DNA of 38,168 nt from Pirellulales bacterium (GCA_035499655.1 DATJYL010000150.1:1-38168); one strand, 5' to 3'; numbered from the stretch's first letter, positions 1 to 38,168 are shown. Translations and numbers: made by a program. Notes: generated by a model not told the origin, from the letters alone.

Positions 1-349
1 GCATTCTTCCTCCCGCCTTCCCCCTCACCGTTTTCATCCGTTTTTCCACCGCTTATTTTCCGTTTTCCACCGTTTTTACCGTTTTTCACCATGAACCATA
101 CTGATCCCGAATTCGTTCCGGCCGCCGCGCCGCTCGTAAGCTTTCTAAACCCCAAGTGCCAACGGTTCGCGAAGGAGGCCACGACCACACCCGAACCATT
201 TTTCCGGTTAAGCGCTCCTTGCGTATCGATCGGGCAAACACTCTCCCCGGTCTCTTGCCATCTGCCCCGCCGAATTCGACAATGACCAACCCGGCGCGCA
301 GCGCCTATCTCCCTAATCCCTATCCTCTCACCCCTCATCCCTAAACTCT
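1..349. other. Intergenic region upstream of argG, low complexity
   Basis: No gene is supported here. The first part (about 28-90) is a degenerate run of CCGTTTT-type units separated by short CA-rich spacers. The middle is ordinary sequence with short open frames that lack a Shine-Dalgarno site and resemble no protein family I know. The last 45 or so bases before the argG start contain no G at all. Any argG promoter should lie here, but I see no convincing -35/-10 pair. Confidence 0.6.
28..90. repeat. Degenerate CCGTTTT tandem tract
   Basis: The motif CCGTTTT recurs at least five times, with variable short spacers such as TCAT and CCA. It makes a T-rich, phased low-complexity stretch. The spacing is irregular, so it is not a CRISPR. 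It may be a decayed minisatellite or a curved-DNA tract; nothing here decides between them. Confidence 0.5.
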
Positions 350-1564
<1,215 letters not shown>

Positions 1565-1589
1565 ATCGGAGGTCGGAGGGGGCAACCGA

Positions 1590-3218
1590 ATGTATCTTCT
1601 CGAAAACCCTGTGCTGCAGCGTGAGTTGGTCGTGAATCTGCGCACGGTCCGGGCATTTGTCCTGCTGTTTTTGTACAACGCTCTGTTGGGTTTGGTCGTT
1701 GTCTTGGCGTGGCCGCGCGATCGGCAGCTCGATTTAACGCGCAATCCGCAGGCCGCCAAAGATCTCGTGAATTTGTTCTTTCTGGGGCAATACGTGCTGG
1801 CCTCGCTCATGGCCCCCAGTTTTGCCTCCGGAACCATTACCGGCGAAAAGGAACGCAAAACGTACGAAATGCTGCTGGCCAGCCCCCTGCGCCCCGCCGC
1901 CATTGTGCTGGGCAAGCTCTTGGCGTCGCTGGCTCACTTGGCGATTTTGATATTTTCGTCCCTGCCCATCGTCATGCTTTGTTTGCCGCTGGGGGGCGTT
2001 TCGATTTACGAAGTGTTGGCCGCGTATTTAGCGCTAGTGTTGTCGGTGGTCACGTTCGGCATGATCAGCGTGGCCTGCAGCAGTTTCTTTCAGTTCACGG
2101 CGGCCTCGCTTGTGGTTTCCTACTTGTTGATTTTGCCCCTGGCCTTGGTCGGGGTGATGACGTGGAACAGCTTGAGCGCCGCCGGCGAATTCCGGCTGCT
2201 TCTGGCGGTGACCGTGTTACCGGCAATATGCCTGGCGATTTGCATCCTGCTGTTTTCGGCCACGGCCAAGCGGCTAATGCATCCGCCCGATGTCGGCAGC
2301 GAAGGAAACGAAGTGGTCGATATGGAGGAAGAGGCCCAACAGGCCGTCGGGCTGATCATTCAGCGCGATCAATTCCCCGATCGCTTATTTGCCCCGGCCA
2401 AGCGTACTACGTTGTTACCCGACGGCGCCAATCCCGTTTACGAAAAGGAAATGCGCAGCGAGATTTTTGCCCAAGGCACGCTCATGCTTCGCTTGGTCAT
2501 TCAAGTCAGCATGTTCTTGGCGATTCCGCTGATGGCCATCTGTTTGTTTTGGAAGCAAGACCTGGCGCCCTGGTACATCAGCTACGTGGTCCTCTTCAAC
2601 ATGCTCGTGGGACCGGTGTTTTCCGCCGGCAGCGTCACCGGCGAACGGGAGCGCCAAACGCTCGATTTGCTGCTCACCACCATCATTTCGCCCCGGAAAA
2701 TTTTATTCGGCAAATTAGTGGCCGGGCTGCGAGTTTCCAGCGTGCTCACCGCGTTTTTGTTGTGGCCCTTGGTGCTGGCGTGCGCCATGCCCATGTCGTA
2801 CTACTGGCACACCTTGCCGTCGATCGGCGCTTATTTGGGCATCATTTTGATGTGTTGTCTGACGACAGCCATTGTTGCTCTTTTTTGCTCCGTTCTGTTC
2901 CGCAGAACCGCGCATAGTTTAATGACCACCTATTTGTCCATCATCTTGCTGTTTTGCCTGCCGCTGGCAATGCGGTTCTTCGCGGACCGGTTTTTTCCTC
3001 AGGCTGGCGCGACGGCTACGGTCCATTCGCTCGGCATGACAAGTCCCTTTGCCGCGGCCTTCTCGGTGCCGCTTCATTTCGGTGCCCCAGATTTTCCAGA
3101 TCAGGCCGCTGATTGGCCACTCTACTTTTCTTACCTGGGGTTTTCCAGCGTGCTATGCGCCGTGCTGTTGGCATTGATGCTCTGGCTGTTTCATACCCGC
3201 TGGCGCGTGGCAGAGTGA
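1590..3218 (+). CDS. ABC-2 type transporter permease, duplicated
   Basis: Integral membrane permease of an ABC-2 type exporter, 542 residues with about twelve hydrophobic segments. It is an internal duplication. Each half has a membrane helix, then the cytoplasmic signature G(T/S)(I/V)TGE(K/R)ER(K/Q)T, then a (M/L)LL-containing coupling segment ending in GKL. The first copy is at roughly residues 80-110 and the second at roughly 345-375. Single-unit permeases work as dimers, so this one could form the whole channel alone. The GGAGG-like site just before the ATG supports the start. No ATPase gene lies in the window; its partner must be elsewhere, or upstream of argG. The substrate cannot be told. 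Confidence 0.85.
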   Translation: MYLLENPVLQRELVVNLRTVRAFVLLFLYNALLGLVVVLAWPRDRQLDLTRNPQAAKDLVNLFFLGQYVLASLMAPSFASGTITGEKERKTYEMLLASPLRPAAIVLGKLLASLAHLAILIFSSLPIVMLCLPLGGVSIYEVLAAYLALVLSVVTFGMISVACSSFFQFTAASLVVSYLLILPLALVGVMTWNSLSAAGEFRLLLAVTVLPAICLAICILLFSATAKRLMHPPDVGSEGNEVVDMEEEAQQAVGLIIQRDQFPDRLFAPAKRTTLLPDGANPVYEKEMRSEIFAQGTLMLRLVIQVSMFLAIPLMAICLFWKQDLAPWYISYVVLFNMLVGPVFSAGSVTGERERQTLDLLLTTIISPRKILFGKLVAGLRVSSVLTAFLLWPLVLACAMPMSYYWHTLPSIGAYLGIILMCCLTTAIVALFCSVLFRRTAHSLMTTYLSIILLFCLPLAMRFFADRFFPQAGATATVHSLGMTSPFAAAFSVPLHFGAPDFPDQAADWPLYFSYLGFSSVLCAVLLALMLWLFHTRWRVAE

Positions 3219-3240
3219 AGGTTTCTTCAGGCGGCGCATG

Positions 3241-3271
3241 AAAAAAGCCCTGGGACATCAATCCCGGGCTT
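3241..3271 (-). terminator. Rho-independent terminator
   Basis: On the minus strand the arms AAGCCCGGGA and TCCCAGGGCTT pair with one bulge and run into six T residues. It sits about 75 bases past the stop of the minus-strand gene at 3348-3743. It also lies just after the plus-strand permease stop, so it may work weakly in that direction too, although the plus side has no U tract. Confidence 0.75.
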
Positions 3272-3347
3272 GAACGACGCAAATTCGTAATTGGTTCGGC
3301 AGACAACGCGGGCCGGCGACAATCCGACGGCCCGATTCCAACGCCGC

Positions 3348-3743
3348 TTATTCAGCTTCGACGCGCAGCCCTTGCACGGGCTCGGTCAAATATCGGTCTG
3401 ATTCTTGCAGCGAACCCAGTCCCAATTCCACGCGCAATCCGGTTTGCAATTGATTCATTTTCACCAACATTAAGCCGTCGGCTTCCGAAGTGCGGCCTTG
3501 GGTGGCGCCCAACAGAAACGCCGTTTGCGGCTGGCTGAATTGCACTCCGTCGCGGGAAGCCGCTAATCGGGTTTCGCCTGTGGCCGGATCAAGCAATTCG
3601 CCGCGGTACACTCGATCCGTTGTGGAAATTTCGATACGACTGCCGGGATTTAACTTCGTGAGAGAAAGCTGCCTGACATCATCTCCTCGCGCGATGGCTG
3701 CGGCGGCCAATGCGCACAACAAAGCTGTGCTGCGAATTAGCAT
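3348..3743 (-). CDS. Small exported protein, unknown function
   Basis: 131 residues. The N-terminus MLIRSTALLCALAAAAIARG is a typical signal peptide, with a likely cut after the Ala/Gly-rich end, so the mature protein should be periplasmic or secreted. The rest is a small, mostly beta-like domain with no recognised family. I chose the ATG at 3743 over the frame's more upstream ATG because GGAGAA lies seven bases before it and because this start puts the signal peptide first. A strong terminator follows, so it is probably a single-gene unit. Confidence 0.7.
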   Translation of the reverse strand: MLIRSTALLCALAAAAIARGDDVRQLSLTKLNPGSRIEISTTDRVYRGELLDPATGETRLAASRDGVQFSQPQTAFLLGATQGRTSEADGLMLVKMNQLQTGLRVELGLGSLQESDRYLTEPVQGLRVEAE

Positions 3744-4010
3744 GATGACGTTCTCCGAATGGATAATGCGAATGCAATTGAGAAGAGGAGCATCCAAAGC
3801 CTAGTTCAAAAAATCCTTAACGTACCGGTTATCCCATTCCACACTGCCCGTTGTCTCGAAAATTCATGCTACCGCTTATGAACCTGCACAACAATGAGGA
3901 TTCTTTCGGTTATCCCGATCGGTTGGGTGACAATGTAGGCCTGGCAAAGTTTGACGATTACAACGGCAAGTCGGGGCTTCCGTTCCCTGGCCGTGATCCC
4001 AGAGCACGAA

Positions 4011-5432
4011 TTACATGTTCGTCAAATCATCGCTTCCACCAGGGCCAATCAGGCGGTCCAAGGCCGCGGAGATTTCACCCGCAAACTGCTGGTTCTCCGC
4101 ATAAATCCGGCAAATGCGATGGGCCACCGGGAGATTGCGATAAAGCAAATCGTCATCCAGCGGCCGTGGCTGACCCAGCGCCGGGTCGAAGAAAAAATTT
4201 TGCCCGGCGGCAGGGCCGCGCGTTTCCGGCCGATGTACATGGCGTGCTAAATCAACTTGCAGCGGCATTTCACGTGCTTCCTGCGGCAGCGCGGAGCGCA
4301 CCGCCTGCTCCACAAATTGGGCATTGCTAAAAATGCTGGCCCCTTCCGCATCGCCGGGACGGTAAACTAGCGTGCGTTGGCAAATCATCTTCCAGCGCAC
4401 GCGGCGATTCATAAAATCTTGCCAACGCTGGCCGGCTTCACGCTGGGCCGGATCCGCGCTGTTCTTCCACCGAGCAGCGTCGACCAGCAGAGTCCATTCG
4501 GTGAAATGCAGGTATTCATCGAGCTTCTCCAGTGGATTGCCAGGGAACAGCCAGGGGCGGCTGGCCGCGAACAAATCTTTCAGCTCCAGGTCGATGGCCC
4601 GCACCGTGCGGTGGAAATAAATCGAGCGAAACAATTCCGCCCGCACGCCGATGAACCGCAACAAGGCGTCCAATCCGCGGACGTGTATCGTCAAACCGGC
4701 TTCGCTGAAAAAACTATATCGCAGGAGCCGTTCCAAGTCGTAAGCCCGGGTATTGTAGCCTGACATGTATGCGTCCCGGAGCACGAAATCCATGTTGTCG
4801 ACGGTGTAGATGCCGCTGAATAAACTGCGCAAGAAAGTGAGCCACCGGGGCGGCGGATGGGAGGATGAATTGGACTTTGGGCCGGCGCCCCCTTTTGGGC
4901 GCGTAATTAAAAGAGAAATTTGGGCGGGATCAAGCGTTTCATTCTCCTGGAGAGTGCTGTTGGGATTGCGGCGAATGCGGCGGATTAAATCGCCCAGTTC
5001 ACGCTCGATAATCACGCTCCCCAACGTCTCGTGCGTCAGACCATACATCGACAGATAATGCTCGTCGAAAAAATGTCCAAACGGCCCGTGTCCCACGTCG
5101 TGTAATAACCCAGCCATTCGCAGCAAGCACTCCACGTAGCCGCGGCTGGGCACTTCGGGGCAAACGGCGCGCAGGCTATCGTACAAGGCGGCCGTCGCCC
5201 GGCTGGCCAGGTGCATCACGCCCAACACATGTTGAAAACGGGTATGCTCAGCCGAAGGAAAAACCCACCAGGCCGTTTGGAGTTGATGAATTTGCCGCAG
5301 ACGTTGTAGCCACGGGTGGTCAATGATTTGCCGTTCCGAAACTTCCCCCGGTGCTAGCCCTTCGTTCGACACCAGCGGCATGTAACCGTGCAGCGGATCG
5401 TAACACAGAGCTTCGCGGCGGAGGTCTGGCAT
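4011..5432 (-). CDS. HD-domain phosphohydrolase (SAMHD1 / dGTPase-like)
   Basis: Cytoplasmic metal-dependent HD hydrolase, 473 residues, of the broad family that includes dNTP triphosphohydrolases and SAMHD1. The metal ligands can be followed: H68 in RFQH, the HD pair at 111-112 in LLHDVGHGPFGH, and an aspartate in the VDNMDFVLRDAYMSG stretch near 212-215. That last stretch matches the family segment ending in DYLLRD. An early LRQIHQL segment is also typical. Residues about 175-198 are a Gly/Ser/Pro-rich insertion that looks like a disordered loop. The likely role is dNTP pool control, but the substrate is inferred from the family only. No clear Shine-Dalgarno precedes the ATG. Confidence 0.8.
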   Translation of the reverse strand: MPDLRREALCYDPLHGYMPLVSNEGLAPGEVSERQIIDHPWLQRLRQIHQLQTAWWVFPSAEHTRFQHVLGVMHLASRATAALYDSLRAVCPEVPSRGYVECLLRMAGLLHDVGHGPFGHFFDEHYLSMYGLTHETLGSVIIERELGDLIRRIRRNPNSTLQENETLDPAQISLLITRPKGGAGPKSNSSSHPPPRWLTFLRSLFSGIYTVDNMDFVLRDAYMSGYNTRAYDLERLLRYSFFSEAGLTIHVRGLDALLRFIGVRAELFRSIYFHRTVRAIDLELKDLFAASRPWLFPGNPLEKLDEYLHFTEWTLLVDAARWKNSADPAQREAGQRWQDFMNRRVRWKMICQRTLVYRPGDAEGASIFSNAQFVEQAVRSALPQEAREMPLQVDLARHVHRPETRGPAAGQNFFFDPALGQPRPLDDDLLYRNLPVAHRICRIYAENQQFAGEISAALDRLIGPGGSDDLTNM

Positions 5433-5967
5433 AGTTACGGGGCGTGGGCTTGGGGGATAACAGACGACAGAAAGGAGTTAAGCAATCGCTCCAAGAATTG
5501 ATGCTAGAACATATTCTTCGCGGTATCCCTTTGATAATGGCTTGGTAATTTGCAATTTGGGCCGAGAAAAGGATTGCCTGTATTTCGCAGTCGCTACAAG
5601 TTCACGCATGCACAGTGCTAGCGGTCGCATCCTATCCATCTCGAGTTTGGCTCAAATCACTCCCTGAGCAGGAGTGAACATCCTTCAACGAAATATCAAA
5701 TGCGACCGTAGGTTACGGCTGGCCATACCGATAAAAACTATACTCCTTCGAACCGGCTGGGTGCGCGCGCCTCGATCACAGCCCACGTGAGGAACTCGTA
5801 GGCAACACGTGGACCTTTGATCGCACCCCACCGCCGATGGAGCCGGCCCCGGTCCATGTTGGGCGGATGATGGACGCTGCTGTTTTCTCACCCGAGCTAT
5901 CCGCCAATATCGCATTGGGATTGTGGAACCGCCGCTTGTCGCGCAGCACAACAAGGAGTCGAAGGTG
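5433..5967. other. Divergent intergenic region with dyads
   Basis: 535 bases between two divergently transcribed genes, with no credible gene. It is visibly less GC-rich than its neighbours. It holds a 9-base inverted repeat (CGGTCGCAT at 5622-5630, ATGCGACCG at 5700-5708), a hairpin CACTCC/GGAGTG between those arms, and two CACGTG palindromes at 5784 and 5806. It probably carries promoters for both neighbours; I could not place a convincing -35/-10 pair. Confidence 0.6.
5783..5812. promoter_or_regulatory. Paired CACGTG palindromes, possible operator
   Basis: CCACGTG (5783-5789) and CACGTGG (5806-5812) form a perfect 7-base inverted repeat. Each arm contains the self-palindromic hexamer CACGTG. 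The hexamers are 22 bases apart, close to two helical turns, and lie about 160 bases upstream of the start at 5968. The geometry fits a dimer-binding operator, but no cognate regulator is known. Confidence 0.3.
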
Positions 5968-7977
5968 ATGATTCGTCCGTGGCTGGCTGGTTGGGTTGCG
6001 GCGGCATTGCTAGTCGGTATCGGCCATGCTCCGGCGCAGGCGGCTCGACCGTCGGATAGTTTACTTCCTGCCGCCACCAAAGGCTATCTGTCTATTCCCG
6101 ATCTAGCTCAACTACGCGAACAATTCGACCGTTCGCAATTTGGAAAGCTGGCCAACGACCCGGCGCTAGTCCCGTTTGTCGAAGATTTCAAACGGCAACT
6201 TCGCCAACAGGGGCTGAAGCAACTGGATCAGTTGGGGCTCTCGTGGGATGGACTCGAAGATGTTCCAGGTGGTGAAATTGCTCTGGCCGTGGTGCAAATT
6301 TCCCCCGATGAAGCAGCGGTTGTGATGGTCCTCGACGTCACCGGACACCTGTCGCAGGCCGAGGCCCAATTGGCCAAACTGGGCGACCGGCTGACGCAAA
6401 ACGGCGCCAAGCGATTACCGCAAAAAGCTGGAGACTCGCTGGTGGTGTATCAGTTGCCCGGCGAGCCCGGTCGCAAAGACGCTCCCACGGCGGCTTATTT
6501 CCTGCAGCAAAACATGCTCGTGGCCAGCGACAGTGTTCCTGTTTTGGAAGGCATGCTGCAAGCATTGACCGACGGGCGGGAAGATTCGCTGGCCGGTGTC
6601 ACCGCGTATCACCAAATCATGTCTCGCTGCGCGGCGTCGGCCGGTGGCTTGGCGCCTAATTTGCGCTGGTTCATCGAACCTTTTGGATATGCAGAAGCAT
6701 TGCGGGCCGCAACACCGCTGCGTGAAAAGCACAAAGGGCCCGATCTGATCAAGGTATTTAAGGATCAAGGCTTCACGGCCGTACAGGGACTGGGCGGATT
6801 TGTGAACTTTTCCGCCGGCAAGTACGAGTTGCTGCACCGGACGATGATTTACGCTCCGCCACTTGCCGGACGGGATTCTCACGATGTCAATAAATACAAT
6901 CTGGCCGCCCGCATGTTGTGCTTTCCGGCCGGGGGCGATTTGCTGCCTCCAGCCTGGGTTCCACGGGACGTGGCCACCTGTGCCTCATTCAACTGGGACT
7001 TGCACACCGCGTTTAACGTCGTGAATTCGCTGGTGGACGAAATGGTGGGCGAAAAAGGAGTATTCAGCGACGTTCTCGATAGCTTGCGTGACGATCCCGA
7101 CGGCCCGCGCATCGACATCGGCAAAGAACTGGTGGCACATTTGGGAAGCCGTGTGACCGTGATCAGCGATGATGAGCTGCCCATCGGCCCCAAGAGCGAA
7201 CGCAAAGTGGTGGCCATTGAAACGACCGACGAAACGGCCGTGGCCGCCGCGATTGCCAAGCTCATGGGAGCGGAAAAAGACGCCCATCGCCGCGATTTTG
7301 AAGGGCACGTCATTTGGGAACTCGTCGATACGCAAACCGACGTGCCAAAACTCGAAATTGAAGGGCCGGGAGCCATTATCCAGCATGCCGATTGCGATGG
7401 ACCATCCCATGGCAGCGATAGTCGTTTTTTGTCGACCACGGCCGTCTGCGTCGCCGACGGACAATTGTTCTTGTCGTCCCACATCGCCTTGTTGAAGAAA
7501 GTTTTGCAGCAGAACCAGCGTGCTGACGGGCTGGCCACGGCCGACGATTACCGCTTGATTGCCAGTCAAGCGCCTGCCGTGGGAGCGGCTCCGCTCAGTT
7601 TCCGCTTGTTCTCGCGGACCGATCAGGAGTTTCGGCCCACCTACGAACTGGTTCGCACTGGCCAAATGCCCCAGTCGGAAACGGTGCTGGGCAAAATTCT
7701 GAATGCGATGAGTGCCGACGCTCAGGAGGGCATGCCACGCAAGCAACGGATCGATGGGCATCAGTTGCCCGAGTTCGCCGCCGTGCAAAAGTATTTGGGA
7801 CCGGCCGGCTCGTTTGTTACGAGCATGGAAGATGGTTGGATGTGCGTCGGCTTGATGATGGCCCCGCAGCCGATTGTCGTGAATGCCCCGGCTAATGCGG
7901 AATCGCCCGCCAAAGCGGCGGATTCAGCCACGCCCAAAGTTGGAAAACGGAATTCAAGCGTGGCGAGCCGGCATTAA
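5968..7977 (+). CDS. Large exported protein, DUF3352-like
   Basis: 669 residues. It starts with a classic signal peptide (MIRPWLAGWVAAALLVGIG... ending AQA) and is otherwise soluble. The first mature segment, LLPAATKGYLSIPDLAQL, followed by repeated alpha/beta units, resembles large planctomycetal secreted proteins related to DUF3352. I know no catalytic motif for it. The C-terminal 30 residues are Ala/Pro/Lys-rich and look disordered. I chose the ATG at 5968 because AAGGAG lies ten bases upstream and because it places the signal peptide at the N-terminus; the frame stays open further upstream to 5923. It converges with the esterase gene, with only about 70 bases between the stops. Confidence 0.75.
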   Translation: MIRPWLAGWVAAALLVGIGHAPAQAARPSDSLLPAATKGYLSIPDLAQLREQFDRSQFGKLANDPALVPFVEDFKRQLRQQGLKQLDQLGLSWDGLEDVPGGEIALAVVQISPDEAAVVMVLDVTGHLSQAEAQLAKLGDRLTQNGAKRLPQKAGDSLVVYQLPGEPGRKDAPTAAYFLQQNMLVASDSVPVLEGMLQALTDGREDSLAGVTAYHQIMSRCAASAGGLAPNLRWFIEPFGYAEALRAATPLREKHKGPDLIKVFKDQGFTAVQGLGGFVNFSAGKYELLHRTMIYAPPLAGRDSHDVNKYNLAARMLCFPAGGDLLPPAWVPRDVATCASFNWDLHTAFNVVNSLVDEMVGEKGVFSDVLDSLRDDPDGPRIDIGKELVAHLGSRVTVISDDELPIGPKSERKVVAIETTDETAVAAAIAKLMGAEKDAHRRDFEGHVIWELVDTQTDVPKLEIEGPGAIIQHADCDGPSHGSDSRFLSTTAVCVADGQLFLSSHIALLKKVLQQNQRADGLATADDYRLIASQAPAVGAAPLSFRLFSRTDQEFRPTYELVRTGQMPQSETVLGKILNAMSADAQEGMPRKQRIDGHQLPEFAAVQKYLGPAGSFVTSMEDGWMCVGLMMAPQPIVVNAPANAESPAKAADSATPKVGKRNSSVASRH

Positions 7978-8046
7978 TCGCTACTCTCTTCCGCAGCGCT
8001 TTCCGACCGGTTGGTCATCCAGCATTGCGGCGCCCGCCGCTGGCAA

Positions 8047-10476
8047 TTACTCCACCTTTGCCCAAAACGGATGACTCCGATCGCCCCGGGTGCGCACGTC
8101 TTCCAGCAGGACCGCAACATCCGGCTTGATATGATTGGGTGATGTCAATCGCGAGCCATTGTGCGTGATCACAATCGGCCGAGAAAAATCCACCATCTCC
8201 GGCGCCAACCAAACCGTCGGTTTGCCGCCGGCATGAATGGAAAGGCCGTTGTTGGCCGTGAATGTCGATTCGAACTGAAACAACTTGTCGTCGGGTTGGT
8301 AGTTTCGCATCTCCAGCCACCAAAAAAAGTTATCGAACGGGCGCTCGCTGACGGCCGTGAATTGATGTGGGAAAAAGTTGCGTTGCTTGCGCCCCATCCA
8401 ATCGAACAGCCGCAGAATTTCATCGGAAAAGTTTTCGTGGCCACGGCCTTCATATTCGACCACGGTGCAATCGAAGGCCGCCGAGCGGTTCATATAGCGG
8501 TCGAATTCCGCGCCGTTTTTCACCATTTTGTCCCCATCCAGTTCGCCGCAGACAAAATAGAAAGGCAGCTCCGCGGCGTTTTTCCAGTATCGCTGCACCG
8601 TCCCATTGGCGGTCGCGACGATCGGAATTACCCCCGCCCACAGGTCCGGATGCGCCAGGCCAATATCCCAGGCGGCGTTGCCCCCGGCCGAATGTCCACT
8701 GAGAAATACTCGATCGGGGTCAATGGCGAATCGCCGGCACGCGTCGCGCAACGCCGAGAGCACGGCGTTATGTTCGCGAACCGATCCTTCGTATTGCGTT
8801 TGATGCGGGATGGCCCATTCCGGGGCGATGACGATGTATCCGAAGCGGCCCGCTTGGCCATGACGAACGGTGTTCCCGTTCTGCTTAATCTGCGGGCCGG
8901 CCCACCAATCGATTTGCTGCTGCGGCGTGGTGGCGCCGCCGTGAAGGGTGACGATGCACGGATAACTGGCGTGGGGATCGTACTCCGGAGGCAACTGTAC
9001 GCAATACGTCGCATCGGCTTCGTCTTGCAGGCCAGGCACAGATAGCTCGTAATAGCCGGGTGCCGCTTGCTGCGGCGTTTCGACGTTGGGCTTCAAGTGC
9101 GCAATTAACGCCGCCAAAAGTTTTGGCGTGGCGGCATCTTGCGATTGGATTTTAGCGAGTAGTTCGTCCCGCTTTAGCTTCACGGTTTCTTGTAGGTACA
9201 TTTGGACCAGGTTCCTCAACTCCGCCGTCGTCAGCGCCACCTGCAAGTTTTCCGTGGCTTCACCCGCGCCCAACAGCCAACCGCTGATGGCCAGCGCCAG
9301 TTTGGAATCGGGCGGCGAACTGTTTTGCGGATCGTCGGCAAACCGCCGATAGGTGGCCATACGCTCCAAGGTGTTCGCCGAAAGCTCCGCGCTGATTTCG
9401 TTGACGATGGCCCCGACGCGCTGCCGTAACGCGCCGTCGGGCAGTTGGGTGCTCAAATCGGCCAATTGCTTGATGATGATTTGGCATTGCTCCGTTTGCT
9501 GTGTGCATTCCTCCAGCTTGGTTTTCACTTGCTGGAGAATTTGCCCGTCGATCCCTTCGGACGGAAATTGGCTCAGCAGGCTGAAAGCGAATTGATCTTG
9601 GCCCGCTTTGCGGCGGATGTCGATTTCCTGGAGCAACTGCTTGGCGCCCAATTGCTTGATTTCGTGGGCCACGTCGCGCAAATTGTCGCGCTCTGGAAAC
9701 TGCTTCAGCACCTCGTTCAATTCCGTTTCGGCTTCCTGGTAGCGCTCCGCCTGCAAATACAATCGCACCACTTTCAGCCGGTCGTCTAGTTTTTTCGGAT
9801 CGATGTGCCGGCCGACGATTTCCGACAGCGTTTTTTGCGGTATGGAACTGGTGGCGATGCGCATGTCCCAGATGTACGCCGGCGGGTGCGATACCTGCAG
9901 CCCTTCCACGCGGCACCACAGCGGCGTGATCTTCGTGATCCCCTGCACAATGTCGACTCGACCAAGCGGACCGCCGGTCATGGAAAATATGCGGCGCCCA
10001 TAGGAATCAAACGGCGTGACTTGCAAGATGGCGCCCACGCCGCCGATTTGCAGCCCGGCCGTGGCCACCGCCTGATCGATGTCGATTTCCTCCAACTGTT
10101 GCTCGGCCGGCGTGGCTTCCGGGTGCTGGATGAATTTTTCGGGAATGTACGTGCGGCACAAATCGTTATCGATCACGTCGATGAGTTTCGTCGTGGGCGA
10201 ACTTGCCTGCCCGATCCCCGGATTGGCGATCATCGTGTTCAGGCGCGACAAGCGGCCTTCAATCACCCGGCCATCCTGCAGCGTGAATTTATCGGCCCGG
10301 GCCGCGTTGCAAAGCAAGAATAGCAAGAAGGGAACCAAGGCCATCGCAGAAAGCAGCGGATGCAAGCTGGCCACGAAATCGCGCTGCGATTGGCAGATGA
10401 CCTGGCAAATACGAACGGCGCGCCGATTTATCGATGGCGAAAATCGCGCGATGGTGACAATACTGTTCTGCCGCAT
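8047..10476 (-). CDS. Exported alpha/beta-hydrolase (esterase) with long N-terminal module
   Basis: 809 residues. The N-terminus is about 45 residues of mostly polar, Arg-containing sequence before a hydrophobic stretch (ALVPFLLFLLCNAARA), an extended signal peptide of a kind common in planctomycetes. Residues about 65-215 form a first domain beginning KFTLQDGRVIEGRL, and about 215-460 are helical and TPR-like. Residues about 475-700 are an alpha/beta-hydrolase with oxyanion segment LHGG (511-514), nucleophile Ser596 in GHSAGG, a likely acid at Asp647/649 in GELDGD, and His680 in GRGHENF. This is the set seen in PHB-depolymerase/feruloyl-esterase-like enzymes. The substrate is unknown; an ester in polysaccharide or polyester is plausible. 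AGAGGGA just before the ATG at 10476 supports the long start; an internal ATG at 10344 has no such site. Confidence 0.8.
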   Translation of the reverse strand: MRQNSIVTIARFSPSINRRAVRICQVICQSQRDFVASLHPLLSAMALVPFLLFLLCNAARADKFTLQDGRVIEGRLSRLNTMIANPGIGQASSPTTKLIDVIDNDLCRTYIPEKFIQHPEATPAEQQLEEIDIDQAVATAGLQIGGVGAILQVTPFDSYGRRIFSMTGGPLGRVDIVQGITKITPLWCRVEGLQVSHPPAYIWDMRIATSSIPQKTLSEIVGRHIDPKKLDDRLKVVRLYLQAERYQEAETELNEVLKQFPERDNLRDVAHEIKQLGAKQLLQEIDIRRKAGQDQFAFSLLSQFPSEGIDGQILQQVKTKLEECTQQTEQCQIIIKQLADLSTQLPDGALRQRVGAIVNEISAELSANTLERMATYRRFADDPQNSSPPDSKLALAISGWLLGAGEATENLQVALTTAELRNLVQMYLQETVKLKRDELLAKIQSQDAATPKLLAALIAHLKPNVETPQQAAPGYYELSVPGLQDEADATYCVQLPPEYDPHASYPCIVTLHGGATTPQQQIDWWAGPQIKQNGNTVRHGQAGRFGYIVIAPEWAIPHQTQYEGSVREHNAVLSALRDACRRFAIDPDRVFLSGHSAGGNAAWDIGLAHPDLWAGVIPIVATANGTVQRYWKNAAELPFYFVCGELDGDKMVKNGAEFDRYMNRSAAFDCTVVEYEGRGHENFSDEILRLFDWMGRKQRNFFPHQFTAVSERPFDNFFWWLEMRNYQPDDKLFQFESTFTANNGLSIHAGGKPTVWLAPEMVDFSRPIVITHNGSRLTSPNHIKPDVAVLLEDVRTRGDRSHPFWAKVE

Positions 10477-10544
10477 GCCGTCCCTCTTCCGGAAACATGA
10501 AAACTGCGCCTCAAGCGGCCTATGGTTCTATTCTGACCCGACCT

Positions 10545-10572
10545 TTGACGATCTGCAATCGAACCTGATAAT
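10545..10572 (+). promoter_or_regulatory. Sigma70-like promoter
   Basis: TTGACG (10545-10550), a 16-base spacer, then GATAAT (10567-10572). Both hexamers match the sigma70 consensus at five of six positions. It lies about 90 bases upstream of the small membrane protein start at 10664, in the gap between two divergent genes. Confidence 0.45.
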
Positions 10573-10663
10573 TGACATGGGCCGTGGAAAACCGCACAAT
10601 CTCACCCACTTGCATCGTTCTTGCCGGCTTTTGATTTTTGTGGCGAGGGAAGGGAAACACATC

Positions 10664-10912
10664 ATGATTCCGCAGCGTGCTGTCGCCTGGCTGATTGTGG
10701 GGGCGTTGGGACTGCCGATTGCCATGTGCCTGCTGTTTGCCCTGGCTCGACTGTTGGAAGCCATGCAAGACCAGGCGGGGGCCGACGTGCTGGGACGCAT
10801 CAACCTGGGCCTGTTTGTCCTATGGGCGATCAACCTGGTGGGGTTGTTGATTGCCGGGGCCATCAACTCGCTCAACAACCCGCCGCCGGGCTCTGGTCCT
10901 GTTCAGCCGTGA
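10664..10912 (+). CDS. Small two-helix membrane protein
   Basis: 82 residues. It has two hydrophobic helices, roughly residues 6-30 and 48-66, joined by a short charged loop (EAMQDQAGADVLGR), and a Pro/Gly-rich tail. I do not recognise the family. The frame is open far upstream, but the ATG at 10664 has a purine-rich GAGGGAAGGG site about ten bases before it and gives a clean N-terminal helix, so the longer version is rejected. It ends eight bases before the convergent lipoprotein gene. Confidence 0.65.
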   Translation: MIPQRAVAWLIVGALGLPIAMCLLFALARLLEAMQDQAGADVLGRINLGLFVLWAINLVGLLIAGAINSLNNPPPGSGPVQP

Positions 10913-10920
10913 GCCGCGCA

Positions 10921-11598
10921 CTACTTCGTTTTTTCCGACCCGACTAGCAATTCGCCGGTTTTCGGATCGTAAACATAATGCCGGTGGGGCGGCAACTCGG
11001 GCAGTTCAATTTGGGCCGGCTCGAGAATTTCTTTTTGGAATTCGTTGGCGTCTTTAGGCCAGCGATTGTGGATTGCCTGCCAAATATCCATATCGTGTTT
11101 GATTTGGTCCCACGTGATCAGATTCCGCATGCCGAAGAACTGATGAATCGGCTCGGTAATCAGCCCACCGCCATAGCCTTGGCCTTGGACGCCCGTGTTG
11201 GCTCCAAGCGTCTCCATCTCCGGCGGACCTTGCTGCACGGCGGGTTGCGCGACGGGCTGAGGTTGAGTCTGTTGTGATTGATCGGGTTGCGGTTGAGCGG
11301 GCTGCGTCGGCGTTGATTGTGCCGGAGTTGACGGTGCTGCGGCGCTGGAATCGGCCGCCGGGGCGGGCGTGGCTGGGTTGCTGGCCGCTGGCGGGGCGCC
11401 CGCTTTGTGTTCGTGCGCTTCCGGATCGGTTTCGATCTGCGGCGGCATCAACGATTGGGCCGGCGGTCGCTTGGAAGCGTTGTCGGCCATTTGATCGATC
11501 TCGTCGCAACCGGAGATTAAAACCGCCAATAGCCCGCCAGCCGTGCACAACACAGCGCCGGAAACAACATGGGCCATCCAGAAACTTCGCCTAGCCAT
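10921..11598 (-). CDS. Proline/glutamine-rich lipoprotein, unknown function
   Basis: 225 residues. The signal peptide ends in a lipobox, LISG-C31, so the mature protein should be lipid-anchored. Residues about 55-125 are a disordered linker rich in Ala, Pro, Gln, Thr and Ser. The C-terminal 80 residues are the conserved-looking part: a Trp- and Asp-containing helical segment (WDQIKHDMDIWQAIHNRWP) and a short beta-like end with HRHYVYDPKTGELLVG. The ATG at 11598 is preceded by AGGAAGGAA, so I prefer it to the upstream in-frame start. The function is unknown; the shape suggests an envelope scaffold or adaptor. Confidence 0.7.
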   Translation of the reverse strand: MARRSFWMAHVVSGAVLCTAGGLLAVLISGCDEIDQMADNASKRPPAQSLMPPQIETDPEAHEHKAGAPPAASNPATPAPAADSSAAAPSTPAQSTPTQPAQPQPDQSQQTQPQPVAQPAVQQGPPEMETLGANTGVQGQGYGGGLITEPIHQFFGMRNLITWDQIKHDMDIWQAIHNRWPKDANEFQKEILEPAQIELPELPPHRHYVYDPKTGELLVGSEKTK

Positions 11599-11947
11599 AA
11601 ATTCCTTCCTCCCGCCAGACAGCCGTAACATTAGCGTGACTTACCACACTACTTATTCTGCCCATCGCGCGCCTTGTTTGGCAATACCCGAGATTGGCCC
11701 ACTCAATTTTGGGCAAGAAAACGGTCGTTTTTTGAAAGTCCGAAGAAATCTCTAGGGTAGCGGGACGGCGGCTGCCGTATCGCTAGCAGCTGTTCGTTGG
11801 CTGCGCAAACTTTTACCTAGAGCGTGATCCCGGCACGATTCCAACTCGCTATTCTTTCGTCTTCGGAATCTAGGTATAACCCGGACTTTTGTGGGTCGAG
11901 AAAACAGTTCCCTGCCCCGAATTGTTCACGGCCCGGAAGGAGCCAAC
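11599..11947. other. Divergent intergenic region
   Basis: About 350 bases between the lipoprotein gene (minus) and the one-helix protein gene (plus), with no supported gene. A weak minus-strand promoter candidate reads TTGCCA (plus 11679-11684) and CAGAAT (plus 11655-11660), 18 bases apart, about 55 bases before the lipoprotein start. On the plus strand TATAAC at 11875-11880 has no good -35 partner. Confidence 0.4.
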
Positions 11948-12286
11948 ATGTCCCCGATCCGATACCGTCGCACGTCTGTGCGAACCGCACTAGGCATCAC
12001 CAAGGAAGAGAAACGCATCAAGCGTGAATTGGGAATTACTGCGATTTTGAAGCCATTTCGTTGGTGGGGGAACGAAAAACGTAAGATCAAACGCGAGGTC
12101 GGCTATTATTCGCCCGAAGCCAAATTTGCTCGGCACTTCTTGCCACGTTCCGTGATCAGGTTGTTCCTGCTGGTCGTTGCGCTAGCGACGATTACGTTCG
12201 CGATCTGGGTATGGAATTCAATGAAGGCCCCGGCCACACCAGACAACACGGCCGCAACCGTACACGAAGCGGGTGCACTGCGATAA
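11948..12286 (+). CDS. Small basic protein with one membrane helix
   Basis: 112 residues. The first 75 are strongly basic and hydrophilic, with many Arg and Lys including the near-repeat KEEKRIKRELG / NEKRKIKREVG. One hydrophobic helix follows (about residues 73-93, VIRLFLLVVALATITFAIWVW), then a short polar tail. It looks like an inner-membrane protein with a basic cytoplasmic face, which could bind nucleic acid or acidic lipid; that is inference. AAGGAG with a five-base spacer supports the ATG at 11948. No family is recognised. Confidence 0.65.
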   Translation: MSPIRYRRTSVRTALGITKEEKRIKRELGITAILKPFRWWGNEKRKIKREVGYYSPEAKFARHFLPRSVIRLFLLVVALATITFAIWVWNSMKAPATPDNTAATVHEAGALR

Positions 12287-12459
12287 TGGTTAGCATGCCT
12301 TTCTCGGGGACCTCTCTTCAGTGGAGAATGTTCACAAATGGCCCTCGATGAGTCGTCGCAGTTGGCTGCTTGGCGTCATGGCGAAACGTGGAGGTCACCG
12401 CCGCCGCGCGCCCGGCGATGTTGAGAGTGAGCCACGACCAAAAATTGCCGCTCGCAACA

Positions 12460-15400
12460 TTACTTCTGGTTGGCAAACTCGATGTAGTTGCACAACAGTT
12501 TGCGCGCTACGTCGGCCGGGCCTTCTGGGCCGGCAAGGTTGCCCAGGATATCGAGCGTGGAAACAATGATTTTTCCTTTGCCGCAGGGGACCACGCCCAC
12601 CGCAGTGCCCAAGTTAATCGGAGCCGGCGGCATGGCCAGCGGCGTGTTGGAGTGGAAGGCGCCGGCCGCCAGGTCGTCGCCGGTCAACAGCAAACCACTG
12701 CGCGAATTTCCGTCGCGGACCACGGCCTGATAGGGCCAATCCATTCCGCCCCCCGTGGGCAAATCTTTGAACAGCGGATGCTGCCGTACGAAATGCACGC
12801 CCCCCGCCCAAGTCGTCCCCACCCGAAACGAGCCGTCGTATTTGATTTCGGGCACAATCGATTTGGCTAGTTCCAGCCATTCGGGCGCATTTTCGAGCAC
12901 GATCAACGTGCTGCCATCGTTGCGCACTCGGTCGATCAATTTTTGAGAACTGGGGCGTTCCACGCCCGCCGGAACGGTCCACAGTAACCGGCATTCGGCA
13001 TCGCCCGTGGCTTGATGCCACTCGACTTTGATCGGGACGGGCTTGCCCGACTCTAACTGCAAGGTACTGGTGGTGGTTGCGGGCTGCGATCCGCGAGAGC
13101 TGCGCGAAGCGCGACTGCCGCGGCCGACGCCGGAGTAAACTAATTTGCCGTCGACGGTGACGCTGGCGGTTCCGCTGCCTTGAAAAGCGAACGAGTACGA
13201 CCCGCTGGCAGGCGGCAAAATTTGGCCTTCCCAGCGGACCGCGTAGTTGCCCAAGGCAGGCACCGCAGGATCGGGAGGGGCGCCTTCGGCGGCGAACAAA
13301 TCAATCGTGGCGTCGGTTCGGGAATGAACCTGCGTCGTGAATTCCTGGTCGCTGAAAAATGTTGCCGCCAGCCCGGGCCTGGAAGCGGTGGAATCGCGGA
13401 GCTGCGTTTCGGGAACTAATGCAAAGGCCGAGGCGTTGGGACTTTGAGCGGCAACAATCCAATCCAGATGCGGCAAATTGTCGGAGTAATTTTCAACGTG
13501 CGCTCCTTTTTCCCGGACCAAAAATTGGCGTAACCGAATGCCGGGATCCAAAACCGAGCCCGCGCCTGCCAGCTTGGCGCTTTTCCAATCGACGCTGAAA
13601 ATTTCGTCGTGACCCACAGCCGCTGGTTGGCCCGTAGAATCGATCAAAGTGGACCGAATTTGGAACTTTCCCAACGCGCCATTCAGCGGAATTTCGATGC
13701 CCTCGACCAAAAGTTGACCATAGGTGTCGCCGCCGGCCACGGAAACATCGACGGATTTAGCAAACGTTTGTTTCCCGGCCGAATCTTCCGCCGTGATTTG
13801 TAATTGATAAGGACCTTGAATGTTTTTCTCGTTGACAAGGTAAAAATCGGCAATGACTTTTCCCGTGGGCCGAACGATTTGATTGCGGACCATCACGGCG
13901 ATGTAGAGCGGCTGATTGTAATACGCCATGATGGCTGGATCGCCCTTAGGATTGCGGAAGCAATCGACCACGCCCGAATGGTTTTCGAGAATTTCTCCTT
14001 CCCAGCCATTGATGCAATAAGCGTCGGCATCGTTATTGATGCGGATCAGTTCGATGGTTCGGCCCTGGTGCTCCAGCGAAATGTTTCCCATGGCCTGACA
14101 CAACGCATCGACGGTGGGAAATGTGGAGCGCAGATTTTTGGCCGTCAGGAATTCATCGAACATTTTATACCAAGCCAGGTACATGGCCCCGTCCCAGCCC
14201 AGGTTCGGCGCGGTTTCCAGCTCGTGCTTAATGAGCCCTAACCGGGGCGGCGTGGAAAGCGCGCCTTCTTCGCCCCAAAAGTTGATTTCCTGCGGATCGT
14301 TGATGAGATGATAGAATTCTTTGGGATTTTTATAGGCCGATTGCGTGTAAACCGCCGGCCCACCCGCGTGATGATCGTCGTACCAGCCGGTGGTATAAAG
14401 CTGGTCGTCAAAGGGGCGGTAGTGCCATTTGGTGCTGGCTTCGTTTTCGATCCCGACGATCGAACGCAAGCCAGAGCTGCGCACAATCAACCGGCTGGGA
14501 TCAAGGGCATGCATTGCTTTCATATCGGCCGCGTAGTTGGCCAGGGCCGGCGCGGTGGGGCCGGTTTCGTTCGACATGCTATAAATGATCAGGCTCGGAT
14601 GGCTGCGGTCGCGCTGCACCATTCGTAATACTTTTTCGCGGGCCATGCTGCGCGCAATGCCCTCATTTTTCAAAGCGCCGTTGTCGTAATTGCCCGGTTC
14701 CTCGTAATACAGCAGCCCCAGCTCGTCAGCCTTTTCCAAAATAATGGGCTGGCCGATGGCGCGGTGAAAATTGAGCATGTTCAGGCCCAACTGTTTGGCC
14801 ACGCGAATTTGTCGTTCGGCGATTTCGTCCGTGGCATACAGCCCGTTGATCGGGAAAAACCCCCAACTGATGGCGCTGCGAAGCACAATCCGCTTGCCGT
14901 TCAGGCGAAACATGGCCTGCTTGCCGATATCGACCGGCTCGAACCAACGGAATCCAAACGTTTTTTGCGCCGCGTCGTTCGGCGGTTTGGACGCTGAATT
15001 GCCGGACGCGTCGACCTCCGACAGCTTCGCCTCGCAAATATATAGATTGGGGTGATCCGGATCCCAGAGCTTGGCCTGCGGGCAGGAAACTTTGAATCTG
15101 ACAACATTCGCGCCCGGGGCCAGTTCCACTTCTTTTTGCTCAGTGGCCAGCGGCTGGTCAGCATTTTGTTTATCGCGAATCGTGACCCCGATATTTCGGT
15201 GAACCGTCTGAGCCGTGGTATTGCGCAGCGTGGTCTCGATGTTCACGTCGGTCATGGCCGGCGTGTTTTGCACATAAATATCGTCCACATACACCGGATC
15301 CGTAACTAAAAGTTTGACCCGGCCCGTGATCCCGCCAAAGCCGTGGCCAAGCAGAATTTGATTTTTTCCCCAATCGATCAAACCCTTGTCGTGCCAGTCG

Positions 15401-15948
15401 AAGTTGCCGCCCGGATCGGTAATGCGGACTGCCAGTTGCACACGATCGCCGGGTTTGGCAACGTCGGACAAATCGACCTCGAAGGGGGTGTTCCCGATTA
15501 AATCGTAACCGACCAGTTTTTGATTCACGTACACTTCCGCCCGTTGCCGGACCGATTCGAACCGGAGCAGCATGTGGCGGGGGGCTGTCGCTTCGGGTAT
15601 TTCCAAGGTCCGAACCCACCAACTGACGCCAACAATATCGCCCTCCGGCCCCGGCGTTTTTTGCAAGTATTCTTCCGCCGTCCCGGGGACCGCTGCGTCG
15701 CGGGCTTGATCGGAATCGAGCGCGGCCCAGCCGCCGGTAGGCGCGTTCGTGGGAAGCTTGGAGAGATTGACAGGGAGCGGAAAAAGTTCGTCGTTTTTCC
15801 ACTCGGCTTTGGCATCGTACCAGAGCTTCCATCCGGGACCGGAAAGATTGATTTCCTGCCGTTCCGCCCCCAACAGCGATTGCCCGGCTAAGCTGCTTAG
15901 CAATGCCGCGGCAAGGAAATATTTGGACAGCGAGTGGGCGAATTTCAT
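12460..15948 (-). CDS. Exported glycoside hydrolase family 2 enzyme with PA14 domain
   Basis: Secreted beta-glycosidase-like enzyme, 1162 residues, starting with signal peptide MKFAHSLSKYFLAAALLSSL. The order is an N-terminal sugar-binding beta domain (about 45-215), an immunoglobulin-like domain (about 220-335), and a TIM barrel (about 335-640). The general acid/base is Glu461 in SMSNE and the likely nucleophile is Glu560 or 561 in FWGEEG. Further beta domains follow, then a PA14-type domain (about 855-995) starting GLAATFF and containing WEGQILPPASGSY. A last domain ends in KGKIIVSTLDIL. The substrate is unknown; GH2 covers beta-galactosidase, -mannosidase and -glucuronidase. Neither the ATG at 15948 nor the GTG at 15966 has a Shine-Dalgarno; I prefer ATG for the cleaner signal peptide. 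Confidence 0.88.
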   Translation of the reverse strand: MKFAHSLSKYFLAAALLSSLAGQSLLGAERQEINLSGPGWKLWYDAKAEWKNDELFPLPVNLSKLPTNAPTGGWAALDSDQARDAAVPGTAEEYLQKTPGPEGDIVGVSWWVRTLEIPEATAPRHMLLRFESVRQRAEVYVNQKLVGYDLIGNTPFEVDLSDVAKPGDRVQLAVRITDPGGNFDWHDKGLIDWGKNQILLGHGFGGITGRVKLLVTDPVYVDDIYVQNTPAMTDVNIETTLRNTTAQTVHRNIGVTIRDKQNADQPLATEQKEVELAPGANVVRFKVSCPQAKLWDPDHPNLYICEAKLSEVDASGNSASKPPNDAAQKTFGFRWFEPVDIGKQAMFRLNGKRIVLRSAISWGFFPINGLYATDEIAERQIRVAKQLGLNMLNFHRAIGQPIILEKADELGLLYYEEPGNYDNGALKNEGIARSMAREKVLRMVQRDRSHPSLIIYSMSNETGPTAPALANYAADMKAMHALDPSRLIVRSSGLRSIVGIENEASTKWHYRPFDDQLYTTGWYDDHHAGGPAVYTQSAYKNPKEFYHLINDPQEINFWGEEGALSTPPRLGLIKHELETAPNLGWDGAMYLAWYKMFDEFLTAKNLRSTFPTVDALCQAMGNISLEHQGRTIELIRINNDADAYCINGWEGEILENHSGVVDCFRNPKGDPAIMAYYNQPLYIAVMVRNQIVRPTGKVIADFYLVNEKNIQGPYQLQITAEDSAGKQTFAKSVDVSVAGGDTYGQLLVEGIEIPLNGALGKFQIRSTLIDSTGQPAAVGHDEIFSVDWKSAKLAGAGSVLDPGIRLRQFLVREKGAHVENYSDNLPHLDWIVAAQSPNASAFALVPETQLRDSTASRPGLAATFFSDQEFTTQVHSRTDATIDLFAAEGAPPDPAVPALGNYAVRWEGQILPPASGSYSFAFQGSGTASVTVDGKLVYSGVGRGSRASRSSRGSQPATTTSTLQLESGKPVPIKVEWHQATGDAECRLLWTVPAGVERPSSQKLIDRVRNDGSTLIVLENAPEWLELAKSIVPEIKYDGSFRVGTTWAGGVHFVRQHPLFKDLPTGGGMDWPYQAVVRDGNSRSGLLLTGDDLAAGAFHSNTPLAMPPAPINLGTAVGVVPCGKGKIIVSTLDILGNLAGPEGPADVARKLLCNYIEFANQK

Positions 15949-16172
15949 ATTTGGCGATTGACGCACGAAGCGCCAAACCCCCGTTGGCTTTCGTGCTTAT
16001 TCAGCACGCTGAATGATCGGCCGTGTGCACGATACGGCTATTGTAAACTTCGCCAAGGTCGGCCGCCACGTCGCCGCAGAAAGGGCATCAAGAAGAAGCG
16101 TGAACCTGCTCGTCGAGCGCGGCTGATTTGTACTTGCGCCGCGTGGCCAATTTCTTCTGCACCCAGCACGCT

Positions 16173-16355
16173 TTATTCGCTTTCGGCCCAGACGCGGAGG
16201 GTGCGATCTTCGTCGATTTCGACATGGATGACGTTGGGGTGGCAGCAGACGGGGCAATCTTCCACGTACTCCTGGCTTTCGCCGGCCGACAAGTCAATGG
16301 GAATGACAATTTCCTCGCCGCAACTGTCGCAGATATATGACGATTCGGATTGCAT
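16173..16355 (-). CDS. CPXCG-motif cysteine-rich mini-protein
   Basis: 60 residues. Cysteines at 9 and 12 (CDSC) and at 34, 37 and 38 (CPVCC) give a zinc-ribbon layout, with the acidic C-terminus typical of the CPXCG cysteine-rich family. The first pair reads CDSCG rather than CPXCG, so the proline is lost there but kept in the second pair. The family has no settled function; it is likely a small zinc-binding cytoplasmic protein. It shares a strand with surE, and the roughly 90-base gap between them is filled with G-runs and heptamer repeats. Confidence 0.8.
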   Translation of the reverse strand: MQSESSYICDSCGEEIVIPIDLSAGESQEYVEDCPVCCHPNVIHVEIDEDRTLRVWAESE

Positions 16356-16357
16356 GC

Positions 16358-16407
16358 GGGAGGGGGTAGAGGATAGGGGGCAGGGAGTAGGGGAAGTGGG
16401 TTCGGGG
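16358..16407 (+). repeat. G-run tract, possible G-quadruplex
   Basis: Seven runs of three to five G within 50 bases, with spacers of one to ten bases, between surE and the CPXCG gene. As surE and the CPXCG gene are on the minus strand, the G-rich strand is the non-template-like plus strand and their transcripts would be C-rich here. The run could fold into a G-quadruplex on the plus strand. Confidence 0.45.
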
Positions 16408-16420
16408 TTCAGATTGCAGA

Positions 16421-16455
16421 TTGCTAGTTGCTAATCGCTAATTGCTAGTCGCTGA
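16421..16455. repeat. Heptamer repeat array (TTGCTAA family)
   Basis: Five consecutive 7-base units: TTGCTAG, TTGCTAA, TCGCTAA, TTGCTAG, TCGCTGA. The array overlaps the 3' end of surE, whose stop codon and last three codons lie inside it. The same family recurs at 35374-35401 and 35433-35460. Confidence 0.75.
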
Positions 16456-17209
16456 TTGTTGTCCAATCCCACTTCTGCATGGGGGTCAGGAAACTGTGGC
16501 GCGTTAAATCGTAATGCAGCGGCGTGAGGGTGATGTGGCCTTTTTCCAGTTCGGATAAATCGTTTTCTTCGTCGGGCGGAAGGTCCGGCAACTCTCCCAT
16601 GGCCCAGTAGTAGTTGCGGCCGCGGGGGTCGGTTCGCTTTTCGTACTTCTCGCCGTATTGCTGAATGGCCATCGGCACAATTTTGACGTGCGGCGGGCGG
16701 CCGAGTGCGGCCGTCGGAATGTTCAAATTGTACAGCGTGGGCCGATCACCTTGATTGGCCAGAATTTTTTCGATGACCACGAGAGCGAGGTCGGCGGCTT
16801 TGTCGAACTGGAAGCGTTCGTTCCACTGGAGCGACACGGCGATGCTGGTGATGCCGAAGAACGCCCCTTCGATGGCCGCCGCCACCGTGCCGCTGTACAG
16901 CACGTTGATGCCGGCGTTCAGTCCGCCGTTGATACCGCTGACAACCAGGTCAGGCCGCTCGGGGCAATATTCCGAGATGCCGATTTTGACCGAATCGGCC
17001 GGGCTGCCTTCGACGGCGTAGCGGCGGTGGTGGCCTTCGACAATTTCTTTCACCACCAGCGGCGTGAGAAACGTGATGGAATGCCCGACACCGCTTTGCT
17101 CGGTGGCCGGCGCACACACGGTGACGTGGCCCAGCCGCGAGAGAGCCTGTTCCATGGCGGCCAGGCCGGGAGCGAAAATGCCGTCGTCGTTAGTGAGGAG
17201 AATTTGCAC
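16445..17209 (-). CDS. surE: 5'/3'-nucleotidase SurE
   Basis: Metal-dependent phosphatase acting on nucleoside monophosphates, 254 residues, the usual length. The metal-site residues are present: Asp8-Asp9 in LLTNDDG, Ser39 in EQSGVGHS, and Asn94 in SGINGGLNAG. The EGSPADSVKIG and SGTVAAAIEG segments are also family-typical. The start is GTG at 17209, with no clear Shine-Dalgarno; the N-terminus MQILLTNDDG is exactly what the family needs, so the start is firm. The stop is formed inside a 7-base repeat array, suggesting that the array replaced or trimmed the original C-terminus. Confidence 0.95.
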   Translation of the reverse strand: MQILLTNDDGIFAPGLAAMEQALSRLGHVTVCAPATEQSGVGHSITFLTPLVVKEIVEGHHRRYAVEGSPADSVKIGISEYCPERPDLVVSGINGGLNAGINVLYSGTVAAAIEGAFFGITSIAVSLQWNERFQFDKAADLALVVIEKILANQGDRPTLYNLNIPTAALGRPPHVKIVPMAIQQYGEKYEKRTDPRGRNYYWAMGELPDLPPDEENDLSELEKGHITLTPLHYDLTRHSFLTPMQKWDWTTISD

Positions 17210-17269
17210 TGGTGATGCTTTTCGGAGGTGATTTGTTCCTGGTCGTCGAATTCGATCGATTTTTGTTCC

Positions 17270-17342
17270 TGTAGGAGGGGAATTCCTTCCCCGATGTCCG
17301 CGTCAAACGTCGATCTGTCGGCGAAGGGATTCGCCTCCTACA
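17270..17342. repeat. REP-like inverted-repeat element
   Basis: Arms of 25 bases at 17270-17294 and 17318-17342 match at 22 positions. The outer nine bases, TGTAGGAGG and CCTCCTACA, match perfectly, and a 23-base loop separates the arms. The ends resemble the GTAGGAG-type REP sequences known from Pseudomonas and relatives, which are usually moved by RAYT transposases. It lies between surE and the divergent 17506 gene. No RAYT gene is in the window. Confidence 0.7.
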
Positions 17343-17377
17343 ATCTGCTCAAATTGGCGACAACCAATTTATTGCTC

Positions 17378-17427
17378 GCGCGCCGGCAAACCCGGCGGCT
17401 AAAAGCACTACTATACAGCGCGCCGGC
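17378..17427. repeat. 10-base direct repeat GCGCGCCGGC
   Basis: GCGCGCCGGC occurs at 17378-17387 and again at 17418-17427, with 30 bases between, about 80 bases upstream of the membrane protein gene at 17506. It could be a two-site operator or chance in GC-rich DNA. Confidence 0.3.
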
Positions 17428-17505
17428 CGGAGCGCAAATGACGCTGGCGAAAATGGTCGAACTCAGTACGATAAGCGGCGACTTTCGAAAATTCTAACCC
17501 GAGCG

Positions 17506-18090
17506 ATGCCGATGATTTTGCTTATCGCCATTTTGCAAACCGCACTGGTGGTGGTCATCATTCCGGTGTATTGGCGGCAGCATGGGTGGAAGAATTTTTT
17601 GTGGATGTCGGACATTGCCCTCTTCGGCAGCACGATTGCGCTGTGGTGGCCGAATCGGTTGCTTGTTAGCACGGAAGCGGTGTCGGTGTTGGTGCTCGAA
17701 ATTGTCTGGGGGATCGACATTCTGCTGAGGCTGATTCTGGGCAGCAGGTTCGCGGTGCTTAGCAAATACATGTTCCAGCGGGAAATTCCGTTGTGGATTC
17801 GGCTGCTGTCGCTGTTTCATGTGTGGCTGCCGTGGCTGCTGTTGTGGCAGGTGATGCAAACCGGTTACGACCCGCGGGCCTTGGTGGTGCAGACCGTAGT
17901 GTGGTGGGTGGTGGTAACGGCCTGCTATTTTATTTCCACACCCGAGGAGAACATCAATTGTGCGCACGGCGTGGGGCAGTTGCCGCAGCGGTTGACGCCC
18001 GTAGGATATTTGATTTTGCTGCTGTTCTTTGTCCCGGTATGCGTGTACGTACCGACGCATTTTTTTCTGGGGTGGGTGGCGGGAGGGTGA
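17506..18090 (+). CDS. Multi-pass membrane protein, unknown function
   Basis: 194 residues with five or six hydrophobic helices and an unusual number of Trp residues, including VVWWVVV and WMSDIALFGSTIALWW. The N-terminal helix starts at once (MPMILLIAILQTALVVVII). Short charged loops such as STPEENINC separate the helices. I do not recognise a family; the layout is that of a small conserved membrane protein. The start is ATG at 17506 (a second ATG follows at 17512); no strong Shine-Dalgarno. Confidence 0.7.
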   Translation: MPMILLIAILQTALVVVIIPVYWRQHGWKNFLWMSDIALFGSTIALWWPNRLLVSTEAVSVLVLEIVWGIDILLRLILGSRFAVLSKYMFQREIPLWIRLLSLFHVWLPWLLLWQVMQTGYDPRALVVQTVVWWVVVTACYFISTPEENINCAHGVGQLPQRLTPVGYLILLLFFVPVCVYVPTHFFLGWVAGG

Positions 18091-18190
18091 AGCAGTGTAG
18101 GGGTGTGGAGGTGAGGAGGCGGGATGGATCGAGTATGATGGTGCAGGAATCAGAAACAGATCGCTTTGAAATTGGGCAGTCATTGCGAAT

Positions 18191-18511
18191 ATGGATTCAA
18201 ATACGAAAAGTGATGCGTATGCTGTATGGGCCGAGTGGGGCCCCGCGCTTCGGATTTCCCGAGAAGAACGGATGGCTGAGTGCTTTCCAGAAGTGAGTGA
18301 AGCCGATCGACTCGCATTTCTCTCAGAATTTGAGATCGTGCGAGCAGAGATATGGAAAGTTGCGGAGGAGGGCGCGGAAAAACGTCACACAAAAGAAGCC
18401 TTTGAAAAACGAATGACTGATCGTTTCCCGTGGATGAAGAGAGAAGCATTGGATAAAGCTTGGTTCTTAGCGAATTATTATGCGTGGCATGAGGGTTACG
18501 ACAAGAGGTAG
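18191..18511 (+). CDS. Small acidic hypothetical protein
   Basis: 106 residues, soluble, mostly helical and charged, with no signal peptide and no recognised family. Trp and Phe recur in the C-terminal half (FPWMKREALDKAWFLANYYAWHEGY). The coding sequence is visibly richer in A and T than its neighbours, which may mean more recent arrival. It sits alone between the membrane protein gene and guaA, followed by a hairpin-type terminator. Confidence 0.55.
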   Translation: MDSNTKSDAYAVWAEWGPALRISREERMAECFPEVSEADRLAFLSEFEIVRAEIWKVAEEGAEKRHTKEAFEKRMTDRFPWMKREALDKAWFLANYYAWHEGYDKR

Positions 18512-18555
18512 GCGTCCTAGCCCAGCCGGCAGTCCGGTTCTATAATCTGACTTTT

Positions 18556-18594
18556 CCGCCCGGGCCGTGTCTCCAAGAGGAGTGTCTCGGGCGG
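18556..18594 (+). terminator. Probable terminator hairpin
   Basis: CCGCCCG (18556-18562) pairs with CGGGCGG (18588-18594), with an inner CTCC/GGAG helix, followed by the T-rich tail TTTGTGTTTGT. It lies 45 bases past the stop of the 18191 gene. The tail is broken by G, so termination may be partial. Confidence 0.5.
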
Positions 18595-18630
18595 TTTGTG
18601 TTTGTCGCCCGATGATGGAAATCGAGATAA

Positions 18631-18700
18631 TGTAGAGACGGCTGTCCTCAGCCGTTTGCTTCGAGAAGTTTCCAGGCGTCTGAGGACAGACGCCGCTACA
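18631..18700. repeat. Two-hairpin dispersed element, copy 1
   Basis: 70 bases starting TGTAG and ending CTACA. Inside are two adjacent hairpins: ACGGCTG/CAGCCGT and GGCGTCTG/CAGACGCC. The reverse complement of 22735-22802 matches along almost the whole length. It ends 17 bases before the guaA start codon, so it lies in the guaA leader or promoter. Confidence 0.85.
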
Positions 18701-18717
18701 TTCCTGCAAAAACAAAA

Positions 18718-20379
18718 ATGGCGATGTCGGCTGCGGTGTTGAACCCTGTGGAAAAATCAACGTCTAGCATTGCCGCGGAAAAAGTGCTGGTGCTGGATTT
18801 CGGTTCGCAATTTGCGCAACTGATTGCCCGGCGGGTGCGCGAGCAAAATGTGTACTGCGAAATTGTGCGGTACGACATTACGCCGGCGCGGGTGCGGGAA
18901 ATTGCTCCGCGGGGTTTGATTTTGTCCGGCGGACCGGCCAGCGTGTACGAGGCGGGCGCGCCGCACTGCGATCCGAAATTGTTCGAGCTGGGCATTCCGG
19001 TGCTGGGCATTTGCTACGGGATGCAGTTGGTGTGCGAAGCGCTGGGAGGGAAAGTGGAAAGCCACCCGTCGCGGGAGTTTGGGCGGGCGCGGTGTACGGT
19101 GCTGGCGGTGGATGGTGGTGAGCGTGTTGGTGGTGTGCCCCCTCACCCCGGCCCTCTCCCACAAGGGGAGAGGGAGAATGATGGATTATTCGCCGGTGTG
19201 CCGCAACAAACGGAAGTGTGGATGAGCCACGGCGATCAGGTGATTGCGGTTTCGAGTGATTTCATTCCGCTGGCGCGGACCGAAACGTGCCCGATCACGG
19301 CAGTGAAGCACAAGCGGTTGCCGATTTACGGTCTGCAATTTCATCCGGAAGTAACGCACACGCAGCCGGGCAAAAAAATTCTGTCGAACTTTTTATCAAA
19401 GATTTGCGGCTGTCACGGCACGTGGCAACTGGCCGATTTCGCCGAGCAAACCATCCGCGAAGTGCGCCACCGCGTCGGGCAGCAGCGGGTGATTTGCGGA
19501 TTGTCGGGCGGGGTCGATTCGGCCGTCGTGGCGGCGCTCTTGGCAAAAGCCATCGGACCGCAACTGTCGTGCATCTTGGTCGACAATGGCTTGTTGCGCA
19601 AGGATGAAGAGGCGGCGATCATTCGCGAATTCACCACGCACTTCAAAACCGATTTGCACGTGGTGAAGGCCGAAGAGCGGTTTTTGACGGCGCTGGCCGG
19701 CGTGAGCGATCCGCAAGAAAAGCGGCGACGGATTGGGCACGTGTTTATCGATTGCTTCAAGGCTGAGGCGGCGCGGATTCAAGGCGTCCACTTTTTAGCG
19801 CAGGGGACGCTGTATCCCGATGTGATTGAAAGCGGGGCGGCGGTGGATGGGCCGGCGGCCACGATCAAGCTACATCACAACGTCGGCGGGTTGCCGGCGG
19901 AGTTGGGATTCGAGCTGATCGAGCCGCTACGAGATTTGTTCAAAGACGAAGTCCGCCGGCTGGGCTTGCAACTCGGCCTGCCGGAAGAAATTGTCTGGCG
20001 GCATCCGTTTCCCGGTCCGGGCCTGGCGGTGCGCTGCTTGGGCGAGGTGACGAAAGTGCGACTGGACAAATTGCGCGAGGCGGATGCGATTGTGGTACAC
20101 GAAATTCGCGCCGCGGGATTGTATCGGCAGACAGCGCAAGTGTTCGCCGTGCTATTGCCGGTGCAAAGCGTGGGCGTGATGGGGGACGCGCGAACTTATG
20201 AAGACACGGTCGCCGTGCGGGCGGTCGATACGGAAGATTTTATGACCGCCGATTGGAGCCGGCTGCCGCACGAACTGCTGGCGAAAATTTCGTCGCGGAT
20301 TATCAACGAAGTCCGCGGCATCAACCGCGTGGTCTACGACATCAGCAGCAAGCCGCCCGCGACGATCGAATGGGAGTGA
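18718..20379 (+). CDS. guaA: GMP synthase (glutamine-hydrolysing)
   Basis: Turns XMP into GMP using ATP and glutamine-derived ammonia. It is 553 residues; the family is usually about 510-525. Residues about 23-230 are the class I glutamine amidotransferase, with Cys99 in GICYG, His209 and Glu211 in FHPEV. The ATP-pyrophosphatase follows, with the P-loop SGGVDS at 263-268, and the C-terminal dimerisation domain ends in the normal TIEWE. The extra length comes from a 20-residue N-terminal tail and an in-frame insert of about 21 residues at 135-155, between VDG and GLFAGVPQQ. That insert is encoded by a palindromic dispersed repeat. The reading frame is intact. No Shine-Dalgarno is seen; an alternative ATG is at 18724. 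Confidence 0.96.
19120..19182. repeat. Palindromic repeat inside guaA
   Basis: The core is CCCTCTCCC (19152-19160), a five-base loop ACAAG, and GGGAGAGGG (19166-19174), a perfect 9-base stem. It is preceded by CCCCTCACCCCGG. In frame it codes for the Pro-rich peptide [13 protein letters not shown]. This peptide type appears when the widespread intergenic CCCTCACCC...CCCTCTCCC repeat is translated. Its whole length is a multiple of three, so guaA stays open. Confidence 0.8.
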
Positions 20380-20405
20380 GTGGTGAGGAGTGAGTGGTGA
20401 GGAGT
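20378..20405. repeat. 14-base tandem repeat after guaA
   Basis: GAGTGGTGAGGAGT occurs twice head to tail at 20378-20391 and 20392-20405. It starts within the guaA stop codon. Confidence 0.75.
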
Positions 20406-20414
20406 GATTAAATT

Positions 20415-20429
20415 CGCTTGCGGTTTAGC
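20415..20429 (+). repeat. CGCTTGCGGTTTAGC motif, copy 1
   Basis: One of three exact copies of this 15-base motif in the window, all intergenic. This one lies between guaA and the convergent MFS-acyltransferase gene. Confidence 0.7.
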
Positions 20430-20472
20430 GGGAATTGCTCGGTGCACCGGCGATACCATCGCCGATTTTGTG

Positions 20473-22683
20473 CTATGTTCCCAGCGCCGCCACGGCGGCG
20501 CGAATTTCGGCTAGCGGCGTGTCGGGCGGCAGCGGCTCGCCAATCACTACATAGGTGTGCAGGCGGGGGAAGCGGAGCGCCTCCTCGGGATGCGTGGGCT
20601 GTTCGCCGCAATAGACGGGCAAAATCGTGGCCGGCACTTTGGCCCGCAGTTCGGCCAGCAAATGCTCGCCCCCCTCGTGGCCAGCCTGCCCGGCGTCGGC
20701 GGAAAAATCTTCCGCCAGGCTCAAACCCAGCAGATAATTTTGCCCCAGCGTGACCAGCCCACGGGCCAGGGCGTTATCTTCCGCCGATAGCTGCACCTTG
20801 CGGTTGGCGGCGATCATGACGCCCGTGCTCAAAGCGACGTCGCGCAGCATGCGGTCGCCGCGCGCATCGGGCGGGGCCACGAACCGCGTGAAGCGATCGA
20901 CCGTGGAAACGACGAGAATCCAGTGATCGAAGTCGTGCGAGTTGCTGATCAATATCACCTGGCCGTTGGCCGGGATGTTATCAAAACCCAAGGCGCGCGA
21001 GTGGCGGCGGCGAGAGGAGCGGATCCACGATATCGCCCGCAGAATGAAATCGGGCCGTTGCCACCAGGCCAGGGCGAGCATGACCAGCGTGATCAGGCTG
21101 GCGAAGAGGAATAGTATTTTCGGAATCCGCAGGGCGCGGATGAGCTGCCCCTGGTAGGCGGTGATTAAATCGGGATGGCTTTTCACGGCTTTCATGTGCA
21201 GCGTGAGCCCCAAAAACCCCTGCAGCCGGGCCGTGATGAAATAGAATACCAGCACCGCTAGCAAGCCGCCCACCACGTTCAAAAAATTGCTGGTGGCGAC
21301 CAAATTGCCTTTGCTTTCCTTCGGCGAGCGATGCTGTAACAGCGTGTACAGCGGCACAATGTACAGGCCGGCCGCCACTCCGACGGCGATCAGGCAGCCG
21401 ATCATTTGATATTTGTTGGGCACCACCAGCGATAGGGCGGCGGTGGTGGCAATCAGCAGCGACAGGCCGATGGGCACCAGTCCCAATTCCAACCGGTTGC
21501 CGGAAAAATATCCGGCCAGCGAGCAACCAATGCCGACGCCCAGACCCACCATACCAAGCAAAATCGATACTTCCCACTCGATCCGCGACGCTTTGGATTC
21601 CTCGGTATGCTGCTCTTCTTTGAACGGCGCGTTGGCGGCGACGGCGTCGGCCACTTCGGGCGATTCTTCACTGACGATGGTCTCGGTTTTGGAGAGCGGG
21701 GAGGCGGTTTCGCCCGATTGGCCTTCGTTTTCCTGCCGTACGGCAGAGAGGGCCTGGGCCGTGGCCGCCGGTGGCTTGGGGAGCCGGCTGGCGATCACAA
21801 TTTCTTCAATGGTTTCCCCCTGAAACAGCAGGCATTGCCGCAAGTACAGCGTCATCAGCGCGAAAAACGCAATGCCGATGGCGGCCAAAATCAGCGGCCG
21901 GGAGCGATTGAGCACCGTGAGATTTTTTTTCAGCGGCACAATGGGATTGAACGTCAGTGGCATTTCAGGCGCGGCCGCCGGAATGCGGCGAATAAGCATG
22001 GACGCCGCCGCGCCCACCAGGGCGAGCAAAAACAGCACCAGGCCGATGACCCATTCCCGGCCCGGGTGCAGTATGTTCACCATGGCAGTGCTGTCGATTT
22101 CAGATTTGATCCATAACCAGCCATACATTGCGCCGCCGAAGACCGTGCCCAAAATCGTGGCCACAAAACTGGCGCCTTCCAAAAAACCGTTGCCGCGTGA
22201 CAAGACCGAGGTGTCTACAATCTCCGGCATCATGCCGTATTTGGCGGGAATGAAAAACGCACTGTGCGTGCCCATCAGGAAGACGACGGAAATCATGAGC
22301 ACGGAGCTGATGATGGCCAGCGCTTGTTGTGAGGCCCAACCCCAGCCAGCCGTGTGCGGCAACACCAGGGCGAACAAAGCCACGGCCATAATGCCGACTT
22401 CGGCCAGCTTCCAAAACACAACGATGTTGCGTTTGCTGTATTTGTCGGCCAGCACCCCGGCCAGCGGCGAAAACAGAAAAAACGGCGTGATGAAGCAGGC
22501 GGTGACAATTGAGATGACCGCCTTGGCGTCGATCCAGCCGATCGCCACGAAACGGACCAGCATGTCGGTGGCGTAAAATAAAGCCACGATGTGGCTGGCC
22601 TGATCGTTAAACGCCGCCAGAAACTGCGCCAGCACCAGCCCGATGAAATTGCGCGATTTCAGCGTGGGCGAAGGGGTAAACAA
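20473..22683 (-). CDS. MFS transporter fused to acyltransferase-like domain (LplT-Aas type)
   Basis: 736 residues. Residues 1-550 are a major facilitator, similar at the N-terminus (FLAAFNDQ) to the lysophospholipid flippase LplT, with twelve or so helices. A hydrophilic central loop of roughly 70 residues (about 290-365) is rich in Glu, Ser and Ala. Residues about 560-736 resemble the PlsC acyltransferase fold of the LplT-Aas pair, which moves and re-acylates lysophospholipids at the inner membrane. No AMP-ligase part is present. The expected NHxxxxD motif is altered to NSHDFDHW near residue 580 and a clear PEGT block is missing, so catalysis is doubtful. The start is TTG with TTGGAG eight bases upstream. 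Confidence 0.82.
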   Translation of the reverse strand: MFTPSPTLKSRNFIGLVLAQFLAAFNDQASHIVALFYATDMLVRFVAIGWIDAKAVISIVTACFITPFFLFSPLAGVLADKYSKRNIVVFWKLAEVGIMAVALFALVLPHTAGWGWASQQALAIISSVLMISVVFLMGTHSAFFIPAKYGMMPEIVDTSVLSRGNGFLEGASFVATILGTVFGGAMYGWLWIKSEIDSTAMVNILHPGREWVIGLVLFLLALVGAAASMLIRRIPAAAPEMPLTFNPIVPLKKNLTVLNRSRPLILAAIGIAFFALMTLYLRQCLLFQGETIEEIVIASRLPKPPAATAQALSAVRQENEGQSGETASPLSKTETIVSEESPEVADAVAANAPFKEEQHTEESKASRIEWEVSILLGMVGLGVGIGCSLAGYFSGNRLELGLVPIGLSLLIATTAALSLVVPNKYQMIGCLIAVGVAAGLYIVPLYTLLQHRSPKESKGNLVATSNFLNVVGGLLAVLVFYFITARLQGFLGLTLHMKAVKSHPDLITAYQGQLIRALRIPKILFLFASLITLVMLALAWWQRPDFILRAISWIRSSRRRHSRALGFDNIPANGQVILISNSHDFDHWILVVSTVDRFTRFVAPPDARGDRMLRDVALSTGVMIAANRKVQLSAEDNALARGLVTLGQNYLLGLSLAEDFSADAGQAGHEGGEHLLAELRAKVPATILPVYCGEQPTHPEEALRFPRLHTYVVIGEPLPPDTPLAEIRAAVAALGT

Positions 22684-22734
22684 TTTGAGCGCTCCAAGGC
22701 AACGGTCTGTCCGATCGTCGCCTAACTTGGGGAA

Positions 22735-22802
22735 TGTAGCGGCGTCTGTCTCAGACGCCCTGGTTTTTTCAAACAGAACGGCTGGGGACAGCCGTCGCTA
22801 CA
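22735..22802. repeat. Two-hairpin dispersed element, copy 2
   Basis: 68 bases, reverse-complement relative to copy 1 at 18631-18700, with the same TGTAG/CTACA ends and both hairpins; only the joining segment differs. It lies upstream of the MFS-acyltransferase gene, so the two copies bracket guaA and that gene in opposite orientation, about 4.1 kb apart. Confidence 0.85.
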
Positions 22803-22925
22803 TTCGAATGAGCAACGACCTTATGGGCCAAGCGGTATGGAAGGGCCGAATATACCGGAGAAAGTGCAGTCCGCACCAGTGGCACTGGCTGGCGATATTG
22901 TCGTGGAGCGGATTTAAGGGGCGCG

Positions 22926-23549
22926 CTAAAAATTGCAGTGCACGCCGCGGCGGCGGAGTTCTTGTTCCAGGGCGTCGGGCGAGGTGTATTGCACGGCATC
23001 CCAGCCGCAGCGGCGGGCAGCGGCGACGTTTTTTTCGATGTCGTCGACGAAGAAAATTCTCTCCGCGGGCACGCCGGCCAGTTCGGTGGCGCGGCGGTAA
23101 ATTTTTTCATCGGGCTTTTGCACGCCGATTTCGTAACTCAGCGCGAATGTTTGGAACGCCCTCGGCAAAATGCCGTAGCGGCCGTCGGTCACCAGCCGCC
23201 AGTGCGACGGCGAAATGTTCGACAGCACGCCCAGCGGAATTTGTGAATCTTCTAAATTCGCCACCAAGGGCAGCAAGGCGGTGTTGAGCGTGAAGATATC
23301 GGAATCGGCCTGCAGCAGCGCCGCCATGTCGGGTCCGCTGCCGGTCAGGCGGCAAAATTCGCTGTAAAACTGCTCGTCGTTCAACTCGCCCCGTTCGTAC
23401 TGCCATAAAATGGCATGCGAGCCGATGAGTACATCTTTCACTTTGTCTTCCGGCACGCCGCTCAGCTCCGCAACCTGCCGAATTTCCTGCGGCCGGCTGA
23501 AATAGCACAGCACATTGCCCAGGTCGAAATAGATGAACGCGGGAGGCAT
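22926..23549 (-). CDS. HAD-superfamily hydrolase (IA type)
   Basis: 207 residues, cytoplasmic. The four HAD motifs are visible: nucleophile Asp9 in YFDLGNVL, Ser110-Asn111 in VLSNISPSH, Lys145 in VQKPDEKIY, and Asp169-Asp170 in FFVDDIEKN. The cap region (about 20-85) is helical, as in subfamily IA. The DLGNV form of motif I is that of YihX-like phosphatases and epoxide-hydrolase N-domain relatives, so a small sugar-phosphate or haloacid-type substrate is likely; the exact one is unknown. No clear Shine-Dalgarno. Its promoter must lie in the 250-base gap it shares with ilvD. Confidence 0.88.
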
Positions 23550-23590
23550 CGGCAGGCAAGGGTTCAGGGTTCAGGAGTCAAAGAACCAAG

Positions 23591-23608
23591 CCGACGACTT
23601 GTCGTCGG
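23591..23608. repeat. Perfect hairpin with CTTG loop
   Basis: CCGACGA, loop CTTG, TCGTCGG: a perfect 7-base stem closing a CUUG tetraloop, which is unusually stable in RNA. There is no T tract on either side, so it is probably a dispersed palindrome rather than a terminator. It lies in the divergent gap between the HAD gene and ilvD. Confidence 0.5.
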
Positions 23609-23758
23609 AAATTCAGTGGCGATTATAGCAGGCCGCAGTAAGGGGGAAACGCCCACCTGCGCCGCCAGTGGACCGCGAACCGGGGATGACTTAGGATGCT
23701 CGTTTGTATTGATGTTCGATTGCGGAGCGCCGGAGAAGCGCTCGCCTTGCGGCCCGCG

Positions 23759-23773
23759 GCTAAACCGCAAGCG
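23759..23773 (-). repeat. CGCTTGCGGTTTAGC motif, copy 2
   Basis: Exact reverse-complement copy of the motif at 20415, ending 28 bases before the ilvD start. It also forms one arm of a CTTGCGG/CCGCAAG hairpin (23746-23771). Confidence 0.7.
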
Positions 23774-23801
23774 GGTCACCACAACCAACTCAAATCAAAA
23801 A

Positions 23802-25496
23802 ATGCTCAACAAATTTAGTTCTCGCGTGACGCAACCGAAAAGCCAAGGGGCTTCGCAAGCCATGCTGTACGGCACCGGCCTGAGCGAAGCCGACATGAAC
23901 AAGCCGCAGGTCGGCATCGCCAGCATGTGGTACGAGGGGAACACCTGCAACATGCACTTGGACAAGCTGGCCGCCAGGGCGAAAGAAGGGGTGACGGCCG
24001 CCGGGATGGTCGGCATGCGGTTCAACACCATCGGCGTAAGCGACGGGATTTCGATGGGCACCGAGGGGATGTGCTACTCGCTGCAATCGCGCGATTTAAT
24101 TGCCGATTCGATCGAAACCGTGATGCACGCCCAGTGGTACGACGCCAACATCAGCATTCCCGGTTGCGACAAAAACATGCCCGGCTGCGTGATGGCCATG
24201 GCCCGCGTGAATCGACCGGCGCTGATGATATACGGCGGCACCATCAAGCCGGGGCACATGCCGCGGGCTGGCGAAGGGCATGCTGAGGGAGAAACGCTCG
24301 ACATTGTTTCAGCCTTTCAATGTTACGGCGAATTTGTGGCGGGCCGGATTGACGAAGCGACTCGCAAAACCATCGTGCAAAAATCGTGTCCCGGGGCCGG
24401 GGCCTGCGGCGGCATGTACACGGCCAACACCATGGCCTCGGCGATCGAGGCCTTGGGCATGTCGCTGCCGTACAGTGCTTCCACTCCGGCGGAAGATGCG
24501 GGCAAGGCGGATGAGTGCATCCGGGCCGGCGCAGCCATTCGGAATTTGCTGGAGCGCGACATCAAGCCCCGCGACATTATGACCCGCCGCGCATTTGAAA
24601 ATGCGATGGTCATTGTGATGGCCTTGGGCGGTTCGACCAATGCGGTGCTGCATTTAATTGCTATGGCCCGCACGGCAGGCGTGGAATTGGGCATCGACGA
24701 TTTTCAACATGTGAGCAAGCGCGTACCGTACATTGCCGATTTGAAGCCCAGCGGCCGGTTCGTACAGGAAGATTTGCACAATGCCGGCGGCACGCCCGGC
24801 GTGATGAAGTATTTGCTCGACGAGGGTTTGCTAGACGGCGATTGCCTGACTGTCACTGGTAAAACGCTGGCGGAAAATTTGGCCGCGCTGCCGGGACTGA
24901 AAGCCGGGCAACAAGTCGTGCAAACGGTGGAGAAGCCGATCAAAAAAACAGGGCACATTCAAATTTTGCGCGGCAATTTGGCGACCGAGGGGGCCGTGGC
25001 GAAAATCACGGGCAAGGAAGGGCAGCGGTTCGAGGGGCCGGCCAAAGTGTTCGATTCAGAAGAAGACATGCTGGCGGCGCTGGAGGAGAAGAAAATCGTC
25101 AAAGGGGATGTGGTGATTATTCGTTATGAAGGACCCAAAGGCGGCCCGGGCATGCCGGAAATGCTGACGCCCACCTCGGCCATTGTCGGCGCCGGGTTGG
25201 GCAAAGATGTGGCACTGCTAACCGACGGGCGATTTTCCGGCGGCTCGCACGGCTTTATCGTCGGGCACATTACGCCCGAGGCTCAGGAAGGGGGCGCGAT
25301 TGCTTTGCTCCGCGACGGAGACAAAATCATCATCGACGCTGCGGCCAACAAAATCGACGTGCAACTTTCGGGCGATGAACTGGCCCGTCGCCGCGCTGCC
25401 TGGAAAGCCCCGGCATACAAAGCCACCCGGGGCACGCTGTACAAATACATTAAGAACGTGAAGAACGCTTCGCTGGGCTGCGTGACGGATGAGTGA
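23802..25496 (+). CDS. ilvD: Dihydroxy-acid dehydratase
   Basis: Dehydrates dihydroxy-isovalerate and dihydroxy-methylvalerate in valine, isoleucine and leucine synthesis. It is 564 residues and cytoplasmic. The three iron-sulphur cysteines are present: Cys49 in GNTCN, Cys122 in GCDKNMPG, and Cys202 in [10 protein letters not shown]. The [15 protein letters not shown] form is that of the shorter [2Fe-2S] subgroup. The C-terminal block [15 protein letters not shown] is also canonical. The frame is open about 390 bases upstream of 23802, but the ATG there gives the family-normal N-terminus and the upstream part is compositionally odd, so I use 23802. No other ilv gene is nearby. Confidence 0.96.
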
Positions 25497-25531
25497 CGAT
25501 TCTGGCTTGGTATTCTGGCTTGGTAGAATCG
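25497..25531. repeat. Hairpin with 13-base direct repeat after ilvD
   Basis: ATTCTGGCTTGGT occurs twice in tandem (25499-25511 and 25512-25524), and the whole is closed by CGATTCT/AGAATCG (25497-25503 and 25525-25531). It starts right after the ilvD stop. No T tract follows, so it may be an mRNA end-stabilising hairpin. Confidence 0.5.
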
Positions 25532-25716
25532 AATAATTACCCTGATGGACCCTGCCAGCACTCCCAAAACCGGCATTGCCCTGCTTTTAGCCCGCCGCTA
25601 CACTTTTCGGCCCGCGTAGTCTCGCGGTGCGCTTTCGCGCTGTTGGGTCTGGGCATTTGTGCCAAAACCAAGCTGATTCTGGGTTTAAGCCTGGCGGATC
25701 GCTGCCCGTCAAACTG

Positions 25717-25744
25717 TTGTAATTCAAAATCGTGCTTCTAAAAT
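25717..25744 (+). promoter_or_regulatory. Sigma70-like promoter of the 25.8-28.5 kb unit
   Basis: TTGTAA (25717-25722, four of six to consensus), a 16-base spacer, then TAAAAT (25739-25744, five of six). Transcription would begin near 25751, giving a leader of about 35 bases before the ATG at 25787. Confidence 0.5.
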
Positions 25745-25786
25745 GGATATTAGGTCGCGGTGGGCCTTTGCCAAGGATGGTAAACC

Positions 25787-26125
25787 ATGAAGACCACATT
25801 GTTTGGGGCGGTTGGTGGTGCGTTGATTGTGGGGCTGGTTTGGTCGGTTTTAGGCCGTGAGACGCCGGTCTTCGCCGAACACCCTTCGGTGTATGATCCG
25901 GCTTCGGAGTTGATTGCCCTGCCCACGCAGGTCGACAACGCCCGGCAGCAGATTACGGTGATCGACCCCGTCAAGCGCGTAATGTGTGTGTATCATGTGG
26001 ATTTGCCGACCGGCGCAATCACGCTGAAAGGTGTGCGAAACATTTCCGGAGATTTGCAAATTGACGACTTCAACGGGGTGAATCCGCTACCCCGGGATGT
26101 TCGAGCTCAATTAGATCATCGGTAG
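25787..26125 (+). CDS. Small exported or membrane-anchored protein
   Basis: 112 residues. It opens with a signal peptide or membrane anchor, MKTTLFGAVGGALIVGLVW, followed by a compact beta-rich domain with the stretch ITVIDPVKRVMCVYHVDLPTG. I do not recognise the family. AAGGA lies about nine bases before the ATG, and a promoter-like site is 40 bases upstream. The next gene starts 44 bases after the stop on the same strand, so it is probably the first gene of a three-gene unit. Confidence 0.7.
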   Translation: MKTTLFGAVGGALIVGLVWSVLGRETPVFAEHPSVYDPASELIALPTQVDNARQQITVIDPVKRVMCVYHVDLPTGAITLKGVRNISGDLQIDDFNGVNPLPRDVRAQLDHR

Positions 26126-26169
26126 CCAGGATGGTTCCCGTTCAAACTGTTGAGGGGGAAAAGGGAATT

Positions 26170-27642
26170 ATGGCACGCAAACTTATCGATCAAGAAGAAG
26201 CCGCTCGTATGCTCGGAATTACCCCCGAGCAGGTTTCGGTCCTGCGCGACCGGAAAAAGCTGTTTCCTTACCGTGATGGTGACCAGTGGAAATTCAAGCA
26301 GGAAGACATCGAGCGCTATCGGGAAGAAATGAAAGACGAAAAGCCGGCGGAGCCGGAAGAAGCCCCGGTGTGGGACAGCGGCGCCGGCGAAGATTTGGAA
26401 AATATTGACTTGCAGGTGAATGACGAAATCGATTCGATTCTCCTCAGCGAAGTGGAAATGGGAAAATCCAGCAGCGAGGGGGCGAGCACCATTATCGGCA
26501 AGCCCGACGAAGGTCCCGCCGAGGAGTTGGATTTGCCCCCGGCCGCCGCGAAAAGCGATGACGTCTTAATTCCGCTCGACGATGACGCCGACATCCTGGC
26601 CTCCGGCGGCAGCATGGTGCGAAAAACAGAAAGCAGCCTGAAGCTGCCCGGCAGCTCGGCTGGCGATTCCAAAAATGTGCTGTCCGGCAATTCCGCGCTG
26701 TTAAAGGGCGGTTCCACCCAGTCGCACGATGCGGGTTCCTCGGGGCTGGATTTGGTGGGCGATTCCGCACTGGCAAGATTTGGCGAAGTGAAATTGGTTC
26801 CCAGCCCGGAAGGGGACAAAAAAAGCGGCGGCAGCAGCGACAAGTTGTTCGGCTCCGATGCCTTGCAGTTATCCGACGAAGAATTAAAGCTGATGGAAGT
26901 CGGCCCGCCGTCCGATGCCGCGCCCAAGCCCGCGGAGGGCTCCAAAAAAACGTCCGGCTCGTCGATCAAACTGGGCGATGAAGAATTGGAAGTAGTGGTC
27001 GGAGGCAGCAAATCGGGCAGCGGATCAGATTTAACGCAAAGCCCCAGCGACAGCGGCATTCAACTCATCAGCGCTTCCGATAGCGGGCTCTCCCTCGAGC
27101 AGCCCTTGGCTTTGGGAAGCTCCGCCCGGCGCTTGCTCGATATGCCCACGGAAGGGGCGGACATCACGGAAGAAATTGTGGCGGAAGCCCCCATTGAGTT
27201 GAAGGCCGAAGACGACTTTTTGCTGACCGCCATGGACGACACCGGTGAAGATTCGTCCGACAGCGGCTCGCAAGTCATTGCCTTGGACACCGACGACGAA
27301 ATGAGCTCCGGCATGTTTGCGCCCGCGGTCACCGGCACGGGGATGCTGGAAGAAGAACCGACAACCGCGATGAGCGGAGGTTCGCCGCTGATGGGCGCCA
27401 GCTCGCCGTTTGCCGCAACTTCGGCAATGATGGCCGGCGCGGCCGGTGCGGCGCCTGGTGGGGAAGCGCCCTATTCCACGGCCAACATCGCTCTGCTCTC
27501 GGTTTGCGTGGTGCTCTTGATGCTCTGCGGCATGATGACCTTTGACCTGGTGCGGAATATGTGGAGTTGGGACGGCCCTTACCCCGTGAACAGTTCCATC
27601 ATGGATTCCATTGGCAAGACCGTGGGGTGGATGGAAAAATAG
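26170..27642 (+). CDS. Membrane-tethered helix-turn-helix protein
   Basis: 490 residues. Residues 1-55 are an excisionase/MerR-type helix-turn-helix (LIDQEEAARMLGITPEQV, then the wing-like KKLFPYRDGDQWKF and a helix). Residues about 60-430 are low-complexity, rich in Ser, Gly, Asp and Glu with repeated short acidic and GS-rich patches, and are almost surely disordered. A single hydrophobic helix at about 438-460 is followed by about 30 residues containing NMWSWDGPYPVNSSIMDSIGKTV. So DNA binding would be cytoplasmic and the C-terminus anchored in the membrane. I chose the ATG at 26170 over 26131 because GGGGGAAAAGGGA precedes it and the HTH begins there. The role is unknown. Confidence 0.8.
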   Translation: MARKLIDQEEAARMLGITPEQVSVLRDRKKLFPYRDGDQWKFKQEDIERYREEMKDEKPAEPEEAPVWDSGAGEDLENIDLQVNDEIDSILLSEVEMGKSSSEGASTIIGKPDEGPAEELDLPPAAAKSDDVLIPLDDDADILASGGSMVRKTESSLKLPGSSAGDSKNVLSGNSALLKGGSTQSHDAGSSGLDLVGDSALARFGEVKLVPSPEGDKKSGGSSDKLFGSDALQLSDEELKLMEVGPPSDAAPKPAEGSKKTSGSSIKLGDEELEVVVGGSKSGSGSDLTQSPSDSGIQLISASDSGLSLEQPLALGSSARRLLDMPTEGADITEEIVAEAPIELKAEDDFLLTAMDDTGEDSSDSGSQVIALDTDDEMSSGMFAPAVTGTGMLEEEPTTAMSGGSPLMGASSPFAATSAMMAGAAGAAPGGEAPYSTANIALLSVCVVLLMLCGMMTFDLVRNMWSWDGPYPVNSSIMDSIGKTVGWMEK

Positions 27643-27695
27643 GCGGCAAGCAATGGCCGCTGGCCACTCGCTGCGAGTTCGAAAGGAGTCGAACA

Positions 27696-28493
27696 ATGTG
27701 TCATAATCCTCAATACGCCGCTTGGTTGGCGGCTTTCACAGGCACCATAATGCTTTCCGGCTGCGCGTTTGCGCCGCGGGGCGAATTGACCGCCGCCCAG
27801 GAACAAAATCGGCTGCTGTCGGAGCAAAGCCAGTCGCAGCAAGCCGAGATCGATAATCTACAAACGCACAACCACAAGCTGGAAGACAAGCTGATTCAGT
27901 CCGAAGAGCAGTTGGCGGCGCTGGATCAGCAAGCGCAGGCCGATCACAAACGCCTGGCCGCGCTGCAAAGCGAACTTTCCGACGGCAACGGAAATCGCTT
28001 GCCCCCCGGCTTGAGCACGCAGCTGGCCAATTTGTCGCGCCGCTACCCCAGCCTGCAGTACGATACCGCCACCGGCGCCGCCAAGCTCGATTCCGACGTG
28101 CTCTTCGATCCCGGCCAAGCCGATTTGAAAGACGATGCCCAACAAATGCTGGGCGAATTTGCCCGCATTCTGCGCGCCCCCGAAGCGCGCGATTTGAAGC
28201 TGATGGTCGTGGGGCACACCGACGCCTTAAAAATCGCCAAGCGCGAAGTGCGAGAAAAATATCCAGACAATTTCCATCTCAGCGCGGCCCGGGCCTTGGC
28301 CGTTGCCGATTATCTCAAGCAAGCCGGCGTCCCGGCACAGCGAATTGGCGTCTCGGGCTTTGGCGATCACGAGCCCATTGCCTCCAACACCACCGCCGAG
28401 GAACGGCGGCTCAATCGCCGGGTGGAAATTTTCGTGCTGCCGCCGGAGGCGCCCATCGTCGGTTGGACCGAAACCACGACGACGCTGTATTAG
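27696..28493 (+). CDS. OmpA-family peptidoglycan-binding lipoprotein
   Basis: 265 residues. The lipobox LSG-C23 marks a lipoprotein. Residues about 30-85 are a Gln/Glu-rich coiled coil. Residues about 130-255 are an OmpA-like domain starting at SDVLFDPGQADL, with VVGHTD, then YPDNFHLSAARALAVADYL, which holds the Asp and Arg expected to grip diaminopimelate of peptidoglycan, and closing NRRVEIFV. AAAGGAG seven bases before the ATG fixes the start within a longer open frame. It lies 53 bases after the HTH protein and before a strong terminator, so it should be coexpressed with it. The domain order is like Pal, but with a long coiled coil. Confidence 0.88.
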   Translation: MCHNPQYAAWLAAFTGTIMLSGCAFAPRGELTAAQEQNRLLSEQSQSQQAEIDNLQTHNHKLEDKLIQSEEQLAALDQQAQADHKRLAALQSELSDGNGNRLPPGLSTQLANLSRRYPSLQYDTATGAAKLDSDVLFDPGQADLKDDAQQMLGEFARILRAPEARDLKLMVVGHTDALKIAKREVREKYPDNFHLSAARALAVADYLKQAGVPAQRIGVSGFGDHEPIASNTTAEERRLNRRVEIFVLPPEAPIVGWTETTTTLY

Positions 28494-28533
28494 TGCGGAA
28501 TGGGAAATTTGGAAACTCGGCATTGATCCGCGA

Positions 28534-28548
28534 CGCTTGCGGTTTAGC
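28534..28548 (+). repeat. CGCTTGCGGTTTAGC motif, copy 3
   Basis: Third exact copy of the motif, about 40 bases after the OmpA-like gene stop. Confidence 0.7.
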
Positions 28549-28605
28549 AACGAGGCTAGCGAGCGGGTTCTCTTTTCGGCCCTTACTTTTGGGCCACGGC
28601 CGCTT

Positions 28606-28611
28606 TATAAT
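28606..28611 (+). promoter_or_regulatory. Isolated TATAAT (-10-like)
   Basis: A perfect TATAAT at 28606-28611 in GC-rich surroundings. The best -35 at a 17-base spacing, TTACTT (28583-28588), is poor. If active, transcription would start near 28618 and meet the terminator at 28659-28693 after about 75 bases. Confidence 0.3.
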
Positions 28612-28658
28612 CGCAGTTAGAGAAGGCGATTTTGTTTGGCGGACATTGCTAGGATGAT

Positions 28659-28693
28659 GAGGCGCTGCGAACCTGCCTGAGCGCCTCTTTTTT
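28659..28693 (+). terminator. Strong rho-independent terminator
   Basis: GAGGCGCT (28659-28666), a 13-base loop, AGCGCCTC (28680-28687), then TTTTTT. The perfect 8-base GC-rich stem and U tract make this the clearest terminator of the window. It closes the 25.8-28.5 kb unit and ends 36 bases before the next start codon, so that next gene needs its own promoter or readthrough. Confidence 0.85.
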
Positions 28694-28729
28694 CGCTTCG
28701 GCGGCGATTTTGGCCGCCCCACCCGCGAG

Positions 28730-29995
28730 ATGCCCATGGATTGTGAAAGCGTTTGCCCACGCTCCCGGTGGAGATTGTCGACCACGGTGCTTGTGGCGAC
28801 TTCAATGTTTTTGGGCGGTTGCCAAAGGGCGACTGAAATTGCCCATTACCGCGTGCCCAAGGAGCCGGAAGTCAGCACGCCGCCCGCGGAGACCGAATCC
28901 GCCAGCACCGACAGCCCAGGCGCTGCCAGCGCAGAAAGTGCGCCAACAGACCGCATGCTGGCCGCCATGGTGCCGCACGGCAATGCGGCATGGACGTTCA
29001 AACTGACCGGGTCGATTGAAGCCGTCGACAAGCATGCGGCCGCGCTGGAAGGGCTGGTTCAATCGATAACCTTTCCAGAGAAACCCGGCGGACAACCGCA
29101 GTGGAAGCTTCCCGATGGATGGACGCAGAAGGCCGGCACTTCGGAAATGCGTTTGGCCACCATCACCATTCCCGACGAGCAGCCGCCGCTGGAAATCTCG
29201 GTGGGCATGATTCCCTGGCCTGTGGCTGAGAGTGACGAACGGCTGCTGATGAACGTCAACCGCTGGCGGGGGCAAATGCAATTAAAGCCGGTCGATGCCG
29301 CTGTGATGGCGGAGAACATTCGCACGCTGGATTTGGCGGATGGTAAAGCGACGTTGATCGACCTGAAAGGAAAATTCAAAGCCGGAGGCATGACGCCGCC
29401 GTTTGCCGGCGCGGCAAGTGGTCCTGGTCCGTTACCGCCGGGTCATCCCCCGATGGCAGATTCACTTCCAACCGGCCATCCGCCCATCGCAGATTCATTG
29501 CCCGCCGGTCATCCACCGGCGGCGAATTCTTCGGCGGAGCAAGACACTGCCAGCACGCCCGATTTGCCGTTCACGTTTACCGCGCCCAGCGGGTGGAAAA
29601 AGGCGGCCCTGCCGACGTTTGCCGTGGCGGCGTTTGCGGTCGGCGAGAATTCGCCCCGGCCGGAAGTGACGATTACGCCGTTGCCGGAGTCGGCCGCAGG
29701 AATTGCCGCCAATGTCAACCGCTGGCGCGCACAATTGGGCCTGGCTGCCGCTTCGGAAGACGAACTAGCGGCCGAGGCAAAACCGTATAAAGTAGATGGA
29801 CAGCCGGCCCAATGGGTGCAATTGGTCGGTCCGGAGAGAACCAGTCCGCGGAGGTCGATTGTGGCCGTGGTGGTGGGGCACGACGGAGTGAATTGGATTT
29901 TCGCGCTGAAGGCCGAGGCGGCCGTCGCGGATAGCCAGCGGGCGAACTTCGAGAAGTTTATCGGCTCCGTGAAATTCGGCCCCGCGGCGAATTGA
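28730..29995 (+). CDS. Lipoprotein with two copies of an unknown domain
   Basis: 421 residues. A basic n-region (RSRWR) and a hydrophobic stretch lead to lipobox FLGG-C31. Residues about 85-230 and about 280-421 are homologous to each other: each has a GW start (PDGWTQKA / PSGWKKAA), a P.E beta segment, and the shared NVNRWR(G/A)Q(M/L).L block. An extra strand-like unit at about 80-120 (AWTFKLTG..., similar to WIFALK near the end) belongs to the first copy. A 33-base tandem repeat makes the linker between them. The function is unknown. The Shine-Dalgarno is poor; ATG 28736 is an alternative. It starts 36 bases after the terminator and is followed closely by the cytochrome c assembly gene. Confidence 0.75.
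   Translation: MPMDCESVCPRSRWRLSTTVLVATSMFLGGCQRATEIAHYRVPKEPEVSTPPAETESASTDSPGAASAESAPTDRMLAAMVPHGNAAWTFKLTGSIEAVDKHAAALEGLVQSITFPEKPGGQPQWKLPDGWTQKAGTSEMRLATITIPDEQPPLEISVGMIPWPVAESDERLLMNVNRWRGQMQLKPVDAAVMAENIRTLDLADGKATLIDLKGKFKAGGMTPPFAGAASGPGPLPPGHPPMADSLPTGHPPIADSLPAGHPPAANSSAEQDTASTPDLPFTFTAPSGWKKAALPTFAVAAFAVGENSPRPEVTITPLPESAAGIAANVNRWRAQLGLAAASEDELAAEAKPYKVDGQPAQWVQLVGPERTSPRRSIVAVVVGHDGVNWIFALKAEAAVADSQRANFEKFIGSVKFGPAAN
29441..29539 (+). repeat. 33-base tandem repeat coding for GHPP linkers
   Basis: Three 33-base units at 29441-29473, 29474-29506 and 29507-29539. The first two encode GHPPMADSLPT and GHPPIADSLPA; the third is diverged (GHPPAANSSAE). They form the Pro-rich hinge between the two homologous domains of the lipoprotein. 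Confidence 0.8.
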
Positions 29996-30046
29996 TTACG
30001 CAGTAAATTTCAATGTGGTAAATTGAACAGGCGGGAATTCGAACGC

Positions 30047-33000
30047 ATGGCTACCGGCGCGCTACCCAGCGGCACCTCGCACTTGCATGTCACCGGCCAT
30101 GCACGGGCAAAATCTTCTTTGCGCGCGGGCGTCATCGCTGTTTTCAAACCGCTGGCATCTTTGAAGCTAACCGTGACGCTATTCGCCCTGGCGATCTTTT
30201 TAATTTTCGCCGGCACGCTGGCCCAGGCCCGGCACGACGTGTTGTGGGTGCAGGACCATTATTTTTTCACACTGCTGGGTTGGATTGAATTCAAAACCTT
30301 TTTTCCGCCGGCGTGGTTTTCCGATTCGCCCGGGCTGTTGAACTTGCCGGGCAGCTTTCCGTTTCCCGGCGGATTTGCCCTTGGCGGGCTGATGGCCGTG
30401 AATTTATTGGCCGCTCATGCGGTGCGGTTCAAAGCGCAAACCAAGGGGCTGCGATTGTGGAGCGGGCTGGGAGTAATTGCCGTGGGCTGCCTGGTGACGT
30501 GGTTGGTGATTGTGGCCGGGCCGGGCAAAGACGGTTCGCAAACCAGTTCGCCCATCGATTGGCTGATGCTCTGGAAAATTTTTCTGGGCGCTTTGGCCTG
30601 CGCTTGCGTCGGCATTGCGGTGACGCTGTTTCAGATCGATGCCAGCCGAAAACTGGAACGCGGCGTGCTATTGGGCGTGGGAATTGGGCTGCTGAGCCTG
30701 CTGGCGTTTTTGCTGTTTCACGTCGACGCGCAAGATTTGAATCCATCGGCCATGCGCATATTATGGCAACTCTTGGAAGGAGAATTTGCCGCCGGGGTGT
30801 TGTTGATCGGCTGCGTTTTGGCGTTTCGCAAGCGGGCCGGCATCGTGCTGTTGCATGCCGGCATTGGCCTGATCATGGTCAATCAACTCGTCGTGTATTG
30901 CCTGCACAAAGAAGAGCAAATGCGGATTACCGAAGGTCAAACGGCCAATTACGCCAGCGACGTCCGCACCGTGGAACTGGCGGTGATCGATAAAAAATCG
31001 AGCACGACCGAAGATGACGTCACGGTGATTCCGGAACAAGCGTTGCGCGACAGCCTGACGGCCAAAAAGGCCATTTCCGATACGCAGCTTCCCTTTGACG
31101 TGGAAGTGCTCGATTACTACGAGAATTCCTTGCTGCGTGAAGCCACGCCGGAAGATAAGCCGATTGCCGACGCGGGCATTGGCAAAATCCTCATGATCGA
31201 ACCCCAGCATACCGTGACCGGCGCCGACAGCGGCGATCGCTTGAACGAAGCGGCGGCCTATTTGCGGCTGACCGAAAAAGGTTCCGGCAAACCGCTGGGC
31301 ACGTACTTGGTGGGCGTGGGCTATCCGCCGGAGCAAAAAGCGGCGGTCGGTGACAAAGAGTACGAAATCGCGCTGCGCTTCCAGCGCGATTACAAGCCGT
31401 ACGCCATGCACTTGCACGAAGTGCGGGGCGACATGTATTTGGGCACCAGCATTCCGCGGAATTATTCGTCGGACTTGCAATTGGTCGATCCGGCGCGAAA
31501 TGTCGATCGGCGGGTCGATATTCGCATGAACGAGCCGCTGCGCTACGGCGGCGAAACGTTCTATCAAAGCGAATTTGACGACGGTGTGCGCAGCGGCACC
31601 GGCGTCAAAGCCACCACGCTGCAAGTGGTCACGAACTTCGGTTGGATGATTCCGTACATCGCCTGCATGATTGTGGCCACGGGCTTGTTGGCGCATTTCA
31701 GCCTGACGCTGGTGCGGTTTTTGCGCCGGCGGGAAGAAGGCCAGGCCGCGCTGTTGCGAGCCGCCGCCCGACAGACTGCGGGCAAACCGTCGATCGCGCT
31801 GCCGGTGGCCGTGGCGGCTTTAGCGGTCGCCGCTTTGGCCTATGCGGCTTACGTGCCAAACGTAGGTCCCAAGGAGTTCGATTTATACAACTTCGGCAAA
31901 TTGCCCGTCATGTCCGGCGGGCGCGTGCAGCCGATGGATTCACTGGCCCGCAACACGCTGCGGTTGCTCTGCTCGCGGGAAGCGTATCTCGATCAATCGG
32001 GCATCGAATTGAAGGCCGACCAAGACGAAAAAAGTGGGCTGGAGGTGGTATCGGTCATACCAGGCAGCGCGGCCGAGCTGGCGGGCATTGTTCCGAAAGA
32101 TCGCATTGTGTCGCTGGATCATGTTGCCGACGGTGAGCTGACTTTGAAAACCGCCACGGAGCGGCTGGAAGACAACGGTCGGCCCACGGTCAAAGCCATG
32201 ATTAGCACCGGCGACCAGCCGGCGCGGGAAGTGGACATCAAGCGGGAGTACCAGCCGGCGGTGAAGTGGCTCTTGGAAGTGGCGGCGCGGCCGGAAGTGG
32301 CCGACCGGCTGCACGTGTTCCGCGTGGATAATCTTGATTTGCTGAACATGCTCGGTTTGCCGCGGCGCGAGTACTACCGCTATTCGTGGAACGAAATCAA
32401 TAAAGACCCGAAGGAAATGGAAAAAGCGTTCGATGCGTTGGGCGATCGCACGTCGGGAACGTTTTCGGTGCTGGAAAAAAAACTTTCGGAACTGCAAAGC
32501 CGGATGGATTTGTATTACGTGTTACAGGGCTCGTTCTGGAACCGGCCGGTGCCGCCGCTGCCTACGGACGAAGAGGCGAAGGCCGATCCAGAGGCGGCGG
32601 AAAAGACGACGGCGCAAATTAAAAATCGCCTTGTGGGTTTAGCGCAACTGATGCAGGCGATTATGAAACCGCATGCCGAAGTGCATCCACCGCTGGCGGT
32701 TCCCACGCTGCAATCGCGCGATTTGCACGCAGCCGCGCAGCCGGTCGAGGCGGCCGCCGCCACGTGGGAACCGTACACCATGGCCTGGCTGCGGAATTAT
32801 TTCGCCGACTTGCGGCAGCAGCCGACTAACCCGGCGGCCACGTCGCTGCAAAATATCTATGACGCTTATGCCCAGGGCGATGCCGGCGCGTTCAATCGGG
32901 CGGTGGTCGATTACTCGATGTCACTGGCGGAAAAGCCTCCGGTGCAAATGGAGCATGCCGTGCCTGGGTTCGAGGCGTGGTTCAATCATTGGAGTCCGTT

Positions 33001-33925
33001 TTTCGATTGCCAATGGCTGTACTTCGTGGCGTTTTGCTTCGTGGCGCTGTCGTGGCTTGGCTGGAGCCGGACGCTGAACCGGACCGCGTTTTGGCTGATT
33101 GCCGTTACGTTTTTGGTGCACACGTTTGCGCTGGGGGCCCGGATTTACATTTCGGGCCGGCCGCCAGTCATCAATTTGTATTCGACCGCCATCTTTATCG
33201 GCTGGGGGGCGGTGCTTTCGGGTTTGATTCTGGAATCGGTTTATCATTTGGGATTTGGCAACGTGGTGGCGTCGTTGGCCGGATTCGTCTCGCTGCTGTT
33301 GGCCGACCGGCTAACACTTCTATTGGAACCCTCCACTGGCGGCGACACCATCAGCGTGATGCAGGCCGTCCTCGATACCCAATTCTGGCTGGCTACGCAC
33401 GTGACGGTGGTGAACCTGGGCTACGCCGCCACCTATGTCGCCGGATTGCTGGGATTAATTTACGTGGTCCGCGGCTTGTTTACCCGTTCGTTAAGCACGA
33501 GCGACGGCAAAGATTTGGCCCGCATGATTTATGGCACAGTGTGCTTTGCAATTTTCTTCAGCTTTGTCGGCACGGTGCTGGGCGGGCTATGGGCCGACGA
33601 TTCCTGGGGCCGTTTTTGGGGCTGGGACCCGAAGGAAAACGGCGCGCTCATCATCGTGCTATGGAACGCGCTGGTGCTGCATGCCCGGTGGGATGGCTTG
33701 GTGAAAGATCGCGGATTGGCGCTGTTGACCATCGGCGGGAACATTGTGGTCAGTTGGTCGTACTTCGGCGTGAACCAACTGGGCGTGGGACTGCACTCGT
33801 ACGGCTTTACTGAAGGAGTGCTGCTGGCCCTGGCGATCGTTTGCGCCAGCCAACTACTGATGATTGCGATTGGATTATTGCCGCAGCGCTATTGGCGCAG
33901 CAACAGACCACAGGCCGCGGCGTGA
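30047..33925 (+). CDS. Fused cytochrome c assembly protein ResB-PDZ-CcsA
   Basis: System II cytochrome c maturation: exports heme and attaches it to apocytochrome c at the outer face of the inner membrane. It is 1292 residues. The N-terminal about 580 residues are ResB-like, with membrane helices, a large periplasmic domain and LASLKLTVTLFALAIFLIFAGT near the start. A PDZ-like domain follows at about 650-730 (GLEVVSVIPGSAAELAGIVPKDRIVSLDHV). Helical periplasmic sequence leads to the CcsA part (about 965 to the end), with the tryptophan heme motif WGRFWGWDPKENGAL near 1190 and His residues in HVTVVNLGY and LGVGLHSYGF. A TTG at 30023 would add eight residues; I prefer the ATG at 30047, but neither has a strong Shine-Dalgarno. 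Confidence 0.9.
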   Translation: MATGALPSGTSHLHVTGHARAKSSLRAGVIAVFKPLASLKLTVTLFALAIFLIFAGTLAQARHDVLWVQDHYFFTLLGWIEFKTFFPPAWFSDSPGLLNLPGSFPFPGGFALGGLMAVNLLAAHAVRFKAQTKGLRLWSGLGVIAVGCLVTWLVIVAGPGKDGSQTSSPIDWLMLWKIFLGALACACVGIAVTLFQIDASRKLERGVLLGVGIGLLSLLAFLLFHVDAQDLNPSAMRILWQLLEGEFAAGVLLIGCVLAFRKRAGIVLLHAGIGLIMVNQLVVYCLHKEEQMRITEGQTANYASDVRTVELAVIDKKSSTTEDDVTVIPEQALRDSLTAKKAISDTQLPFDVEVLDYYENSLLREATPEDKPIADAGIGKILMIEPQHTVTGADSGDRLNEAAAYLRLTEKGSGKPLGTYLVGVGYPPEQKAAVGDKEYEIALRFQRDYKPYAMHLHEVRGDMYLGTSIPRNYSSDLQLVDPARNVDRRVDIRMNEPLRYGGETFYQSEFDDGVRSGTGVKATTLQVVTNFGWMIPYIACMIVATGLLAHFSLTLVRFLRRREEGQAALLRAAARQTAGKPSIALPVAVAALAVAALAYAAYVPNVGPKEFDLYNFGKLPVMSGGRVQPMDSLARNTLRLLCSREAYLDQSGIELKADQDEKSGLEVVSVIPGSAAELAGIVPKDRIVSLDHVADGELTLKTATERLEDNGRPTVKAMISTGDQPAREVDIKREYQPAVKWLLEVAARPEVADRLHVFRVDNLDLLNMLGLPRREYYRYSWNEINKDPKEMEKAFDALGDRTSGTFSVLEKKLSELQSRMDLYYVLQGSFWNRPVPPLPTDEEAKADPEAAEKTTAQIKNRLVGLAQLMQAIMKPHAEVHPPLAVPTLQSRDLHAAAQPVEAAAATWEPYTMAWLRNYFADLRQQPTNPAATSLQNIYDAYAQGDAGAFNRAVVDYSMSLAEKPPVQMEHAVPGFEAWFNHWSPFFDCQWLYFVAFCFVALSWLGWSRTLNRTAFWLIAVTFLVHTFALGARIYISGRPPVINLYSTAIFIGWGAVLSGLILESVYHLGFGNVVASLAGFVSLLLADRLTLLLEPSTGGDTISVMQAVLDTQFWLATHVTVVNLGYAATYVAGLLGLIYVVRGLFTRSLSTSDGKDLARMIYGTVCFAIFFSFVGTVLGGLWADDSWGRFWGWDPKENGALIIVLWNALVLHARWDGLVKDRGLALLTIGGNIVVSWSYFGVNQLGVGLHSYGFTEGVLLALAIVCASQLLMIAIGLLPQRYWRSNRPQAAA

Positions 33926-34036
33926 GAATGACCAAAGATGGTGAATGACCAATGACCAAGCACGAATGACCAATCAGGCGGCAGCAAAACATTGGTCATT
34001 GGTCCCGGCGCGCCGGGATGGTCATTGGTTATTTTC
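33926..34036. repeat. AATGACCAA repeat cluster between convergent genes
   Basis: AATGACCAA occurs four times directly (33927, 33944, 33951, 33965) and its complement TTGGTCATT at 33992, with partial copies after. GACCAATGACCAA (33947-33959) and TTGGTCATTGGTC (33992-34004) form a perfect 13-base stem. A 14-base palindrome CCCGGCGCGCCGGG is at 34004-34017. It may end transcription from both sides. Confidence 0.75.
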
Positions 34037-35356
34037 TCAGTGTAAATCTCGTCCACCGCGGAGGCGGGCTTGCGGCGGCGATTGCGGGTCGCCGGGCACA
34101 ACGTCGGGCACCGGCAACATCCGCTGGAGCCAATCGGTTTGGCGCGTGGCGGGCACTTGCACGCGGCTGTCGGGCACCAGCATTTTGATCAGCGCCACGA
34201 CAGGCACAGGGGCGCCACCGGATTCGGCAAGCAACATCGCATTGCCGGCACGGATCACGGCGCCGGGCTCGCTTTGCTGGCAATGGCCGTGAATCGCCAG
34301 ACCCTTGGTGTCCAAAACGAACGCGGCCGAACATTCGGCATAGGGCAACAGCTCATCGTCCCGAATCGTACCGCCGGCGCGCATGCGAAGGAATTCGGCC
34401 GCCGATCGCAACAATGAACCGCTGACCACGCCTGGCCCGGCGTGAATGCTGCCCGTGGCTTCTTCCAATCGGCCGGCATGGAACAGCGCGTGGTTGATGG
34501 TCGCTTCGGCAACGCCGCTCATTTGATGCGGAAACTGCTCGCTAACGAGCCGGTGCAAATCGATGTTCTGTAGCCCGCCGGCGGTTACTTCCGCTTGCCA
34601 ACCGTCGGGCGTTTCGCACGCCCGAATTTTCGCGCTGCATAGGCAATCCGACCCCAAGTGATTTTCCAGCCCAAGAGTGGCACAAACCACCGGGTAGGGG
34701 AGCGATTGAATCACGATGTCACAATTGTTGCCGCCGTCATTGACGCCGGCCGCTGCGCGCGCGTCGGGAGCGGCGGTGACGCTGTGGCGCTGGAATTGCA
34801 CGATTTGGCGCGATGCATCGGCATCGGGCGTGTTCGGCAGACGAAACACGAACGACGTGCGCTGGGCATCGCTGGAGTTTTCGAAGAATGCGCCGCAATC
34901 GACCAGGGTTTGATCGCCGCCGGGCCAATGCAGCGTGAGCTCGCTGCCAACGAGACGAATGTCGGACGCCCAGCCATGCAGGCGGCGGTCGACGAGGGCT
35001 TTCAGCGCCGCGGCATGCGACAATTGCAATTCGGGCTGCGAGAGCGTTGCCAGGATAATCCCGGAAGCGTTTTCGTTGAGCTCCACTAAGCGCGCGGCGG
35101 CGATGGTTTCGCCGCTGTCCGGATCTAGCAGTTCCACGCCGTGCAGCAAGGTGCAGCCGGGCCGCGGAAAGGCGACAGCGCTGAGCTGAACCTTCAGACC
35201 CAGCGCCGATTCGAGCTGAGCCCGAACCGCCGTGGCTTGGGCCGCGCTATTCACGCGAATGCACCAGGCCAGCACCGTGGCCGTGGGCAACACACCGCAC
35301 AGCAAGAACAGCGTGCGGCAAATGAAACGTCGGGTGCGCTCGTGCAAGGGAAACAT
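34037..35356 (-). CDS. AsmA-like envelope protein, unknown function
   Basis: 439 residues. A short basic N-terminus leads into one membrane helix (about 10-32), and the rest is periplasmic and beta-rich. The first part after the helix, with a QLESALGLKVQLSAVAFPRPG segment followed by GVELLDP and repeating short strands, resembles the start of AsmA-type proteins, which are linked to lipid transport between membranes. The similarity is of pattern, not of a firm motif. GGAG lies eight bases before the ATG at 35356. The gene starts 110 bases after aroC on the same strand, with opposed heptamer repeat arrays between. Confidence 0.6.
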   Translation of the reverse strand: MFPLHERTRRFICRTLFLLCGVLPTATVLAWCIRVNSAAQATAVRAQLESALGLKVQLSAVAFPRPGCTLLHGVELLDPDSGETIAAARLVELNENASGIILATLSQPELQLSHAAALKALVDRRLHGWASDIRLVGSELTLHWPGGDQTLVDCGAFFENSSDAQRTSFVFRLPNTPDADASRQIVQFQRHSVTAAPDARAAAGVNDGGNNCDIVIQSLPYPVVCATLGLENHLGSDCLCSAKIRACETPDGWQAEVTAGGLQNIDLHRLVSEQFPHQMSGVAEATINHALFHAGRLEEATGSIHAGPGVVSGSLLRSAAEFLRMRAGGTIRDDELLPYAECSAAFVLDTKGLAIHGHCQQSEPGAVIRAGNAMLLAESGGAPVPVVALIKMLVPDSRVQVPATRQTDWLQRMLPVPDVVPGDPQSPPQARLRGGRDLH

Positions 35357-35373
35357 CCGTGTCTCCAGGGGAA

Positions 35374-35401
35374 GCGATTAGCGATTAGCAATTAGCGATT
35401 A
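35374..35401. repeat. Heptamer array GCGATTA x4
   Basis: Four consecutive units, GCGATTA, GCGATTA, GCAATTA, GCGATTA, the reverse-complement form of the TCGCTAA family at 16421-16455. It lies upstream of the AsmA-like gene start at 35356. Confidence 0.75.
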
Positions 35402-35432
35402 GCAAGAATTCAGATTGCGGTTTTCGCCTCTT

Positions 35433-35460
35433 TGGCTAATGGCTAGTCGTTAGTTGCTTT
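35433..35460. repeat. Heptamer array TGGCTAA family, opposite orientation
   Basis: Units TGGCTAA, TGGCTAG, TCGTTAG and a decayed TTGCTTT. It faces the array at 35374-35401, so the two can pair imperfectly into a stem just past the aroC stop. Confidence 0.65.
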
Positions 35461-35465
35461 GTTTG

Positions 35466-36605
35466 CTACCGTTCTCGGGCCAGATTCAAAAACAAATCGT
35501 AACGGGATTTCATTTCTTTCAGGCTGTCGCCGCCGAATTTATCGATCAGGGCCGCGGCCACCTCGAACGCCACCACGTTTTCCACAATCACGCTGGCGGC
35601 GGCCACGGCGCATACGTCGCTGCGTTCGTAGGCGGCGCTTTCGGGCTGGTGCGTTTTCAAATTCACCGATTCCAACGGCTTGCGGAGTGTGCTGATGGGT
35701 TTTTTGGCGGCCCGCACAATCAGCGGCTGGCCGTTGGTCATGCCGGCTTCCAGTCCGCCGGCGTTGTTCGTGGGGCGCACAAAGCCGAGGTTGGGGGTGT
35801 TGCGCTGCGATTCGTCGAATTGAATGGGATCGTGGACTTTGGAGCCGCGGCGACGGGCGGCTTCGAACCCCAGGCCAATTTCCACGCCTTTGATGGCCTG
35901 AATGGACATCACAGCCTGGGCCAAGCGGCCGTCGAGCTTGCGATCCCACTGCGTGTGGCTCCCCAGGCCAAACGGCAGGCCTTCCACGCGGACTTCGAGA
36001 ATGCCGCCCAGCGTGTCGCCATCTTTGCCGGCGGCGTCGATCAGTTGCTTGAACTGTGCGTCCTGCTGCGGATTGAGCGAGTAAATTTCGCTTTGATCGC
36101 GCAGCTGCTTATGCTTTGTGATGTCGCCGGGTTGCGGTTCGATTTTCATGCCGCCCAGTTCGACCACGTAGCCGAGCACTTCAATGTCGAATTGCGCCAG
36201 CAGTTGCCTGGCCAATGCCCCGGCCGCCACACGCACGGTGGTTTCACGGGCGCTGGCCCGTTCCAACACGCTGCGGATGGAGCCGAGGTATTTGATGGCG
36301 CCGGTCAGGTCGGCGTGGCCGGGGCGCGGGCGGTCCAAATCTTCCAGCCGTTCGAGTTTGTAATCTTTGTTGACGACCTCAAGCGCGATGGGGCTGCCGA
36401 GCGTGACGTTTTGCCAAATGCCGGTCAGGATTTCGACGGTGTCGGTTTCGATGCGCTGCCGCCCGCCACGGCCGTAACCACCCTGACGACGGCGCAGCTC
36501 CACGTCGATGGGAGCGGTGTCGATGGTCAGACCGGCGGGAAAGCCATCGATCAAAGCCACAATGGCTTTGCCGTGCGATTCACCGGCGGTGAGGTAACGC
36601 AACAT
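35466..36605 (-). CDS. aroC: Chorismate synthase
   Basis: Converts EPSP to chorismate with reduced FMN, the last shikimate-pathway step. It is 379 residues, a normal length. The N-terminal LTAGESHGKAI, the GGYGRGGRQRIETDTVEI block, RPGHADLTG, the RASARETTVRVAAG FMN segment, and the C-terminal NNAGGLEAGMTNGQP block are all present. The frame is open further upstream to 36746, but the family start is the ATG at 36605, whose N-terminus MLRYLTAGESHG is canonical; there is no clear Shine-Dalgarno. The purC stop is 131 bases upstream on the same strand, so cotranscription is possible. Confidence 0.97.
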   Translation of the reverse strand: MLRYLTAGESHGKAIVALIDGFPAGLTIDTAPIDVELRRRQGGYGRGGRQRIETDTVEILTGIWQNVTLGSPIALEVVNKDYKLERLEDLDRPRPGHADLTGAIKYLGSIRSVLERASARETTVRVAAGALARQLLAQFDIEVLGYVVELGGMKIEPQPGDITKHKQLRDQSEIYSLNPQQDAQFKQLIDAAGKDGDTLGGILEVRVEGLPFGLGSHTQWDRKLDGRLAQAVMSIQAIKGVEIGLGFEAARRRGSKVHDPIQFDESQRNTPNLGFVRPTNNAGGLEAGMTNGQPLIVRAAKKPISTLRKPLESVNLKTHQPESAAYERSDVCAVAAASVIVENVVAFEVAAALIDKFGGDSLKEMKSRYDLFLNLARER

Positions 36606-36736
36606 GTGGCCTGGGAAGGGGTTGGGAATTTCGATTGGGAAGCAACGGCGCGCAGCACCAGCGCCGAACCTCTCAATTGTACTTGGATGCCGAAGACGAA
36701 GGTAGGCAGATTTCTGCGATGCTAGGACGCTTGCAC

Positions 36737-37636
36737 TTATGCCCACGCGAATTTCTGGCCGGTCAGTTGCTCGTAAGCCTCGATGTATTTTTCGCGCGTG
36801 CGGGCGACAACATCATCGGGCAGCGGCGGCGGCGGGCTGTTTTTGTCCCAGGCGGTGGTTTCCAGCCAATCGCGGACAAATTGCTTGTCGAACGAGGCCT
36901 GCCCCTGGCCGGGATGATATTGATCGGCGGGCCAAAAGCGGGAACTGTCGGGCGTCAGGACTTCGTCAATGAGAATAGTTTCACCGCCGACACGGCCCCA
37001 TTCGAACTTGGTGTCGGCAATGATGATGCCGCGCCGGCGTGCCAGTTCCGCACCACGGCGATAAATGGAAACACTGCGGTGGCGCAGTTCGTCGGCGGTT
37101 TCTCGCCCGACGATTTCCACCATTTGCTCAAACGAAATGTTGATGTCGTGCCCCGTTTCTTCTTTGGTGGCCGGCGTAAAAATCGGCTCGGGAAGTTGGT
37201 CGCTTTCCTTCAGGCCGCCGGGCAAGCGAATGCCGCACACCGAGCTGGTTTTTTGATATTCTTTCCAGCCGGAGCCGGACAGGTAGCCCCGGACCACGCA
37301 CTCGATGGGAACCACATCGGTTTTGCGGCAGAGCATACTGCGGCCGGCCAGCGGCTCGGGATCAACGCCGGCCGGAAGGCCGAAATCGTCGACATTCATG
37401 GAAAGCAGATGATGCGTTTCCCCCAGTTGTCCAAACCAGAAGGCGCTAATTTGCGTCAGCACGCGCCCCTTGTCGGGAATGCCGGTAGGCAAAACCCAAT
37501 CGAACGCACTGATGCGGTCAGTGCTGACCAGCAGCAGGCGGTCGCCCAAATCGTAGCAATCGCGCACTTTGCCGCGGCGGACGGGCCAGCCGGGGATGTT
37601 CGTTTCCAACAGCGGCGGGGAGAAGGTCGTAGGCAT
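36737..37636 (-). CDS. purC: SAICAR synthase
   Basis: Phosphoribosylaminoimidazole-succinocarboxamide synthase: ATP-dependent joining of CAIR and aspartate in purine synthesis. The 299 residues match the longer bacterial form. Seen are [20 protein letters not shown] (ATP site), [15 protein letters not shown], the SGSGWKEYQ loop, DTKFEWG, and [17 protein letters not shown] near the C-terminus. The ATG at 37636 gives a family-normal start. It is divergent from the partial gene at the window end. Confidence 0.97.
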
Positions 37637-37960
37637 GAGATGTTGTGAATTAAGAAATCATGTACAACAGGGGTGAACGATTCGCGGAACGGCGATCTGT
37701 CAACGATGGCAAGGCGAAAACGTTGGAGTGGCTGACCGATCGCTGGCAGCGGCGTGTTGTGTTCGAAACTCGTTGCTGACGCCTGAATATACCAATCTGC
37801 CCGGCGGCCGGGTAGGACTCGGTTGATGTCGCGGCATTGTGGATGTTACATTGGAGAAGTTCGCGGCCGACGTTCGCGGCGAGAATCTCCTTTCGCCGCT
37901 GATTCGCCTTTGACTTTATTTCGCCCCCTCTTCTGATTCTTCTCATTTGCGATACACGCC
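37637..37960. other. Divergent intergenic region
   Basis: 324 bases between purC (minus) and the partial plus-strand gene. I see no gene, no RNA fold of a known class and no strong promoter pair. A lone TTGACT at 37910-37915 has no acceptable -10 partner. Both promoters should lie here. Confidence 0.5.
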
Positions 37961-38168
37961 ATGGGCCAGATACGATTCCTGGTTCCGCAGCCCAATCGCG
38001 TGTCGCCGCAGGCTATTCAAACAGCCCATATTTGCGGACGAGATCGCTTGCCCTTTATTTGCCGCGTAACCGCCGGCACCAGCGGCGAATTGACGGTCGA
38101 GCGCGACGAAGACGAATCGGGCACTTTCAACATTTTATGGCCTGTAGCCGAGCGTGGCGGCATGCTGC
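37961..38168 (+). CDS. Partial hypothetical gene, cut by window end
   Basis: An open frame from ATG 37961 runs to the last base, giving 69 residues so far (MGQIRFLVPQPNRVSPQAIQ...). It has no signal peptide. The mix of short beta-like segments, two Cys (ICG, ICR) and an acidic patch (ERDEDESG) is soluble and protein-like, and the frame has good codon use. I do not recognise the family. No Shine-Dalgarno is seen before the ATG. Confidence 0.65.
   Translation, partial: MGQIRFLVPQPNRVSPQAIQTAHICGRDRLPFICRVTAGTSGELTVERDEDESGTFNILWPVAERGGML

Follow-up and report, generated by a model that had tools for sequence, protein, structure and literature searches.

A phylum-wide gene trio of Planctomycetota as a candidate envelope anchor whose wall-binding member is lost with wall-synthesis genes

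Three adjacent genes in a 38,168-nucleotide stretch of DNA from a Pirellulales bacterium (GCA_035499655.1 DATJYL010000150.1:1-38168; the whole stretch is called the window here) raise the question of what a membrane-anchored helix-turn-helix protein (gene 2) does between the genes for a small exported protein (gene 1) and an OmpA-domain lipoprotein (gene 3). A preliminary description, made from the sequence, had proposed that the three products tether DNA to the membrane and the cell wall. We asked which parts of this proposal are borne out by the locus itself and by its relatives across the Planctomycetota.

The three genes lie on the plus strand with intergenic gaps of 44 and 53 bases, and coordinates, strand, order and gaps agree with the preliminary description when gene 2 is read from 26170 (Table 1). 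An in-frame ATG is also present upstream at 26131; we set the start at 26170 because homologues start at the 26170 Met. The promoter said to precede the unit is present as a promoter-like site; however, it matches at 9 of 12 positions and four such sites were found as compared to 1.2 expected in shuffles, so it carries little weight. The terminator said to follow gene 3 was found as a hairpin with six T, for which 8 of 200 shuffles were equally good; a motif scan for terminators omitted this hairpin because its loop exceeds the length that the scan allows. An Rfam search of the whole window gave no match. On the 3' side of the terminator lie a gene for a lipoprotein-like product with no Pfam family (28730-29995) and a gene (30023-33925) whose product fuses ResB and CcsA, for cytochrome c biogenesis, and contains a PDZ domain internally. 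About half of the Pirellulales loci have this pair of genes after the trio.

Table 1. Positions of features of the three-gene locus, counted from the first letter of the window
Feature	Position	Strand	Basis or remark
Promoter-like TTGTAA-16-TAAAAT	25717..25744	+	9/12 matches; weak
Gene 1, 112 aa	25787..26125	+	Signal-peptide-like N-terminus; small four-stranded beta domain and helices
Gene 2, 490 aa	26170..27642	+	Winged HTH, acidic linker, C-terminal TM, short tail
Gene 2 MerR-type winged HTH, residues 1-57	26170..26340	+	HTH_17; AF2 model
Gene 2 acidic low-complexity linker, residues 61-439	26350..27486	+	Composition
Linker motif DSGLSLE, residues 304-310	27079..27099	+	42/48 order homologues
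Linker motifs DDFLLTA ... SQVIA, residues 348-371	27211..27282	+	37/48 and 44/48 order homologues
Gene 2 transmembrane helix, residues 440-458	27487..27543	+	Hydropathy 2.61
Gene 2 conserved C-terminal tail DLVRNMWSW...	27544..27639	+	D459, W465 in at least 90% of order homologues
Gene 3, 265 aa	27696..28493	+	Coiled-coil OmpA-domain lipoprotein
Gene 3 lipobox Gly22-Cys23	27759..27764	+	Invariant, 24/24 homologues
Gene 3 OmpA domain, predicted peptidoglycan-ligand Asp176 (28221-28223) and Arg199 (28290-28292)	28101..28418	+	Both invariant in intact set
Terminator-like hairpin, 8 bp, 13-nt loop, T6	28659..28693	+	Sequence; MFE -18.6 kcal/mol, z -1.89

Gene 2 homologues are present in 53 of 57 relatives, in 105 of 118 genomes of the class and in 163 of 199 of the phylum; gene 1 homologues are present in 53 of the 57 relatives and in 106 of 294 phylum genomes. 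At all 52 loci measured in the window's order, gene 1 is upstream of gene 2 at a distance of 4-264 nt, and among the 62 genomes of other planctomycete classes with listed matches to both genes it lies immediately upstream of gene 2 in 53. At other-class loci with genes 1 and 2, an OmpA gene is found directly downstream in 24 of 35, a non-random set chosen from genomes with matches, and in a distant class (L124/L190) all three genes occur in the same order. When the search was seeded with gene 3, we found genes 1 and 2 upstream at 18 of 20 planctomycete loci (at the remaining two, the contig stops short); the 60 OmpA loci of other phyla had no such pair. A scan of genome contigs seeded with the gene 2 protein only gave no confirmed match, and conservation in the gene 1 alignment was too low for a scan of this kind. 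The sampled Planctomycetaceae have gene 2 with no match to gene 1, and some distant wall-bearing genomes have no OmpA gene downstream. The conservation of gene order across the phylum, far beyond chance, is thus confirmed. Because gene 1 almost always adjoins gene 2, the helix-turn-helix gene is not accompanied by other neighbours in most relatives, and the trio behaves as the self-contained, co-conserved unit that it had been taken for.

The genes further out differ between clades. In Pirellulales, the outer neighbours are the lipoprotein gene and the fused ResB/CcsA gene; in other classes, T2SSF, GspE, a sensor kinase (HAMP histidine kinase) and CNNM are found upstream and RsmA and DnaG downstream, and we noted this setting at 17 loci. 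A fixed link of the unit to type II secretion or pili was rejected, as such genes accompany about half of the other-class loci and none in the window's own order. The trio could also be a frozen neighbourhood of unrelated, co-transcribed genes with no common function, as would fit the recurrence of RsmA, DnaG and CcsBA, which have no obvious link to it, in parts of the phylum; however, the outer neighbours change by clade while genes 1 and 2, with or without gene 3, remain together, and we consider this explanation very improbable. One locus (L182:908-6582) has the order Lgt, gene 1, gene 2, OmpA, OmpA, MreB. A contig titled Candidatus Nealsonbacteria (JABMRB010000770.1) carries a typical planctomycete trio, so its bin name is probably wrong.

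In gene 3, the OmpA domain (PF00691) is matched at E 8.2e-23, the profile matches structures of MotS, MotB, PomB, YfiB and Pal, and the N-terminus is coiled-coil-like; the protein falls below the cut-offs of the YiaD and YfiB NCBIfam models. The lipobox and both predicted ligand residues are in place, in agreement with the earlier view of gene 3 as an OmpA lipoprotein that keeps the peptidoglycan-binding Asp and Arg. In several lineages poor in wall genes, Asp176 and Arg199 are lost.

To relate gene 3 to wall synthesis, we used the 50 order genomes in which the region after gene 2 was readable; the gene 3 OmpA is intact in 18, degenerate in 6 and absent from 26. Of the 18 genomes with an intact OmpA, 17 have MurC, as compared to 1 of the 32 without; MreB, counted separately, gives the same numbers (Fisher 3e-11 in each case, values that ignore shared ancestry, for which family contrasts compensate in part). 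MurG tracks less tightly (16/18 as compared to 6/32). With families collapsed, the MreB association has p = 4.6e-5, computed before one genome (G054) joined the set, and both OmpA states occur inside each of four families. In a further family of the same class (f113), which is without MurG and MreB, the OmpA fold is kept and the Asp and Arg positions are Ala and Gln; in distant genomes bearing wall genes, Asp and Arg are kept. The co-loss with MurC and MreB, together with the residues in this further family, suggests that selection maintains the gene 3 OmpA domain only alongside wall machinery. Across Pirellulales families, MurC, MurG and MreB are repeatedly missing from the 57 relatives, and some of these genomes have MurG without MurC or MreB. 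The MreC model TIGR00219 matched 1 of 57 genomes in the order; we judged it insensitive and left it out.

Genes 1 and 2 are kept irrespective of MurC and MreB, and their persistence in genomes without either indicates that they are independent of the wall machinery. Since 32 of the 50 order genomes have gene 2 but a degenerate wall anchor or none, a wall link cannot be an obligatory function; these distributions make such a link credible and mark it as accessory to the unit. The same data bear on a RodZ-like role, in which the trio would belong to the MreB elongation complex and MreB would be the contact of the winged helix. Genomes with an intact gene 3 tend to have MreB, and at L182 the MreB gene comes next after the OmpA genes; however, about 31 order genomes have genes 1 and 2 without bona fide MreB, which rules out MreB as an obligatory ligand. 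We rejected such a partnership as the obligatory function, and a RodZ-like role has, in our estimate, hardly any likelihood.

We found a single C-terminal transmembrane helix in gene 2 in 48 of 48 order homologues and 49 of 56 distant homologues, as had been described for the window. The stretch of about 380 residues said to join this helix to the helix-turn-helix is 379 residues long and is acidic (72 D+E, 22 K+R) and rich in S/G/A/P (168 residues, 44%); as judged by composition alone, it has no central coiled coil of the kind seen in RacA, Par and RocS. Within the order, the patterns DFxLxP (37/48) and SQVI (44/48) recur in the linker, F350 and S367 are invariant, and Q368, V369 and I370 are found in at least 90% of homologues; the linker motifs of the order are mostly missing from distant gene 2 proteins. 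About 29 residues follow the transmembrane helix in the homologues. Positive-inside counts in the window's own order favour C-in for 29 homologues and N-in for 2; such charge bias does not decide the topology, although N-in is expected given that there is no signal peptide.

In gene 1, there is an N-terminal hydrophobic helix with an Ala-x-Ala-type, signal-peptidase-like junction, which agrees with its description as a small exported protein. Its AF2 model is four-stranded (pLDDT 85), and searches gave no Pfam family above cut-off and no match among PDB sequences. A likeness to DPP-IV-type propellers was discarded, as the fold search matched single blades only and non-significantly (best E 0.065). 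In some genomes of other classes (three loci), gene 1 is doubled in tandem.

The N-terminus of gene 2 had been called an excisionase-type helix-turn-helix. HTH_17 (Pfam) is matched at residues 8-53 (E 8.4e-9, 36 bits as compared to a cut-off of 27), and AlphaFold2 models residues 1-66 as a MerR-type winged helix (pLDDT 80) that is closest to Pukovnik Xis, from a phage (Z 8.4), followed by BldC (8.0), CbpM (7.5), RacA (6.5) and Par (6.1). The predicted fold of this end is thus Xis-like; the excisionase family TIGR01764 is not reached (18.2 bits as compared to a curated cut-off of 28.8). Foldseek gave no E-value below 0.001 with this model, as expected for a tiny domain; we therefore base the fold assignment mainly on Pfam and the coherent list of matches. 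In a sequence-profile search, most PDB matches of the winged helix were designed repeat proteins, which we discarded; RacA is among the few natural sequences that match the whole domain, non-significantly (E 0.53).

In the recognition helix of BldC, Lys26 and Arg30 read bases, and RacA uses the equivalent arginine (PMC5859096). By structural alignment, these residues correspond to gene 2 positions 20 and 24. Among 59 homologues, position 20 is D/E in 51 (Glu in the window) and position 24 is Arg in 20 (Val in the window), so the BldC-type base contacts are not conserved. The wing is basic, with R35 in 49 of 59, K41 in 54 and K/R at position 43 in 57; the median charge of the domain is –1. Non-specific DNA contact is possible, while residue conservation does not support canonical reading of sequence by this domain. 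Because the Lys26 position is acidic in most homologues and the Arg30 position is unconserved, the DNA end of the tether idea is weak, whereas its membrane end (the transmembrane helix of all order homologues) and its wall end (an OmpA lost or decayed without MurC and MreB) are supported.

These residues also bear on two DNA-based readings. In the first, gene 2 acts like RacA, Par and RocS: its winged helix would hold chromosomal DNA, with the mooring to membrane and wall supplied by genes 1 and 3. The MerR-type fold, the conserved basic wing, the gross layout shared with those proteins (PMC11500499) and the whole-domain match to RacA, non-significant as it is, are in keeping with such a tether; the acidic position 20, the unconserved position 24, the domain charge and the strongly acidic linker argue against it, and we regard it as unlikely, though worth keeping in view. 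We are a little more doubtful of its phylum-wide form, in which a flexibly tethered winged helix would attach the chromosome to the envelope, together with a secreted co-factor and with a wall anchor that disappears along with the wall. In the second, gene 2 is a membrane-bound transcription regulator like ToxR or CadC, whose tail senses the envelope with gene 1 and whose winged helix would regulate a handful of promoters, the one of its own operon perhaps included. One operon does combine a winged helix, a single transmembrane helix and a secreted partner, and sensor kinase, T2SSF and GspE genes are often nearby in other classes; however, the DNA-reading residues are unconserved, the outside part is a short tail without a sensor domain, and near-universal presence and a long acidic linker would be unusual for a local regulator. 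This makes a regulator improbable.

The trio is probably an envelope anchor, since it is kept together phylum-wide and its wall-binding part decays or vanishes where wall-building genes are lost. Somewhat better than evenly, we lean towards an ancient Planctomycetota envelope-anchor module with genes 1 and 2 as proposed core, gene 3 as wall pin and a cytoplasmic ligand. The C-in charge bias, the scarcity of the linker motifs in distant homologues, the Planctomycetaceae without a gene 1 match, the looser tracking of MurG and the wall-bearing genomes with no downstream OmpA gene count against it. We infer that the products would form one physical complex. Gene 2 would sit in the inner membrane by its tail and expose the winged helix to the cytoplasm; the acidic, disordered linker would serve as a long arm, and its short motifs may be docking sites. 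Gene 1 would be a secreted small beta-domain partner that touches the conserved gene 2 tail from outside, and this tail and gene 1 are the most likely core, which the gene 3 lipoprotein would pin to peptidoglycan through OmpA where a wall exists. The winged helix would bring a cytoplasmic ligand to the envelope, and we slightly favour a protein, contacted as in CbpM, over DNA.

Planctomycete envelope and chromosome organisation are poorly understood, and to our knowledge planctomycetes lack FtsZ. In open-licence text, we found no description of the trio; OmpA and helix-turn-helix genes go unmentioned in the text of a P. limnophila essential-gene paper. Our best reading is a phylum-wide, RacA/RocS-like envelope anchor that is undescribed in open-licence literature. 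A trio found across classes, with a wall-binding member that decays with wall-synthesis genes, gives a concrete entry point to the planctomycete envelope: it predicts that the products form a single complex in the envelope from which the wall link can be separated, and lineages without the gene 3 OmpA are natural knock-outs of that link for comparison. Should the DNA tether be true, it would attach the chromosome to the envelope in bacteria with FtsZ-independent division.

Several known proteins share parts of this design. CbpM has a MerR-like fold and binds the J-domain of CbpA; its winged helix is similar to that of gene 2 and sets a precedent for a protein ligand, although CbpM is soluble and, unlike gene 2, has no transmembrane helix or linker. 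RodZ, which has a cytoplasmic helix-turn-helix, one transmembrane helix and an envelope role, resembles gene 2 as read here; in contrast, the helix-turn-helix of gene 2 is of another class, and gene 2 has no large periplasmic domain and persists without MreB. BldC and Xis share the small winged-helix fold with gene 2 (Z 8.0-8.4); however, they are soluble DNA binders, and the base-reading residues of BldC are unconserved in gene 2. Gene 3 shares a lipobox, an OmpA domain and the Asp and Arg ligand residues with Pal, YiaD and YfiB, and differs in its longer N-terminal coiled coil and in being a fixed operon partner of genes 1 and 2. RacA, pSK1 Par and RocS have an N-terminal winged helix-turn-helix, a middle region and a C-terminal membrane or anchor part (PMC11500499). 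Gene 2 resembles them in its N-terminal MerR-type winged helix, long middle and C-terminal membrane attachment; in contrast to their amphipathic helix or disordered tail and their coiled coil, gene 2 has a hydrophobic transmembrane helix and an acidic, disordered linker, and it further differs in its acidic recognition-helix positions and in its conserved secreted and OmpA partner genes.
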